Below are positions 1 through 64,000 of a DNA stretch of 64,000 nucleotides, piece by piece (position 1 is the stretch's first letter; every line of letters begins with the position of its first letter). Origin of the DNA: Chryseobacterium sp. CY350. GTDB taxonomy: Bacteria; Bacteroidota; Bacteroidia; Flavobacteriales; Weeksellaceae. The translations under genes were made by a program, and so were the position numbers. Where the stretch lies: positions 1,674,001 through 1,738,000 of the forward strand of contig NZ_CP116034.1 of NCBI RefSeq assembly GCF_027945075.1, given 5' to 3'. The notes under the pieces were generated by a model. That model was not told the DNA's origin. It was given only the letters and a program-made list of their open reading frames with translations, and did not search any database.

Positions 1-70
1 TTTCCAAACTCCAAAATTGAAGATGAAAATAATTACCAAAATGATATAATCAAATGTTCCAAAAAACATT

Positions 71-1492
71 TTAAGCAAGTGTTAATCCCAGTTTTTCAGC
101 TTCAGCAATCACAAAACTCCTTGCTTCTTCTTTTTCATTAGCGATTTCTCCTTCTAGAATTGCTTCTTTTACTTTCTCCTTTAAAATTCCGATTTCTCTT
201 CCAGGTTTTAAATTAAATAGCGCCATAATTTCTTCCCCGGAAATAGGCGGCTGAAAATTTCTCACCTGATCTTTCTCTTCAACCTCTTTTATTTTTACCG
301 CAACATATTCAAAATTTTTCTTGAATTTCTCCTGTTTTCTGGAATTTTTGGTGGTAATATCGGCTTTGCAGAGCGTAAAAAGATCTTCCATATCTTCTCC
401 GGCATCAAAAAGCAATCTTCTTAAAGCAGAATCAGAAGCATCATCTGTAATCAAAGCGATAGGACGCGAAGAAAGTTTCACCATTTTCTGAACATATTTC
501 ATATCGGCATTCAACGGTAATTTCAATTTGTGAAATAATGTTTTTACCATTTTTGAACCCAAAAACTCGTGACCATGGAATGACCAGCCCATTCCTTCTA
601 CAAATTTTTTGGTCGGAGCTTTTCCGATGTCATGAAGTAAGGCAGACCAGCGAAGCCATAGATTATCCGTATTTTCTGATATATTATCGACCACTTCCAA
701 AGTATGATAAAAATTATCTTTATGCGTTTGTCCTTCTACTTCTTCTACTCCTTTCAGCTCTATCAGTTCAGGGATGATGAGTTTCATTAAGCCCGTCTCT
801 TCCATTAACTGAAGTCCGACCGAAGGTTTTTTTGAAAGCATGATTTTATTAAATTCAACCATAATCCTTTCCATTGAAACAATTTTGATTCTTTCTGCTT
901 CCTGCCTGATTGCGTTAAAAGAATTTTCTTCAATCGTAAAATTTAAAGTTGAAGCAAAACGAACCGCTCTCATCATCCTCAAAGGATCATCTGAATACGT
1001 TTGTGCAGGTTCCAGAGGTGTTCTCAAAATACCTTTTCCTAAATCACCTATTCCGTCAAAAGGATCAATCAGTTCGCCGAAATTGTTTTTATTAAGAGAA
1101 ATTGCCATTGCATTGATCGTAAAATCTCTTCTTTTCTGGTCGTCTTCAATCGTTCCGCCTTCCACTTCCGGTTTTCTGCTGTCTTCGGTATAGCTTTCTT
1201 TTCTTGCGCCTACGAATTCCAGTTCGAGATCTTTATATCTGATCATCGCCGTTCCGTAGGTTTTAAAAACCGAAACTTTCATCTTGGGATCGATTTCCTG
1301 ACCAACATTTTGTGCAAGTTCAATTCCGCTCTGTTCGGTAACAAAATCAATATCTGTAGAAGCTTCTCTTTTCATCAGAAGATCCCGCACAAACCCGCCA
1401 ACGATATAGACCGACTGATTATTTGCTGCTGCAACTTCAGAAATTATTTTGAAAAGTTTTAGATTTTTATTTTGATTGAGGTTGATGAACAT
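71..1492 (-). CDS. cca: CCA tRNA nucleotidyltransferase / poly(A) polymerase family with HD domain
   Basis: The 473-residue product has the class II nucleotidyltransferase head: GGFVRD at residues 32-37, the catalytic DxD at 47-49 (DID), and the RRDFTINAMA motif at 121-130. An HD phosphohydrolase domain follows, with His263 and His-Asp at 287-288 (LLHDIG). This is the standard layout of bacterial enzymes that add or repair the 3' CCA of tRNAs in the cytoplasm. The length fits the family. Sequence alone cannot tell a full CCA-adding enzyme from an A-adding or poly(A) polymerase relative. It is followed by an intergenic stretch holding a tandem repeat, and there is no obvious operon partner. 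Confidence 0.93.
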   Translation of the reverse strand: MFINLNQNKNLKLFKIISEVAAANNQSVYIVGGFVRDLLMKREASTDIDFVTEQSGIELAQNVGQEIDPKMKVSVFKTYGTAMIRYKDLELEFVGARKESYTEDSRKPEVEGGTIEDDQKRRDFTINAMAISLNKNNFGELIDPFDGIGDLGKGILRTPLEPAQTYSDDPLRMMRAVRFASTLNFTIEENSFNAIRQEAERIKIVSMERIMVEFNKIMLSKKPSVGLQLMEETGLMKLIIPELIELKGVEEVEGQTHKDNFYHTLEVVDNISENTDNLWLRWSALLHDIGKAPTKKFVEGMGWSFHGHEFLGSKMVKTLFHKLKLPLNADMKYVQKMVKLSSRPIALITDDASDSALRRLLFDAGEDMEDLFTLCKADITTKNSRKQEKFKKNFEYVAVKIKEVEEKDQVRNFQPPISGEEIMALFNLKPGREIGILKEKVKEAILEGEIANEKEEARSFVIAEAEKLGLTLA

Positions 1493-1500
1493 TTTATAAA

Positions 1501-1528
1501 AGAGGTTAGATATTAGAGGTTAGATATT
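1501..1528. repeat. Two-copy 14-bp tandem repeat
   Basis: A 14-bp unit, AGAGGTTAGATATT, is repeated head to tail just upstream of the cca start. A similar GTTAGA-rich tandem lies at 57081-57109. No function is visible; it is probably an intergenic simple repeat. Confidence 0.7.
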
Positions 1529-1664
1529 AGATTTACAATACTTTCACATTTGCGAATCTTTATCTAATGTAAAACCACTAAGAAATCGGATTTCAGCTTA
1601 AAAAATTGAATTTCCCACTTCTTAATGGCGATGTACTTTTGCAAAGATAATTAATTCTAAACTT

Positions 1665-2213
1665 TTATTCTCGCAGGACTTTTATTCTATTGTCACTCCA
1701 AATTTTGATCACCGAAGAACCAGAGTATTGCGAAACTTTTTCTCTGTCTTCTTCCACCGCAAAATCTACCAAATCAATGATTTCTTGGGAAATATCAGAA
1801 AACTTCAACGGACTTTTATCGCCACTGAAATTGGCTGATGTCGAAACCAAAGGTTTATTCAATTTTGTAATTAGTTTTTTGCAATACAGATCTTTTACAA
1901 GGCGAATTCCGATGCTGCCGTCTTCTGCAAGCAATTCTTTCGGTAAACCTCTTGGGTTTTGATAAACCAATGTTACCGGTTTTTCGCTCAGATCCATGAT
2001 TTCCCAAGCCATTTCCGGAACGTCAACCAAATCCTGTAATCGCTTTTCATTTTCCACCAAAATAATCATCGATTTATTTTTTTCACGCTTCTTGATGTCA
2101 AAGATTTTGTTGATGGCATCTATATTGGTTGCGTCACAGCCGATTCCCCAGATGGTGTCTGTTGGATAAAGGATTGTGCCACCGGATTTTAATATGTTGA
2201 TGATGTTTTCCAT
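1665..2213 (-). CDS. L-threonylcarbamoyladenylate synthase (Sua5/YrdC/YciO family)
   Basis: A 182-residue single-domain YrdC-fold protein. The N-terminus carries YPTDTIWGIGCDA (residues 16-28) and then KKREKNKSM, the nucleotide and threonine/bicarbonate binding signature. It ends in SGSSV...KVLRE, as in short Sua5/TsaC proteins. The family makes threonylcarbamoyl-AMP for the t6A37 modification of ANN-decoding tRNAs. It lacks the extra C-terminal Sua5 domain, so it is the TsaC-like short form. The YciO branch cannot be excluded. It stands alone, between cca and the REP transposase cassette. Confidence 0.85.
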   Translation of the reverse strand: MENIINILKSGGTILYPTDTIWGIGCDATNIDAINKIFDIKKREKNKSMIILVENEKRLQDLVDVPEMAWEIMDLSEKPVTLVYQNPRGLPKELLAEDGSIGIRLVKDLYCKKLITKLNKPLVSTSANFSGDKSPLKFSDISQEIIDLVDFAVEEDREKVSQYSGSSVIKIWSDNRIKVLRE

Positions 2214-2226
2214 GATTTAATAGGGG

Positions 2227-2276
2227 CGGGCTTTAGCCCGTCTTCAAAATTAAGCATTCATTTGGCTTTAGCCAAA
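2227..2276. repeat. Left REP pair (outer and inner hairpins)
   Basis: Two short hairpins with TT loops: a 6-bp GC-rich stem at 2227-2240 and a 7-bp stem at 2261-2276. The second ends two bases before the transposase stop codon, so it may also serve as the transcript end. Confidence 0.8.
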
Positions 2277-2278
2277 AC

Positions 2279-2707
2279 TTACATTTTAAAATCGTATTTT
2301 TCAATAAACTCCTGATATTCCTCAGCAAATGTTTTCTTTTGGTGATGCTTTTCCTGATTTTTAATATAATTTCTCACACTGTCTATCATTGATTCTGAAA
2401 CTGAAACCGCAAAGTATTCATCTTGCCAAGAAAATTTTTTATTTGTTAAATAATTTTTATTGATCCAATGTGAAGATTCTCCCTTTATCAATTGAACAAT
2501 TTTTTCAATATTCTGATTGGAGCTTAAAGAAATTAGACAGTGACAATGTTCTGAATAACCGTTAATCATATCAATAAAAATTCCTTTTTCCGAAGCGTTT
2601 TCTTTAATATGCTTCCAAAATTTTACTCGTAAATCGAGTGTGTTTAAAAATGGAATTCGATTGGTCGTAGAAAATACAATATGAATAAAAATTTTAATGA
2701 AAGGCAT
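2279..2707 (-). CDS. REP-associated tyrosine transposase (IS200-like, TnpA-REP)
   Basis: A 142-residue HUH-family Y1 transposase. The metal-binding HUH motif is visible as EHCHCLISL, and the catalytic tyrosine is in RNYIKNQEKHH near residue 115. The N-terminus (IFIHIVFSTTNR) is typical of IS200-like RAYTs. RAYT enzymes act on single-stranded REP hairpins and are thought to spread or maintain REP sequences. The full domain is present with no frameshift, so the enzyme may be active. It is flanked on both sides by the hairpins it probably recognises. Confidence 0.92.
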   Translation of the reverse strand: MPFIKIFIHIVFSTTNRIPFLNTLDLRVKFWKHIKENASEKGIFIDMINGYSEHCHCLISLSSNQNIEKIVQLIKGESSHWINKNYLTNKKFSWQDEYFAVSVSESMIDSVRNYIKNQEKHHQKKTFAEEYQEFIEKYDFKM

Positions 2708-2742
2708 TTGTGTTCTTTTACCAAAAGTAATAATTTTTAAGT

Positions 2743-2793
2743 TTTGGCTAAAGCCAATTGATTTTTTTAAATGAAAAACGGGCTAAAGCCCGT
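2743..2793. repeat. Right REP pair (inner and outer hairpins)
   Basis: This mirrors the left pair: inner hairpin TTGGCTAAAGCCAA, then outer ACGGGCTAAAGCCCGT. It lies upstream of the transposase start, so it may overlap the promoter region. Confidence 0.8.
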
Positions 2794-2829
2794 TCCTATT
2801 GATAAATATAATCTTTAAAAAATAGTAAT

Positions 2830-3333
2830 TTACAATTCCGGTAAATATCTCTCCTCAACCACATTCAAATGATGAATATTATGTCCAACAATCAATTGAC
2901 AAATCGTTTCCACAGAAATTTCATTTCCGTTGGCTTTCCCAACATTATTTAAAATTGAATGATTTAAAGTTTCCAGCAGAATTTGTGAAGACTTTCTTAC
3001 GAGTTGATATTCTTCCAATAATGATTCTAAACTTCTATCATTCGCAAAAGAATTGGCAGCGTAATTTTCTTCATCAAAACCGGGCAATTCAGATTTTTCG
3101 CCTCTTGCAATAGCTAAAATCCGGTACTGAAAAACTCTTTCTGTGTCTGATAAATGCAGAAGCACTTCTTTCAACGTCCATTTTCCTTCTGTATAAGCGA
3201 ACTTTGATTGTTCTTCGGTCAGATAAGAATATAAGGAAACGGTTTTCTCTCCAACCAATTTCAATTCTTCCAACCAATTTTCAGATGGAATTAGATCTAA
3301 ATATCTTTGAATGTATTTTTCGAAATCTGTCAT
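2830..3333 (-). CDS. DinB-family (DinB_2) protein
   Basis: A 167-residue four-helix DinB/YfiT-like protein. Histidines in the expected places (LLHLSDTERV near residue 60, and HNIHHLNVVEERYL near the C-terminus) could form the metal site of this fold. DinB-like proteins are metal-binding and often act as thiol transferases or hydrolases, but substrates are mostly unknown, so no reaction is assigned. It is apparently monocistronic; an intergenic repeat copy lies just upstream at 3376-3450. Confidence 0.85.
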   Translation of the reverse strand: MTDFEKYIQRYLDLIPSENWLEELKLVGEKTVSLYSYLTEEQSKFAYTEGKWTLKEVLLHLSDTERVFQYRILAIARGEKSELPGFDEENYAANSFANDRSLESLLEEYQLVRKSSQILLETLNHSILNNVGKANGNEISVETICQLIVGHNIHHLNVVEERYLPEL

Positions 3334-3375
3334 GTTAATATGAATAATAAGTAATTGGTAATCAGTAACATTTTA

Positions 3376-3450
3376 ATATAACAATGGATCAGTCTAGCAA
3401 TTTAACAATTAAAAAATTGGTAAACTATTACATTGGTAAATTGTTACACT
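3376..3450 (+). repeat. Dispersed intergenic repeat, copy 1
   Basis: A 75-bp A+T-rich stretch built of ATATAACAAT, TAGCAAT, TAACAAT, ATTGGTAAAC and GTTACACT in that order. The same words occur in the same order on the opposite strand at 8694-8763. It overlaps the last two bases of the GNAT gene's 3' end. Confidence 0.6.
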
Positions 3451-3895
3451 ATCTATTCGTCCATTCGTAGAAATTCACCTCATCGTAAATCTCAAATCCA
3501 CAACTTGGATAAAGTTGGTTTCCGATGTCGTTTGATTTTCCTGTTTCGAGAAGAATTCCTGCTGCATTAGTAGATTTTGCCAGTTCTTTTGCTTCTTCAA
3601 TTAATTCTTTTGAAAAACCACTGCCTCTGTAATTTTCATTTACAAACAAATCATTCAACAGCCAATACCGCTTCATTCTTGTGGAAGAAAACAATGGATA
3701 CAATTGCACAAAACCAACCAAATCACCTTCACTTTCAGCAACAAAAATTTCAGAATCAACCTTTTCGATTCTTTCTTTTAGAAATCTTTCCGCTGCCGGA
3801 ATATCAGAATTTTTATGATAAAAAACCCTGTATTGATCAAACAATTCGGCTAATTGAGGTAAATCATGAATGGTAGCTTTTCTTGTAGTTTTCAT
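3449..3895 (-). CDS. GNAT-family N-acetyltransferase
   Basis: A 148-residue GNAT protein, taking the ATG at 3895 so that the product starts MKTTRKATIHDLPQL, which is where GNAT domains normally begin. An upstream ATG at 3916 would add seven residues. It has the acetyl-CoA signature NENYRGSGFSKELIEEA (R/Q-x-x-G-x-G/S pattern) and the C-terminal YPSCGFEIYDEVNFYEW. Such proteins transfer acetyl from acetyl-CoA to an amine; the substrate is unknown. Confidence 0.85.
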   Translation of the reverse strand: MKTTRKATIHDLPQLAELFDQYRVFYHKNSDIPAAERFLKERIEKVDSEIFVAESEGDLVGFVQLYPLFSSTRMKRYWLLNDLFVNENYRGSGFSKELIEEAKELAKSTNAAGILLETGKSNDIGNQLYPSCGFEIYDEVNFYEWTNR

Positions 3896-3917
3896 TTTAA
3901 AATTAATTAAAAACAAA

Positions 3918-3938
3918 CATCCGCTGTAAAAACGGATG
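3918..3938 (-). terminator. Hairpin terminator after the trans-sulfuration gene
   Basis: The stem CATCCG / CGGATG is followed on the minus strand by a T-rich run, just past the stop of the gene ending at 3954. Confidence 0.6.
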
Positions 3939-3953
3939 CTTGTGATTTTTATT

Positions 3954-5093
3954 TTAAGAAAATGCTTTTTCTAAATCTGCAATCAAATCTTCTGCATCTT
4001 CGATTCCAACGCTGAGACGAACCAAATCATCAGTAATTCCCAATTCTGCACGTTTTTCAGCAGGAATTGAAGCGTGAGTCATCAAAGCAGGATGATTTGC
4101 CAGAGATTCTACTCCACCCAAAGACTCCGCTAATGTGAAAACCTTTACTTTCTCTAAGAATCTAATCGCATCTTCTTTTTTACCCGATTTGAAGGTGAAA
4201 GAAACCATTCCCCCGAAATCTTTCATCTGAGATTTTGCCAGTTCATATTGCGGATGAGATTCTAATCCCGGATAAATCACTTGAGCAACTGCAGGATGAG
4301 ATTCCAGGTATTTTGCAACGGCCATTCCATTTTCAGAATGTCTCTGAACTCTTAATGCTAAAGTTTTAATCCCTCTTAAAACCAAATAAGAATCGTGCGG
4401 ACCTAAAATTCCACCGCTTGCAAACTGAATAAAGTGTAGTTTTTCGCCCAATTCAGCATCTTTTGCGATCAAAGCTCCGGCGATAACGTCTGAGTGACCA
4501 CCTAAATATTTGGTGGCAGAATGCATTACGATATCTGCTCCCAAATCGATAGGTCTTTGAAGATAAGGTGTTGCAAATGTATTATCTACAGCAACTAAAA
4601 TATCTTTTCCTTTTGCAATTTCTACAACAGCTTTAATGTCAACCAATTTCATCAAAGGATTGGTGGGTGTTTCAATCCAGATCAACTTAGTTTTGTCTGT
4701 AATGACATCGTTGATTTTTGAAGCATCATCAAAATTTACAAAGATAAATTTCAACTGATATTTTTCGAATAGTCTGGTGAACATTCTGTATGTCCCGCCA
4801 TATAAATCATCCACAGCAACCACCTCGTCGCCTGGATTTAATAATTTTAAAACACAATCGATTGCAGCTAATCCAGAACCGAAAGCCAGACCTCTCGCTC
4901 CGTTTTCAATGCTTGCCAAAGAGTCTTCTAAAGCCTGTCTTGTAGGATTTGCCGCTCTTGAATATTCGTACCCGGAATGAACTCCCGGACTTTTCTGAGC
5001 AAATGTTGATGTTAAAAAAACAGGTACATTCACAGAACCTGTTGCAGATTCGTGATGCTGACCTCCGTGTATTACTTTTGTATTAAAATTCAT
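3954..5093 (-). CDS. Cys/Met metabolism PLP-dependent enzyme (cystathionine gamma-synthase-like)
   Basis: A 379-residue enzyme, starting at the ATG of MNFNTKVIHGG. A further upstream ATG at 5153 would add 20 residues with no family similarity. Motifs of the trans-sulfuration family: YSRAANPTR (residues 44-52), GSGLAAI (72-78), the PLP-aldimine Lys195 in SATKYLGGHSD, and AESLGGVESLANHPA near the C-terminus. Members make cystathionine from an activated homoserine and cysteine, or split it, or sulfhydrylate homoserine directly. These cannot be separated safely here, so no symbol is given. No SAM riboswitch-like fold was recognised in the leader. Confidence 0.88.
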   Translation of the reverse strand: MNFNTKVIHGGQHHESATGSVNVPVFLTSTFAQKSPGVHSGYEYSRAANPTRQALEDSLASIENGARGLAFGSGLAAIDCVLKLLNPGDEVVAVDDLYGGTYRMFTRLFEKYQLKFIFVNFDDASKINDVITDKTKLIWIETPTNPLMKLVDIKAVVEIAKGKDILVAVDNTFATPYLQRPIDLGADIVMHSATKYLGGHSDVIAGALIAKDAELGEKLHFIQFASGGILGPHDSYLVLRGIKTLALRVQRHSENGMAVAKYLESHPAVAQVIYPGLESHPQYELAKSQMKDFGGMVSFTFKSGKKEDAIRFLEKVKVFTLAESLGGVESLANHPALMTHASIPAEKRAELGITDDLVRLSVGIEDAEDLIADLEKAFS

Positions 5094-5201
5094 TGTTTTA
5101 TATTTTTGTTGGAAGTTTAGTGATTGAAGAGGGATATTTTTACATCCTTCCAAATTACGACTCCCTGAGTTGTTTTTCTACTTATTTTTATTTTCTTAGA
5201 G

Positions 5202-5903
5202 CTACCCAAATATATCAAATTTAAAAGAATTTCTTTTTTTTACATGGTAATCTCTGTCAAGAGAAAGCCTTTTTCCGTACTTCAAATCATGTATCACAAA
5301 TAGTAAAAAGAGATGAAATGAAGTTTTTTGCATTATTCTATCAGTGATAATTTCTTCTGTGATGGTTTCATTACTTTCGTTTACATATTGAATTTCTAAG
5401 AACTCCTCAATTCCTTCATTATCTTGAAAGGAGTATTTCCATGATACAATTTCCCAAGGAATTATTCTGGTGTAATGTTTAAGATGTTCATTTTCAAATT
5501 TCAAGATACTGTAACTTTCATTTTTCACAGAAAAATATTCTGTTGGAATTTTATTCTCTGAAATAAAGGCCTTACAATCTAAGTTTTTAATGAACTCTTC
5601 AATTTCTTTTTTAGTGAAATTGTCGTGAATATTATATTTCTTGTCACCAAAATATTCTCTGAAAAAAATATAACTGATAATGTTTCTTTTATCCTTAAAA
5701 TATTTGTGAGCAAATAATTTCTCAAGCAGAGGAATCAAAGCTATATAAAAAATGATAATCCCTATAAACCATGCAATTTTACAAGAAGTCAAATTAAATA
5801 TGACAATAAAAACGATGTCTAAAATAAAAGCAAGAAAAAAAGAAATATGACTTATTCTATTCTTAAGTCGTACATATTTAAAGAAATCCTGCAACAAAAA
5901 CAT
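5202..5903 (-). CDS. Unknown membrane protein downstream of gldC
   Basis: A 233-residue protein with no recognised family. Two hydrophobic segments near the N-terminus (about residues 19-38 and 44-62) are followed by a mostly polar, acidic and lysine-rich cytoplasm-like part. The start codon lies one base past the gldC stop, so it is very probably co-transcribed and translationally coupled with gldB-gldC. That position is the only hint of function; a role in gliding or envelope work is inference. Confidence 0.7.
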   Translation of the reverse strand: MFLLQDFFKYVRLKNRISHISFFLAFILDIVFIVIFNLTSCKIAWFIGIIIFYIALIPLLEKLFAHKYFKDKRNIISYIFFREYFGDKKYNIHDNFTKKEIEEFIKNLDCKAFISENKIPTEYFSVKNESYSILKFENEHLKHYTRIIPWEIVSWKYSFQDNEGIEEFLEIQYVNESNETITEEIITDRIMQKTSFHLFLLFVIHDLKYGKRLSLDRDYHVKKRNSFKFDIFG

Positions 5904-5904
5904 C

Positions 5905-6231
5905 TTACATCTTAATTGCAGATTTCACCGCAAATTCTTCAGCAATATCCTCAATCCATGCCGCAACATCATCTTCTCCTGTAGCTCTCTGGTAGGTATT
6001 TCCCATAGAAACTAAAATCTGATGCATAAACATTTTCATCTGATCGACCGGCATATCTTTCGTCCAAAGATCAATTCTTAAAGCTTCCGATGTTTTTTCA
6101 TCCCACACAGAAATCATTACCGCTTTAGTTTCCTCTTTTTCTACTCCGCCGTCTGCTGCATTCCAAGTCATCAATTCGGGGATGTGGTTTTCATCCAGCT
6201 CTACATCTATCGTTATTTGAGTCTTTCTCAT
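5905..6231 (-). CDS. gldC: Gliding motility protein GldC
   Basis: A 108-residue acidic soluble protein beginning MRKTQITIDVELDENHIPE with a central WNAADGG and DLWTKDMPVDQMK, characteristic of GldC. GldC is a small protein needed for efficient gliding in Flavobacterium and is encoded next to gldB. Here it follows gldB by 22 bases. It also occurs in non-gliding Chryseobacterium-like species, so its presence does not prove motility. Confidence 0.92.
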   Translation of the reverse strand: MRKTQITIDVELDENHIPELMTWNAADGGVEKEETKAVMISVWDEKTSEALRIDLWTKDMPVDQMKMFMHQILVSMGNTYQRATGEDDVAAWIEDIAEEFAVKSAIKM

Positions 6232-6253
6232 TTTTCTATTTTTCTAAACTTTA

Positions 6254-7240
6254 TTATTCTTCTAATTTCGGTTTGTAACCTGCTTCATTGAAGATTTTTG
6301 TAGCATCCATTTTCAGGAATTCAACCAACTTAGTCTCAGGTTTCTTTTTAAAATATTCTCTGCAGATCTGCCATCCGGTGAAGATCCCCACCATTGGCGA
6401 CGAATTATTATCAATTTCTGTATAAAACTTCGAAAACGGTCCGGGAGCTATAAAACGCTCTGCCAATCTGTGATCATCACCAAAAATCAGATTATTTTCA
6501 ACAAAATAATTGTAAATATTGGCTTCGTTTGCTTTTGCCCAGTCATATTGTTCTTTTGTATAATCCATTTTCAGATAATCAGGAATTGCGGGCAAAAACG
6601 CGTCTTGCAACATCATTATTTTACCATTGTAGATCATAATGTCAATAAATTTCTGACTTTCCCCTGAATATGGAACGATGTTTTCAGCAAACATTCTGGA
6701 TACTTTCGGAATGATATTGCTGGGATTCATTGATTTCTGAAAATACAATTCCAACCCTTTATAATTAGCATTTTTATCACCCATGAAACCTGAAATATCT
6801 ATAAAAAGAAAATTAGATTTCTCGTCGTACAATAAAGGATCCTGAATCATCTGTAAAGCCGATGAAAAAAGGAAAACCTTTGGATTTTTAAATTGCGGAA
6901 AATAAAACTTGATGTGCGAAAACAAATCCTGAAGTTCGTTTTGTAATTTCTTCTGATCAATTTTCGCAATCGCCTCTTTGTAGATTTTTACTTGCTCAAC
7001 ATCCGTTCTTCTCTTACCAAAATCTTCATCAGGAACCGTTCCCTGAAACCAAGGAAACTTTGCTGTAAATTGCTCCAAAGGAACATTCTGATCGTAAAAC
7101 TCTTTTGAGATATCAATCATTTCCACCTTTTCGGCAGGATTTTTTATCTCTACCTTCCAATCTGTTTCATGCTCTTTTTTACAAGAGTTTAAACTTAAAA
7201 CTAAAAGGCATGAAAGTGCGGCAATTCTAAAAATCTTCAT
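6254..7240 (-). CDS. gldB: Gliding motility lipoprotein GldB
   Basis: A 328-residue lipoprotein. The signal peptide is MKIFRIAALSCLLVLSLNSC with the lipobox Cys20, followed by KK. The body shows the GldB pattern (FPWFQGTVPDEDFGKRR; GIFTGWQICREYFKKKPE near the C-terminus). GldB is an envelope lipoprotein essential for gliding and linked to the type 9 secretion machinery. It heads the gldB-gldC-unknown operon and is divergent from the nadE cluster; gldB close to nadE is a recurring Flavobacteria arrangement. Confidence 0.93.
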   Translation of the reverse strand: MKIFRIAALSCLLVLSLNSCKKEHETDWKVEIKNPAEKVEMIDISKEFYDQNVPLEQFTAKFPWFQGTVPDEDFGKRRTDVEQVKIYKEAIAKIDQKKLQNELQDLFSHIKFYFPQFKNPKVFLFSSALQMIQDPLLYDEKSNFLFIDISGFMGDKNANYKGLELYFQKSMNPSNIIPKVSRMFAENIVPYSGESQKFIDIMIYNGKIMMLQDAFLPAIPDYLKMDYTKEQYDWAKANEANIYNYFVENNLIFGDDHRLAERFIAPGPFSKFYTEIDNNSSPMVGIFTGWQICREYFKKKPETKLVEFLKMDATKIFNEAGYKPKLEE

Positions 7241-7265
7241 TATTTTTACATGAAATTTAAGTTTA

Positions 7266-7273
7266 CAAAAATA
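7266..7273 (-). promoter_or_regulatory. Possible -7 element of the gldB operon
   Basis: TATTTTTG on the minus strand fits the Bacteroidota TAnnTTTG consensus, 26 bases before the gldB start. No clear -33 TTG was seen. Confidence 0.4.
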
Positions 7274-7363
7274 AGGATATAAATATAAACTTATGCTGAA
7301 AAAGGATTTTTTTGTGGCTATAAGAATGATAGTAAAAAATTAAAAAATAATTCCACACGAAAG

Positions 7364-7891
7364 ATGAAAATTTATCTCGAAACTGAAAGACTGATCTTAA
7401 GAGAAATTCTTCAAGAAGATGCTGAAGCTTTTTTTGCTATGGACAGTAATCCTGACGTTGTAAAATACGTGGGAATAAAACCTTTGACCGAAATCAGCCA
7501 AAGTGTAGAGATGATTGAAAGCATTAGAAATCAATATATTGAGAACGGAATAGGAAGATGGGCAGTCGTTAGAAAAGAAGATGGAAAACTGGTTGGCTAG
7601 AGCGGTTTAAAACTGATTAAAGAAATCAATAATCATCAAAATATTTACGATCTTGGATATCGTTTTACTCCTGAATATTGGGGAAAAGGCTATGCTACGG
7701 AAACTGCAATCGCAGTTTTAAATTATGCATTTAATGAAATGAAACTTAACAACGTTTTCGCATACGCAGATGTTGAAAATGATGCATCCAATCATGTTTT
7801 GAAAAAATTGGGTTTTGAAGAAAAAGATACATTCATTGATGAAGGTGACACCTGCTTTTGGTATGAACTAAAAAAAGAGAATTTTAAATAA
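7364..7891 (+). pseudogene. GNAT acetyltransferase broken by one in-frame amber codon
   Basis: The reading frame starts MKIYLETERLILREI and continues in one frame for 175 codons, except for a single TAG at 7598-7600 (codon 79) after GKLVG. Past the TAG the frame reads straight on as SGLKLIKEI and includes the acetyl-CoA site YWGKGYATE and the C-terminal HVLKKLGFEEKD. GNAT proteins of the RimJ type usually have a bulky or aromatic residue here (GW-SG), so TGG to TAG is the likely change. There is no other damage, so the lesion is recent, or is a sequencing error or a suppressed stop. The stop at 7889 is 8 bases before nadE. Confidence 0.85.
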
Positions 7892-7899
7892 AAAATATA

Positions 7900-8691
7900 A
7901 TGCAAACACAAAAAGTAATAGATCATATTGTACAATGGTTGAAAGAATATGCCGAAAAATCAGGAGTAAAGGGTTATGTACTGGGAGTTTCGGGAGGTGT
8001 TGATTCGGGAGTGGTTTCTACTTTGGCAGCAATGACTGGTTTAAAAACTTTGTTGATCGAAATGCCGATTCGGCAAAAAGAAGATCAGGTAAATCGCGCA
8101 TGGGAACATATGAATGATTTAAAATCTAAATTCCCAAATGTGGAAGCGATGTCTGTGAATCTTACACCGGCTTTTGAAGAATTATACAAGACTTTTGATG
8201 TTCACGATGACGAATTTCCGAACGAAAAACTGGCTTTTGCCAATACAAGATCGCGTTTGCGAATGATGACGTTGTATTATTACGGACAAATTAACGGTCT
8301 TTTGGTCTGTGGAACCGGAAATAAGGTGGAAGATTTCGGGATTGGCTTTTACACCAAATACGGCGACGGCGGTGTTGACGTCTCTCCTATCGCAGACCTC
8401 TATAAAACAGAAGTTTACGAACTGGCAAGAGCTTTAAATTTAGTTAAAAACATTCAGGAAGCAATTCCTACAGACGGACTTTGGGACGCTGAAAGAACCG
8501 ACGAAATGCAGATCGGCGCCACCTATCCTGAGTTGGAAAAAATTCAAAAAGAATGGGGAACTAAAACAGAATCAGACTACAGTGGAAGAGATCTGGAAGT
8601 CTTTAAGATTTTCAGTAGAATGAATAAGGCTGCACAGCATAAAATTAATCCGATTCCGGTTTGTGATATTCCGGAAGAATGGAGAAATTAA
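7900..8691 (+). CDS. nadE: Ammonia-dependent NAD+ synthetase
   Basis: A 263-residue NadE. The ATP pyrophosphatase P-loop SGGVDSG is at residues 30-36, and GTGNKVEDFGIGFYTKYGDGGVD carries the nicotinate adenine dinucleotide and ammonia site features. There is no N-terminal nitrilase domain, so the nitrogen donor should be ammonia. It catalyses the last step of NAD synthesis. It follows the broken GNAT gene by 8 bases and probably shares its transcript; barnase and barstar genes come next on the same strand. Confidence 0.95.
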   Translation: MQTQKVIDHIVQWLKEYAEKSGVKGYVLGVSGGVDSGVVSTLAAMTGLKTLLIEMPIRQKEDQVNRAWEHMNDLKSKFPNVEAMSVNLTPAFEELYKTFDVHDDEFPNEKLAFANTRSRLRMMTLYYYGQINGLLVCGTGNKVEDFGIGFYTKYGDGGVDVSPIADLYKTEVYELARALNLVKNIQEAIPTDGLWDAERTDEMQIGATYPELEKIQKEWGTKTESDYSGRDLEVFKIFSRMNKAAQHKINPIPVCDIPEEWRN

Positions 8692-8693
8692 TT

Positions 8694-8763
8694 AGTGTAA
8701 CTATTTATCAGTGTAACAGTTTACCAATACTTGAAGATTGTTACATTGCTAGATTGTTATATT
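8694..8763 (-). repeat. Dispersed intergenic repeat, copy 2
   Basis: Read on the minus strand it has ATATAACAAT, TAGCAAT, TAACAAT, ATTGGTAAAC and GTTACACT in the same order as 3376-3450. It begins two bases after the nadE stop and fills the gap before the ribonuclease gene. Confidence 0.6.
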
Positions 8764-8784
8764 ATTACATTAAATTTTATATTT

Positions 8785-9267
8785 ATGAATCCTAAAATTC
8801 GTTCGTTACTTTTTGCATGCATGGGACTTCTTTTCGGAATGTCATTAATGTATATTTATAATAATTTCATCGCTGATAAAAAAGCTCCGCTTGAAACTGA
8901 AAATGTTCCAAATGCTAATAAAAGTCAATCTGGAAGCCAAACAATTGATGAACTCACGAAAGAGAAAACAGTTATCGCCTATGTAAAACAAAATCATCAG
9001 CTTCCTGATTATTATGTTACTAAAAATGAAGCGAAAAAGCAAGGTTGGAATCCTTCCCAAGGAAATCTGTGTGAAGTTCTTCCTGGAAAAGCTATTGGTG
9101 GAGATTACTTTGGAAACAGGGAAGGAAAGCTGCCAAAAGGTGAAAACTACAGTGAAGCTGACGTTAATTACAATTGTGGAAACAGAAATGGCGACAGAAT
9201 TGTTTTTACCAAAAATGGGGAGGTTTATTTAACTAAAAATCATTACAAGAGTTTTGAAAAGCAGTAA
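8785..9267 (+). CDS. Barnase-family extracellular or anchored ribonuclease
   Basis: A 160-residue product from the ATG at 8785. An upstream ATG at 8731 lies inside the intergenic repeat and is less likely. Residues 6-24 form an uncleaved-looking signal or membrane anchor, then a polar linker, then a barnase domain (about 62-160). The catalytic set of barnase (Glu73, Arg83, Arg87, His102) is matched by Glu124 (SEADVNY), Arg134 and Arg138 (NRNGDRIVF) and His153 (KNHYKSF). LPDYYVTKNEA, GNL and GGDYFGNREGKLP also match. It should cleave RNA after guanosine. The barstar-like gene 79 bases downstream is the expected inhibitor. Confidence 0.92.
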   Translation: MNPKIRSLLFACMGLLFGMSLMYIYNNFIADKKAPLETENVPNANKSQSGSQTIDELTKEKTVIAYVKQNHQLPDYYVTKNEAKKQGWNPSQGNLCEVLPGKAIGGDYFGNREGKLPKGENYSEADVNYNCGNRNGDRIVFTKNGEVYLTKNHYKSFEKQ

Positions 9268-9345
9268 GTGAAAAGTGTAAAACATTTCTAAAAAATAAAC
9301 ATTGGAACTTTAATTAAAATAACTCAACTATTAGATACATAAACT

Positions 9346-9651
9346 ATGAACACGACATACATCGACTTCGCAGACCTTGGAGATTACGAAGATTTTTACA
9401 CCCAGCTTAAAGAAAAAATAAAACTTCCGGCGCATTTCGGGGATAATCTGGATGCACTTTCGGATGTTATTTCAGGCGAACTGGAAATGCCTTTGCACCT
9501 AGAATTTGTTAATATGAGTGTTGATCAGCTTGAAATTTTTGAAGATCTGTTAACTACTTTAGAAGACGCAGAAGATGAAGTGGAAGACTTCACTTTCACC
9601 TATTTTCTTGAGCAGTTTGAGGATGAGGATGATGAAGAAATTGCCGAATAA
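9346..9651 (+). CDS. Barstar-family ribonuclease inhibitor
   Basis: A 101-residue, very acidic protein with the barstar core: a short N-terminal strand, LKEKIKLPAHFGDNLDALSDVI (barstar's helix 1-loop-helix 2 inhibitor region), and a C-terminal acidic helix. Barstar blocks barnase by inserting an acidic helix into the active site. Lying directly downstream of the ribonuclease, on the same strand, it is the likely cytoplasmic immunity protein. The C-terminus (EDEDDEEIAE) is unusually acidic. Confidence 0.9.
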   Translation: MNTTYIDFADLGDYEDFYTQLKEKIKLPAHFGDNLDALSDVISGELEMPLHLEFVNMSVDQLEIFEDLLTTLEDAEDEVEDFTFTYFLEQFEDEDDEEIAE

Positions 9652-9672
9652 GATCCTTTGGATATAAATAAT

Positions 9673-9703
9673 AAACGCCGCAAATGAGAATTTAGCGGCG
9701 TTT
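9673..9703. terminator. Bidirectional terminator between barstar and pafA
   Basis: A perfect 9-bp stem AAACGCCGC / GCGGCGTTT with an A/T flank on both sides, between convergent genes. Confidence 0.8.
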
Positions 9704-9722
9704 ATTGTAACTGATATTTAAT

Positions 9723-11366
9723 TTATTTTCCTAAAACTTCCATTAGTGGTTGTCCTACATTTCCGCTTGGGTTTTCAATTTTCAGAAATTGAGCAAGTGT
9801 AGGCGCAATATCTGTCATAAAGTGGGAAGCGTTGCTTTCACCGTGGGCGACTTTCCATCCCATAAAAATTAATGGAATATGAGCATCGTAAGAATTCCAG
9901 ACACTGTGCGTTGTTCCTTTCTTTGCATAATTGGGAAGCATTCCGTCGTGAGAAACGATTTGGATGTCACCGCTTCGTTGCCAGTTGTAACCATTGATTA
10001 CTCTGGTTTTTATAGGTTCCGGGATTGGCGCATTGGCTGCATCTTTCAGATCTACAGCGTAAAGAACACGCGGATCTTTATTTAAATTTTCGATGATGCT
10101 TTTTTTAATAGCACTCTCATCAAGTTTTTTTTCTGTAATCAATTGATGATTAAGGTAGATCTGATAATTGTCTATTCCTAAAATTAATTTGCTTGCTGCA
10201 TATTTTGTTTCTAATTCTACACCTAGATTTTTTTCTAAACCGTCATCGAAAAATCCGGTCATCATTTTATTTTCTTTCATGAAACCTTCAGCATGAGCGC
10301 CGCCATGATCTGCTGAAAGAAAAACCAGATATTCACCCTCTCCTACTTTTTTGTCAAGCATTTTGAAGAAGTTTGCCAACTCAGCATCCAGTCTTAAATA
10401 GGTATCTTCCACTTCAATTGCGTTTGGCCCATAAGCGTGGCCAACGTAATCTGTAGATGCTACATTGATGGCAAGAAAATCTGTAACAGGATCTGCACCA
10501 AGCTGATACCCATCAATTGCTGCTTCTGCAAATTTTAAAGTATATGCATTTCCAAAAGGTGTAGTTCTCAAAACTCCTTTATTGACCGCAAAATCTGCCG
10601 CAAGATTGTTGTACGGAAAAGTAGGATTTTTCGCTGTTCCCAAAGGTTTTTCCCAAGGTACATCATCTCTTGTGCTTTCTGTATATTGGCTTATCGGCAA
10701 CAAGGTATTCCATCCGTTGGCAACCAGTTTTTCTGCTAATTTCTGATCATTAAATCTATTCACCCACTCCGGTAAACTTTGCATGTAGTAAGAACTTGTT
10801 ACAAAATTCCCGTTAGTTTCATCAAACCAAAAAGCTCCGGTCGGATTATGACCTGCCGGCAAAATTGAAGCCCTGTCTTTTAATGACACTCCAACTACTT
10901 TAGACTGAAAATTACTTGCAATTCTCAGCTGATCGGTAATCGTTGTACTCCAGAGATTTTTTGGCGAATGACCGCCGATTTTATCGTTTGTACCTACACC
11001 TTTCACGTCTGTGTCTTCGGTACAATAGATGTTTTTTCCGGTTGCTTTATCTGTCCAGTCGTTTCCTGCAATTCCATGAATAGAAGGTACAGATCCTGTA
11101 TAAATTGTCGTATGACCTATTGCGGTTACTGTAGGAACATAAGGAATCATCACATTATTAAATGAGAAACCTTTGTTCAGCAATCTTTTGAAACCGTCAT
11201 CACCGTACTTATCGTAAAAACGGTACAGATAATCCCACCTCATCTGATCAATCACCAAACCTACCACAAGTTTTGGCCTTTCTAACTGTGATTTTTTATT
11301 TTTTTGAGCATTTACAGTGAGTAAAGAAATAAAAGTAACTGCAGCAATCGTAATTTTCCTTAGCAT
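9723..11366 (-). CDS. pafA: PafA-type alkaline phosphatase
   Basis: A 547-residue periplasmic enzyme with a signal peptide ending near Ala20 (LLTVNA|QK). The active-site pattern of the Flavobacteria PafA phosphate monoesterase is intact: metal ligand Asp40, nucleophile Thr81 in PTVTAIGHT, Asn102 (GNDW), and Lys163 and Arg165 in SLKDRASILPAGH. The remaining zinc ligands are in STDYVGH and SADHGGAH. PafA is a calcium-independent, constitutive phosphatase that releases phosphate from organic monoesters. It is monocistronic and convergent with barstar. Confidence 0.93.
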   Translation of the reverse strand: MLRKITIAAVTFISLLTVNAQKNKKSQLERPKLVVGLVIDQMRWDYLYRFYDKYGDDGFKRLLNKGFSFNNVMIPYVPTVTAIGHTTIYTGSVPSIHGIAGNDWTDKATGKNIYCTEDTDVKGVGTNDKIGGHSPKNLWSTTITDQLRIASNFQSKVVGVSLKDRASILPAGHNPTGAFWFDETNGNFVTSSYYMQSLPEWVNRFNDQKLAEKLVANGWNTLLPISQYTESTRDDVPWEKPLGTAKNPTFPYNNLAADFAVNKGVLRTTPFGNAYTLKFAEAAIDGYQLGADPVTDFLAINVASTDYVGHAYGPNAIEVEDTYLRLDAELANFFKMLDKKVGEGEYLVFLSADHGGAHAEGFMKENKMMTGFFDDGLEKNLGVELETKYAASKLILGIDNYQIYLNHQLITEKKLDESAIKKSIIENLNKDPRVLYAVDLKDAANAPIPEPIKTRVINGYNWQRSGDIQIVSHDGMLPNYAKKGTTHSVWNSYDAHIPLIFMGWKVAHGESNASHFMTDIAPTLAQFLKIENPSGNVGQPLMEVLGK

Positions 11367-11388
11367 TGAATAATTTTTTTTGTGGTCA

Positions 11389-11396
11389 CAAATTTA
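11389..11396 (-). promoter_or_regulatory. Possible -7 element of pafA
   Basis: TAAATTTG on the minus strand fits TAnnTTTG, 23 bases before the pafA start. No convincing -33 element. Confidence 0.4.
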
Positions 11397-11783
11397 CGGG
11401 TTTTCAGAGTTTTGAATATTAAATTAATTGTAAGTTTAAATAAAATATTTCATATATCTATTCAAAAAGAAAAACTGTAATATACAAACGCAATCAATCT
11501 TCTGTGGTGAACATTCTCCTAACTAAATAAAGTTATTAATCTATCCGCGCAATCGTATTACTACCTATGTAAAAAGCAATTTATTCAGGTGCATAATGCT
11601 GTCAGTTTGCTGGTAATCATTTTAGCGTATGTACGCGACACAATTATACCATACAGGCAACCAAATCGATATTACCGGGTAATATTTTAAATGTATTATC
11701 ATGATTTAATATATAGTATAGCATAAAATATTAAATTCATATAAAAATAATTATTATGTTTGTGTGAATTAAAATTTATTATT
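11397..11783. other. Intergenic leader of the VgrG island with a palindrome
   Basis: About 390 bases without a gene separate divergent pafA and the T6SS island. A 17-bp palindrome, ATATTAC-CGG-GTAATAT, lies at 11669-11685. A TATGTTTG element at 11755-11762 fits a Bacteroidota -7 box, 22 bases before the ATG at 11784. The palindrome about 70 bases upstream could be an operator; this is inference. No RNA gene was recognised. Confidence 0.4.
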
Positions 11784-12467
11784 ATGTATATAAAACAGGA
11801 AGAATATTTACCATTAGCTAAAGATGTAATGGCAAGTTTCAGCAGAGATCTCGCAGATTTCGCAGACGAAGATCATAATTACACCCAGGCTTATCTTGAC
11901 GCATTTCAGGCAAAGATTATTGAAACAGAACAAAAAGAAGCGAGCAATACTGCTTTGGTTCAGCAAAAACAAATTACTCAGACTCTATATCTGTTGGGTG
12001 AAAATTTAAAGAGACCTTTAAAAAGCCTGAGAATCCGCATTGAAAGAGCCGAAATACCTACCAAGCTTACCGTTCAGGTTTTGAAAGATGTAAAGAACAG
12101 AAACTTTGAAGGTGTTTCTGCGAAACTGGCAGATCTTGTATCATTGGTCAACAGTAACAGTACAGCTTTGCAGACAAAAGGTATGAAAAGCACTCTACCA
12201 CAGGAATTGCAGGATGCACAAATTTCGATTGCTGCCAAAGCCGATGAACAGTCACAGATGATGAAGAGTGTAGCCGGAACTATTGATGTCAATAATGAGC
12301 TATATAAAGCCCTCTATAATTATATCTCGGAAATATGTGAAGACGGAAAACTGATCTATGAGGGCGAACAGAAAGCTGATGAATACACGATCAAAAAAAT
12401 GCTCACCAAACTGCACGCTAACAAAATAGCGCCTATACAGGAAAAAACGCAAAATATAAATCCTTAA
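11784..12467 (+). CDS. Helical protein of unknown function heading the VgrG island
   Basis: A 227-residue product from the ATG at 11784; a TTG at 11760 would add eight residues. There is no signal peptide or membrane segment. It is predicted all-helical and rich in Gln, Lys and Glu, with heptad-like stretches around residues 55-110 and 150-200. No family was recognised. It lies 75 bases upstream of vgrG on the same strand, so a job as adaptor, chaperone or tip-associated protein for the VgrG is a fair guess, but only from position. Confidence 0.7.
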   Translation: MYIKQEEYLPLAKDVMASFSRDLADFADEDHNYTQAYLDAFQAKIIETEQKEASNTALVQQKQITQTLYLLGENLKRPLKSLRIRIERAEIPTKLTVQVLKDVKNRNFEGVSAKLADLVSLVNSNSTALQTKGMKSTLPQELQDAQISIAAKADEQSQMMKSVAGTIDVNNELYKALYNYISEICEDGKLIYEGEQKADEYTIKKMLTKLHANKIAPIQEKTQNINP

Positions 12468-12542
12468 AATTTACATTGACCTTGATAAAATAATTAGCAA
12501 TGAAATAAATAATTATATTTAATACAACAAAAACACAACATT

Positions 12543-15500
12543 ATGGAAATCGAAAATTTCGACTCTGTCTTCGGTACCTCCCGCAGATTTAAAGACTGGC
12601 TTCACGACAAAACCAACCCTTTGGTATACTGTCTTCTGACCATCGACGGAAAAGATTTTTTGAGAAAAAATAGCTACACCGTAGACCTCAGCCAGAAAAC
12701 TAACGACCACGATACTTTTTATATTACCGTTCCGGATGATGCTCTTGATACATTCAAAGGCTATGTAATGGAAAATTCTAAACACCTGCTGGGAAAAGAA
12801 ATAGGCATCACATATTGGCGTTATGGTACGATCAGACATTATTTCAGAGGCATCATCGGAAATAAGAAACAAAAAAGACGAAGGCGGAGGCTACGGAGAT
12901 CTTCACATTACAGGTTATTCACCAAGTATTTTGCTTGAAAGCGGTAAAGACTGTCAGAGTTTTGAAGACAAAACCTTAGAGCAGATCATCAAAAAGGTTA
13001 CTGAGGAATATCCACAGGAAGCAAAGGTGGAAATTTCAACCATTCATCTGAACGGATACAACAAAAACCCGCTTCCCTACGCCGTACAATACAAAGAATC
13101 TGATTATCAGTTTATAAAAAGGTTAGCCATTCGGCACGGAGAGTATTTCTATTATGATGGAGAAAAACTCGTCTTCGGAAACACGGTACAACCCATCCTC
13201 AAACTAAGCGAAAATGTAGATTTAATAGATATAGAATTTGAGATGCGGATGCAGGCTCAGGATTTTACCTTCACGGGTTACGATGCCCAAAGCGGAAGCA
13301 AAATAGAAAAAGACAGCAGCAATGCAAGAAGTGAATCTAAGGATAGTCCGTTTCAGAGCATTGCGGTGATTGCGTCCAAAAAAATATTCAGGAAGAAACC
13401 CAAAATGCACTTCAACCATACAGGAATCCAAAATTGGTCGGAAGGACATTTGGCAGAAGCCGTGAGATTAGAAAAAGAAAGCCGCGAAAATCTGATGCAG
13501 GTGCGAGGAAGAAGCAAAACTCCTGAACTGAAAATCGGAGGCAGAGCCAGAATTTCAGACATCAACGGAAGGGCGATGGAAACGTACAGGATTATAGAAA
13601 TAAGACACGTTCATGAACCGGGAGACTATTACAACGAATTTGTAGGCATCCCGGATTTATTCAACGCCGCACCCTACATCGACATCGAAGCCGTACCGAA
13701 AGGTGAAGAGCAGCCTGCAAGAGTTGTAGATAATAATGATCCTATGGGAGCAGGTAGAATAAAAGTGCAGTTTCCGTGGCAGGAAGATAAAAACCATATG
13801 ACACCTTGGATAAGAACAACAACAATGTACGCAGGAGCAGGACGAGGCGATTACAAAATACCTGAAATAGGTGACGAGATTTTAGTAGGTTTTGAAAGTG
13901 GTAATGCCGAAAAACCGTTTATGTTGGGAGCGTTGTACAATGGAGCGGAAGTTTCGGGGTATCATACACCAAATAATGATATCAAAGCGCTAAGAACCCG
14001 AAGCGGAATTGAAAGTTTAGCCAATGATGCAGAAGGAAGCTGGAAGCAGAGTACTCCGGATGGAAATTTTTTATGTTTTGACGGACAGGGAAATGCGACG
14101 CTGAATGTGCCTAAAGATTTAAGCATTAATGTAGGGCAGAATTTCAATATCAATGTGGGACAAAACGTATCGTTTCTGGTAGGCTTAAAAGCTATCTACA
14201 ACATTGGCGTGCAAATGATGATGAACACCCCAATTTTAAAATATTTTATTGCAGACAATTATCATCTTCAAAGTCCTAAAACTCTCATTAATGGAGAAGG
14301 CGAAATAAAAATTGAAGCTAAAGAAACGAATTTAGCAGGAACACAGAAATTATTTATGCACTCGGATGAAATAGCAACGGTTAATTCCAAAGGGACGATT
14401 GATGTAAAAGGCAAGAATGGAACAAGCCAAAATAACATGCCTCAGAATTACAAAATGGTTCCTGTCTATGTAGATGAAAGATGCTTAGTTAGTTTTAGAC
14501 CAAAAGACGACTGGAATGGTAAAGGTTATGGTTTTGACTGGATACGTGTTGGCGATACTAAAATACCTGGTGATGTTTATTATGGGAATATAATGGGGAA
14601 GTATAATGGTGCTTATGCTTCACGAGGAGGAATTATGACAAAAGATAAAAATGAATTTGTTAAGCTGATGTCTTTATTTAATCCACATAATTATACTGTA
14701 AAAACGAAAAAAGGAAAAAAAATTAATTTGAATTATTGTGTGCCTTGGCTAAGTCTTTATCCCAAAATAATTGTTAAGAACATAAAACAACCCAATGGAA
14801 AAGTTGTGCCAACGGAACTTACATCCACTTATAAAAACACGATAGCGACACTTAGGGTAATTGTTGAGGTTAAAAAGAAGCCTGAAAAATTGCAATTGGA
14901 GTATGACGATACATTATTTAGCATTACTCATAAGCCTTTTCCTTTGGCAGTTGGTAAACACGAAATAGAAGTAACTATTATCTGTTTGAAAGAATTTGCT
15001 AAAGACCAGCCCATTAAAGTGATTGCAACATATAAAGATGCACAGGGAAAAGAAGAATTGTCTTTGGCTGGCAAGCTGAAAGTTGCAAAGAATAAAAACC
15101 GATATAAAGCAAGGATTGTTTTTATTCAAGTTTCGACAAATATTGGAAATAGTAAAAGAACAGGACAACCTTCAGGAAGAGAATCTGAATTAAAAAAATA
15201 TATGAATCAGGCTTTGGTAAATCCTCATTTTGAAAAAACATTAACTTTAGATTTAAGCCTGGACGTAAATCCTGTTACAAAGCAAAGACATAATCGAAAG
15301 ACTAATTTTAACAGAATAGTTACTCCTATAAATAGCCCAACAGGAGGTTCAGACAAGTGGATTTATGATGGTACTGAAGATAAGATTTATAAGTTCTTAA
15401 ATGAGGAATTGTACAAACAATACGGTACAAAATATCAGAATATTTATAAGGTCTATTTTATTGATGAAAGTAATGGGCATTTAAATAGTAGTGGAAATTG

Positions 15501-15783
15501 GGAGGGAGCTGTAGCAGGAATTGGAAGAACAATGAAAGATTCTAAAATAAAAACAATATTGGTTTATTCTTCTGGTTTTGCTGACAGTACCCTTGCCCAT
15601 GAGGTTTTTCATTCAATGGGCTTATATCATAGTTTTGACAATAATAGTAATTTTACTTTTGAGTTTGAAAAAACAGATAACATTATGGATTATTCAGATA
15701 TTGCCCCAGTTCCCATTACTGTAATAAGTACTTATCATTGGCAATGGAAAACTTTACAGGGTAGAGCGGGAGAAAAAGATTAA
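12543..15783 (+). pseudogene. Evolved VgrG with C-terminal metzincin domain, frameshifted at an A6 tract
   Basis: Two overlapping frames make one VgrG spike protein. The first runs from 12543 and ends at 12938; the second is open from before 12823 to 15783. The switch is at A6 (12871-12876). Removing one A joins IIGNKKQK to DEGGGYGDLHITGYSPS and gives one protein of 1,079 residues. About residues 1-470 are the gp27/gp5-like VgrG core (PWIRTTTMYAGAGRG; GDEILVGFESGNAEKPFMLG), followed by the repetitive beta needle (DLSINVGQNFNINVG). The last 400 or so residues are an added effector part, ending in the metzincin zinc site HEVFHSMGLYH (about 1019-1029) and a Met-turn NIMDYS (about 1048). Both halves are undamaged, so the break is recent, phase-variable or a read error. 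Confidence 0.88.
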
Positions 15784-15785
15784 TT

Positions 15786-16232
15786 ATGAAAAATATAATT
15801 TATTTAATATTGGCCATATTATTTATTTCTTGCACTAAAAAAGAAAGAAATACTAATGTTAAAAACCAATATCAGCAAGACATTCTTAATCATAGATTTC
15901 TTTCCGATGTAGTACTTGGAAGCGAAAATGATATTTTAAAAATAAATTTATGGCGAGATAATAGAAACCATTACTTCAAATCGGCAGGAATATCAACAAG
16001 TTTTTTGAATGATAGTTTTGGTAGCGGAAATTTTGCACCTTGTGGAAATGATTATTTTATTGATGTTAATGGAAAATTTATACTTTATGATACTAATAAA
16101 ATAACGATTTCTGCTGATTCTCTAACATATTCAGGAGAAGATAAAAGACCAACAGCATATAAAAATGGAGAAGAAACCGATTATTCTATTTCCAAAAAAG
16201 GCGATACTATTACACTTACAAAAATTGATTAA
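15786..16232 (+). CDS. Small lipoprotein, candidate immunity protein for the VgrG protease domain
   Basis: A 148-residue lipoprotein: MKNIIYLILAILFISC with lipobox Cys16, then a polar beta-rich body with no recognised family. The start lies two bases after the vgrG stop, the classical place for an immunity gene. A lipoprotein in the periplasm would suit a protease delivered there by a T6SS spike. Function is inferred from position only. Confidence 0.65.
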   Translation: MKNIIYLILAILFISCTKKERNTNVKNQYQQDILNHRFLSDVVLGSENDILKINLWRDNRNHYFKSAGISTSFLNDSFGSGNFAPCGNDYFIDVNGKFILYDTNKITISADSLTYSGEDKRPTAYKNGEETDYSISKKGDTITLTKID

Positions 16233-16235
16233 ATA

Positions 16236-17198
16236 ATGAAAAGAATAATTTATATAATTTCCTTATTGTTCATAATTTCCTGTAATTCACAGGATAAAAA
16301 GCCTGACAGCAAAATATTAGATAAACCACAACCAGTAAAGCATAATACAATGAATAACGAATACGATTATAAAAAACTAGTCAGTTCCAAGACAGAATAC
16401 TTTGATATTAAAAAATTTTACCAAAATAATGAAGATGGCTTGGGAAAAACTTATGAAACTGAAAATGGAACAAAAACAGAAGAGTCTGCCGGTGATGAAG
16501 GAGGATGGTTCATGTCAAATTCTACGCTCAAAAGTTCACTCTTTACAATTCATAAAGAATTTAATTTAAAAGGTATTATCCAAGAAAAATGGGTTAATTT
16601 TAGAAATGGTGGCGGAGCCGTAGGCATAAAATATAAGTTCGATGATTTAGGTAAATTGATAAAAGAAGATGATACGGATAAGAATTTTAAAATTACCCCT
16701 CAAGATGTGATAAAATTCTGTCAAGAAAATAATATTGATTTATTTTCTGATTATACATTTATTGAAAGATTTATAGATGAAAAAACAAAAGAAAGTTTTT
16801 ATAATGTCAATTATAGAGGAAAATACGAAGAGAAGTTTGGTGCAAGAATCGTAATTCAGTTAGACGGAAATTCGGGAGAGATACAAAAAGTAATCTGCAT
16901 CAACGGAAAGCATAATGATTCCGTAGAAACTTTGTATGATATAAAGGAAGAGAAGGAAAAATCTGCAATGATTTATAAATCTTATCAAGGCAAAGACTAC
17001 AATCAAGCAGAATGGATAGTTTTTGAAGAAAAAAAATATGAAGCCTACTGCAAAAGAACAGGGAGACCTTATACACCCAAAAATCAGAGGCAAGAACCAA
17101 GAACTGATAACCAAGGATACAAAAGTCCTTTTTTAGCCGATGATTTTGAGAAAGGCACTGACAATACACCAAAGAAGAAGAAAGGATATTGGGGATAA
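16236..17198 (+). CDS. Lipoprotein, paralogue of the 17.6 kb fusion protein; candidate immunity
   Basis: A 320-residue lipoprotein with signal MKRIIYIISLLFIISC (Cys16). The stretch IKYKFDDLGKLIKED...VIKFCQEN around residues 130-165 matches IWYEFDENGKLIKET...VIKFAETQ in the protein at 17621-18922. YKSYQGKDYNQAEWIVFEE matches YQTYEGRYYTKTEWDEFYK of the same protein. The two are paralogues. FDDxGKLI-type segments resemble MORN-like beta repeats. It lies 3 bases after the previous gene, and so in the vgrG operon. Its C-terminus (KKKKGYWG) is basic and unlike its paralogue. Immunity is inferred. Confidence 0.65.
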   Translation: MKRIIYIISLLFIISCNSQDKKPDSKILDKPQPVKHNTMNNEYDYKKLVSSKTEYFDIKKFYQNNEDGLGKTYETENGTKTEESAGDEGGWFMSNSTLKSSLFTIHKEFNLKGIIQEKWVNFRNGGGAVGIKYKFDDLGKLIKEDDTDKNFKITPQDVIKFCQENNIDLFSDYTFIERFIDEKTKESFYNVNYRGKYEEKFGARIVIQLDGNSGEIQKVICINGKHNDSVETLYDIKEEKEKSAMIYKSYQGKDYNQAEWIVFEEKKYEAYCKRTGRPYTPKNQRQEPRTDNQGYKSPFLADDFEKGTDNTPKKKKGYWG

Positions 17199-17216
17199 AT
17201 CATTAAAATAATACTA

Positions 17217-17609
17217 TGAATAAATTATCAATTCTAATTTCGCCTCTGGAAAAAACAGTACCACATTAGCAGACGAACCGCAGCATGCTCTAGGATTATA
17301 TCACACACACCCTGATGCAAACATAATACGACTGGATAATCTTACTCCACAAACCTCTCACTCAATTGAATCTCCTCGTGATAATCATGCTTATATATTG
17401 GGATAGACAATAGCAAATGAATGTTTGATGGAATAAATTATGTTCCTTACGTATTTAATGAAAATGTAGCAATTGACAAAAAATTTATATACCATCATGC
17501 TCATGCAGATCTTCTTCTAGCCACGTTAAATATTATGAGCTATAGTGGGCATGCAAGAAAATATACATGGCATTGGCAATGGGTAAAAGCAAATAATAAT
17601 ATTCATTAA
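17217..17609 (+). pseudogene. Decayed, truncated second metzincin toxin domain
   Basis: In the frame of 17224, the sequence reads INSNFASGKNSTTL, then ADEPQHALGLYHTHPD, which lines up with the intact zinc site of the VgrG effector (AHEVFHSMGLYHSF) but has Asp in place of the first His. That frame stops at TAG 17404-17406. Another frame from 17421 goes on to ATLNIMSYSG...YTWHWQWVKAN, matching NIMDYS and STYHWQWKT of the effector. So the remnant keeps only the last third of a toxin domain, has lost a zinc ligand and is split over two frames. It looks like an orphan toxin cassette displaced by a newer one. Confidence 0.75.
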
Positions 17610-17620
17610 AAAAATCAATT

Positions 17621-18922
17621 ATGAAAAATATAATATTAATCTGTGTTTGTATATTATCCATTAATAACTGCAACGCACAAAAAGGAAAACAAAAGCATGC
17701 TACAAATAAAACCATCACTAAAAAAAAGAATATGAACCTCTATCAATATCTAATAAATAAGTCTTTTGAAAAAATAAACCCTAATCAAAGAGAGGGAAGA
17801 GAAACTTTACCAAATGGAAATTTTCTTGAAGTGATTGTAGCTAAATCTGGCTCCTCATTTAATGAAATTATTAAGGATAGTTATTATCTAATTTATAAAG
17901 GATATTATCCCAATGGCAACATTCGTAATAAAGGTATTTCTTTCAATCAAGATACTTTTCAAATGGGCATTTGGTATGAGTTTGACGAAAATGGGAAACT
18001 TATAAAAGAAACCGACTATGACGAAGGTTATGATTTTACTTTGGAAAATGTTATAAAGTTCGCAGAAACCCAAAAAGACATTCGCAGATATCAAGACCTA
18101 AATAATGTTGTTTTTCCACAAGGCGAATACACAGTATTAAATCCAGGGTCAAACAATACCATAAGAAAAGAAATCCGAGAAGGAAAAAATGTCTGGGTAT
18201 TAGAATATAATTTTTCAGAAAGAGAACAAAGTATGATGCAAGATGGTAAAATCGTAGGCAGAGAATATATTCAAATATATACAGAAATTGTTCTGGATGG
18301 TAAAACAGGGAAAATATTATCCAACAAAAGAATAGGTGAAAAAGAAGATTCGGTGGTACAATCTGAGAAAAAAAGAAATACATCCCTACTTGCCAATCCC
18401 GAAGAAAAAGGTACATATCATAAACGCGAACTTGGCACTGCCTACGCTTCCCAATCAGAACTAAAAGCTAACAAAAACATTTATCAAACATATGAAGGTA
18501 GATACTACACAAAAACAGAGTGGGATGAGTTTTACAAAACTTTATCTTGGGTAGACCGTTTATTTTTAGGAAAAAGTTATAATATGCCACAAAAACTCAC
18601 AGAAAAAGCATTGCTACTCTGCGACAAAGGAGCAAAACTAAGTCAGCTAAAAGTAACCAGCCAAACATTCAGCAAAGCAGAGGATAAATTGGTTGCCACA
18701 GAACAGGACAAACGAGCCGAAACCAATATCCCAAATTTTGGGGTTTGTGCTATTACTAAAAGCAAATGTAATCCTGCTGTAATAAAATGGGAGAAAACCA
18801 CAGAAAAAGATGTGATCAACAATTATAAAATCCTTACAGATGAAAGCACTTGTCAATGTTCCGTGGGAGGAAAAATTTCTGTTCAGCATAAAGGTCACAA
18901 TGAAAAACATGACATAGTTTAA
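17621..18922 (+). CDS. Immunity-like lipoprotein fused to a DUF4280 PAAR-like domain
   Basis: A 433-residue protein of two parts. Residues 1-321 begin with an export signal (MKNIILICVCILSINNC) and are paralogous to the lipoprotein at 16236-17198. Residues 322-433 (from ATG 18584, MPQKLTEKALLLCDKGA) have the pattern of a stand-alone DUF4280 PAAR-like spike tip: CDKGAKLSQLKVTSQ, LVATEQDK, NIPNFGVC, KCNPAVIKW, STCQCSVGGKI. DUF4280 proteins cap the VgrG needle of Bacteroidota T6SS and must stay in the cytoplasm for loading. A secretion signal on the same chain is therefore odd. The internal ATG may also be used as a start. A strong terminator follows. Confidence 0.8.
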   Translation: MKNIILICVCILSINNCNAQKGKQKHATNKTITKKKNMNLYQYLINKSFEKINPNQREGRETLPNGNFLEVIVAKSGSSFNEIIKDSYYLIYKGYYPNGNIRNKGISFNQDTFQMGIWYEFDENGKLIKETDYDEGYDFTLENVIKFAETQKDIRRYQDLNNVVFPQGEYTVLNPGSNNTIRKEIREGKNVWVLEYNFSEREQSMMQDGKIVGREYIQIYTEIVLDGKTGKILSNKRIGEKEDSVVQSEKKRNTSLLANPEEKGTYHKRELGTAYASQSELKANKNIYQTYEGRYYTKTEWDEFYKTLSWVDRLFLGKSYNMPQKLTEKALLLCDKGAKLSQLKVTSQTFSKAEDKLVATEQDKRAETNIPNFGVCAITKSKCNPAVIKWEKTTEKDVINNYKILTDESTCQCSVGGKISVQHKGHNEKHDIV

Positions 18923-18946
18923 TTACAGAATGCTCACAACTCTAAT

Positions 18947-18979
18947 AAAAAAACCGTCCCGAAATTTCGGGACGGTTTT
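18947..18979. terminator. Bidirectional terminator closing the VgrG island and mdh
   Basis: Stem AAAACCGTCCCGAAA / TTTCGGGACGGTTTT, a near-perfect palindrome with A and T flanks between convergent genes. Confidence 0.85.
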
Positions 18980-19003
18980 CATTTATATAAAGTTTAAAAT
19001 AAA

Positions 19004-19930
19004 TTAAAACTTCAAATCACCATTCACTTCTCTTACTGCTTTTGCAGCTTCAGCAAATTTCAACTGTTCGTCAGCTGTTAATGTGATGTTTACGATGCTT
19101 TCAACACCATTTTTACCGATAATTGCAGGAACACCTAAGCAGATATCGCTTTCGCCATATTCTCCATCAAGCATTAATGAACAAGGGATCATTTTCTTTT
19201 GGTCACAAGCAATTGCCTGAACCATTACAGAAACTGCTGCACCCGGAGCGTACCATGCTGAAGTACCCAATAATTTTGTTAATGTAGCACCACCCACTTT
19301 AGTTTCTTCAATTACATATTTTTGTTTTGCATCATCAAGAAACTCCGTTACAGGAACTCCGTTTCTTGTTGCTTTGCTTAATAAAGGCAACATTCCTGTA
19401 TCACTGTGAGCAGCGATTACCATACCGTCTACGTCTGAAATTGGAGCTTCCAACGCCTCAGCCAATCTGTATTTGAATCTTGCAGAATCTAAAGCACCAC
19501 CCATTCCGATGATCTTGTGCTTAGGAAGACCAGAAGTTTTGTGTACCAGATAAGCCATCGTATCCATTGGGTTAGAAACCACGATGATGATAACTTCAGG
19601 AGAATTTTTTACTAAATTTTCAGTAACTTCTTTTACGATTCCCGCATTGATACCGATTAATTCTTCTCTCGTCATTCCCGGTTTTCTTGGGATTCCTGAC
19701 GTGATTACTGCTACATGAGAACCTGCTGTTTTGCTGTAATCTCCTGTCGTACCGGTAATTTTTGTATCAAAACCGTTTAGAGATGCAGTCTGCATCAAGT
19801 CCATTGCTTTTCCTTCAGCAAAACCTTCTTTGATATCTACCAAAACTACTTCCGAACAGAAGTCTTTCATTGCGATGTATTCTGCACAACTTGCTCCTAC
19901 AGCGCCTGCACCTACTACAGTTACTTTCAT
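19004..19930 (-). CDS. mdh: Malate dehydrogenase
   Basis: A 308-residue LDH-like malate dehydrogenase. The NAD site is GAGAVGASCAEYIA (residues 7-20) with an acidic residue after beta-2 (VLVDIKEG). SGIPRKPGMTREELI holds the active-site arginine of MDHs, IIIVVSNPMDTMAYL follows, and the catalytic His is in VIAAHSDTGMLPL. It oxidises malate to oxaloacetate with NAD+ in the TCA cycle. It is monocistronic, with a promoter at 20017-20047. Confidence 0.95.
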   Translation of the reverse strand: MKVTVVGAGAVGASCAEYIAMKDFCSEVVLVDIKEGFAEGKAMDLMQTASLNGFDTKITGTTGDYSKTAGSHVAVITSGIPRKPGMTREELIGINAGIVKEVTENLVKNSPEVIIIVVSNPMDTMAYLVHKTSGLPKHKIIGMGGALDSARFKYRLAEALEAPISDVDGMVIAAHSDTGMLPLLSKATRNGVPVTEFLDDAKQKYVIEETKVGGATLTKLLGTSAWYAPGAAVSVMVQAIACDQKKMIPCSLMLDGEYGESDICLGVPAIIGKNGVESIVNITLTADEQLKFAEAAKAVREVNGDLKF

Positions 19931-20016
19931 AATATTTTTATTTATTGTTTTTAATGGTATTATGGAACTTTACAGATTCATAATATTTTTATTTTGTTAG
20001 TTTAATTTTTGCTTCC

Positions 20017-20047
20017 CAAATGTACAAATTCCCGAAAAATTGAGCAA
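20017..20047 (-). promoter_or_regulatory. mdh promoter (Bacteroidota type)
   Basis: On the minus strand TTG (20045-20047), a 20-base spacer, then TACATTTG (20017-20024), a good match to the -33/-7 consensus. The leader downstream has a 17-bp direct repeat, TTCATAATATTTTTATT, at about 19928 and 19977. Confidence 0.6.
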
Positions 20048-20080
20048 TCTTTCGGGAATTTTAATTATTATTTAAGAAAA

Positions 20081-20632
20081 TTAATTAACGCTTAGTAAAA
20101 ATGTATATAATTTCTTAGCTCCGGATAATACTTCGCTGTAATTTTCTTCAGCAACTTCATTATCCAAAACTTCTTTAAAGTTCTTCCACATTACACCTGT
20201 ATTTTCCTGATAACATCCAAAAAAATTAAACGTCACATCATCAAAACCTTCAGTTTTTGAAAGCTGTTTTGCAATGACATTTCCGCCCAGAGTAGAGCCT
20301 TCAATGACATACATTGCTCCCAAAGCTTCGTTTTCATTGTTTACTTCAAAATCATGAGAAGCTGTTTGGTTTTTTAAAGCTAAACTTGCCAGATCTTTCT
20401 CTATTAAAGGAAGTTTTGCTCTTTTATTTAAATGAAGTTTGTCAGAAAATTTATCAGAAAGAGTACTAAATATTTTGTTTTCACTGTGAAGAAGCATCAA
20501 ATAATTGGTATTGATGATTTTTTTATAATCTTCTAAAGTAAAAGTTTTATTGAAAATTTTTTGAGAACTAAATAATTTTTCTGCAGCATCATGAAACTCA
20601 GCTGTATTCTGTTTTAGATATTCCGACACCAT
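20081..20632 (-). CDS. Biliverdin-producing heme oxygenase
   Basis: A 183-residue heme oxygenase. LKQNTAEFHDAAEKL carries the proximal heme ligand His14, and IEGSTLGGNVIAKQL is the distal-helix glycine motif. It opens heme to biliverdin, iron and CO. It starts 13 bases after the phytochrome stop in the same direction, so the operon makes the photoreceptor and then its chromophore. A BphO name would fit; no symbol is claimed. Confidence 0.9.
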   Translation of the reverse strand: MVSEYLKQNTAEFHDAAEKLFSSQKIFNKTFTLEDYKKIINTNYLMLLHSENKIFSTLSDKFSDKLHLNKRAKLPLIEKDLASLALKNQTASHDFEVNNENEALGAMYVIEGSTLGGNVIAKQLSKTEGFDDVTFNFFGCYQENTGVMWKNFKEVLDNEVAEENYSEVLSGAKKLYTFLLSVN

Positions 20633-20645
20633 AATCTTATTTATT

Positions 20646-22853
20646 TTAAAGTTTCACAAATTTAGGGTTTTGGAACGTCAAAATAAAACAAGTTCCGTTA
20701 TTGGTGCTTTCATAATCTACATTTCCACCGATTCTGTTCATAATACGATGAACGATGGAAAGACCAATTCCGTTTCCTTTAAACTTTCTGGCATTATCCA
20801 TCCTGTTGAAAATTTTAAACATTCTGTGCTTCTCAGTTTCAGGAATTCCTATACCGTTGTCGGTGATTCTGTAGATGATCTGATCGCCTTCTTCAGAGCC
20901 TTCAATAAGTACAGTTGGCTGATCCTGTTTAGAAGAATATTTTATGGCGTTGTTGATGATATTGAGAAAAACCTGATGCATTAAAGTTTTATCAGCCAAA
21001 ACATTCGGGCAGTCTTTGATAACAACTTTGCTGCTCAAACTGTCGAAAGTCAGTTTGGCATTCTCTGTAATCTTTTCAATAGTTTGCTTCGTTTCTAAGT
21101 TTTCAAGCTCAATTTCACTGTGTTTAGCACGGCTTAGCTGCAGAACATCATGCATCATCTCTGCCATATTGTCGATCTCGTCAATAATCGAGCTGATCTT
21201 ATGTTTGTTTTTATCTGAAGTTTCCGAAAGACTTTTCAGCAACATCTGAGCGTTGAGTTTCATCACCGTCAATGGTGTCCCGAGATCATGCGAAATGGTG
21301 TACGAAAAACTGTCGAGTTCTTCGTTGACCTTTTTAAGCTGCTCATTGAGCCTTTTAATCGTAATATATTGTTTGTGTGAAGTTTCCAGAATTACATCGC
21401 GTACAGCTTGCACGGCAATTTCGTTTCTGCTGCTCCATCTTTTTGAATTTCCTTTAATATCTTCTTTAAAAACTTCAAAAGAAGTTCGTGGTGAAACGAT
21501 ACTTTTCTCTTCTCCGTTTTGCGAAAACACACCGATTTTCTTTTCAGGGTTTCCGGCCCAGTTGATATGTTCATCAAACTCTTTTCTAAACCAGATCAGC
21601 AATTCGTTTTTACTTTTTTCAACAAAATAAATTACGATTCCGCCTACCGTCTCGTCCAGACCAAGTTCTTCACCAAAATCTTTGAGAAAACTACGGCTGA
21701 TAAATAACATTTCTTCTGTATTCTGGTATGCCCAATCTACAATTTTTTGAATTGTTGCATGATCAGGGGCAGTACCATCTGTGACAATATAATTTTCTGA
21801 AACCACAGCTAAACCGTCTGCATCAGGCAGATTTCTGATGGCAGATTTGTTTTCTACCAACGATTCAAACAAAGTATTATGCTTTAAAAATTCAGACTTC
21901 AGCTGAGATGCTTTTAAGCTTAAATCCAAACGATATTCGAGCTCTTTTTTTGACTTAAATGATGAATAAGCGTTAGATGCCAAAACGGTAAAAATGCCCG
22001 CCTGCACACGATCTTCAAGATCAATATGCTTAGGCTCAGAATTCTGACAAGTCACCAGACCCCAAAGCTGATCATCTATGATAATTGATATACTGAAACT
22101 TGACGAAGCTCCTGAATTTTTGATGTACTGACCATGAATTGGTGACATTGCACGCAATGATGCAAATGTAAGATCGATGCTTTGCAGAGTTTTACTCAGA
22201 ATTTTCACGGGTTCAGAATGCACATTACTGAAGATTCTTTTTCGCTTTTTCTTATAAAGTTCCCGGGCCTGTCTTGGGATGTCAGATTCAGGATAATGGA
22301 GACCGAGGTAGCTTTCTATATTCGCGTTTGTTTTTTCTGCAATTACCTTACCAGAACCATCTTCCATGAATTTATAGACCATTATGCGGTCATAATTGAT
22401 GATATTGAAAAGTGTACCCAGAAGCTGATCCCAAATTTCTTTTTGGTTATCAATTATATAGAAATTGTCGTACTTGTTGGTAATTCTTTTATTAGGATTT
22501 GCTACCACGGCTTCGAATTCGAAGAAAATATGATCCTGACTTCTAAAGACAGAAAAATGATATTCTTTACCTTGGATAAATATTTTGTCAAAATAAGTTT
22601 CGTTATCTCTTCGGGTAAGATTTTCCAGCGATTCGTAGATATCCGATGCCATTACGCTATGGAAAAGCTCCGGAAAGTCTGTCATTTTCTTTCCAAAAAA
22701 AGCTTCAGAATTTTCAGTATTAAAAATATCCGTAATATTTTCACTGAAAAAAGCAATGGTTTGATCTTCTGCATCAATGCCAATCAGATAACCAAAACTT
22801 TGTATGTAACCCGGTATTTGGATGGGCTCCTCATGACATTCAACAAAATTCAT
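20646..22853 (-). CDS. Bacteriophytochrome histidine kinase
   Basis: A 735-residue sensor kinase from the ATG at 22853; a GTG at 22862 would add three residues. Domains run PAS (1-115), GAF (about 130-305), PHY (about 310-490), HisKA and HATPase (about 505-735). The biliverdin Cys6 is in ECHEEPIQIPG. GAF has SDIPRQAR, and His240 and Tyr243 in SPIHGQY. The PHY tongue has WAGNPEK and SPRTSFE. The kinase has the H-box SHDLGTPL, NNAIKYS, DNGIGIP and GNGIGLSI. The second conserved GAF histidine (His290 of the Deinococcus protein) is Gln270 (TCQNSEP). No response regulator lies adjacent. Confidence 0.93.
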   Translation of the reverse strand: MNFVECHEEPIQIPGYIQSFGYLIGIDAEDQTIAFFSENITDIFNTENSEAFFGKKMTDFPELFHSVMASDIYESLENLTRRDNETYFDKIFIQGKEYHFSVFRSQDHIFFEFEAVVANPNKRITNKYDNFYIIDNQKEIWDQLLGTLFNIINYDRIMVYKFMEDGSGKVIAEKTNANIESYLGLHYPESDIPRQARELYKKKRKRIFSNVHSEPVKILSKTLQSIDLTFASLRAMSPIHGQYIKNSGASSSFSISIIIDDQLWGLVTCQNSEPKHIDLEDRVQAGIFTVLASNAYSSFKSKKELEYRLDLSLKASQLKSEFLKHNTLFESLVENKSAIRNLPDADGLAVVSENYIVTDGTAPDHATIQKIVDWAYQNTEEMLFISRSFLKDFGEELGLDETVGGIVIYFVEKSKNELLIWFRKEFDEHINWAGNPEKKIGVFSQNGEEKSIVSPRTSFEVFKEDIKGNSKRWSSRNEIAVQAVRDVILETSHKQYITIKRLNEQLKKVNEELDSFSYTISHDLGTPLTVMKLNAQMLLKSLSETSDKNKHKISSIIDEIDNMAEMMHDVLQLSRAKHSEIELENLETKQTIEKITENAKLTFDSLSSKVVIKDCPNVLADKTLMHQVFLNIINNAIKYSSKQDQPTVLIEGSEEGDQIIYRITDNGIGIPETEKHRMFKIFNRMDNARKFKGNGIGLSIVHRIMNRIGGNVDYESTNNGTCFILTFQNPKFVKL

Positions 22854-22872
22854 AGATAACACTTAAAGAGAT

Positions 22873-22880
22873 CAAAGTTA
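22873..22880 (-). promoter_or_regulatory. Possible -7 element of the phytochrome operon
   Basis: TAACTTTG on the minus strand fits TAnnTTTG, 20 bases before the ATG. No -33 element seen. Confidence 0.4.
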
Positions 22881-23095
22881 ATCATTTTTCCTCCTAAAAA
22901 TTACTTTGTGGTAGGTGTAATGAGATTTGTATATAGAATTAATAAAAATTATATTTTTTTATTCTTTCCTTAACAATATTGTGAAATTATATCCTTATGA
23001 AATATTATTTTCGACTGATAAATGATTATACATCTATCATCAGTAAAAATAATTCACTAATTACATCTTTGTATTACGTTATTCTAAGGCGCTTT

Positions 23096-24109
23096 TTACA
23101 CTTCCTTATCAAAATAAAGCATGTAATATTTGCCTTTTTCATCCTGCCCTTGCTCCAGCATTTTACGGTCACCATGAATGTAAATATGGAAGTTTTTATC
23201 TAATTTAATGATGCTTTTAAAATGTCTCTGTGTTTTTTTTACAGCAGCTTCACTTATTGGAAATTCTTCAGCAATATTGATCTGCATTTCCTGTTCGTAA
23301 TCGGTTTTATAATTATTAAAACTTTCAATCACATGCTCATCTTTCAAAACCTCAGCTGCAAAATCATCAAGCTTAAATTCTTCTTTTTCCTTAAAAAAAT
23401 TGATCGACTGATTCAGAAAATCTGCCTGATCCGCCTTTGAAACCTCAAATTCCTGCGGAAGTTGTTTAATGATATAATCTTTGTAAACCATCAGAGCTTC
23501 CTGTGTATGAAAATACTCGTCATCGCGCTGTTTAACTTTAAGAAAATCCTCAAACCAGTAATACATATCGCCGTTTTTATTGTTATCAACAACCGACAAA
23601 ACGTATCCGCTTTCTTTACTGCTGTTGTAGATTAGTGCAGCTTTGTCGATTTTTGAAAGACTGATTCCCTGATCTTTATCAATCTCAAACGATTCATTTT
23701 TAGGAAAAATCTTTAGGAAAGATTCTCTCTTTTCAGTTTTAAAAATTCCGATTTTATCTACTTTTTCATCGCCTTCTCTTTCGTCTTCAAAATAAACAAC
23801 AAACAATTCGCCACCCTGAACTCTTGGGTTTTCGGCAGCTTCAAAAAGATGTTTTGCCAGATTTTCAGATTCCCAAAGAAATTTAGCCTTATCTTCAAAA
23901 ATTTCCGACACAGAACTGTAAACAGGATTGTTAACCAAATAAGAATCGCTATAAAATTGATAAGTCTCTTCTGTTTTGAACGAACCTAAAAAATAATTCT
24001 CCAGCATTTCAACCGTTCCTTCATCCAGCTCAAGCTCTTCCTGAGAAAGCAAGAGAGATTCTCCATTGATTTTATTTCCTACCCTGTGTACTGCAATTTT
24101 TGAAAACAT
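23096..24109 (-). CDS. Nucleoid-associated protein (NdpA/YejK-like)
   Basis: A 337-residue acidic protein with the NdpA-type start FSKIAVHRVGNK (residues 2-13), a central EGDEKVDKIGIFKTEKRESFLKI, and IHGDRKMLEQGQDEKGKYYMLYF at the C-terminus, as in Bacteroidota members of the 37-kDa nucleoid-associated family. Members bind DNA or the nucleoid; their exact role is unclear. It stands alone with its own promoter and ends about 240 bases before the phytochrome start. Confidence 0.85.
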   Translation of the reverse strand: MFSKIAVHRVGNKINGESLLLSQEELELDEGTVEMLENYFLGSFKTEETYQFYSDSYLVNNPVYSSVSEIFEDKAKFLWESENLAKHLFEAAENPRVQGGELFVVYFEDEREGDEKVDKIGIFKTEKRESFLKIFPKNESFEIDKDQGISLSKIDKAALIYNSSKESGYVLSVVDNNKNGDMYYWFEDFLKVKQRDDEYFHTQEALMVYKDYIIKQLPQEFEVSKADQADFLNQSINFFKEKEEFKLDDFAAEVLKDEHVIESFNNYKTDYEQEMQINIAEEFPISEAAVKKTQRHFKSIIKLDKNFHIYIHGDRKMLEQGQDEKGKYYMLYFDKEV

Positions 24110-24129
24110 CTTTGATTTTTTGTGGACTG

Positions 24130-24163
24130 CAAATATATTAATCTCTGACTTAAAAAGGACAAA
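24130..24163 (-). promoter_or_regulatory. Promoter of the nucleoid-associated protein gene
   Basis: On the minus strand TTTTG at 24160-24164, a 22-base spacer, then TATATTTG at 24130-24137, 20 bases before the start codon. Confidence 0.5.
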
Positions 24164-24164
24164 A

Positions 24165-24485
24165 TATTTTTTTTCGTGAAAAGGTAACTCAAAAGCAAAT
24201 TCTAATCAATCACTTTCTCATTGATCCGATTATTGTCGAAAAGACATTTGTAATTGCATAAATTTTAAGCAACAGATTATATCTTTGAACATCATTATGA
24301 GTTTTAACAGTCGTCAATCTTTTTCTACTATTAATCAAAATCAATTGATTTAATAATCAAACACTTACAAATTTGCATTTTCATCAGAAAGCTTTGTATC
24401 GTTGATCATTAAAGGATTTAAAGCAAATTTTAAGGTTAAATTTAAAAACTAAACAAGTCTGTTAATTTTGAATTTCAACGTGATT
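24165..24485. other. Intergenic region without a gene
   Basis: About 320 A+T-rich bases between divergent genes. No ORF, tRNA or stable hairpin was recognised. It ends at the sigma-54 site. Confidence 0.5.
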
Positions 24486-24502
24486 TTGGTACGCTTTTGG
24501 CT
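24486..24502 (+). promoter_or_regulatory. Sigma-54 (RpoN) -24/-12 promoter
   Basis: TTGGTACG, 4 bases, TGGCT: GG at 24488-24489 and GC at 24500-24501, exactly 10 bases apart as RpoN requires. It agrees with the TTGGCACG-N4-TTGCW consensus at most positions. Transcription would start near 24513, about 21 bases before the ATG at 24534. Confidence 0.7.
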
Positions 24503-24533
24503 ACTGCTTGAATGTTTTTAAAATATTTAAACA

Positions 24534-24932
24534 ATGAAGAATTTTGCAGCGGATACTATTAATGAGACTCAGGCAATTGAGCATTTGAAAATTTTTTATC
24601 CAACAATTCAGAACGAGATCGCACAGCTTTCTGCACAGAATAATTTTCCTGCAATCATTCAATCGACAGTCGATTATCTGAAAGTTCTTTTACAGGAATC
24701 TAAAATCAATATCGTCAACAGAAACATCAAAATGATGGAATGGCTTTACAAAAACGGAACTTTCAACGTAAAGCACATCATCGAAAATCTATTTATCAGA
24801 TCTTTCGGAAGCTTGAAAAAGCACACCGACACTCAGCAATGGAATATCCTTTATCAGTATATGCCGATTGAGTTTCAGCAGATCTATCTTAACCAGACCC
24901 GACTGGATGAGATCATGTTTAAGAAGAATTAA
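24534..24932 (+). CDS. Small helical protein of unknown function behind a sigma-54 site
   Basis: A 132-residue soluble protein, predicted mainly alpha-helical, with no signal peptide or known motif (MKNFAADTINETQAIEHLK; MEWLYKNGTFNVKHIIENLFIRSF). It is a single-gene unit: the sigma-54-like promoter lies directly upstream and a strong hairpin terminator 11 bases after the stop. The dedicated RpoN-type promoter suggests it is expressed on demand through an enhancer-binding activator. Function unknown. Confidence 0.8.
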   Translation: MKNFAADTINETQAIEHLKIFYPTIQNEIAQLSAQNNFPAIIQSTVDYLKVLLQESKINIVNRNIKMMEWLYKNGTFNVKHIIENLFIRSFGSLKKHTDTQQWNILYQYMPIEFQQIYLNQTRLDEIMFKKN

Positions 24933-24943
24933 ATTTTGCAATA

Positions 24944-24976
24944 GACAGCGCCCAGGCTTTTAGTTTGGGCGCTGTC
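24944..24976 (+). terminator. Rho-independent terminator
   Basis: An 11-bp stem GACAGCGCCCA / TGGGCGCTGTC followed by GTTTTATTTT. Confidence 0.9.
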
Positions 24977-25101
24977 GTTTTATTTTGCCAAATATTGAGA
25001 TTTTTTTTGATATTTCTTTGCTAAATTTTTTGTCGGTTAGATTTAAATTGATGATACGATTTTTAATTAAATAAAATATATATTTAAAACAAAATTAAAT
25101 T

Positions 25102-25755
25102 ATGGGATCTAAATTTAAAATTATTCTAATACTATTACTTCAGACATTATTCTATTCCGCACAAATCAGTAATAAAATAAAAAAAGTTGTCGAGCCAATT
25201 GATCATCAATATTTCAAAATTATACTTACTGAAAAGTATGATGAAGAAGGATATTCCAACTTATACAAAATGTTTAGTAAAGTTTCTGATATTGCAACGA
25301 ATGATGAACTATTCTATTTAGCATTAAATGGAAGTACATTTGTTAGAATAAATTCAGTTTCAGTTTTAGTGGCACGAAAAGACCATAGAATAATCAAATT
25401 ATATCGATATTATTCTGAATTTCCACTCGAGTATGAAACCAAGATTGGCCATGTCATATCTAAGCAAGATATGGCACTCAGTAACATCAGAGCTCAGATC
25501 TTTTCGCAAATAATTAATTACAACAATTACCAAAACACTAAAAAATTAATTAAAAATCAATCTTTATCGGATTTTTATTCTAAAGATGAAATGGTTTATT
25601 ACGAAAATTTAGATATTACACCGTTTGAAAATTTGATTGTTGAATTTGATAAAATAGATAAACTCTTCATTCCACAAAGAATAGAATCTTATGAAGAAAT
25701 TCAAAAAAATTGGATAGACGAAAAATTACAAATACCAACTACTTCAAGAATTTAA
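25102..25755 (+). CDS. Unknown secreted protein
   Basis: A 217-residue protein with an N-terminal signal peptide (residues 5-20, IILILLLQTLFYSAQ). The rest is polar and Tyr/Ile/Lys-rich, with a helical-repeat look around residues 60-100 (NDELFYLALNGSTFVRINSVSVLV). No family was recognised. It is monocistronic, with a terminator just after it. Confidence 0.65.
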   Translation: MGSKFKIILILLLQTLFYSAQISNKIKKVVEPIDHQYFKIILTEKYDEEGYSNLYKMFSKVSDIATNDELFYLALNGSTFVRINSVSVLVARKDHRIIKLYRYYSEFPLEYETKIGHVISKQDMALSNIRAQIFSQIINYNNYQNTKKLIKNQSLSDFYSKDEMVYYENLDITPFENLIVEFDKIDKLFIPQRIESYEEIQKNWIDEKLQIPTTSRI

Positions 25756-25763
25756 ATAAAAAA

Positions 25764-25792
25764 AATCCCTTTACAAAAGCAAAGGGATTTCA
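25764..25792. terminator. Terminator between the secreted protein gene and susD
   Basis: Stem ATCCCTTT / AAAGGGAT with A and T flanks, between convergent genes. Confidence 0.75.
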
Positions 25793-25810
25793 TATTTAAT
25801 TAAAAAAATT

Positions 25811-27346
25811 TTAAGGATTCTGATCATATCCTGCCACCTGAATTTGAGATAGTGGAACCTGATATAAATAATCATTCGTTGTAATCGTAAAATTATAGTT
25901 GAGCTGTGCAGCAGCCTGATTAATAACTGCAACTCCTGTATTCCAGCGAACTAAATCGTGCCAATAAACACCTTCACCGGCAAATTCTACTCTTCTTTCT
26001 TTTCTTAGAGCAGTGGTAAAATCAGCAGCTGATATTGAAGCGGAAACAGGAGCAAGACCTGCTCTCTGACGGATTCTGTTAAGATAAAAAACCGCAGCAT
26101 TTGTAGATCCCTCATTATTTAATATCTCTGCGTACATCAACAAAACATCTGCATATCTTATGATAGGAAAGTTGATTGGCCAGTCATATCGGTTGGTTAA
26201 AACAACTCCTTTTTCACGGAATTTCACGAAAAATTTCGCCTGATCGGGTTGTCCGTTTGTTGCGATAAAACTTGTCTTGATCGTTAAAGGTAATCTCAAA
26301 TCTCCTGGTTCATAACTGTCTATCAATGACTGAGAAACTCCCAGTTCAGCGGAACTGTACAAACTGCCTTGCGCATTGTAGTAAGGATCTGCGCTCCCAA
26401 AGTTTGGCGAAACATAACTTGGCAAGTAAGAACCTTGTGATAAGCCGCCACTAATATGCTGAATTTCAAAAATGTGGAATTTATTATCGTTGGCACTTTT
26501 AAATAAATCTGCATAATTAGCTGCAAATGTTACAGACTGACCTTCTCCCTGAATCACTGCAGACAGATGCTCTTTTGCTTTTGCCGAATACGAACTGTTA
26601 TGGAGCGGAAACCCCGATCCTGTAAGATAAATTCTTCCCAACATTGCGTGAGCCGCTGATTTTGTAATTCTACCTTTGTTTGCGGCATCGTAAGTGTTTT
26701 TTAAACCAGCGACAGAGGCTTCAATTTCTGAGGTGATGAAGTTATAGAGCGTTACCAAATCTGTTCTCGGTATTTTTGAGGCTTCATCCGGACTTACCGG
26801 TTTATCAATTAACGGAACTTTTCCAAAAGTACGCATCAACTCAAAATAGGCATAAGATCTTAGGAAACGCGCTTCTGAACGGTATTGCTCTCTGGTTGCG
26901 GGATCTGCAAATGGTACTGCATCAATTCTTGACAATAACATATTTGCATAAGCAATCTGCTGATAAGCATCTTCCCAAAGAATTTCCATTTCGTCAGTCG
27001 AAGACGTATCCTGAAAGCGGTTGATCGCATAATAATCTCTATTTCCGTTTTGCGAAATTGCATTGAAATTATTTGATCGAACTTCTGACGCCAATAAATA
27101 AAAATTAACATCATAACCTCCTCGCGATGAAGCATTCACCATCGCAGAATAAACTCCCGACAAAGCTTGCTGAATTTGTAATTCTGTGGTATAAAAAGAG
27201 TTTTGGGTAATATTATTTTCGGGTTCCAGCATCAGATCATCTTCACAACTGACCATTCCGAGCATCATACTACCACAAACCAATGCTTTAGCAAGCGATT
27301 TCATATTGACTTGTAAAAAGGATTTATTTATTATTGAAATTTTCAT
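25811..27346 (-). CDS. SusD/RagB-family nutrient-binding outer-membrane lipoprotein
   Basis: A 511-residue SusD-like protein. The signal is MKSLAKALVCGSMMLGMVSC with lipobox Cys, then EDD, a surface-export-type acidic sequence. An inner ATG at 27304 would start exactly there, while the ATG at 27346 is better spaced from the SusC stop (10 bases). The SusD helical repeats and C-terminal signature are present (LRSYAYFELMRTFGKVPL; PIIRYADVLLMYAEILN; RRVEFAGEGVYWHDLVRW). It caps the SusC barrel and binds the substrate. No glycoside hydrolase, protease or regulator adjoins, so the substrate cannot be read. Confidence 0.93.
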   Translation of the reverse strand: MKISIINKSFLQVNMKSLAKALVCGSMMLGMVSCEDDLMLEPENNITQNSFYTTELQIQQALSGVYSAMVNASSRGGYDVNFYLLASEVRSNNFNAISQNGNRDYYAINRFQDTSSTDEMEILWEDAYQQIAYANMLLSRIDAVPFADPATREQYRSEARFLRSYAYFELMRTFGKVPLIDKPVSPDEASKIPRTDLVTLYNFITSEIEASVAGLKNTYDAANKGRITKSAAHAMLGRIYLTGSGFPLHNSSYSAKAKEHLSAVIQGEGQSVTFAANYADLFKSANDNKFHIFEIQHISGGLSQGSYLPSYVSPNFGSADPYYNAQGSLYSSAELGVSQSLIDSYEPGDLRLPLTIKTSFIATNGQPDQAKFFVKFREKGVVLTNRYDWPINFPIIRYADVLLMYAEILNNEGSTNAAVFYLNRIRQRAGLAPVSASISAADFTTALRKERRVEFAGEGVYWHDLVRWNTGVAVINQAAAQLNYNFTITTNDYLYQVPLSQIQVAGYDQNP

Positions 27347-27356
27347 TTTTTTTAAT

Positions 27357-30278
27357 TTAAAAGTTAAAGTTTAAGCCCATCATATACACTTTTGCGTTCG
27401 GATATGCACCATAATCGGTACCATCTGACTGCACAGATTCCGGATTGTAACCACCGTAATAGTGATCTTTTCTCCAGACATTTTCTAAACTGACATACAC
27501 TCTCAGGTTAGAAATTTTTAGTTTATTGACTAATTCCTGTTCAAAATTGTAGCCCAACGTCACGTTTTTCAACTGAATATACGTTGCATCATACAACCAT
27601 CTCGTGTCTAGAAGACTACCTGTGGTTCCGTCTAATCTCGGTGTTCTTCCGTCTCCCGGATTTTCATCAGAACGCCAGCGATTTGCCCAGTTCCCCATTA
27701 CATTGGTAGTGGTTCCCATACTGGTACGGTCGATTGCCCGTCCTAACAATGCATAGCTATAACCTCCTTTCTGACCCTGAAAAAATACAGAAAGATCAAA
27801 ACCTTTATAAGAAAAAGTATTTGTAAAACCCCAATAATAGTCTGGTGTAGGACTTCCGATAATGTGACGGTCGTCTTCGGTAATCTTACCGTCGCCGTTA
27901 AAATCTTTATATTTTACATCTCCCGCAATTGCTCCAGCCGTTTTAGCAACACCAGTATTGGTGAGATCTGCAGTAGAAAGCACTCCTATCGCTTCATAAA
28001 GATAAAAAGAATTGAGCTCTTCTCCTACTTTGATAATATTTGTTGAGCTAGAGAAACCTGTGTAAATTGGCGCATTATCAGAACCCAATTGCAGTACTTT
28101 ATTATTATTAAATGCAATATTCGCCGAAGTGTTCCATCTGAAAGCACCTGTTAAATTTTTTGTACTTAAATCTAATTCCAAACCAGTATTCTGAACCGAC
28201 CCTACATTTTTCCACATGATATTGTAACCTGTAGCAAAAGGAATTGGCTGTTGCAAAAGAAGATCGTTGGTTTTTTTGATATAGTAATCTGCTGTGAAAT
28301 CAATTCTGTTGAATAAGCCTAATTCAAAACCAAAATCTGAAGACTGGGTTTTTTCCCAAGTCAGATTAGGATTTGCGATGGTGTTTGGAATTAAACCATT
28401 CGATAAATTGCCACCGAAAGAATAATTACCACCCGAAAGTGTACCAAAAGCCCTGTAATCTCCAATGTTATTATTTCCGTTTTCACCCCAGCTGTATCTT
28501 AGCTTTAAATTGCTAAGCCACGTTTTATCCTGTAAAAATTCTTCTTCATCGATCTTCCAGGCACTTCCGAATGCTGCAAATGTTCCCCAAAGATTATTCC
28601 ATCCAAATCTGGACGAACCATCTCTACGAATACTTGCGAACAGCATATATTTCTTTTTATAATCGTAATTTACACGGCCGAACATCGACACCAACATCCA
28701 TTCTGAAACGGTATATTCTGAATTTAAAACCGATGCAGACTGCGTGAAATTAAATGTTTTTAAATCATCATTCGGGAAACCCTTGTTTCGGTTGTACTGG
28801 CTAGTCGTTCTGTAATTTTCTGCGCTATAACCCGCAAGAGCAGCAATACTGTGATTTCCGAAAGTCTTTTTATAATTTAATAAGGCTTCTCCTAAATATC
28901 TGTTATAATTTACAGTTCGGCGACTGGCAATACTTACCTGTCCAGGAATGTTTGTGATTAAATTAAATGTCGGTGTATAGCTATTGTTGAGATTAAAATT
29001 ATTGGTTGCGCCTCCGGAAATTTTAAAATTTAAACCCGGCAAAATATCATAAGACATATAAAGACTAGATAATAACCTGAATTCGTTGGTATTGTTGGTT
29101 GTATTTTCTAAAACACCAATTGAGCTTTGCGAAGAACTTGCCCATCTGTACCGGTCATTTTTCCAAAAATTGGTATAGAGACCGGCCGACAATTCTGCAA
29201 CAGGAACCATTGAGAGCATTTTGTGAGCTTCATTGTCTTTTCCGTCTACTGCTGCTCCGTAACTTTGTGAATAACTTGGCCTTAAGGCAATTCCTGCCTT
29301 CCATTTATCTGAAATATTAATATCGACTACTGCACTCAGATTATACCTGTTGAATCCTGTATTAAGAGCCAAACCTTCCTGATCAAAATACGAAGCAGAG
29401 ATTGCATATTTCACATCTTTACTTCCTCCACGTACTGAAAGCTGGTAATTTTGAATTGCTGCAGGACGGTAAAAAGCATCCTGCCAGTCTATGTAAGCAA
29501 CCTGATCTGTTCCCCAGCGAGGATCAATCATATAATTGACATTAGCTAAATTATAGTTTGTTGTATTTGCTAAATTTAAATAGTTAGCTCTTACCGCATA
29601 ACTGTCTGATGCAGAATTTCCCGGAGCCAAAGCGACCCATCTTTTGTTGATTGATTCAGTGGCGTAATCTATCCACTCTGAACTCGTCATGATATCCAAC
29701 TTTTTTTCAATTGTCTGGACGCCATAGTATTGAGAAAATGAAAATGAAGGTTTTCCGGATATTCCTTTCTTTGTAGTGACAATAACAATACCGTTAGAAC
29801 CTCTGGAACCGTACATTGCCGTAGAAGCGGCGTCTTTTAGTACTTCAATCGATTGCACATCGTCTGGCGAAACATTTGCCATATCATCTGCTACCATTCC
29901 ATCGATCACGTAGAGGGGAGAATTACTTGCTGAAATTGAAGCTGTACCACGAACTCTGATTTCCAGCGGTTCGCCGGGTTTTCCTGATGTGGCGCGTGTT
30001 TTCACTCCGGCAATTTGTCCCGTTAAAGCCTGATCTACTCTCGCTATAGGACGGTCTTTAAAACTTTCTGCACTTACCCTACCAACAGAACCCGTGACCT
30101 CTCCTTTTTTTTGTGTGCCGTAAGCAATAATGACGACCTCCTCAATATCTTTTGTTTTATTTTTAGGATTTTGTATACTATCCTGTGACTTTGCCGTATT
30201 GGCTGCTTGTTTTTCCTGTGCGAAGATAAAACCTGAGGTACTTAGTAAAATACCCATAGTTACTATGGACTTCTTCAT
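27357..30278 (-). CDS. SusC/RagA-family TonB-dependent outer-membrane transporter
   Basis: A 973-residue TonB-dependent barrel. After a signal peptide (to about Ala20) a short linker leads straight to the plug (EEVVIIAYGTQKKGEVTGSV; SPLYVIDGMVADD; IEVLKDAASTAMYGSRGSNG). The CarboxypepD_reg-like N-terminal domain common in SusC proteins is absent. The C-terminus ends in an aromatic beta strand (KVYMMGLNFNF). It forms an outer-membrane import pair with SusD. The 260 bases upstream show no clear promoter, regulator site or anti-sigma gene. Confidence 0.94.
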   Translation of the reverse strand: MKKSIVTMGILLSTSGFIFAQEKQAANTAKSQDSIQNPKNKTKDIEEVVIIAYGTQKKGEVTGSVGRVSAESFKDRPIARVDQALTGQIAGVKTRATSGKPGEPLEIRVRGTASISASNSPLYVIDGMVADDMANVSPDDVQSIEVLKDAASTAMYGSRGSNGIVIVTTKKGISGKPSFSFSQYYGVQTIEKKLDIMTSSEWIDYATESINKRWVALAPGNSASDSYAVRANYLNLANTTNYNLANVNYMIDPRWGTDQVAYIDWQDAFYRPAAIQNYQLSVRGGSKDVKYAISASYFDQEGLALNTGFNRYNLSAVVDINISDKWKAGIALRPSYSQSYGAAVDGKDNEAHKMLSMVPVAELSAGLYTNFWKNDRYRWASSSQSSIGVLENTTNNTNEFRLLSSLYMSYDILPGLNFKISGGATNNFNLNNSYTPTFNLITNIPGQVSIASRRTVNYNRYLGEALLNYKKTFGNHSIAALAGYSAENYRTTSQYNRNKGFPNDDLKTFNFTQSASVLNSEYTVSEWMLVSMFGRVNYDYKKKYMLFASIRRDGSSRFGWNNLWGTFAAFGSAWKIDEEEFLQDKTWLSNLKLRYSWGENGNNNIGDYRAFGTLSGGNYSFGGNLSNGLIPNTIANPNLTWEKTQSSDFGFELGLFNRIDFTADYYIKKTNDLLLQQPIPFATGYNIMWKNVGSVQNTGLELDLSTKNLTGAFRWNTSANIAFNNNKVLQLGSDNAPIYTGFSSSTNIIKVGEELNSFYLYEAIGVLSTADLTNTGVAKTAGAIAGDVKYKDFNGDGKITEDDRHIIGSPTPDYYWGFTNTFSYKGFDLSVFFQGQKGGYSYALLGRAIDRTSMGTTTNVMGNWANRWRSDENPGDGRTPRLDGTTGSLLDTRWLYDATYIQLKNVTLGYNFEQELVNKLKISNLRVYVSLENVWRKDHYYGGYNPESVQSDGTDYGAYPNAKVYMMGLNFNF

Positions 30279-30543
30279 TCTGTGATTGGTGATTTTATAA
30301 TTACTTTAAAACTTTCTTTAAAATGAAACATGAGAAAAGAAATAAGTACAGACATGATATTTCTCATATTTTTATTTCCCTAAAAGTATACTTATCATCA
30401 ATTTTTGCTATCCTGCTGTTACCTGCTTAATTTCTCACCTCTCGTCTACACCAGTAAACCATTTACTTTCAATACATTAAATAGTATAATAATCTTTCGG
30501 TAATAATTAATGAATTTCAATATGCTTAAATTAGAAACAAAAA

Positions 30544-30569
30544 AATCCCCAAGCTTACGCTTGGGGATT
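30544..30569. terminator. Terminator downstream of dnaK
   Basis: Stem AATCCCCAAGC / GCTTGGGGATT with TTAC loop. It serves dnaK on the minus strand. The rest of the 314-base gap (30279-30592) holds nothing else recognised. Confidence 0.85.
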
Positions 30570-30592
30570 TCATTATTACTTACTCGATGAGT

Positions 30593-32485
30593 TTATTTCA
30601 CTTCTTCAAAGTCTGCATCCTGAACGTCTTCCGCTCCGTTTGCATTTCCTTGAGACTGTCCTGCATCAGCACCTTGACCTTGCTGTCCTGCTGCGTACAT
30701 TTCTTCTGAAGCTGCCATCCATGCTGCATCCAAAGCTTCGGTTTTAGCTTTTACATCATCGCCGTTTTTAGCTTCGAAAGCTGCTTTCAAATCTGTATGT
30801 GCTGTTTCGATTGCTGCTTTTTTGTCAGCAGACAATTTATCACCAAATTCTTTCAATTGCTTTTCAGTCTGGAAGATTAATCCGTCAGCTTTATTGAAAA
30901 TTTCAACTTCTTCTTTTCTCTTCAAGTCAGCTGCAGAATTTTCCTGAGCTTCTTTTTTCATTCTTTCAATTTCCTCTTCAGAAAGACCTGAAGATGCCTG
31001 AATTTTGATAGACTGCTCTTTTCCTGTTCCTTTATCTTTAGCAGAAACGCTCAAGATACCGTTGGCATCGATATCGAAAGTTACTTCGATTTGTGGAACT
31101 CCTCTTTGTGCCGGTGGAATATCTGTTAAATCAAATCTACCGATCTCTTTGTTATCGTTGAACATTGGTCTTTCACCCTGTCCTACTCTGATGCTTACAG
31201 CAGGCTGATTGTCAGAAGCTGTTGAGAATACTTCAGATTTTTTAGTTGGGATCGTAGTGTTTGATTCAATTAATTTAGTAAAAACAGAACCCATCGTTTC
31301 GATTCCTAAAGAAAGTGGTGTAACGTCTAATAAAAGAACGTCTTTCACATCTCCTGTAAGAACTCCACCCTGAATAGCTGCACCAATTGCTACAACCTCA
31401 TCCGGGTTAACACCTTTTGAAGGTTTTTTACCGAAGAATTTTTCAACTTCTTCCTGAATGATCGGGATTCTTGTAGAACCACCTACCAAGATCACTTCGT
31501 CGATATCGCTGATAGAAAGACCTGCATCAGAAAGTGCTTTTTTACAAGGCTCCATAGAACGTCTTACCAAATCAGCAGATAACTGCTCGAATTTAGCTTT
31601 AGTTAAAGGCTTCACCAAGTGTTTAGGACCTGTAGCTGTAGCTGTAATATAAGGAAGGTTGATTTCAGTTTGAGGAGAAGAAGATAATTCGATTTTTGCT
31701 TTTTCAGCTGCTTCTTTTAATCTCTGTAAAGCGATTGCGTCACCTTTAAGATCTACACCTTCTTCAGCTTTAAATTCGTCTGCCATCCAGTTGATAATAA
31801 CATCATCAAAGTCATCACCACCTAAATGTGTATCACCATTTGTAGACAATACTTCGAAAACTCCGTCTCCTAAATCAAGGATAGAAACGTCAAAAGTACC
31901 ACCACCTAAATCGTAAACTGCAATTTTTTGATCTTTGTGAGATTTATCCATACCGTAAGCCAAAGCAGCTGCTGTAGGCTCGTTGATGATTCTTTCTACA
32001 GTAAGACCAGCGATTTCACCAGCTTCTTTTGTAGCTTGTCTCTGAGCATCGTTAAAGTAAGCCGGAACAGTAATTACTGCTCTTGTTACTTCCTGTCCAA
32101 GATAATCTTCAGCCGTTTTCTTCATTTTCTGAAGAATCATTGCAGAAATTTCCTGTGGAGTATATTCTCTATCGTCGATTTTTACTTTTACTGTATCGTT
32201 TGGCCCGCTTACAACACCGTAAGGAACTCTTGAAACTTCAGAAGCATCATCTTTAAAATGAGTTCCTATGAATCTTTTGATTGAATATACGGTTTTTGTA
32301 GGGTTGGTAACAGCCTGTCTTTTTGCAGGATCACCTACTTTTCTTTCACCATCTTCTGTAAATGCTACAATAGAAGGCGTTGTTCTTTTACCTTCTGCAT
32401 TTGGGATCACTACAGCATCTTTACCTTCCATTACTGCAACGCAAGAGTTGGTAGTACCTAAGTCAATTCCGATTATTTTACTCAT
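30593..32485 (-). CDS. dnaK: Molecular chaperone DnaK (Hsp70)
   Basis: A 630-residue Hsp70. ATPase signatures: [17 protein letters not shown] (residues 4-20), [14 protein letters not shown] (about 190) and [17 protein letters not shown] (about 335). The substrate domain and helical lid follow, ending [14 protein letters not shown], the usual acidic EEVK-type tail. Length is typical. The usual partners grpE and dnaJ are not in the window, so dnaK stands alone here, as often in this phylum. Confidence 0.97.
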
Positions 32486-32924
32486 AATATCTATATTTTT
32501 TTAATTTTTAAATTTAATTACACTCTCACTTTCTCAATATCTATACCATTAGAAATTTTGTGACAAATTGACATTATTTCGCTCAAAGCAGGTATATACT
32601 TCAATTAATTTGTGCTAATAAGTACCGAAAATTAAATCTAAAGATCGTGACAAACTTAAATAAATAAATTACTGACTTGATGTGACATTTGTGCTGGGGA
32701 GATCAAAATGATAAATAAATCTCGTTCTAGGATAACTTAATTTTTAAAAATGTATGACAACTGTAGGTATTATATTGACTGATAATAGATTGTCATTAAA
32801 CTAAAAATACAGGCAAAAAAGATGCTTTTATTAATTAAAAAACCTTTCTAATGCTGAATTTTTCCAAAATTTAATATTGAAGTACTTTTTAAATATTTTA
32901 AATTTGGAGAATTGAATTAAAAAT
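32486..32924. other. Divergent promoter region between dnaK and ppk
   Basis: A 439-base gene-free region. A TAAGTTTG element on the minus strand (32651-32658) could drive dnaK with a leader of about 160 bases; no -33 partner was found. A stronger plus-strand promoter sits at 32877-32906. No RNA gene recognised. Confidence 0.4.
32877..32906 (+). promoter_or_regulatory. ppk promoter (Bacteroidota type)
   Basis: TTG at 32877-32879, a 19-base spacer, TAAATTTG at 32899-32906, then 18 bases to the ATG. Confidence 0.7.
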
Positions 32925-34997
32925 ATGTCAGTACATTTTAATCCCAGAGATATTACCTGGTTGGCGTTTAATGAAAGAGTTTTGCAAGAAGCAATGGACG
33001 AAAATGTTCCGCTTCATCTGAGAATTCGTTTTTTAGGGATTTTCTCCAATAATTTAGATGAATTTTTCCGTGTACGTGTGGCAGGTCTTAAGCGTGCCAT
33101 GGATTTTAAGGAAAAAGTAATTGCAGAATCGTTCTATCAGCCGCCTTCAAAAATTCTTCAGAGGATTAATGAAATTGTCATCACCCAACAGGCAGATTTT
33201 GATAAAACCTGGAAAAAAATTCAGGTTGAAATGGCAGAGCAGAAAGTTTTCATTAAAACTTCAAAAAATCTTACAGCCCGTCAAAAAGATTTTGTACGTC
33301 AATATTTTGATGAAGTAGTAGAATCTAATGTGATTCCTATTTTACTTCATGAAAACACTCCAATGCCTTACTACAGAGACAAAAGTTTGTACTTAGGTGT
33401 GGCCATGAGAAAAAAAGACTGGCAATATCACAGCAATTATGCAATTATTGAGATTCCCTCTCGTTTTGTAGGAAGATTTGTTTTGCTGCCAACAGAAGAT
33501 CTAGAAGAAAAAAATGTCATGCTTTTAGAGGATGTTATTACATTCAATCTTCCGCATATTTTCTCTTATTTCGGATACGACGAATTTTCCGCCAATGCTT
33601 TTAAAGTGACCAAAGACGCAGAAATGGATATCGATAACGACATTCGAACCAACTTTGCAGAAAAAATAGAGAAAGGTCTCAAAAACAGAAGAAAAGGAAA
33701 ACCTACCCGCTTTGTTTTTGACAAAGATATGGATAAAGCTTTGCTCGAATTGTTGATCCGAAAATTAAATTTAAGCAAGAAAGACAGTATTATTCCCGGT
33801 GGAAAAATTCATAATTTTAAACATTTTATGGATTTCCCGGATGTTTTTGAATACTATAAAAAACCTGTCGAAAGAACCTCATTTACCCATCCTTCATTTG
33901 AACATGGTGAAAGAGTGACTGATGTAATTCTGAAACAGGATGTTTTATTAAGCTTTCCATATCACACTTATACGCCTGTAATCGATCTTTTGCGTGAAGC
34001 AGCGATGGATCCTGATGTGAAATCGATCCAGATTACGGCTTACCGTTTGGCAAGCAGCTCGAAAATCATCAATGCATTGATCTATGCCGCAAGAAACGGA
34101 AAAGATGTAACCGTAATGCTCGAACTTCAGGCAAGATTTGATGAAGAATCAAACCTGATGTGGAAAGAAATGCTGGAACCGGAAGGCATCACTGTTTTGA
34201 TTGGGCTTCCCGACAAAAAAGTTCATGCTAAGTTGTGTGTCATCAAAAAAAGAGTCCATAATAAGACCGTTCAGTACGGATTTATCAGCACCGGAAACTT
34301 CAACGAAAAAACGGCAAGAATCTATGGTGATCACCTTTTGATGACTTCCGACAGAGGTGTTATGGCTGATATCAATAAAGTTTTCACAGTTTTAAAAAAG
34401 CCTAAAGAAGATTATCTTGCTGTTTTAAAAACCTGTAAAAACCTCATGATCTGTCCTCAATTTATGAGAGAAAAAATTGTTAATCATATCGACAAAGAAA
34501 TTGAAGAGGCAAAAGCAGGGCGCAAAGCTGAAATGATCATCAAGGCAAATTCTGTGAGCGACCGTGGTCTTATTCTTAAAATGTACGAGGCAGCAGAAGC
34601 AGGCGTAGTTATCAGAGTGATTGTAAGGGGAATTTATTGTGCTATTAATCAGAAAGATTTTAAACAGAAAATTAAGGCAATTAGTATTGTAGATGAATAT
34701 CTGGAACATGCAAGAGTAATGTATTTCTATAATAAAGGCTCGGAAGATATGTACATTTCGTCCGCCGACTGGATGAACAGAAATTTGGATTACAGAATAG
34801 AAGCCGCAGCAAAAATCACCGATAAAAATCTTAAAAAAGAACTGAAAGACATTCTTGATATTCAGTTAAGAGATAATGTAAAAGCGAGAATTTTAGATAA
34901 AAAACTCAGCAACGAATACATCAGCAATGACGAGAAAGAATGCCGTTCTCAAATAGAAACTTACAATTATCTGAAAGCAAAGACTGCTGAAAAATAG
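32925..34997 (+). CDS. ppk1: Polyphosphate kinase 1
   Basis: A 690-residue PPK1 with the N-terminal helical domain (FNPRDITWLAFNERVLQEA; FLGIFSNNLDEFFRVRV) and two PLD-like catalytic domains. The autophosphorylated His lies in KVHAKLCVIKKR, followed by STGNFNEKTARIYGDH. The second site is LEHARVMYF with SADWMNRNLDYRIE. It makes polyphosphate from ATP reversibly. Ppx/GppA lies 278 bases downstream on the same strand. It ends with TAG, which shows amber is an ordinary stop here. Confidence 0.96.
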   Translation: MSVHFNPRDITWLAFNERVLQEAMDENVPLHLRIRFLGIFSNNLDEFFRVRVAGLKRAMDFKEKVIAESFYQPPSKILQRINEIVITQQADFDKTWKKIQVEMAEQKVFIKTSKNLTARQKDFVRQYFDEVVESNVIPILLHENTPMPYYRDKSLYLGVAMRKKDWQYHSNYAIIEIPSRFVGRFVLLPTEDLEEKNVMLLEDVITFNLPHIFSYFGYDEFSANAFKVTKDAEMDIDNDIRTNFAEKIEKGLKNRRKGKPTRFVFDKDMDKALLELLIRKLNLSKKDSIIPGGKIHNFKHFMDFPDVFEYYKKPVERTSFTHPSFEHGERVTDVILKQDVLLSFPYHTYTPVIDLLREAAMDPDVKSIQITAYRLASSSKIINALIYAARNGKDVTVMLELQARFDEESNLMWKEMLEPEGITVLIGLPDKKVHAKLCVIKKRVHNKTVQYGFISTGNFNEKTARIYGDHLLMTSDRGVMADINKVFTVLKKPKEDYLAVLKTCKNLMICPQFMREKIVNHIDKEIEEAKAGRKAEMIIKANSVSDRGLILKMYEAAEAGVVIRVIVRGIYCAINQKDFKQKIKAISIVDEYLEHARVMYFYNKGSEDMYISSADWMNRNLDYRIEAAAKITDKNLKKELKDILDIQLRDNVKARILDKKLSNEYISNDEKECRSQIETYNYLKAKTAEK

Positions 34998-35275
34998 ATT
35001 TTAAAACGCAAAAAGAGTTGAATATATAAGGTAAAATAAGCTTAGATTTTTTAAGTTTTATTAAGGTAAAATCATTAAGTAAACCCTTTAAATCAATTTT
35101 ATTGATCCTGAAAAAAATCTTAACTCTTCAATAATCTTCATGGTTTAAAATTTCTCAAAATGATTATTAAACCGGATTGGGATTAACATAAAGAATTAAT
35201 TTTTGTAAATTCGGGTTTTAAAATTAATTTGTTTTAAATTAAACAACTGAAATTCAATATAATACACTTTAAAAA

Positions 35276-36160
35276 ATGATCATTGCAGCGATAGATATAG
35301 GAAGTAATGCGGCCCGACTTTTAATCAATGAGGTGAAAATTCAAAATGGAAAGCCTGAATTTATTAAATTAAATCTCCTCCGAATTCCTCTGAGATTGGG
35401 AATGGATGTTTTTACGCTGGGAAAAATCGGTGAAGAGCGTGAAAAAATGGTTTTGGATTCTATGAAAATTTTCAGTGATCTAATGAAAATTTATAAAGTT
35501 GAACATTACAGAGCCTGCGCCACCAGCGCGATGCGTGATGCTGAAAACGGTAAAGATATTATTGAAAAAGTTAAAAATTACGCAGATCTTTCCATTGAGA
35601 TTATTTCCGGAGACGAAGAAGCAACTTTGGTGTACGAAAATCACGTCGCAGAAGGTCTCGACAAAGATTTTGCTTATCTTTATGTAGACGTTGGCGGCGG
35701 TTCTACCGAACTGACTTTCTACGAAAATGACAAAATGGTCTACGAAAAATCTTTCAACATCGGAACCATCCGTCTTCTCAACAATCTCGTGACAGAAGAC
35801 AACTGGAAGGAAATGAAAGAGGAAATTAAAGCCAATATCAATAGTAAAATGCAAATTGTAGCCATTGGTTCCGGCGGAAACATCAACAAAGTATTCTCGA
35901 TGAGCAAAACCAAAGACGGCAAACCAATGTCGATTGCGTATTTAAAAAATGCTTACAAAGAATTTAGCAGTCTGACTGTCGAAGAAAGAATGACAAAATA
36001 CGGTTTCAGAGAAGACAGAGCCGACGTTTTGGCTCACGCTTTGAAAATCTACAATTTTGTAATGCACTGGGCAGAAATCAACAAGATTTTTGTTCCGAAA
36101 ATTTCTGTGGCGGATGGTTTGATTCATAATATTTATGAGAGGGTTTCTGGGGAGGAATAA
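35276..36160 (+). CDS. Ppx/GppA family phosphatase (exopolyphosphatase-like)
   Basis: A 294-residue actin-fold phosphatase with the two nucleotide/phosphate loops AAIDIGSNAARLLI (residues 4-17) and YVDVGGGSTELTFY (about 139-152). It lacks the C-terminal HD domain of long Ppx enzymes, so it is the short form. Its place next to ppk1 suggests exopolyphosphatase activity, but pppGpp hydrolysis is possible. Confidence 0.9.
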   Translation: MIIAAIDIGSNAARLLINEVKIQNGKPEFIKLNLLRIPLRLGMDVFTLGKIGEEREKMVLDSMKIFSDLMKIYKVEHYRACATSAMRDAENGKDIIEKVKNYADLSIEIISGDEEATLVYENHVAEGLDKDFAYLYVDVGGGSTELTFYENDKMVYEKSFNIGTIRLLNNLVTEDNWKEMKEEIKANINSKMQIVAIGSGGNINKVFSMSKTKDGKPMSIAYLKNAYKEFSSLTVEERMTKYGFREDRADVLAHALKIYNFVMHWAEINKIFVPKISVADGLIHNIYERVSGEE

Positions 36161-36264
36161 ATTCTGTAAAATTTACTTTTAAAATTTTTAATAGTCGGGT
36201 TTATATGAATAAAGTCCACAAAAAAATATTTAATCAGTAAATTTTTTACTTAGCAAAAAATACT

Positions 36265-37041
36265 ATGAAACAAATCGCACTGATTCTAACTTTACTATAT
36301 TCGGCACTAAATTTAAATGCTCAAAATATAAAATTTAGAGAAAATATTGACAAAGATTCTTTGTTTAATGTTGCAGTTCAAAAACTACCTATCGAAATGC
36401 GTGGGGATTTCACTAAAACATACAAGAGTGGAAATGAACAGGAAAAGGAATTTTTACTGTTTATGACTTTAATGCCAGAAAGTAGCAAACAGGAACTTAT
36501 AGCAAATTTTGAAAATAAAAAAACAGAAATTCAAAGATTAAAAACTGAATTTCAAAAACTTGTTCCTAAAAATTACGTTGTGGATATCGAGTTTAAGCCT
36601 GAAAGTAAAATTTTGACTGTAAGTGAAGAAATTACTATTAAAATCTACAAGGTGAAAAAGAAGGATGAAAAAGAATATGCAGATGAGATTGAGAGATCTG
36701 ATGACTTAAAAGTTATATCCCAAAATTGGAATTTGAAACCAAATTCGAATGAACTAGACAAAATTATTAAGTCGATTGGATGGACAAATCAAACTCTTGA
36801 TCAAATCAAAAAACTTTTAAACGAAGCAAATTGCATTTCAATAGAAAATGGCAAAATTACTACAATAGGTTTTGCAAGAAGTGGAATGGGAAAATATTAT
36901 TATAAAATTTTCGAAAAACCGCTTAATGAAAAAAATAAAATAGAATACACTAACAATTGTCAATACATTTTTTATAAAGATAACATTGTTCTTGAATATG
37001 GTGGCGGTGCAATCGGTTCACAATGTTTTGAAAAACATTAA
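36265..37041 (+). CDS. Unknown secreted protein
   Basis: A 258-residue protein with a signal peptide cut near Ala19-Gln20 (MKQIALILTLLYSALNLNAQ). The N-terminal half is helical and charged, and a lone Cys pair occurs late (NNCQY, SQCFEKH). No family was recognised. The gene sits between ppx and the large T9SS cargo gene, with no clear operon link. Confidence 0.65.
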   Translation: MKQIALILTLLYSALNLNAQNIKFRENIDKDSLFNVAVQKLPIEMRGDFTKTYKSGNEQEKEFLLFMTLMPESSKQELIANFENKKTEIQRLKTEFQKLVPKNYVVDIEFKPESKILTVSEEITIKIYKVKKKDEKEYADEIERSDDLKVISQNWNLKPNSNELDKIIKSIGWTNQTLDQIKKLLNEANCISIENGKITTIGFARSGMGKYYYKIFEKPLNEKNKIEYTNNCQYIFYKDNIVLEYGGGAIGSQCFEKH

Positions 37042-37155
37042 CAATAATTTAAAACTAAAACCATTTCAACCAAAACATTTAACCATTTCATAATCTTCCC
37101 GTAAAACCCTCACAACGTACAACGTTCATTTTTGCACAAATAATAAATTGTAAAA

Positions 37156-40100
37156 ATGAAGAACAAATACCTATTGAGAGGCTTGCTGCCTATTGCCGCA
37201 TTATTTTACGGTTCAGTTTCGGGACAGAGCACTTTAGTTCACTACTGGAACTTTAATAACAGTACATCCGTTGCAGCACTCACCACTCCTACTACATCTC
37301 TTCTGAATGGCTCCATTACAGCAATTTCTACAGGAACAGGAAGCACAGATACTTTCATTGATTTCGCAAATGGTGTCAACCAAAATTTTAATATTGAAAA
37401 TTTAAACGCAAGAAACGGAGACGCTTCCGGAACACATTTAAGATATAATTATCCAATTAACGGAAATGTACAGTTTCTTTTACCTACAACCGGATACAAC
37501 AATGTTGTTGTAAAATTTACAACAAGAAGATCAGGCTCGGGAGCGGGAAATCAGAATTGGTTCTACTCTTTAGACGGAACTACTTTTGTACCTTATCAGA
37601 CGGTAACTTCTCAAGATGCTAATCCGCAGCTTATTACATTTGATTTTTCAGCTGTTTCGGGAGTTTCCAACAATCCGAATTTTAAATTAAAAGTGGAATT
37701 CGCGCAGGGTGGCGGAGGTGCAGTTGGAAACAACAGATTTGATAATTTCACGGTAGACGCCACTCCAGCCGGAGGGGTTGATACTACTCCACCAACTGTT
37801 GCCTACTTGCCTGCAAACAACGTAAATAATGCTTCTACAACAATAAATCCTACGATCACATTTAATGAAAATGTAAGATTAATTGACAATTCTGCGATTA
37901 CTTCTGCCAATGCACAAAGTTTGGTTGAACTAAGAATTAACAATGCAACAGGGGCAGTCGTTCCTTTCACTACAACTTTCGCGAACAATGCTATTACGGT
38001 AATTCCTACCACTGGTTTGGTTCCGAATCAGGCTTATTATTTAGCTTTAAAACCGAATTTGGTTGAAGATACAAGCGACAATGCCGTAACGACCGTCACA
38101 TCAAGTACTTTCACTACAGCAGGAACGAGCATTGCCTTGGAGAAAAATTTAATTAAAGTCAATGAAAATACTGGAACTTTAGCATTTAAGATCAATGTTA
38201 ACAATCCTTCAAATGCAGCGGTTAATTTGGTCGTAAAACCTTCGTCATTCAACACTGCAAACGGCAGTGATTTTACTTTGGCTAATCAGACGATCAACAT
38301 TACTCCGTCTACGACAAGTGTTACCATTAACATTCCAATTACAGATGATAACTTGGAAGAACAACAGGCAGAATATTTTGTGGTTGGTCTTGAAAATCCG
38401 GTTGGTGCTACGATTACGGGCGATGCCAATTCTACGATTTACATTATTGATAATGATAGAGCGGCTCCGGTGGCGTCCAATCAAATTCAGTTAAATTATA
38501 TCGGAAGTTTTGATCCTTCAGGAAACAGCACGAGTTCGACTGAAATCGTAGTTCATGATGCTGCAACACAAAGATTGTTTACCATCAGTTCTTTAACCGA
38601 TGTTTTTGATATCATTAATTTCTCAAACCCAACCACTCCGACCGTCATTCAGACTGTCAACATGACTCCTTACGGTGGCATTACGAGTATTGCTGTCAAG
38701 AACGGAATTATCGCCGTAGCCTCACCCAACGGAACGAATCCTCAAGGAAATGGTTCGGTTGTATTTTTCGACATTAATGGAGTTTTCCTTAAGCAACTAA
38801 ACGTTGGCGTTTTACCGGATATGATTACGTTTAGCCCAGACGGAACCAAAGTCATGACTGCCAATGAAGGAGAACCAAACGATGCTTACACGGTAGATCC
38901 TGAAGGTTCGATCAGCATTATTGATGTTCCGACTTTAACGGTTGCAGGAATTCAGGCTTTAACGCAAACAAATGTTACAACACTTGGTTTCACTCAGTTT
39001 AACGGCATGGAAGCTACTTTAGCAACCACCGGAGGACGAAAAGTAAAATCAACAAGCACTTTGGCTCAGGATTTAGAACCTGAATACATCGCGATCAGTC
39101 CGGACAGCCAGAAAGCATGGGTTTCTTGTCAGGAAAACAATGCGATTATTGAAGTTAATTTAACCACAAAAGCGTTAACCGGAATTTGGGGATTAGGTAA
39201 AAAAGACATGAGTCTTCCAGGGAACGGTTTCGATGCTTCAGACAATAACGGAGAAGTATTGATTGCCAACTGGCCTGTGAAAGCGTATTACAATCCGGAT
39301 GCAATGGCATCTTATAAAATCGGAAACACCAATTATTTAGTTACCGCTAACGAAGGTGACGAAAAAGATTTGGGTGGTTTCAGTGAAAGAACAACTGTCG
39401 GAGCGGCGGGATATACTTTAGATTCAACTGTTTTCCCGAATGCTTCTATTTTAAAAGCTTCGCATAATTTAGGAAGATTCAGAGTGACGAAGGTGAATGG
39501 AAACACTGATGGAGATACAGATTTCGAAGAAATTCATGCTTTGGGAGCGAGATCATTCTCAGTTTTCAATACAGACACCAAACAGTTGGTTTACGACAGT
39601 GGAGATCAGTTTGAAAGACACGTCGCAGCAAATCATCCTTTGATTTTCAATGCAGATAACGAAGCCAACGGAGCCAAAACCCGAAGCCGAGCAAAAGGCC
39701 CAGAACCGGAAGGTGTAACTTTAGGAACCATCAACGGTCAGACTTTCGCATTCATCACTTTGGAAAGAACCGGAGGTGTGATGGTTTACAACGTAACAGA
39801 TCCAAACAATGTAACATTTACAGATTACAAACACTCAAGATCGACTTCTGCATTTGGTGGCGATAATGGTCCGGAAGGAATTACTTTCATTCCTGCAGCA
39901 AATATGACCAATGGAAAAGCCTACGTCATCGTTGCCAACGAGATCAGTGGAACATTATCAATGTATGAAGTTGCAGCTTCTCCAACATTATCAACTGGCG
40001 AAGTAAAACCTGAAAAAGCAACCTTCAATATCTTCCCGAATCCTGTAACCAAAGGAAATACCCTATATTTCAACAGAGCACAAGGTTATGAATTATTCGA

Positions 40101-40224
40101 TATGAGCGGTAAACTTCTTGGAAAAGAAAAATCTGCCTTAACCATCGATACTTCAAAACTAAACACCGGAGTTTATTTAATTCAAACATCAGAAGGACAG
40201 GTAAAAAGAGTCATTGTAAAGTAA
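37156..40224 (+). CDS. Choice-of-anchor I-type secreted protein with Calx-beta and T9SS sorting domains
   Basis: A 1,022-residue cell-surface or secreted protein. Order: signal peptide (to about Gly23), a lectin-like or LamG-like domain (about 25-205), a Big_5-like Ig domain (VDTTPPTVAYLPANNVNNAS; about 208-325), Calx-beta (about 328-430), and a long beta-propeller part of the choice-of-anchor I type (about 440-935; FSPDGTKVMTANEGEPND, YIAISPDSQKAWVSCQENNA, GPEPEGVTL). It closes with a type A T9SS sorting domain (FNIFPNPV; STKLN-like end GVYLIQTSEGQVKRVIVK). Some relatives are annotated as alkaline phosphatases, but no classical metal site was seen, so no enzyme is claimed. Confidence 0.88.
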   Translation: MKNKYLLRGLLPIAALFYGSVSGQSTLVHYWNFNNSTSVAALTTPTTSLLNGSITAISTGTGSTDTFIDFANGVNQNFNIENLNARNGDASGTHLRYNYPINGNVQFLLPTTGYNNVVVKFTTRRSGSGAGNQNWFYSLDGTTFVPYQTVTSQDANPQLITFDFSAVSGVSNNPNFKLKVEFAQGGGGAVGNNRFDNFTVDATPAGGVDTTPPTVAYLPANNVNNASTTINPTITFNENVRLIDNSAITSANAQSLVELRINNATGAVVPFTTTFANNAITVIPTTGLVPNQAYYLALKPNLVEDTSDNAVTTVTSSTFTTAGTSIALEKNLIKVNENTGTLAFKINVNNPSNAAVNLVVKPSSFNTANGSDFTLANQTINITPSTTSVTINIPITDDNLEEQQAEYFVVGLENPVGATITGDANSTIYIIDNDRAAPVASNQIQLNYIGSFDPSGNSTSSTEIVVHDAATQRLFTISSLTDVFDIINFSNPTTPTVIQTVNMTPYGGITSIAVKNGIIAVASPNGTNPQGNGSVVFFDINGVFLKQLNVGVLPDMITFSPDGTKVMTANEGEPNDAYTVDPEGSISIIDVPTLTVAGIQALTQTNVTTLGFTQFNGMEATLATTGGRKVKSTSTLAQDLEPEYIAISPDSQKAWVSCQENNAIIEVNLTTKALTGIWGLGKKDMSLPGNGFDASDNNGEVLIANWPVKAYYNPDAMASYKIGNTNYLVTANEGDEKDLGGFSERTTVGAAGYTLDSTVFPNASILKASHNLGRFRVTKVNGNTDGDTDFEEIHALGARSFSVFNTDTKQLVYDSGDQFERHVAANHPLIFNADNEANGAKTRSRAKGPEPEGVTLGTINGQTFAFITLERTGGVMVYNVTDPNNVTFTDYKHSRSTSAFGGDNGPEGITFIPAANMTNGKAYVIVANEISGTLSMYEVAASPTLSTGEVKPEKATFNIFPNPVTKGNTLYFNRAQGYELFDMSGKLLGKEKSALTIDTSKLNTGVYLIQTSEGQVKRVIVK

Positions 40225-40248
40225 CTTTTATATATTTGATTTTGATCA

Positions 40249-40276
40249 AGCCTCGGGATTTTCTCGGGGCTTTTTT
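40249..40276 (+). terminator. Rho-independent terminator
   Basis: Stem AAGCCTCGGG / CTCGGGGCTT (one G-T pair) with TTTTTT after it. Confidence 0.8.
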
Positions 40277-40300
40277 GTTTGTTAAAATAGGCAGAGAATC

Positions 40301-40348
40301 AACCTTGTCAAGGTTATAAACTGCATGAAGATTAATCTTGACAAGGTT
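40301..40348. repeat. Inverted repeat, 12-bp arms
   Basis: AACCTTGTCAAG (40301-40312) and its exact reverse complement (40337-40348) enclose 24 bases. Each arm is also partly self-complementary. It ends at the stop codon of the next minus-strand gene. It may be a small dispersed palindromic element or a terminator for that gene. Confidence 0.6.
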
Positions 40349-41638
40349 TTAGCTTTGCAACAATTCTTTAAGTGAAAAAACTAGTTTTGAAAAACTATCA
40401 TTAAAATTTTGATTGTAATTGATATCAAACACTTTCACTCCATTTTTTAAAGATTTTTCGCGTTTTTGATGATCCAAAAATTGGGTTTGGGCTAAACCTT
40501 CGATTCCTCCAAAGAAATCTATTGGTTCGAAATGTTGAATACCGTTGTACTCAATTGCAATATTTAATTCTTTTATAAAAATATCAAACCGCTGTCCGTT
40601 TAACCATTTTGGAGAATATTGGCTAATAATTGTGTACAGAGGAAATTCAATTGCAAGAAGATTCAGCAAGTGTCTCTCCATCACATAACTTCCAACTTCG
40701 TCAAAACCTTTTTCTTGACGAATATGATTCTCCAAACTTCTGTAATTGTTCTTCAAACGAGAATAAAAAATATTTTTAATCTCGTTAGAGCTATAAATTT
40801 TCCTGTCCCAATCTGCATATTTTCGTGTATGCCCAGAATTAATGACTAACATATCCCCCAACAAAGTGTAGGAAATTTTATCAATTTTTGAATGAATACG
40901 TAAGTAATCTAAGCAGAAAAATTCTTCGATTTCTTCAAGGTTTAACTGACCTAAAAAAGATATAAATTCTTCATTACTAATTACTGCTTTTGTACCATAT
41001 GACAAACTACGCAAAAGTGAATGAATAATTTTTTCGGTTTTTAAATTCTCATTCTTAAAAAGAACATATGTCAAATATTTTCTAGGAGAAACAAGACCTT
41101 CCGCAAAAATCTGATCTATTTTTTCTTTTTTACTCCAGAATTTTACGTTCCTATACTGATTTAAAATAAAATTATTTTTGTTATACCAATAATTTTCAGA
41201 AAATGAAAATTCAACCGCTTGTAGAAATCGCCTAAAGTCTTCCTCTGTATTAAACTTAGTGACAACTTCTGAAAAGTAATGAAGAATGATTCCAGACTTC
41301 CTAATATCCGTTTCTCCTGATATTTTATTATTATTTGGCAAAGCATAACACATTATCCAATTTAATCCATTTCCAATTCTAATAATATCTGAACACGGAT
41401 AAGCTGTTTTATCTCCAACTAAATAATTAAGTCCGTTAAAATTTATTAGTTCAAACTTTTTACTAATTCCATCGTCGAAAACAATTCTATTATTGTCATT
41501 TATCTCTTTAATAAGTTTTTTCTCATTTCCATACTGTGACTTTTTTGAACGATGAATTCTCTTTAAATCTATTCCAAAATTATTCTTGTAAGAATTCTCA
41601 ATAAGATCATTCAAATTGTTTTGCTTTGGTGGATACAT
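40349..41638 (-). CDS. Unknown protein with C-terminal PD-(D/E)XK/VSR-like nuclease domain
   Basis: A 429-residue protein. The N-terminal about 320 residues are of no known family and helical. The last 110 residues look like a small endonuclease fold: an ERHLLNLLA helix, NGQRFDIFIKELNIAIEYNGIQHF (Asp then Glu-Tyr-Asn-Gly-x-Gln-His, the D...ExK/Q-like core) and DHQKREKSLKNGVKVFDINY. Similar C-termini occur in DUF559/VSR-like and phage-type nucleases. No methyltransferase or helicase is next to it, so it is not an obvious restriction system. A defence or repair role is possible but unproven. Confidence 0.7.
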   Translation of the reverse strand: MYPPKQNNLNDLIENSYKNNFGIDLKRIHRSKKSQYGNEKKLIKEINDNNRIVFDDGISKKFELINFNGLNYLVGDKTAYPCSDIIRIGNGLNWIMCYALPNNNKISGETDIRKSGIILHYFSEVVTKFNTEEDFRRFLQAVEFSFSENYWYNKNNFILNQYRNVKFWSKKEKIDQIFAEGLVSPRKYLTYVLFKNENLKTEKIIHSLLRSLSYGTKAVISNEEFISFLGQLNLEEIEEFFCLDYLRIHSKIDKISYTLLGDMLVINSGHTRKYADWDRKIYSSNEIKNIFYSRLKNNYRSLENHIRQEKGFDEVGSYVMERHLLNLLAIEFPLYTIISQYSPKWLNGQRFDIFIKELNIAIEYNGIQHFEPIDFFGGIEGLAQTQFLDHQKREKSLKNGVKVFDINYNQNFNDSFSKLVFSLKELLQS

Positions 41639-41725
41639 TATTATTTTAGATTGGTTGGAATATAACTTTTATAAAAATAAAGATTCAGATTGATATACAA
41701 CTTAAAATTTTATACTTAAACAAAA

Positions 41726-41751
41726 AAAACAGACCTTCACAGATCTGTTTT
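41726..41751 (-). terminator. Terminator of the mrp-nifU operon
   Basis: Stem AAAACAGA / TCTGTTTT, followed on the minus strand by a run of T. Confidence 0.65.
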
Positions 41752-41774
41752 CAAAAAATATATCATCGTATTTT

Positions 41775-42023
41775 TTATTCTACATTTACTACCTTTTCAA
41801 TTTCGGGAGCATGTTGCTTGATGGTATTTTCTACCCCTAATTTCAATGTTGAAAAATTAAGAGAGCAACCTGAACAGTTTCCCAGAAGTTTTACAAAAAC
41901 GGTATTATCTTTTACATCCAAAAGCTCGATATCGCCACCGTCTTTGTTCAAAAACGGACGAATGCTTTCCAGAGCTTCTAATACCTTGGTTACAGTTTGT
42001 TCGTGTGTTATATTTATCTCCAT
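41775..42023 (-). CDS. NifU C-terminal-domain Fe-S scaffold/carrier
   Basis: An 82-residue stand-alone NifU C-terminal domain with the cluster-binding CxxC in GNCSGCSLNFSTL. It carries or assembles Fe-S clusters for target proteins. It is encoded 40 bases after mrp in the same direction, which supports a joint Fe-S delivery task. Confidence 0.9.
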   Translation of the reverse strand: MEINITHEQTVTKVLEALESIRPFLNKDGGDIELLDVKDNTVFVKLLGNCSGCSLNFSTLKLGVENTIKQHAPEIEKVVNVE

Positions 42024-42063
42024 ATTTGAATTTGGTTTTTCAAAAATTAATTTGAAATCATTA

Positions 42064-43167
42064 CTATTTTTTTGGTGAGCAACCTGCCATTGTCGTGATT
42101 TTCACGGCTTCTGTAGGCGGTAAAAACTTATTTCTTTCTACTAAACTCTCAACCATTTTTCTTGCAGTTTCTGTATAAATTTCTGCAATTTTAGAATTTT
42201 CCTGCAATGCAGCAGGTCTTCCCACATCTCCAGCTTCTCTGATGCTCTGAATCAACGGAATTTCACCCAAAACAGGAATATTTAAATCATCTGCCAAATA
42301 TTGTGCTCCCTGGTTTCCAAAGATATAATATTTATTGTCAGGTAATTCTTCCGGCGTAAAATAAGCCATATTTTCTACCAGTCCAAGAACAGGAATGTTA
42401 ATACTTTCCATATTGAACATGGCAATACCTTTTCTAACGTCCGCCAAAGCAACGTGTTGAGGCGTACTTACGATAACCGCTCCCGTTACCGGAACTTCCT
42501 GAATGATGGATAGATGAATATCACCCGTTCCCGGAGGAAGATCGATTAATAAGAAATCCAATTCTCCCCAGGCAGCATCTCTGATCATTTGGTTCAATGC
42601 TTTTGAAGCCATTGGCCCTCTCCAAACCACTGCCTGATTTGCTCCTGAAAAATATCCGATGGAAAGCATTTTCACACCATAATTTTCGATAGGTTTCATT
42701 AAGTTTTTCCCATCAATTTCTACAGAAATAGGCTTTTGACCTTCTGTATCAAACATCGTTGGAACAGACGGCCCGTAAATATCGGCATCTAAAATTCCAA
42801 CTTTAAAACCCATTTTTGCTAAAGTTACCGCAAGATTTGCAGCGACCGTAGACTTACCAACACCTCCTTTTCCGGATGCGATGGCGATAATATTTTGAAT
42901 TCCAGGGATTTGTTTTCCTTTGATCTGACTTAGCTGAACTTCACTTGGCTCGGGAGAAACTATTTTAAGTTTTAAATTAATTTCTTCTCCAAATTCACTT
43001 GCAAAAGCCTGTTTCATCGCTGCTTCAAGCTTCTTTTTTTCGTGCATTGCCGGTGAATGAGCGGTCATGTCGATGTATACATCGCTGCCCATTACCTGAA
43101 AGTTACTCACCAAATCATCTACTTCTATTTCTTTAAGGAAATCCTGAACCTTTTCTTTAGTCAACAT
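42064..43167 (-). CDS. mrp: Mrp/NBP35-family Fe-S carrier ATPase
   Basis: A 367-residue P-loop ATPase with an N-terminal MIP18/DUF59 domain (about 1-85), the deviant Walker A SGKGGVGKSTVAANLA (about 94-109), and DLPPGTGDIHL (about 205). The CxxC usual in Mrp proteins is replaced by NMAYFTPEELPDNKYYIFG, and the only late Cys is in MAGCSPKK. The loss of CxxC is, from general knowledge, common in Bacteroidota Mrp proteins. It forms an operon with the NifU-like gene. Confidence 0.92.
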   Translation of the reverse strand: MLTKEKVQDFLKEIEVDDLVSNFQVMGSDVYIDMTAHSPAMHEKKKLEAAMKQAFASEFGEEINLKLKIVSPEPSEVQLSQIKGKQIPGIQNIIAIASGKGGVGKSTVAANLAVTLAKMGFKVGILDADIYGPSVPTMFDTEGQKPISVEIDGKNLMKPIENYGVKMLSIGYFSGANQAVVWRGPMASKALNQMIRDAAWGELDFLLIDLPPGTGDIHLSIIQEVPVTGAVIVSTPQHVALADVRKGIAMFNMESINIPVLGLVENMAYFTPEELPDNKYYIFGNQGAQYLADDLNIPVLGEIPLIQSIREAGDVGRPAALQENSKIAEIYTETARKMVESLVERNKFLPPTEAVKITTMAGCSPKK

Positions 43168-43185
43168 AAAAATATAAATTGTCTA

Positions 43186-43219
43186 CAAATTTACGGAAAT
43201 TTAAACTATTTAGAATCAA
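43186..43219 (-). promoter_or_regulatory. Promoter of the mrp-nifU operon
   Basis: On the minus strand TTG (43217-43219), a 23-base spacer, then TAAATTTG (43186-43193), 18 bases before the ATG. Confidence 0.5.
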
Positions 43220-43293
43220 TAAAGAGACCGATAGATAAATTCTTTTGCTAAGCCAAAAATTGTGTATTTTAGGGCGATTTTAATTTTAAACTC

Positions 43294-46119
43294 ATGCAGA
43301 AATTTTTATTTATTCTTTTAGGATTAATTACTCATAACTTATTTTCACAAAATTATTCGCAATACGTGAATCCTTTTATCGGAACAGGTGGTCACGGACA
43401 TACTTTTCCGGGTGCCATCGTCCCTTTTGGGATGGTGCAGCTTTCTCCCGATACAAGAATTGACGGAAGCTGGGATGGCTGCAGCGGTTATCATTATTCT
43501 GATTCTGTGATTTATGGTTTTTCACATACGCATCTGAATGGAACCGGAGTTTCAGATTACGGCGACATTATGTTGATGCCCACGATGGGAACTCCGGGAT
43601 TAACGCCGAAAGAATATTCATCAAAATTTTCACACAAAAACGAAAAAGCTACAGCAGGGTTCTATTCAGTTAAATTAGACAAACATAATATCGACGTTCG
43701 TTTAACCACAACAAAAAGAGTTGGTTATCACGAATATAAATTTAACAAAGCCGGAAATGCCAATATTATTTTAGATTTAAATCACAGAGATAAATTACTG
43801 GAAGGTGAAGTAAGAATTATCGACAGTAAAACCATAGAAGTTTTCAGGAGAAGTGAAGCCTGGGCAACGAATCAGTATATTTATGCGAGAATTGAGTTTT
43901 CTAAACCAATGAAAATTTCGAAAGAATTTTTAAACGGTGAAAAAATTGATGGAATCAGTGAAGGCAAAAAGAAAGTTTCCTATGATGGTGACAAGTTAGC
44001 TTTAGCTTTCACAACTGCCGTTAAAAGTGGCGAGAAAATTCTTGTAAAAGTGGCGATTTCACCAACGGGTTATGAAGGTGCGGGAAAAAATATGCTGGCT
44101 GAAGGAAAATCAAATGACTTCAACGAAGTTCAAAATCAGGCGGTTGCAGATTGGAATAAAGAACTTTCAAAAATTGAAGTGAAGTCTGCCGACAAGGACA
44201 AACTGACCGTTTTTTATACAGCAATGTATCACGTTTTTACACAACCGAACATCAATATGGATGTTGATGGAAAATACAGAGGAAGAGACAACAAATTTTA
44301 TATGGCGAAAGACTTCGGGTACTATTCCGTTTTTTCACTTTGGGATACCTTCAGAGGCGCACATCCGCTGATGGCTTTAATTGATAAAAAAAGAACAGCA
44401 GATTTCATCAATACATTCATCAAACAATACGAGCAGGGCGGAAAACTTCCGGTTTGGGAACTTGCTTCCAACGAAACAGAATGTATGATTGGTTATCACG
44501 GAGTTTCTGTAATAGCCGACGCGATGGCAAAAGGAATTACAGGATTTGATTATGAAAAAGCTTTTCAGGCTTCAAAAAATTCGGCAATGCAGGATATTTT
44601 TGGCTTAAATGCTTACAAACAAAATAATTATATCAGCATTGATGATGAGCACGAAAGTGTTTCTAAAACATTGGAATACGCCTACGACGACTGGTGTATC
44701 GCTCAGATGGCGAAAATTTTAAACAAAAAAGACGATTACGAATATTTCATGAAACGTTCTCAAAACTGGAAAAATCTTTACAATCCAAATAACGGTTTTA
44801 TGCAGGCGAGAAAGAACGGAAACTGGTATGAGCCGTTTGACCCGAGTGAAGTCAACAACAATTATACGGAAGGAAATTCGTGGCATTATTCCTATTCTGT
44901 GATGCAGGATATTCCGGCTTTAATTGCAGCTCATGGCGGAAAGGAAAAATTTGAACAGTTTATTGATGCAATTTTCGCAGCTTCTGATAAAACGACAGGA
45001 AGAGAACAGGTGGATATTACAGGTTTGATGGGTCAATACGCACAAGGAAACGAACCGAGTCATCATATCGCTTACCTTTATAATTTCGTTGATAAACCAC
45101 AGAAAACGGAGGCAAAAATCAAATATATTCTCGATAATTTCTATAAAAATTCGCCGGATGGTCTGATTGGTAATGAAGATTGCGGACAGATGAGTGCGTG
45201 GTTTATTTTAAGTTCGATGGGAATTTATTCGGTAACGCCGGGAAAACCTGAGTGGGAAACCGTAACGCCTTATTTTGATGAAATTAAACTTCACTTAGAA
45301 GACGGAACTACGAGAATCATTACGAAAAACACTCCGAAAAGCGAGCTTAAACATTTGGGATTTGAGAACGTAAAAATGGCTAAAGATTTAAAATATCCTG
45401 AACAAACTGCTTCTCCGGTAATTGCTGCGGATCGATTGTTTGATTTTACAACTCAGGTGAAAATCACACCTTTGAACGAAAAAGACAAAATCTATTACAT
45501 GACTTTGGATGAAGATGATGCCAACGTGAGAAAAACTTTTAAGGCTTACAAAGAACCATTTACCATCAGCAAAACGACGCAGGTTTCTACTTACGCCGAA
45601 CGAAATGGCGAAAAAAGCGGAATCACAACTGCCAATTTCAACAGAAGACCCAACCATTGGGATATTACCATTAATGCTAATGTTAATCTGCAATACACAG
45701 CAGGCGGAAAACTGGCTTTGATTGACGGAATCAACGGTGATACGAATTGGCGAAAAGGTGAATGGCAGGGTTATCAGGGACAAACTGTAGAAGCGATAAT
45801 TGATTTTAAATCGCCACAACCAATCAATCATATCTCGTCGACCTATCTCCAGGACAGCAGAGCATGGATCTTAATGCCCAAAAAAGTAGAATATTACGCT
45901 TCAATGGATGGCAAAACTTATATTCTTCTCAAGACTTTGGAAAATAATATTGATCCGAAAGATACGAATGTTCAACTGAAAGATTTCGCAACTGAAGTCC
46001 TTCCAACCGAAGCACGTTATCTAAAGGTAAAAGCCTATCACTTTGGAAAACTTCCTGAATGGCATCAAGGAGCGGATGGTGAAGCTTATATTTTTGTGGA
46101 TGAGATTTCTGTAAAATAA
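43294..46119 (+). CDS. GH92-family alpha-mannosidase, secreted
   Basis: A 941-residue exported enzyme (signal peptide to about Ser18). The GH92 start YVNPFIGTGGHGHTFPGAIVPFGM and the C-terminal catalytic motif GNEDCGQMSAWFILSS identify the family, which releases mannose from alpha-mannosides in a calcium-dependent way. Beyond about residue 740 there is a chitobiase-like/F5/8 type C add-on (RRPNHWDITINAN; GQTVEAIIDFKSPQPI). No other mannan or N-glycan genes are adjacent. Confidence 0.93.
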   Translation: MQKFLFILLGLITHNLFSQNYSQYVNPFIGTGGHGHTFPGAIVPFGMVQLSPDTRIDGSWDGCSGYHYSDSVIYGFSHTHLNGTGVSDYGDIMLMPTMGTPGLTPKEYSSKFSHKNEKATAGFYSVKLDKHNIDVRLTTTKRVGYHEYKFNKAGNANIILDLNHRDKLLEGEVRIIDSKTIEVFRRSEAWATNQYIYARIEFSKPMKISKEFLNGEKIDGISEGKKKVSYDGDKLALAFTTAVKSGEKILVKVAISPTGYEGAGKNMLAEGKSNDFNEVQNQAVADWNKELSKIEVKSADKDKLTVFYTAMYHVFTQPNINMDVDGKYRGRDNKFYMAKDFGYYSVFSLWDTFRGAHPLMALIDKKRTADFINTFIKQYEQGGKLPVWELASNETECMIGYHGVSVIADAMAKGITGFDYEKAFQASKNSAMQDIFGLNAYKQNNYISIDDEHESVSKTLEYAYDDWCIAQMAKILNKKDDYEYFMKRSQNWKNLYNPNNGFMQARKNGNWYEPFDPSEVNNNYTEGNSWHYSYSVMQDIPALIAAHGGKEKFEQFIDAIFAASDKTTGREQVDITGLMGQYAQGNEPSHHIAYLYNFVDKPQKTEAKIKYILDNFYKNSPDGLIGNEDCGQMSAWFILSSMGIYSVTPGKPEWETVTPYFDEIKLHLEDGTTRIITKNTPKSELKHLGFENVKMAKDLKYPEQTASPVIAADRLFDFTTQVKITPLNEKDKIYYMTLDEDDANVRKTFKAYKEPFTISKTTQVSTYAERNGEKSGITTANFNRRPNHWDITINANVNLQYTAGGKLALIDGINGDTNWRKGEWQGYQGQTVEAIIDFKSPQPINHISSTYLQDSRAWILMPKKVEYYASMDGKTYILLKTLENNIDPKDTNVQLKDFATEVLPTEARYLKVKAYHFGKLPEWHQGADGEAYIFVDEISVK

Positions 46120-46142
46120 AATATTTGCAGTTTAAAATAATG

Positions 46143-46169
46143 AAACCTCTTTCAATTTGGAAGAGGTTT
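46143..46169. terminator. Bidirectional terminator after the GH92 gene
   Basis: Stem AAACCTCTTTC / GAAGAGGTTT around an AATTTG loop, between convergent genes. Confidence 0.75.
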
Positions 46170-46171
46170 AT

Positions 46172-46783
46172 TTAGGGCTTTTCTAAATCTACAACATTCT
46201 TATTAATAAGAAATTTAAAATTTTCGCTACTCACAGAATGGTTTCTATCGATTTGATACAGCATTTTTACTTTTGTTGAATCTGTGTAATTTTCCTCTCT
46301 TATCGCAAGAGTATTTGAAACAATTACGTTTCCCATTTTGCTCTTGTCGAGTACAATGAGCGAATCCTTTATTTGATATTTTCCGCGTGTAATATCTGCT
46401 CCAATTCCAGCATGATTAATAAATTTATACGTTCCGTTCTCTCTGAATTCAAACCATGCTCCGTTAAAATCGCCATCGTAACTTGCATGAATAATTACAG
46501 GAGAATTGTCTCTCATGCTTAAAACCAAATTGGTGACTCCAAATGAAAGCAATATCAGAAGACCAACCAGTGATGGAAGATAATTTTTCACAGATCGTGA
46601 AAGTTTATATTTATGATAATCTTTGTATATCGAAAGACTTAGAAAAAGTAAAAAGATAAGCAGAAGGAATCCATAAATTAATTCCTGAAACACCATTTCA
46701 CTGTCTGAATTCTGGATTTTCCACTGATTATAATAGAACCCAATGATTATCAAAGGAAGAATTAGCCAATTTTTTCTGATCAT
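46172..46783 (-). CDS. Unknown membrane protein
   Basis: A 203-residue protein with three hydrophobic segments (about residues 7-18, 36-52 and 72-88) and then a polar C-terminal domain of about 110 residues (GDFNGAWFEFRENGTYKF...RGKYQIKDSLIVLDKSKMG). That part resembles lipocalin-like or copper-resistance-type beta repeats in pattern only. No family claimed. It follows the broken PhyH gene in the opposite order on the same strand, 34 bases away. Confidence 0.6.
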   Translation of the reverse strand: MIRKNWLILPLIIIGFYYNQWKIQNSDSEMVFQELIYGFLLLIFLLFLSLSIYKDYHKYKLSRSVKNYLPSLVGLLILLSFGVTNLVLSMRDNSPVIIHASYDGDFNGAWFEFRENGTYKFINHAGIGADITRGKYQIKDSLIVLDKSKMGNVIVSNTLAIREENYTDSTKVKMLYQIDRNHSVSSENFKFLINKNVVDLEKP

Positions 46784-46817
46784 TTTACATTATGTTTTTT
46801 AGTTTAAATGAAATTTT

Positions 46818-47531
46818 TTAATTCATTTTCTCCGACCACTGCAATTCTGCAGGAAGTTCTTTATCCGAAAATTCAATATGAATCACTCTCCGTTTTTTAC
46901 CGTTCGTTGTTCGGTTTGAACCGTGGAGAAGCAAAGGTTTCATAATCATAATCCCTCCTTTTTTTGCACTACAAACCGTTTCTGTTTCTACATCCCAGTC
47001 GATGGTTTCGGGTCTGTAAATTCCTTTTGAGTGAGATTGTGGAACAACTTTTAAAGCTCCATTATTTTCATCGGTATCGTCTAAATGAATTCTTATTGTA
47101 AAAATATTTTTAAGAATATCTAAAGGTGGCTGAACGGCAAACTGATTCTATTTGGTCGTCCACGGTCCGAAATTTTCCAGACTAACTTTTTTATCGACAG
47201 AAATGGTCAAATCCTGATGATAAGCAACGTACCAATTTGATTTTTCAGGTTTATCGAAGTAGATGCTTTTGACGACAAAATAATTTTCTCCAAAAATTTC
47301 TTTGATGATCGCTTTTAAATTTTCATTAAAAATCAAATCTTTTACTTCAGGAATTTCCTTTAAAAACTGACGGATCGCAAAAAGATCTTCCGATTTCCTG
47401 AATGTTTCTTTTGAAGTGTCAATACTTTGAATGACTTCGCTTATTTTTTCAATTTCTTTCGCAGAAAAAACATTGCTGATAACGGAAAATCCTTTATCAG
47501 CAATTGTATTTTTATGTTGTTGTAAGTTCAT
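46818..47531 (-). pseudogene. Phytanoyl-CoA dioxygenase (PhyH) family gene broken by one amber codon
   Basis: The frame from ATG 47531 stops at TAG (47148-47150) after FGPWTTK, then reads on in the same frame for 109 more codons to TAA at 46818: NQFAVQPPLDILKNIFTIRIHLDDTDENNGALKVVP and so on. The joined 237-codon frame has a full Fe(II)/2-oxoglutarate site: HxD in YHQDLTI, the distal His in LLLHGSNR and the following Arg. A CAG to TAG change is the simplest explanation. No other lesion was seen, so it is recent, a read error or a suppressed stop. Confidence 0.85.
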
Positions 47532-47649
47532 TTAATTATAGGTTTTTAATCTATTTTTAACGCAAATCTCGCAGAGTTTTTAATTTAAATGATTGAAATA
47601 TTTTTCGTTCACAAACGCGTTTCACTTAGCAAAATACAAATTTCATAAA

Positions 47650-47686
47650 AAACGGTCAACAGAGAAGAAATCCTCTATTGACCGTT
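47650..47686 (-). terminator. Terminator of the symporter gene
   Basis: Stem ACGGTCAACAGAG / CTCTATTGACCGT (one mismatch) with A/T flanks, just past the stop at 47708 on the minus strand. Confidence 0.7.
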
Positions 47687-47707
47687 TATTTAAGTTAAAT
47701 TAACATT

Positions 47708-48958
47708 TTACAAATCGCCACCATGATTATCAAGCTGACCTTCCCATTTTGAAACAGCAGACGTGGCCAACGCATTTCCTAAAACATTGGTCATACTTCT
47801 TGCCATATCGCAGAAGTGATCGATTGGTAAAATTAAGGCAATTCCTTCCGGTGGAATTCCAAACATTGAACAGGTTGCTACGATAATTACCAAAGAAGCT
47901 CTCGGAACTCCCGCAATTCCTTTTGAGGTTAACATTAATACCAAAAGCATCGTAATCTGTTGACCGACAGTCATTTCAATTCCGTAGATCTGAGCGATGA
48001 AAATTGATGCAAAAGTCATGTACATCATACTTCCATCCAGATTGAATGAATATCCCAAAGGTAAAATAAATGATACTACTCTATTATTACAGCCGAATCT
48101 TTCCAGCTCTTCAACCAATTTGGGGAAAACTGCTTCTGAACTTGTTGTTGAGAAAGCGATTAATAATGGTGATTTTATTCTTCTTAATAATTCGAAAAGT
48201 CGGTTTCCTAAGATTAAATATCCTACTATTAACAATACGAGCCATAAAACTGCTATAGCAAAGAAAAAGTCTCTCAAATAAATAGCGTAGACTTTAAAAA
48301 TCTCAAAACCATTGGTTGCAACTACGGCTGCAATTGCACCTAAAACTCCAAGCGGCGCAAACCACATGATGTAGCCCACCATTTTAAGAATTGCATGAGC
48401 AATAACGTCAAATAACTTGATAACGGGCTGTGCATATTCGTCACCTAAATTAGCCAAAGCAACGCCAAACATAATGGAGAAAACGACAATCTGAAGAACT
48501 TCGTTTGTTGCAAAAGCTTCAAAAATACTTTTAGGAATAATATGTTTCACAAAATCTTCCATAGAGAAGCCTTTGCTTGATTTTAAAAGTTCGTCCGCAG
48601 ATGCAGCATCCTGAATCGGGAGTTTTGTAACGTGACCGGGTTCCAGCCAATTAACCAAAATCAAACCTATGAAAAGAGAAATTAATGATGCAGAAATAAA
48701 CCAAAGCATCGCTTTTGATCCTACTCTACCAATCATTTTAATATCACTCATTTTGGCAATTCCTACCACTAATGTTGTAAAAACCAAAGGCGCAATGATC
48801 ATCTGTACCAACCTAATAAAAACGGTACCCAAAAGTTTGATGTTATCTGAAAACGGTTTTGCACTTTCGGGATATTGAATATGTACAAATCCGCCGATTA
48901 CCACACCAACGATCAGTGCAACAATGATTGCTATAAATAACTTATTCTGTCCTTTCAT
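47708..48958 (-). CDS. Dicarboxylate/amino acid:cation symporter (DAACS family)
   Basis: A 416-residue inner-membrane transporter of the glutamate/aspartate/C4-dicarboxylate symporter family. It shows the serine-rich hairpin STTSSEAVFPKL, the TM7 motif SFNLDGSMMYM (NMDGT equivalent), and LVLMLTSKGIAGVPRASLVI for hairpin 2, with about eight membrane helices. It imports acidic amino acids or C4-dicarboxylates with Na+ or H+. The exact substrate is not decided by these motifs. Confidence 0.92.
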   Translation of the reverse strand: MKGQNKLFIAIIVALIVGVVIGGFVHIQYPESAKPFSDNIKLLGTVFIRLVQMIIAPLVFTTLVVGIAKMSDIKMIGRVGSKAMLWFISASLISLFIGLILVNWLEPGHVTKLPIQDAASADELLKSSKGFSMEDFVKHIIPKSIFEAFATNEVLQIVVFSIMFGVALANLGDEYAQPVIKLFDVIAHAILKMVGYIMWFAPLGVLGAIAAVVATNGFEIFKVYAIYLRDFFFAIAVLWLVLLIVGYLILGNRLFELLRRIKSPLLIAFSTTSSEAVFPKLVEELERFGCNNRVVSFILPLGYSFNLDGSMMYMTFASIFIAQIYGIEMTVGQQITMLLVLMLTSKGIAGVPRASLVIIVATCSMFGIPPEGIALILPIDHFCDMARSMTNVLGNALATSAVSKWEGQLDNHGGDL

Positions 48959-48977
48959 ATATAGAGTTCAATTGCCA

Positions 48978-48985
48978 CAAATATA
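48978..48985 (-). promoter_or_regulatory. Possible -7 element of the symporter gene
   Basis: TATATTTG on the minus strand, 20 bases before the start codon; no clear -33. Confidence 0.4.
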
Positions 48986-49129
48986 AAGGTTTTTCAATTG
49001 AAGTATAAACTTATGTTAAAATTACTTAAAATTCATTAATTAAAAATTAATATGCACAAAATGAAACATTTAAAATAAAACATTGATAGATTTATTTTTT
49101 ATTTAGGTAAATGGTACAAATTTTATTAT

Positions 49130-49137
49130 TACATTTG
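49130..49137 (+). promoter_or_regulatory. -7 element of the BON/SH3 operon
   Basis: TACATTTG fits TAnnTTTG, 31 bases before the ATG at 49169; the -33 region has only a partial match. Confidence 0.5.
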
Positions 49138-49168
49138 AGTCTAATTAAAACATTAAATTAAATCAATT

Positions 49169-49660
49169 ATGAAAAAAACAATCGCAATGTCTGCCCTAGC
49201 TTTGGCAGTATCGTTTGGATCTATTTCGTGTAAAAAGAAAGTTTCTGATGCTGAATTACAAACTTCAGCGACTACAATTGTAGCTTCTAACCCAGCGGCA
49301 ACAGTAGAAATTAAAGAAGGTGTTGCTCATCTTGGAGGAACATTTGCTACTCAGGCTGAAAAAGACGCTGCCATTAAATCTCTTAAGGAAATTAAAGGTG
49401 TAAAAGATGTACATGATATGGCTACTATTGCTCCGGCAGTTACTGCGCCAGAACCTGTAACTACTACAACAGCTGTAGATCCTATGGTTCAGCAAAAAGT
49501 GAAAGATGCGTTGAAAGATTTCCCTTCTGTAAATGTGGAAGTTGTAAACGGAGAGCTTACTCTTACAGGTACTGCATCTTCTGTACAGGCAAGAAAAATC
49601 AAAGAATCTGTAGATGCTTTGAAAGTTGGAAAAGTAAATTACAATTACACAGTTAAATAA
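49169..49660 (+). CDS. BON-domain lipoprotein
   Basis: A 163-residue lipoprotein (signal MKKTIAMSALALAVSFGSISC, Cys21, then KKK) with two BON domains: about 30-85 (ATVEIKEGVAHLGGTFATQAEKDAA) and about 103-160 (NVEVVNGELTLTGTASSVQARKI). A Thr/Pro/Ala-rich linker joins them. BON domains bind membranes or the envelope and often belong to osmotic stress proteins such as OsmY. It sits 6 bases before the BON-SH3 gene, so they form an operon. Confidence 0.88.
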   Translation: MKKTIAMSALALAVSFGSISCKKKVSDAELQTSATTIVASNPAATVEIKEGVAHLGGTFATQAEKDAAIKSLKEIKGVKDVHDMATIAPAVTAPEPVTTTTAVDPMVQQKVKDALKDFPSVNVEVVNGELTLTGTASSVQARKIKESVDALKVGKVNYNYTVK

Positions 49661-49666
49661 TTAGAC

Positions 49667-50086
49667 ATGAGCACATTACAAGATAAATACTCTAGCGTAG
49701 TTTCTGCAGCTCAGTCTGCAGGTGTTTCAAATCTTCAGGTTCAGGAGCAAGACGGAATTCTTTATGTTTCAGGACACGCTTCAAATACTGCAGCAAAAGA
49801 CGCAGTTTGGAACGCTTTGGGAGCAATAGACTCTACTTATTCTGCTTCAGACATTAACATCGATGTACAGGTTGCTGGTTTAGCTGCGGGAGCATCTTTA
49901 ACGATTGCAACTGAAGATTCTAACCTCAATATCAGACAAGAGCCTTCTACGGAAGCTGCGGTTGTGGGTAAAGCGGCAAAAGGTTCTTCGGTAACATTGG
50001 TAGAACAAACTTCTGATGACTGGTGGAAAGTTAAAACTGCCGATGGACAGGAAGGTTACGCATACTCAAGATATCTAAGAGCATAA
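49667..50086 (+). CDS. BON-like plus SH3b-domain protein without a signal peptide
   Basis: A 139-residue protein: an N-terminal BON-like part (VSNLQVQEQDGILYVSGHASNTAAKDAVWNAL, about 20-50) and a C-terminal bacterial SH3 domain (LNIRQEPSTEAAVVGKAAKGSSVTLVEQ...DDWWKVKTADGQEGYAYSRYL, about 85-138). There is a LysM-like layout but no LysM motif. SH3b usually binds peptidoglycan, so the lack of an export signal is odd; it may act from the cytoplasm or use another route. It is in an operon with the BON lipoprotein. Confidence 0.85.
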   Translation: MSTLQDKYSSVVSAAQSAGVSNLQVQEQDGILYVSGHASNTAAKDAVWNALGAIDSTYSASDINIDVQVAGLAAGASLTIATEDSNLNIRQEPSTEAAVVGKAAKGSSVTLVEQTSDDWWKVKTADGQEGYAYSRYLRA

Positions 50087-50124
50087 GTTTTAAAAACTCA
50101 CACTTTTTAGAATATTTAACATTT

Positions 50125-50161
50125 AACATCCCCAATCGGGGATGTTTTTTTTATACTTTTG
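50125..50161 (+). terminator. Terminator of the BON/SH3 operon, next to a new promoter
   Basis: Stem AACATCCCC / GGGGATGTT (50125-50146) followed by T8. TACTTTTG at 50154-50161 then fits a -7 box for the barrel protein starting at 50180. Confidence 0.8.
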
Positions 50162-50179
50162 CGCATCTAAAATATACAA

Positions 50180-52957
50180 ATGAAGAAAATTTTATTGCTG
50201 TTGCTATTACTAATCAACGCAGTTATTCTCAATGCACAAAAGATCAGCATCGACGGAAAAGTTTTAAATTTCGAAAAAAAACCCGTAGAAAATGCTACTG
50301 TTTATCTTCTTAAACAAAAAGATTCGTCAATAATCAACTATACCTCGACCAATCGGGAGGGCAAATTTTCTTTGAAAACTGACGAAGTTGCCGAAGCTGC
50401 CGTTCTCAAAATTGATGCCGACAAACTCATTCCTTTTTCAAAAAATTATGACAGAATAGAACAGTCAATGTCATTAGGAGACATAGAGTTAGAAAAAAAT
50501 TCTGTTTTTAATATAGAAGAGGTGAAAATTTCGGCTTCACCTGTAAAAATTAAAAAAGATACGATTGAATTTAATGCTTCGGCAATAAAAGTTCGTCCCG
50601 ACAGTAAAATTGAAGAACTTCTAAAACAAATTCCCGGCGTCGAAATCAGCAATGAAGGTAAAATTACCGTCAATGGAAAAGAAGTCGACCAAATTATGAT
50701 CAACGGAAAGCCTTTTTTCGATAAAGACGGAAAAATTGCTTTGCAAAATCTTCCCGCCGATATTATAAAAAACATTCAGTTTACTACAACGAAGACTAAA
50801 GAAGAGGAACTGAGTGGAAAAACTGCAAAATCAAACAATACAACCATTAATTTCAATATTGATGAGAAAAAAAATAAGGGTTTGATCTCCAGATTAACGC
50901 TTGGCTACGGCTCTGATAAAAGATATGAAGGCAGCGGATTGCTAAGTTATTTTAAAAAAGACACCAAAATTAGTTTACTGGCATCATCCAACAACATCAA
51001 TTCTCAGGGTTTTTCTAATGATGAGGTTTTCGACAGCATGGGACATGGGAGAAATTCCTGGTTAATGCAGGGCGGGAGCGTGATAACGTCAGGAGGAAAT
51101 GTAACTTATTACAGCCAGGGCGGAAATGGCAATACAAAAGGAATCCAAAGATCTACAACGGTAGGTTTTAATTACAGCGATAAATTGTCTAAAGATTCAG
51201 ATCTTGAAACTTTCAGTCTCATGCATTCGGATAATAATCTTGAAACGAGATCTAAAGTTTCGAGAACAACACTTCTACCCGATTATACTTTGAAAACCAA
51301 CTCAGAAAGCGAAGGAGAAAATGATAACAGACAATATAATTTTGATACCTCTGCAAGAATAAAGTTTGATTCTCTGACAAGCATTTACATTTCACCATCT
51401 TTTTCACGAAGCGAAGGATTTAATTTTAATAAATCTAAATCGAGCACTTTGCGAGACAATCTTCTTCTTAATGAAAGTGATTCTTACACAAGCACAGATT
51501 CTGAAAGCAATTCATTTAATCCAAATATTTATTTTTCTAAAAAATTCAGAAAGAAAGGAAGAACTGCGTATGCAAATATGAATACAACGATCTCCGAATC
51601 TAAGAGCGACCGTTTAAATAAATCTCAGACTTTATTTTATCAAAACGCAGAACCGAGTGACATTCGAGATCAGCTTTCAAAAAGCAAAACGCAGACAAAC
51701 AGCTATAGATTTAGCGCGGGATATTCTGAGCCTCTTTCTGATTCTACTTCTATAAGCTTAAATGTAAGTTACGAAAATAATCTCGACAAAAATCTGAGAG
51801 ATGTAAGTAATTTTGATCAAAATACTGGCAATTATTCTAATTACAATAACGTATTATCTAATCAAATGGATCAGAAAATCGACAAAATCACTCCGGAAAT
51901 AGTTTATGAAATCAATAAAAGTAAACTTAATCTGTGGGCTACAGCAGATCTTGACATTTCAAATATGAACGTGAATTCTATATTTAACGGGCAGCAGTAT
52001 AACCTGCAGAAAAACTTTGCACTTCCCGGTTATAGCATCAATGTACAGTATCAGTTTTCACAAAACAAAAGTTTAAGCTTTTATAATTATTCAGATTTTA
52101 CGATTCCATCTGCTGATCAACTTACGCCTTACATAGATCTTGCGAATCCGTTAATTGCCTATCAGGGAAATCCTGATCTTAAAAATCCGTGGAGCAATCA
52201 GGCTTACCTTTATTTCAACAATTTTAATATACTGAAAAACACCAGTTACTATGTTAACCTTAGTTTTACATACGGTAATAATGATGTGGTAAACTATTCT
52301 TATTTTGATGATTCCGGAAAACAATTTGTAACCTATTCGAATGTGAGCGGAAATAAAAACATCAATTTCGGCGGCGGTTTTAGCAAAACTTTTAAATGGA
52401 AAGAAAATAAACTTACACTCAACCCGAGATTTAGCACAAACTACAGTTACAACCGGGGATTCATCAATTCTGTACAATACACCAGCGATTCTTATACAAT
52501 CAGCCCAAGTTTTAATCTTACCTATGAAGTAAAAGATAAAATTACCATAAAACCATCATATAGAATCAGTTACAATTTCTCAGATTATACCAATTATGAT
52601 ATCGGAAGAGTGCAGACCACAAATCAGGTTGTAAAATTAGAGCTTACCAACTATATTTTTAAAACAAAACTCGTCTTTGGCAATGATTTTGAATACAACA
52701 CAAACTCAAACATTGCTCCGGGTTTCAAGAGAGATTTTTATTTCTGGAACACAAGTTTAGGATATTCATTTTTCAACAAACAGCTTACTGCAAAAGTGAA
52801 AGTATATGATGTTCTGAATCAAAACCAAAGTGTAAGGAGAACCATAATGCCTGCATATTTTGAGGATCGTGAAGATCTTATTCTGAAACGTTACGTGATG
52901 TTTTCACTTACCATGAAACTGAATAAATTTGCCGGTAAAAAAACGGAAAGTAAATAA
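50180..52957 (+). CDS. Outer-membrane beta-barrel protein with carboxypeptidase-regulatory-like N-domain
   Basis: A 925-residue TonB-receptor-like barrel. A signal peptide ends near Ala19-Gln20. Next comes a CarboxypepD_reg-like domain (ISIDGKVLNFEKKPVENATVYLL; about 21-105), then a plug-like part (KIEELLKQIPGVEISNEGKITVNGKEVDQIMINGKPFF; about 145-190), and a large outer-membrane barrel (about 230-925) rich in Asn, Ser and Tyr. No SusD neighbour exists, so it is not a SusCD pair. The substrate is unknown. Confidence 0.88.
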   Translation: MKKILLLLLLLINAVILNAQKISIDGKVLNFEKKPVENATVYLLKQKDSSIINYTSTNREGKFSLKTDEVAEAAVLKIDADKLIPFSKNYDRIEQSMSLGDIELEKNSVFNIEEVKISASPVKIKKDTIEFNASAIKVRPDSKIEELLKQIPGVEISNEGKITVNGKEVDQIMINGKPFFDKDGKIALQNLPADIIKNIQFTTTKTKEEELSGKTAKSNNTTINFNIDEKKNKGLISRLTLGYGSDKRYEGSGLLSYFKKDTKISLLASSNNINSQGFSNDEVFDSMGHGRNSWLMQGGSVITSGGNVTYYSQGGNGNTKGIQRSTTVGFNYSDKLSKDSDLETFSLMHSDNNLETRSKVSRTTLLPDYTLKTNSESEGENDNRQYNFDTSARIKFDSLTSIYISPSFSRSEGFNFNKSKSSTLRDNLLLNESDSYTSTDSESNSFNPNIYFSKKFRKKGRTAYANMNTTISESKSDRLNKSQTLFYQNAEPSDIRDQLSKSKTQTNSYRFSAGYSEPLSDSTSISLNVSYENNLDKNLRDVSNFDQNTGNYSNYNNVLSNQMDQKIDKITPEIVYEINKSKLNLWATADLDISNMNVNSIFNGQQYNLQKNFALPGYSINVQYQFSQNKSLSFYNYSDFTIPSADQLTPYIDLANPLIAYQGNPDLKNPWSNQAYLYFNNFNILKNTSYYVNLSFTYGNNDVVNYSYFDDSGKQFVTYSNVSGNKNINFGGGFSKTFKWKENKLTLNPRFSTNYSYNRGFINSVQYTSDSYTISPSFNLTYEVKDKITIKPSYRISYNFSDYTNYDIGRVQTTNQVVKLELTNYIFKTKLVFGNDFEYNTNSNIAPGFKRDFYFWNTSLGYSFFNKQLTAKVKVYDVLNQNQSVRRTIMPAYFEDREDLILKRYVMFSLTMKLNKFAGKKTESK

Positions 52958-52987
52958 CGACCAAACCAACCTATATATATTTTTGCT

Positions 52988-53017
52988 AAAATGATCAGAA
53001 GAGATTCTGATCATTTT
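52988..53017 (+). terminator. Terminator of the barrel gene
   Basis: Stem AAAATGATCAGA / TCTGATCATTTT, followed by T-rich sequence. Confidence 0.75.
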
Positions 53018-53096
53018 CTTTTTTTAAATCTCTTCCTGTTTTTATTTTAAGAAAAAAGATGTCATCCGAACAAACATTTTTATTGAGAAAGGGAAA

Positions 53097-53156
53097 ATCG
53101 TCCATGATCTAGCGTTTATCGTCCATTTTTTTCATGTCTAATCCGGCGCATCTTTG
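53097..53156 (+). promoter_or_regulatory. AraC-type direct-repeat operator and promoter
   Basis: ATCGTCCAT occurs exactly twice, at 53097-53105 and 53118-53126, 21 bases apart (two DNA turns), the geometry of AraC-family half-sites. A -7-like CATCTTTG lies at 53149-53156, so the repeats end about 23 bases upstream, over the -33 region. The gene set it precedes encodes an AraC regulator, so autoregulation is likely. Confidence 0.75.
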
Positions 53157-53196
53157 TACTGTTAATAACGACAAACAATTTAAAAAAAATAACAAA

Positions 53197-53733
53197 ATGA
53201 CAACAGTACAATTTAATGTCCCGACAAGAGAAGAAGTTGCACCTGCAAACCAGGCAATTTTTGACAATCTACAAAAAGCATTGAGTTTCGTTCCCAATTT
53301 ATATGCGACTATTGCTTATTCCGAGAATGGTTTAGCAAGATTTCTGGCCTATCAAAATGCTAAAACTTCTTTATCCAACAAAGAAAAAGAAGCAGTAAAT
53401 TTGATCGTAAGTCAGGTAAATGAATGTATATATTGTCAAAGCGCGCATTTGGTGATCGGAAAAATGAACGGTTTTACTGATGAGCAGTTAACTGATATCC
53501 GCAAAGGAAAAAGTGAAAACCCTAAATTAAATGCTTTGGTAAATCTGGCTGCGGATATTACAAAAAACAGAGGAAATGCAAGTGATGATCATGTAAATGC
53601 TTTTTTTGAACAAGGTTATACTAAAGAAAATTTAGTAGATTTGATTCTTCAGGTTAGTGATAAAACTGCGATGAATTATCTGCATAATTTAACAAAAGTG
53701 CCTGTAGATTTTCCTTTAGCACCTTCTTTATAA
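53197..53733 (+). CDS. Carboxymuconolactone decarboxylase / AhpD-family alkylhydroperoxidase-like protein
   Basis: A 178-residue protein from the ATG at 53197; an upstream ATG at 53134 lies inside the operator region. It has the AhpD-type redox motif NECIYCQSAHLVIGK with CxxC followed by His. The AhpD family reduces peroxides or serves as a peroxidase partner through this pair. It heads the AhpD-like/NTF2-like/AraC gene set, suggesting a stress or substrate response under the AraC protein. Confidence 0.88.
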   Translation: MTTVQFNVPTREEVAPANQAIFDNLQKALSFVPNLYATIAYSENGLARFLAYQNAKTSLSNKEKEAVNLIVSQVNECIYCQSAHLVIGKMNGFTDEQLTDIRKGKSENPKLNALVNLAADITKNRGNASDDHVNAFFEQGYTKENLVDLILQVSDKTAMNYLHNLTKVPVDFPLAPSL

Positions 53734-53745
53734 AAATAATTTAAT

Positions 53746-53776
53746 ACAAAAGTCTGTTGATTTTTCAGACTTTTGT
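53746..53776 (+). terminator. Hairpin terminator or attenuator inside the AhpD-like/AraC gene set
   Basis: A perfect 11-bp stem ACAAAAGTCTG / CAGACTTTTGT with a T-rich tail. It may end part of the transcripts before the NTF2-like gene. Confidence 0.75.
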
Positions 53777-53796
53777 ATTTTTAAATTGACACAAAT

Positions 53797-54219
53797 ATGA
53801 ACAACGAAAATAAAAAATTTCCATTGCCGCCCTTCACTTTACAAACGGCTCTTCAAAAAGTTCAGATGGCAGAAGACGCCTGGAATACACAGGATCCTGA
53901 GAAAATCTGCATGGCTTATACCATTGATACAGAATGGAGAAACAGAACCGAATTCATCAACGGAAGAGAAGAAGTGAAAGCTTTTCTGAAAAGAAAATGG
54001 GAAAAAGAACGGCAGTACAAACTTAAAAAAGAACTTTGGGGATTCCGGGAAAACCGAATGGCGGTAAGGTTTGAATATGAATATCAAAATCCCGAAGGAA
54101 AATGGTTCAGAGCGTACGGAAACGAAAACTGGGAATTTGATGAAAACGGGCTGATGCAGAAAAGATTTGCCAGCATCAACGATCTGGAAATTGATGAAAA
54201 AGACAGAAAACTAAAATAA
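53797..54219 (+). CDS. NTF2-like/DUF1348-family protein
   Basis: A 140-residue protein with the DUF1348 pattern: [29 protein letters not shown] at the start and [27 protein letters not shown] near the end. This is a nuclear transport factor 2-like cone fold used for small-molecule binding or isomerase and hydratase work; no substrate is known. It lies 6 bases before the AraC gene. Confidence 0.85.
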
Positions 54220-54224
54220 TCACC

Positions 54225-55109
54225 ATGTCAAAAGAATATCAGAAAGAGCATACACTTGTAAATCCTGTCAACGGAAATCTTGCTTTTAAGGTGTCTTCGT
54301 TCGAAAGCAATACCCATTTTGACAATATACAAAGACTCAATTATTACAGTATCATATTAATTAACAGCGGGAAAGGAAAATTAAAAATTGATTTCAGCGA
54401 ATATGATTTTACCGAAAATATGCTTCTGAGCTTTGTTCCTTATCAGCCATTTATGCTGGAGAGTGATGAAAATATCAGTGGATTTATTCTCAATTTTCAT
54501 CCAGATTTTTTTTGTATTCATAAGCATCAGAAAGAGGTGGCTTGTAATGGTGTATTGTTTAATGATATTTACAAACCTCCTTTTATAACTCTGGAATACA
54601 GCGAAATGCAAAATTTCCACACATTAATCCAGCAAATGAAAGATGAATTACAAAATGCTGAACTTGCTCAATATGAATTATTGGTTTCGTATTTAAAAAT
54701 TTTCCTCATTACGGCTTCCCGCATCAAAGTTAATCAGTCTCCAAAAGCACAACGGGATTTTGCACAGATCAAAGAACCTTTTATTTTACAAAACCTGAAA
54801 GATTCTATTGAAAAAAACTTTAAAACAAAGCATTCTGCCAACGATTATGCTGTACTGCTGAACATTTCACCAAAAGCACTGGCTAAAACCACAAAATCGT
54901 ATTTTAATAAAACTTTAACCGATTTAATATCTGAAAGAATCATCATTGAAGCCAAACGTGAGTTATATTTAACATCGAAATCTGTGAAGGAAATCGCCTA
55001 CGAGCTTGGATATGAAGACGAACATTATTTTAGCCGGTTTTTTAAAAACAATGCAGATATTTCTCCGCAGATCTTTAGAGAGACGGTAGGTTTTGCAAGA
55101 GCCGAATAA
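54225..55109 (+). CDS. AraC-family transcriptional regulator
   Basis: A 294-residue regulator with an N-terminal cupin-like sensing domain (about 15-150) and a C-terminal double HTH (about 195-290): YAVLLNISPKALAKTTKSYFNKT for the first helix-turn-helix and SVKEIAYELGYEDEHYFSRFFKNN for the second. It starts 6 bases after the DUF1348 gene. The ATCGTCCAT repeats upstream of the gene set are the likely binding site. Confidence 0.92.
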   Translation: MSKEYQKEHTLVNPVNGNLAFKVSSFESNTHFDNIQRLNYYSIILINSGKGKLKIDFSEYDFTENMLLSFVPYQPFMLESDENISGFILNFHPDFFCIHKHQKEVACNGVLFNDIYKPPFITLEYSEMQNFHTLIQQMKDELQNAELAQYELLVSYLKIFLITASRIKVNQSPKAQRDFAQIKEPFILQNLKDSIEKNFKTKHSANDYAVLLNISPKALAKTTKSYFNKTLTDLISERIIIEAKRELYLTSKSVKEIAYELGYEDEHYFSRFFKNNADISPQIFRETVGFARAE

Positions 55110-55217
55110 AATTATTTTTTTAATGACCTCATTTATCAACGATCAGAAGAACACTCAGGTCGTTTTTTTTGTTTTAAGTAAAAGGTTTTATTTCTAAATT
55201 AGCATCAAATTTTATTT

Positions 55218-57074
55218 ATGAAGATTAATTTCTCAGTTCTGCTGATATTCCTTTTCTTTTTGGGAAATGCACAGAACAGTCAGCCGGACACTTTTGTAAA
55301 AGACAACTTCACCAAAAAAGAAGTGTATATTCCGATGCGTGACGGGACAAAACTTTTTACGGCAGTCTATATTCCGAAAGATATTTCAAAGAAAAATAAA
55401 TATCCTTTTTTGATGCAGAGAACCTGCTACAGCATTGCGCCATACGGTGAAAATGAATACAGAACCAAACTCGGTCTCAATCCTTATTTAATGAAAGATA
55501 AATACATTTTTGTTTTTCAGGATGTTCGCGGACGATACATGAGCGAAGGAACTTTCACGAATATGACTCCGCAGGTTGAGCGAAAAACCAAAAAAGATGT
55601 TGATGAAAGTACCGATACTTACGACACGATCGACTGGTTACTGAAAAACGTCAAAGACAACAACGGGAAAGTAGGACAATACGGAACTTCTTATCCTGGA
55701 TTTTATACCGCTGCCGGAACTTTAGCGCAACACCCTGCATTGGTAGCTTCGTCTCCACAAGCTCCGATTTCAGATTTTTGGAATGATGATTTTCTGCATA
55801 ACGGAAAATTTATGCTGGCATATTTCAGAACATTTCCCGTTTTTGGAGTTCAGAAAACTAAGGCTGAAAACAAAGCATGGTATTCAGATTCTATGATTAA
55901 AGCCAACTCTGAAGACGGCTTAAAATTCTACAGAGAACTGGGAACCTTGAAAGACGCTTATGATAAATATTATAAAGATAATTTCTTCATGACCGAAATT
56001 ATGAATCATCCCAACTATGATGAATACTGGCAAAAAAGAAGTCTTCTCCCTCATCTGAAAAATGTAAATCATGCGGTAATGACTGTCGGAGGATGGTTTG
56101 ATGCTGAAGATCTTTCGGGTCCTTTAAATATTTATAAAACCATCGAAAAAACGAGTCCGAAAGCCAAAAATACCATTGTGATGGGACCATTTTCTCACGG
56201 CGCATGGGCTTATGAGCAGGGAAGACATTTCCATAACCAAATTTATTTCGGAGACAGTATTGCAACCTATTATCAGAAAAATATTGAGACTAAATTTTTT
56301 AATCATTATTTGAAAGGAAATACTAAAGAAGATGCAGGTTTACCCGAAGCTTTAATGTATGACACAGGTTCAAAACAATGGAGAGAATTTGCGCAATATC
56401 CACCAAAAAACGCTCAGAAAATCAATTTTTATTTAGCTGATAAAACCTTAAAAAATACTTCTGGACAAGGATTTTCAGAATATTACAGTGATCCGAACAA
56501 TCCTGTTTTAAGTTCAGATAACCTGAAAGATTTCAATGGCTTTACTCCAAAAAATTATATGTCGGAAGATCAGAGATTCGCAGAAGGAAGACCAGATGTT
56601 TTGACTTTCACCACCGATATCTTAACAGAGGATATTACTTTCGCAGGAGAAATTATGGCTAAGTTAAATATCGCTTCCACTTCCACAGATGCAGATTTTG
56701 CAGTAAAATTAATAGATATTTATCCTGAAGATTTTAAACCTGCTGAAAAGAAAGAAGGCGTTATTTACGGAAATTATCATCAGATGGTACGAAGCGAAAT
56801 CATGCCTGCAAGATTCAGGAATTCAAGAGAAAAGGCAGAAGCTCTGGTTCCGAATCAGAAAACGGCAGTGAATTTCAGATTACAGGATGTTGTTCATACT
56901 TTCAAAAAAGGACATAAAATTCAGATACAGATTTCTTCAACATGGTTTCCGCTTTTTGCTATCAATCCACAGAAATTCATGGATAATCCGAATTTTGCAA
57001 CGAAGGAAGATTACACAAAAGCGCTGATCAAAATTTTTGAAGATTCAGCAGTTGAAGTTGAAGTTTTGAAATAA
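55218..57074 (+). CDS. CocE/NonD-family hydrolase, exported
   Basis: A 618-residue exported serine hydrolase with a signal peptide cut after Ala18 or Gln19. The X-Pro dipeptidyl peptidase / cocaine-esterase alpha-beta fold has its nucleophile Ser158 in GQYGTSYPGF and a catalytic His in GPFSHGAW (about 330). The C-terminal half is the beta-rich XPDC lid (about 400-615). The family includes glutaryl-7-ACA acylases and peptidyl esterases. The substrate is unknown. A weak terminator-like hairpin lies at about 55121-55162. Confidence 0.92.
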   Translation: MKINFSVLLIFLFFLGNAQNSQPDTFVKDNFTKKEVYIPMRDGTKLFTAVYIPKDISKKNKYPFLMQRTCYSIAPYGENEYRTKLGLNPYLMKDKYIFVFQDVRGRYMSEGTFTNMTPQVERKTKKDVDESTDTYDTIDWLLKNVKDNNGKVGQYGTSYPGFYTAAGTLAQHPALVASSPQAPISDFWNDDFLHNGKFMLAYFRTFPVFGVQKTKAENKAWYSDSMIKANSEDGLKFYRELGTLKDAYDKYYKDNFFMTEIMNHPNYDEYWQKRSLLPHLKNVNHAVMTVGGWFDAEDLSGPLNIYKTIEKTSPKAKNTIVMGPFSHGAWAYEQGRHFHNQIYFGDSIATYYQKNIETKFFNHYLKGNTKEDAGLPEALMYDTGSKQWREFAQYPPKNAQKINFYLADKTLKNTSGQGFSEYYSDPNNPVLSSDNLKDFNGFTPKNYMSEDQRFAEGRPDVLTFTTDILTEDITFAGEIMAKLNIASTSTDADFAVKLIDIYPEDFKPAEKKEGVIYGNYHQMVRSEIMPARFRNSREKAEALVPNQKTAVNFRLQDVVHTFKKGHKIQIQISSTWFPLFAINPQKFMDNPNFATKEDYTKALIKIFEDSAVEVEVLK

Positions 57075-57080
57075 TTTTAA

Positions 57081-57109
57081 GTTAGAAGTTAGAAGTTAGA
57101 AGTTAGAGA
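57081..57109. repeat. Short tandem repeat, AGTTAGAA unit
   Basis: About three and a half copies of the 8-bp unit AGTTAGAA just past the hydrolase stop. It resembles the tandem at 1501-1528 in composition. Confidence 0.75.
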
Positions 57110-57127
57110 CAAAATTACGTACAGAAT

Positions 57128-57148
57128 GGCAGTGTTATCGACACTGCC
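57128..57148. terminator. Terminator between the hydrolase and alkB
   Basis: Stem GGCAGTGT / ACACTGCC with a T5 tail on the plus strand, between convergent genes. Confidence 0.85.
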
Positions 57149-57151
57149 TTT

Positions 57152-57763
57152 TTATTCTTCAATCGTCCTGAACGTCAGATTCACTCTCGGAGTTTTCACT
57201 TTTGTGGTTGGAGGAAGCCGATGCATCCACTGATCTTGCGTTTCGCCTTTCATCACCAGCAAACTTCCATTTTCCAGGAATAATTCTACTTTTTCTTTGG
57301 TCGTTTTATGTTTAAATAAGAATTTTCTTTCCGCTCCAAACGTTAATGACGCAATAGCTCCATGCTTTTTCAGATCTTTCTCGCCATCGCTGTGATACGC
57401 CATTCCTTCGCTTCCGTCATGGTATAAATTCAACAGGCACGAATTGTAGGTTTCACCGGAAACCGCTTCACATTTTTGCTTTAGTTGTAATAATTCCGGA
57501 GTCCAGATTTTTGCATATTTTGTTCGTTTTGAATAGGTATACTCAAATGGTTTTTCTCCGAACCAGGCAACTTTTCGTTTGGTTAAAATCAGTTTACCGA
57601 AAATCACGGCTTCATCATTTTCCCACGGAATTTCGTTGAATAAATAGTGATAGTTTTGTTCGCATTCTTCATCAGAAAAAATCTTACCGTAATATTCTGT
57701 TATTCCGTCTTTTGGAAGAATATTGATGGGGAAATTTTGGATATTTTCGAATAAATTCAGCAT
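57152..57763 (-). CDS. alkB: AlkB-like Fe(II)/2-oxoglutarate DNA repair dioxygenase
   Basis: A 203-residue AlkB-type enzyme. Metal and cofactor residues are visible: HxD in YHSDGEKDL, the distal His in QWMHRLP, and the 2-oxoglutarate Arg in RVNLTFR. It removes methyl groups such as 1-methyladenine and 3-methylcytosine from DNA or RNA oxidatively. The AraC-MGMT gene lies just upstream on the same strand, which fits a joint alkylation-damage unit. Confidence 0.9.
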   Translation of the reverse strand: MLNLFENIQNFPINILPKDGITEYYGKIFSDEECEQNYHYLFNEIPWENDEAVIFGKLILTKRKVAWFGEKPFEYTYSKRTKYAKIWTPELLQLKQKCEAVSGETYNSCLLNLYHDGSEGMAYHSDGEKDLKKHGAIASLTFGAERKFLFKHKTTKEKVELFLENGSLLVMKGETQDQWMHRLPPTTKVKTPRVNLTFRTIEE

Positions 57764-57849
57764 TGATTTTTAATTAATGTTTACGGTTAAAATTTAACCA
57801 TTAAATTGATGAAAAAGGTAAGGAAATGTAAGTTTGCTTAGCTTAAGAA

Positions 57850-58707
57850 TTATAAGGTCAGGTCGTCAGAATAAATCTTTGCACTCTCCCAGCCAATCAT
57901 CAGCTGCTTTCTGTCGGTTCCCCACATGTAACCGCCCAATTTTCCAGACGATTGTATGACGCGATGACAAGGAATCAAAAATGCGACAGGATTACTGCCA
58001 ATCGCTGTTCCGACTGCTCTGGATGCTTTCGGATTGCCAACTGCATTCGCTAAATTTCCGTAGGTTGATAACTTTCCCAAGGGAATTGTCAATAGACTTT
58101 CCCATACTTTTAACTGAAAATCTGTTCCCTTTAAATGAAGTTTCACAGAATTCAGTTTTGACCAGTCTTTATTGAAAATTGAAAGAGCATTTCTTTGCAT
58201 TTCGTTCTGATTCTCAAAAAAAGATGCATTGGGAAATTTATTAATTAAATCTCTCAATGCATTTTCTTTATCTTCTTCAAACGCCATGTAACAGATTCCT
58301 TTGTCGGTTGACGCTACGATAACTTTTCCAAAACAGGTTTCTGAAAAGCTGTATTGAATGCTAAGATTTTTTCCGCCGTTTTTGTATTCGGCAGGAGACA
58401 TTCCTTCAATGTTTACAAACAAATCATGAAGTCTGCTTGTACTGGAAAGTCCGGTTTCGTAAGATGCATCAAAAAGGGATAATTTTTCATCTTTTAGTAA
58501 ACTTTTCGCGTGTTCAAGACTGATGAACTGCAAAAATTTCTTCGGACTTGTACCTGCCCAATCTGTAAATATTCTCTGAAAATGAGCCGGACTCAGATTT
58601 ATGTTCGCTGCCACTTCATCCAGATTAGGCTGAAGCTTAAAATTGCTACGGATATACTCTATCGCTTTGGCAATTCTATGGTAGTCAATTTGATTTTGTG
58701 TGGACAT
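57850..58707 (-). CDS. AraC HTH plus methylated-DNA-cysteine methyltransferase (Ada-like)
   Basis: A 285-residue fusion: an AraC double HTH (about 8-108; LDEVAANINLSPAHFQRIFTDWAGTSPKKF) and a C-terminal MGMT domain (about 120-280) with the acceptor Cys247 in IPCHRV. The N-terminal zinc/methylphosphotriester domain of E. coli Ada is missing, so it cannot sense phosphotriesters in that way; direct Cys247 transfer would be the repair reaction. It precedes alkB by 87 bases on the same strand and may activate it. Confidence 0.92.
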   Translation of the reverse strand: MSTQNQIDYHRIAKAIEYIRSNFKLQPNLDEVAANINLSPAHFQRIFTDWAGTSPKKFLQFISLEHAKSLLKDEKLSLFDASYETGLSSTSRLHDLFVNIEGMSPAEYKNGGKNLSIQYSFSETCFGKVIVASTDKGICYMAFEEDKENALRDLINKFPNASFFENQNEMQRNALSIFNKDWSKLNSVKLHLKGTDFQLKVWESLLTIPLGKLSTYGNLANAVGNPKASRAVGTAIGSNPVAFLIPCHRVIQSSGKLGGYMWGTDRKQLMIGWESAKIYSDDLTL

Positions 58708-58773
58708 TGTTTTTCATTTACCTCACAAAGTTCCAGAAAAAATACCTCCTGAAAAATCCGAATCCTGCGAAGT

Positions 58774-59625
58774 TTAGTTTTTATTAATATGATAATAAGC
58801 CAACATTTTATAATACAGTTTTGCGGCTAAGAATGCGCTTGGTTTTGAATAAGCAGAATCCATCAACTCAACAATATCAAAAGCGACAACATTGCATTTT
58901 TCAAAAACTTTTCTCAACAGTTCTAAAGTCGGATACCATTGTAAACCACCCGGTTCTGGAGTTCCTGTAGAAGGTGCAATTGACGGATCAAAAGCATCAA
59001 GATCAATCGTTATATACACATTTCCTGAAACTTTTTCTAAAACATCATTCACCCAGTTTTCATTATTGGCAATTTCGTGAGCAAAAAACACTCTTCCTTC
59101 AGGTAAATATTCAGCTTCTTCAACATCCATTGAACGAATTCCCACCTGCACCAAATTATGCTTTTGGTTTGCTTCAAAAACCGCACACGCGTGATTGGAA
59201 GTCGAACCGTGAAATTCAGGGCGAAGATCTGTATGCGCATCTAATTGTAAAACCGTAAGATTTTCAAATTTCTCACCAACCGCACGAATTGAACCGATAG
59301 AAACCGAATGTTCACCACCAAAAAGCGTAAACAATTTATCAGTTGCCAAAAGCTCTTTCGTTTTCTGATAAACCGCTTCTGTCATTGCTTCAGGACTTGA
59401 TTTTTCCGAAACTTCTCCTGCCATATAAACTCCTTCCAAATAAGGTTCTGTTCCCGTTTCGATGTCGTACAATTCCATGTTTTCAGAAGCATCGAGGAAC
59501 AATTCCGGACCTTTGTCTGCGCCTTTTCCCCAAGTTGAAGTTCCGTCATAAGGAACAGTTACCAAAACTACTTTTGAATTTTCTAACGAAGCATTTTCTT
59601 CAGGAATTCCTGCGTATGTTTTCAT
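58774..59625 (-). CDS. speB: Agmatinase-family ureohydrolase
   Basis: A 283-residue ureohydrolase with the manganese signatures: GGEHSVSIGS (about 104-113), DAHTDLR (about 130) and DLDAFDPSIAPSTGTPEPGG (about 210-229). The family splits agmatine to putrescine and urea, though arginase or formiminoglutamase relatives share these motifs. The arginine decarboxylase at 62780 supports agmatinase. The two pathway genes are about 3 kb apart with other genes between. Confidence 0.87.
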   Translation of the reverse strand: MKTYAGIPEENASLENSKVVLVTVPYDGTSTWGKGADKGPELFLDASENMELYDIETGTEPYLEGVYMAGEVSEKSSPEAMTEAVYQKTKELLATDKLFTLFGGEHSVSIGSIRAVGEKFENLTVLQLDAHTDLRPEFHGSTSNHACAVFEANQKHNLVQVGIRSMDVEEAEYLPEGRVFFAHEIANNENWVNDVLEKVSGNVYITIDLDAFDPSIAPSTGTPEPGGLQWYPTLELLRKVFEKCNVVAFDIVELMDSAYSKPSAFLAAKLYYKMLAYYHINKN

Positions 59626-59673
59626 AATTTATAATTAAAAAATTAAATGATTTAAAGATTAAAATATTTTCGC

Positions 59674-59681
59674 CAAAGATA
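59674..59681 (-). promoter_or_regulatory. Possible -7 element of speB
   Basis: TATCTTTG on the minus strand fits TAnnTTTG, 49 bases before the start; no -33 seen. Confidence 0.4.
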
Positions 59682-59793
59682 CAAAGAAGTTGGGAGATTG
59701 GCAGGATATGAAGGACGGGAGAAACACTGAAAGAATACAATACTTCAGTATTCAGTCACAGAAAATATTATTAGTTGCTATAATTCAAAAAAA

Positions 59794-59813
59794 ATCCCTC
59801 ATAATTGAGGGAT
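59794..59813 (-). terminator. Terminator of the XRE-ImmA module
   Basis: Stem ATCCCTC / GAGGGAT followed on the minus strand by a T run, 7 bases past the stop at 59820. Confidence 0.75.
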
Positions 59814-59819
59814 ATAAAT

Positions 59820-60869
59820 TTATGAAATTTTTAATTTTACGATTTTATCAGAATTAAATAACTCGTCTGAAATATCAATGGGCAATGATGTATAATTTGA
59901 AAAATCGTCTAAAGAATATGCTAAATCATTTTTGAAAATATTTATAGCATTTTTTAAACAAGTTGGTTTATCTATAAAAACCTCAATTGGTTCTTTTTTA
60001 GTGTATCCATTTCTACTCATTTCTATTAAAAAATACTTATAACGATTTTCATCTATACATTTTAAGTCTTTTGCTCTCCTAATTATAGACGACATTGAAG
60101 TCAACCAATAACTTTTCAAATCTCCTAACTCATTCAACCTTATGTTTCTTAAAGCATTTTTTATGGACTTTTCAGGCATCAAAAATTCACTAGCAAACTG
60201 ATTAGCTTCCTTTTCTTTATCTCGATAAGATGAAATTGGAAAATTATTCTCATTATGCATCAAAATATGTCCCAATTCGTGGGCGATTGTGAATCGTTTT
60301 CTATCATTAGAGAAATTTTTATTTACAATAATTACTGGAAATCCTTTGTCTGAAATAAACGAAACGCCATCAAATTTTTCATCATCATTAATCTCAAAAA
60401 GAATAATTCCCGACGATTCTAAAAGAGAAAATATATTTTTTATTGGTTCATCTCCATTACTTTTTAATATTCTTCTTGTATAATTAGCAATATATTCTGG
60501 ATAATAGCCATCCTCAACATTCAATGGAGACAATGTAAAATCAGGCCATTCTATAGATTCTGAAAGTTCATCGATGACATAACCAATAACCTTACATTTA
60601 TTTTCAAATTTTAAAATTTTAGCTTTGCTCACAGTAGCTCTTTTTCTATAATTCGCATTTTCAATAGTTGTATTGATTTTACGATAATAGAAACTTTCTG
60701 GAAAATCCAAAAATACAATAATTTTTTTCTGAACATCCTCAGATAAAACACCAAATCCTTTCTCAAATTTTGAAAGATTAGATTGAGAAAGACCCTGAAT
60801 TTGATTCGACAATTCTGTTTGAGAATATCCTCGATATTCTCTAGCGAATGTTAATTGTTTGTGGTTCAT
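59820..60869 (-). CDS. XRE HTH plus ImmA/IrrE metallopeptidase regulator
   Basis: A 349-residue protein: an XRE helix-turn-helix (about 5-60; YSQTELSNQIQGLSQSNLSKFEKG), a linker, and an ImmA/IrrE (DUF955) zinc peptidase with HELGH at 197-201 and the third ligand in the EKEANQFASEFLMP helix (about 220). This class cleaves or antagonises repressors in mobile elements and toxin-antitoxin or defence modules. It lies 48 bases after the 219-residue gene at 60918 in the same direction. The self-encoded HTH probably controls the unit, with a palindrome at 61608-61627 as candidate operator. Confidence 0.92.
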   Translation of the reverse strand: MNHKQLTFAREYRGYSQTELSNQIQGLSQSNLSKFEKGFGVLSEDVQKKIIVFLDFPESFYYRKINTTIENANYRKRATVSKAKILKFENKCKVIGYVIDELSESIEWPDFTLSPLNVEDGYYPEYIANYTRRILKSNGDEPIKNIFSLLESSGIILFEINDDEKFDGVSFISDKGFPVIIVNKNFSNDRKRFTIAHELGHILMHNENNFPISSYRDKEKEANQFASEFLMPEKSIKNALRNIRLNELGDLKSYWLTSMSSIIRRAKDLKCIDENRYKYFLIEMSRNGYTKKEPIEVFIDKPTCLKNAINIFKNDLAYSLDDFSNYTSLPIDISDELFNSDKIVKLKIS

Positions 60870-60917
60870 AATAGTATTCTCAATTTAGATAAAAGTAATC
60901 AAAGTGCTGCGAAATTA

Positions 60918-61577
60918 CTAATTAGCTTTTTTTATTACATTTTGTACTTTCAATCTTGGAACAACTTCAGTTATATCATTAACGGTTTCATTTTTAGAAG
61001 TAGGAATTTTTATTCCCAGGTCATTTTCGTTAATAGAGAAGTTAACTTCACCATCATCAATATAAATTAATTGTGGATTTACGAATTGTCCAAATCTATT
61101 TTTTTGATAACCAAAATACAATATTGGTTCATCATTAAAATCTGAATTAGCAAATAAGTCTAAAACTTGATTTTGGCTTAATATCGATTGTACATTAATC
61201 GTTTTAATATTCATTGGTTTCCCTTTTCCATTCAATTTCTTAAACAAAATCAAATAACCATTGGTTCTTAAAATTAATCTTTTATATCTTCCGTAAAATG
61301 CTTTTTCTCCAAAAGCATTGGAAAGAGATTCGGCAAAACTACTTTGCATAACACTAGCTTCAAATGTTCTTGACCTATGAGAGGGCTCAAATGATGATAA
61401 TACAATATTCGTTTTAGCTAATGCAGTATAAAATACGTTAAACAATAGTTGTAGTTCTTTCTTTAACTCAACTTTACATTCACTTTCAGAGGCAAGTCTT
61501 CTTTTCCCTTGCATTCTTCTTGACAAATTATTATCTTTGTCGGACAAATCAAAAAAATCTGGTTCTGTCATAATCAT
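60918..61577 (-). CDS. Unknown partner of the XRE-ImmA protein
   Basis: A 219-residue soluble protein with no recognised family. The N-terminus is charged (DLSDKDNNLSRRMQGKRRLASESE), the middle is mixed alpha/beta (SFAESLSNAFGEKAFYGRYKRLIL), and the C-terminus is beta-rich and acidic. It heads the two-gene unit before the XRE-ImmA gene. By analogy with known DUF955-linked two-gene systems it could be the effector or toxin; that is inference. Confidence 0.75.
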   Translation of the reverse strand: MIMTEPDFFDLSDKDNNLSRRMQGKRRLASESECKVELKKELQLLFNVFYTALAKTNIVLSSFEPSHRSRTFEASVMQSSFAESLSNAFGEKAFYGRYKRLILRTNGYLILFKKLNGKGKPMNIKTINVQSILSQNQVLDLFANSDFNDEPILYFGYQKNRFGQFVNPQLIYIDDGEVNFSINENDLGIKIPTSKNETVNDITEVVPRLKVQNVIKKAN

Positions 61578-61607
61578 AAATATTTGTGCAGCACTTTGAA
61601 AACTTAT

Positions 61608-61627
61608 ATCTCTGCTCCAACAGAGAT
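61608..61627. promoter_or_regulatory. Inverted repeat, candidate XRE operator
   Basis: ATCTCTG-CTCCAA-CAGAGAT, 7-bp arms with a 6-base centre, between the -7 box and the start of the unknown gene at 61577. It could be the operator of the XRE protein, or a leader hairpin. Confidence 0.5.
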
Positions 61628-61950
61628 TTTTTATTTTACAAATATACGAAAAAAAACAGAGTTATATAAATTTTACAATATTTTGTATATAATTTTTTAA
61701 TTATTTTGTATTAATTTTCAATTTTAAATCATTTGCGAATATCAGTTTATGAGCAATTATATATTTGTTACAAAGGCGTTTCTCTAAATTTTATCCAATT
61801 AATAAATTACTTTTGCTATTTTCTTTATTATTAATATCTTCTTCTATCTTGTGTCCCTCAAGTTTTTAAAAATTTAAATTACAGTCTGCTATAATCTCTA
61901 AGCATAAATCTCAATAATAAGTTTTTCCAAATTCTTAAATTTTAAAACAT

Positions 61951-61958
61951 TATTTTTG
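61951..61958 (+). promoter_or_regulatory. -7 element of the HAD gene
   Basis: TATTTTTG fits TAnnTTTG, 13 bases before the ATG at 61972. Confidence 0.5.
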
Positions 61959-61971
61959 CAAAAATTAAAAC

Positions 61972-62631
61972 ATGTCATTAAAAGCTGTGCTGTTCGATAT
62001 GGATGGCGTAATTGTAGATACAGAACCATTGCACAGAAAAGCGTATTTCAAAACATTTGACCAATTGAAAGTCCCTGTTTCTGAAAAACTTTATACCTCT
62101 TTCACAGGAGCTTCTACCAAGAGAGTTTGCGAAACTTTAATCAGTGAATTCAATCTTTCTCATTCGCATGAAGATATTGCTGCAATTAAGAGAGGTCATT
62201 TTAAAGATTATTTTTACAATGATGAAGAATTTGATCTGATTCCCGGTGTAAAAAAATTGATCGAACATTATCATGAAAATGGAATCACATTAATATTAGC
62301 TTCTTCCGCAACAATGACGACTATCAAGATGGTTTTTGAAAAATTTGATTTAGAAAAATACTTTAGCGGAAAAATAAGCGGTGCCGATTTGCAGGAATCT
62401 AAACCTCATCCTGAAATTTTCATCAAGGCTGCTGAAATGGCAAACCAACCTATTGAAAACTGTATGGTTATTGAAGATTCTACCAATGGCATTTTAGCGG
62501 CACATCGTGCTAATATTTTCTGTGCGGCTTACAAAAGTGAACATACACATAATCAGGATTACAGTTTGGCAAATATTATCGTTTCAGATTATTCAGAACT
62601 GGAAGTTGATAAGATTTCGAAATTCTTTTAA
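61972..62631 (+). CDS. HAD-family phosphatase (beta-phosphoglucomutase-like)
   Basis: A 219-residue HAD hydrolase of the PGMB-like subgroup: nucleophile DMDGVIVDTEPLH (residues 8-20), motif II SSATMTT (about 106), Lys in ESKPHPEIF (about 145), and motif IV VIEDSTNGILAA (about 169). Substrate not predictable. It is a single-gene unit with its own promoter and a strong terminator. Confidence 0.92.
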   Translation: MSLKAVLFDMDGVIVDTEPLHRKAYFKTFDQLKVPVSEKLYTSFTGASTKRVCETLISEFNLSHSHEDIAAIKRGHFKDYFYNDEEFDLIPGVKKLIEHYHENGITLILASSATMTTIKMVFEKFDLEKYFSGKISGADLQESKPHPEIFIKAAEMANQPIENCMVIEDSTNGILAAHRANIFCAAYKSEHTHNQDYSLANIIVSDYSELEVDKISKFF

Positions 62632-62635
62632 ACAT

Positions 62636-62667
62636 AAAAACGGCTCTCAAAATTGAGAGCCGTTTTT
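62636..62667 (+). terminator. Terminator of the HAD gene
   Basis: A near-perfect 15-bp palindrome, AAAAACGGCTCTCAA / TTGAGAGCCGTTTTT. Confidence 0.9.
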
Positions 62668-62760
62668 ATATACGTTTTAGCTAAAGCCACTGATAATTTA
62701 TTTCGTGAAAACGACAGCCCTTCGATAAGCTCAGGATAACATATCGTTCTTATTGATAAT
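62668..62760. repeat. Two short repeat-like relics
   Basis: TTTTAGCTAAAGCCACT near 62673 resembles the inner RAYT hairpin of the 2.7 kb cassette with a decayed stem. CCCTTCGATAAGCTCAGGAT at about 62716-62735 looks like a dispersed Flavobacteria intergenic word. Both are weak calls. Confidence 0.4.
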
Positions 62761-62779
62761 CTTTAGCCTGCCAACTAAA

Positions 62780-64000
62780 TTAGTAACCCAGTATTTTCAA
62801 AATATCTTCTGGTTCCTGTCTTTCTCTAAAAATTTCATACTGGAATTCTCCATTTTCATCTTTCTGAATCAGAATATGTCTTGGTTGCGGCATTAAACAA
62901 TGATGAACTCCGCCATAACCTCCAATCGTTTCCTGATAAGCACCTGTATGAAAAAAGCCGATATACAAGGGCTTCGTATCACTGAAAACAGGAAGATAAA
63001 TAGCGTTGGTATGCTGTTCTGAGTTATAATAATCATCAGAATCACACGTTAAACCACCTAAGAAAACTCTTTCATAAGAATCTTCCCAACGGTTTAACGG
63101 AAGCATGATAAAATGTCTGGAAATCGCCCAGGTATCGGGAAGTGTAGTCATGAAAGATGAATCGATCATATTCCATTTTTCTCTGTCATTCTGGCGTTTC
63201 TGAGAGATGATTTTGTACAAATTTGCACCACTCTCTCCCACCGTAAAGCTTCCAAATTCTGTATAAATATTTGGTTCTTCTACGCCTTCTTCTTCACAGA
63301 ATTTTTTGATCTGAGAGGCAATTTCTTCCACCATATACTGATAATCGTAGTCGAAATTCAATGAAGTTTTAATCGGGAATCCGCCACCAATATTCAAAGA
63401 ATTCACTTCGGGAGCAATTTTTTTCAAACGAGCATATACACGAAGACATTTATACAACTCGTTCCAATAATACGCAGTGTCTTTTATCCCGGTATTGATG
63501 AAAAAGTGAAGCATTTTTAGCCTTGCATTCGGATGTTCCGCAATTTTTTGGCTATAATATGGGATAATATCTTTGTATCCGATTCCTAATCTTGAGGTAT
63601 AAAATTCAAATTTCGGCTCTTCTTCAGAAGCGATTCTGATTCCGATGTCGAAAGTGGTATCGATGCTTTCGGTCAGTTTATCTAATTCGCGGTAATTATC
63701 AAGAATCGGAGTAATGTTTTCAAAACCACTGTTGATCATATCTGAAATTTTCGCCAGATAATCATCCGTTTTAAAACCATTGCAGATCACTTCAATATCT
63801 TTGGTCACTTTTCCTTCATTGTAAAGTGATTTTACAATATCCATATCGTAAGCAGAAGAAGTTTCGATCGAAATATCGTTCTTCAGAGCCTCTTCTATTA
63901 CAAATTTAAAATGGCTGGATTTTGTACAGTAGCAATATCTGTACTCTTTTTTATAATCGATTTTCTCAAAAGCTTCCTTAAACCAGCCTTTTGCTTTCTG
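62780..64000 (-). CDS. speA: Biosynthetic arginine decarboxylase, N-terminus beyond the window
   Basis: The last 406 codons are visible; the frame stays open through the right edge, so an apparent ATG at 63844 is internal. YCYCTKSSHFKFV carries the PLP-binding lysine segment, followed by LNIGGGFPIKTS and the C-terminal ETIGGYGGVHHCLMPQPRHILI, which holds the substrate-side glycine-rich end of SpeA. It decarboxylates arginine to agmatine, the step before agmatinase. Together with speB at 58774 it makes putrescine. Confidence 0.93.
   Translation of the reverse strand, partial: QKAKGWFKEAFEKIDYKKEYRYCYCTKSSHFKFVIEEALKNDISIETSSAYDMDIVKSLYNEGKVTKDIEVICNGFKTDDYLAKISDMINSGFENITPILDNYRELDKLTESIDTTFDIGIRIASEEEPKFEFYTSRLGIGYKDIIPYYSQKIAEHPNARLKMLHFFINTGIKDTAYYWNELYKCLRVYARLKKIAPEVNSLNIGGGFPIKTSLNFDYDYQYMVEEIASQIKKFCEEEGVEEPNIYTEFGSFTVGESGANLYKIISQKRQNDREKWNMIDSSFMTTLPDTWAISRHFIMLPLNRWEDSYERVFLGGLTCDSDDYYNSEQHTNAIYLPVFSDTKPLYIGFFHTGAYQETIGGYGGVHHCLMPQPRHILIQKDENGEFQYEIFRERQEPEDILKILGY

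Follow-up and report, generated by a model that had tools for sequence, protein, structure and literature searches.

The window, a stretch of 64,000 nucleotides from Chryseobacterium sp. CY350, contains an open reading frame of 986 aa (12823-15783, + strand) in which VgrG domains (Phage_base_V, 1.5e-23; Phage_GPD, 7.6e-18) are followed by a tail of 467 residues. The features in and downstream of this gene are as follows.

12543-12938, +: VgrG N-terminal piece (residues 1-112 of paralogues), in a separate frame from the rest
12823-14379, +: VgrG spike core, main frame (Pfam PF05954, PF04717)
14380-15783, +: effector tail, 467 aa, three predicted domains; residues 1-31 mostly of low confidence
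14479-14754, +: N-terminal tail domain, conserved in the alignment of relatives (F-R-P...W-G-x-Y-G-F-D-W-x-R-x-G-D)
14767-15084, +: predicted beta-rich domain immediately preceding the protease (secondary structure of the model)
15085-15783, +: predicted metzincin catalytic domain (structure model and fold alignment)
15598-15630, +: zinc site HEVFHSMGLYH (sequence, alignment)
15679-15696, +: Met-turn NIMDYS (sequence, alignment)
15786-16232, +: small lipoprotein lying between the effector and the conserved partner gene; its association with the effector is not conserved
16236-17198, +: predicted immunity lipoprotein; MORN_2-like features, a PepSY-like C-terminal domain in relatives and a variable C-terminal extension
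17239-17606, +: C-terminal remnant of another metzincin effector, spread over two frames (17239-17316 and 17442-17606)
17621-18922, +: second immunity-family lipoprotein with a C-terminal DUF4280 fusion (E 1.8e-37 to the immunity profile; DUF4280 8e-17)

The VgrG core and the tail are in the same polypeptide, as in an evolved VgrG, despite the location of the first ~110 VgrG residues in another frame. This split of the gene had been missed in the first-pass annotation of the sequence. The product of 12543-12938 has 80% and 79% identity with residues 1-112 of two VgrG proteins of the same genome, and the core has 72% and 69% identity with two such proteins, starting at their residue 108. The split may be a real mutation or an assembly error, and relatives with an unsplit VgrG gene exist. 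The two frames are described separately here. Because the gene is in two frames, this copy may not be delivered. The GC content is 41% in the VgrG core, 33% in the tail, and 26% and 31% in the lipoprotein genes at 15786-16232 and 16236-17198, respectively.

Downstream of these genes, the remnant had a best E value of 4e-8 against 14 family members, compared with 6e-4 for the best of 30 shuffles. The decayed effector, together with the second immunity-family gene that follows it, looks like an effector replacement in which immunity was retained. In another part of the window (8785-9651), a small exported barnase-like protein is followed by a barstar-like gene, as judged by eye.

The tail and its relatives

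The first-pass annotation proposed a metzincin domain on a Bacteroidota VgrG, and both of the motifs that it pointed to, the zinc site and the Met-turn, are present in the tail. By chance, HExxHxxGxxH is expected ~4e-5 times in 467 residues and ~0.7 times in a six-frame genome, so this motif alone is weak evidence. The metzincin call goes beyond chance because the Met-turn lies at the right distance, the site is conserved and the predicted fold agrees. To assess conservation we used relatives of the tail, 122 of which were found and 120 examined. HExxHx5H, sought anywhere in the protein, occurs in 116 of these 120 (the window's protein included) and the full motif in 105. Among 46 representatives at 70% identity, HExxHx5H is found in 43 and the full motif in 33, and the Met-turn was matched by pattern in 41. 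In an alignment of 49 relatives, H407, E408 and H411 are invariant and H417 is kept in at least 90%, a near-invariance that is helped by the choice of sequences, the alignment omitting P0111-P0113, which have no HExxH. The first tail domain is also well conserved in this alignment, with F39, G51 and F52 invariant and R40, W54, R56 and D59 nearly so. P0111-P0113 are proteins of 814-837 aa that share this first domain and are likely to be inactive paralogues. With P0120, which is without the third zinc-site His, they suggest that some members of the family are not proteases.

The prediction for the tail is a zinc metzincin protease fold. The zinc site (HExxHxxGxxH/D) and Met-turn are read from the sequence and the fold from the predicted model only. 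The domain boundaries were likewise read from the secondary structure of this model. Whole-model Foldseek scores were poor (best TM 0.25-0.26, rmsd 16-18 Å) and the fold call therefore rests on domain alignment, in which the neighbours include fragilysin and ADAM proteases. Several of the pro-fragilysin alignments start at the beta-rich domain (residue 151-152). Searches of the tail against Pfam and NCBIfam gave matches below cut-offs only; since Reprolysin_4 was one of these (18.2 bits, cut-off 22), we file the tail as a metzincin and not as M12B. These data support the earlier proposal, as do the VgrG domains on the same protein.

That annotation had proposed to look for the domain elsewhere, and it is not confined to this VgrG. 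The 49 aligned relatives include 22 with VgrG domains, 16 with TssD (Hcp), two with LysM and one with DUF4280, and the metzincin domain also occurs in stand-alone genes. A number of stand-alone metzincin effectors, and other genes, start with an N-terminal region of the form MSRTRIVKGxYTKxS...YSxExI (L028, L029, L043, L123, L125, L129, L130, L148). Starts of this type were seen in 34 distinct frames of the fetched loci described below, 25 with HExxHx5H and nine without, one of the nine (L142) being a cut-off metzincin frame. Pfam gave no match to this region in the three proteins scanned (L030, L036, L043). The region is a candidate loading marker for T6SSiii cargo.

Distribution and the T6SSiii machinery

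The effector occurs in at least 107 of 320 genomes of the taxonomic family to which the window genome belongs. Genome counts given here are lower bounds because the number of candidates scored per genome was at most five in the effector search, seven in the lipoprotein-family search and five in a third genome search. We also collected named loci, 80 of which were fetched from 98 found. All were found by one Met-turn pattern, so this set covers effectors with the pattern and misses those without it. An effector frame was present in 78 of the fetched loci and a downstream gene within 500 bp in 75. They span Chryseobacterium, Flavobacterium, Aquimarina, Chitinophaga, Pedobacter, Prevotella, Porphyromonas and Dysgonomonas, with one in Serratia. 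The Serratia locus (L149) has a 1325-aa frame with an effector relative, followed by a gene outside the immunity family, and may have been transferred out of the phylum.

In Chryseobacterium, T6SSiii is reported to be ubiquitous, with the system divided among as many as four or five loci (PMC10781749). We looked for TssC, TssD, TssF and TssK-like genes and found that the window genome has T6SSiii machinery, with two TssC, six TssD, TssF over the cut-off, a TssK-like match below the cut-off and six Phage_base_V matches. The two TssC genes of genome G000 are at C1 3375404 and 3801352, the second being away from the main T6SSiii cluster, and both are preceded by a small TssB-like gene, as judged by eye. 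A TssC match was present in 100 of the 107 effector-bearing genomes, leaving seven with no match, compared with 104 of the 213 without the effector (Fisher p 5e-17); outside the genus the counts were 19 of 26 and 15 of 121 (p 1e-9), with both p-values inflated by shared ancestry.

Lipoprotein genes downstream of the effector

A lipoprotein gene starting 2 bases past the effector stop had been taken as the natural immunity candidate. Its position was correctly given (15783 to 15786), but its family does not accompany the effector. The 15786-16232 lipoprotein has 38 matches in the 320 genomes and only one, itself, adjoins one of the 81 effectors listed. A small extra gene is in the same place in two named loci, L075 and L091.

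By contrast, the family of the next gene, 16236-17198, provides a conserved adjacent partner of the kind expected in an effector-immunity pair. It supplies the next downstream gene in 67 of the 75 named loci, compared with eight of 158 genes elsewhere in these loci; among genes further downstream, 36 of 160 are members as well (these class counts use genes of at least 90 aa: 73, 160 and 158). The count of 67 was made with a profile (A3) built from the window protein and proteins found by sequence alone, position disregarded. It is a repeat of a count with profile A2, which includes seven effector-adjacent genes (L014, L015, L028, L030, L032, L034, L036). By A3 the next gene is outside the family in eight of the 75 loci, and two of these, L075 and L091, have a family member as the second gene. 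In five loci with tails 65-70% identical to that of the window (L072-L074, L076, L077), the partner family adjoins the effector. In the genome search, a family member lies downstream of at least 67 of the 81 effectors listed, at least 58 of them within 150 bp of the match end. This is a lower bound, as the 81 effectors are the top of a longer list and the 150 lipoprotein-family members come from a list cut short. The other 14 effectors have no partner-family member among the matches listed. The lipoprotein family has a broader distribution than the effector (at least 164 compared with at least 107 of 320 genomes) and, among the matches listed, 53 of its 150 members are not within 6 kb of an effector. 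Such members could be orphans, weak matches, or partners of effectors that are not in the list.

A strict lipobox pattern was found in 51 of 75 downstream genes, compared with eight of 57 upstream genes and 44 of 318 others. We aligned 58 family members (alignment A4): the window lipoprotein plus 57 others, taken from the 70 downstream genes with a match after 13 near-copies or short frames had been left out. Gly 214 is present in all 58 and the lipidation Cys in 55, a figure slightly flattered by the omission of L079 and L083, whose called starts have no signal. A C-terminal extension, YKTxxGKxYTxxEWxxYEEK... (16953-17198; P0152-P0161), is common to otherwise diverged immunity lipoproteins. 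On these sequence comparisons, the candidate for immunity is the second gene, which is conserved, and not the gene closest to the effector; this also serves as a practical rule for reading the locus.

PepSY domains are found in the propeptides of secreted peptidases and have a known inhibitory role. MORN_2 matches were obtained in 32 of the 58 aligned members and PepSY matches in six (E <= 0.05; best PepSY 8.4e-5). PepSY (PF03413) exceeded its cut-off of 24 bits in two relatives (26.2 and 25.1 bits): a gene of L063 that immediately follows an effector, and a gene of L060 that is the second in an array behind an effector. The window lipoprotein itself gave no Pfam match to PepSY, and a fold search with its model gave no clear match. 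Comparison by hhalign with 12 PepSY pieces gave 54.6% with A4 and 21.2% with A2, over only 17 columns around DGxTGKV, compared with 0.3% and 0.2% for a reversed template and 0.0-0.2% for 20 column shuffles. Given the inhibitory role of PepSY in propeptides, the PepSY-like domain leads us to the hypothesis that the lipoprotein is a tethered, propeptide-like inhibitor.

Proposed function, alternatives and known systems

The tail has the metzincin motif, conserved ligands and a metzincin fold prediction; the family is fused to T6SS spike and tube parts, and it is paired with one lipoprotein family across the phylum. We think it probable that the VgrG tail is a T6SSiii metzincin effector acting in the periplasm of rivals and that the 16236-17198 lipoprotein blocks it in the envelope of the producer. 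The tail would be carried on the T6SSiii spike into rival bacteria and would there cut periplasmic proteins; the lipid-anchored lipoprotein, perhaps inhibitor-like, would block it in the cell's own envelope. The first-pass annotation had also argued from a lipoprotein to a periplasmic target. The gene that it chose has not stood, but the periplasm is still the best inference because a lipoprotein partner is seen across the phylum. A more speculative version, which appeals to us without yet persuading us, is that T6SSiii metzincin toxins are phylum-wide and their immunity proteins are propeptide inhibitors turned lipoproteins, with a membrane-tethered PepSY domain plugging the active site and the protease/prodomain logic split over two genes. 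If this is true, interbacterial immunity would be linked to zymogen control. The presence of a defined partner opens the target and the mode of inhibition to direct tests, and likewise the specificity, with several diverged immunity lipoproteins lying next to one another.

The role of the partner could be assigned differently. The adjacent 15786-16232 lipoprotein might be the cognate immunity protein here, with the second lipoprotein a leftover or a guard against relatives; its immediate proximity to the effector, its lipoprotein-type start and the extra genes in L075 and L091 fit this, but we consider it unlikely given how rarely its family adjoins one of the effectors listed and how regularly the 16236-17198 family does, including beside the most similar tails. 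It is about equally unlikely that the protease targets eukaryotic hosts or predators, in the manner of fragilysin, with the lipoprotein as an accessory. Fragilysin and ADAM proteases are indeed among the fold neighbours and a trans-kingdom role has been proposed for Pseudomonas VgrG2b (PMC6899460), but the pattern is one of self-protection: across the phylum a diverging lipoprotein lies next to the effector, frequently in more than one copy.

Polymorphic toxins include peptidases with a releasing function (PMC3482391), and the protease here could, like the PVC metallopeptidases, serve in processing, by releasing cargo or maturing the spike, instead of acting as a toxin. This seems very improbable, since the protease lies at the extreme C-terminus with no cargo after it, is also found in stand-alone genes and is partnered by a lipoprotein. 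A more serious possibility, although not the one we favour, is that the locus is dead here, the VgrG split being real and only the immunity genes still being used. The displaced N-terminal 110 residues and the decayed neighbouring effector are in line with this; against it, the frames of the tail and the lipoproteins are open and intact, an error in the assembly could account for the split, and the same 986-aa product appears on two contigs, perhaps from a single strain. A dead copy here would be compatible with the periplasmic effector and lipoprotein immunity that we propose for the family.

Fragilysin, the Bacteroides fragilis toxin, is like the tail a metzincin with a domain preceding the protease and is among its best fold matches, but it has only 11-14% identity to the tail and no T6SS carrier. 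Fragilysin is exported via a signal peptide as a zymogen. Among the papers listed in searches of open-licence PMC, several of them with capped lists, titles and the starts of abstracts gave no description of a Bacteroidota T6SS metzincin effector, although one may exist elsewhere. By the same parts of the records, a search for metzincin with type VI secretion gave none on a T6SS effector, and one for reprolysin with T6SS found candidates of Salmonella SPI-6/SPI-19. These Reprolysin_4 candidates resemble the tail in having an M12B-like motif, being T6SS cargo and having a neighbouring gene put forward for immunity, whose product bears a signal peptide in one of the strains listed (PMC10469887). 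As described there, they differ in being a 243-aa cargo assumed to be a peptidoglycan amidase, and the passages on them report no fusion to a spike or tube (PMC10469887).

The Listeria Mtz-Tim pair likewise combines a secreted metzincin with a co-encoded lipoprotein whose structure is inhibitor-like, but it is described as phage-derived, acting on the producer's cell wall, Gram-positive, TIMP-like and without T6SS (PMC8235301). Tox-MPTase1-5 and the PVC metallopeptidases share the arrangement of C-terminal zincin toxin domains in modular toxins, but are described as HExxH or HExxHxxQ-E zincins; in the portion of that text seen, reprolysin is absent and no immunity family is tabulated for the MPTases (PMC3482391). 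The VgrG2b/Tpe1 pairs of Pseudomonas, Acinetobacter and Salmonella likewise have an HExxH zinc metallopeptidase as VgrG tail or cargo, acting in the periplasm, and an envelope-located immunity protein that is a predicted lipoprotein in Enterobacteriaceae (PMC6899460, PMC12992299). Against the published descriptions there are also differences: VgrG2b is reported as a single domain with thermolysin-like structural neighbours, whereas the tail studied here is predicted to comprise three domains, carries a metzincin site followed by a Met-turn, and is paired with a lipoprotein family showing MORN_2 and PepSY-like features.
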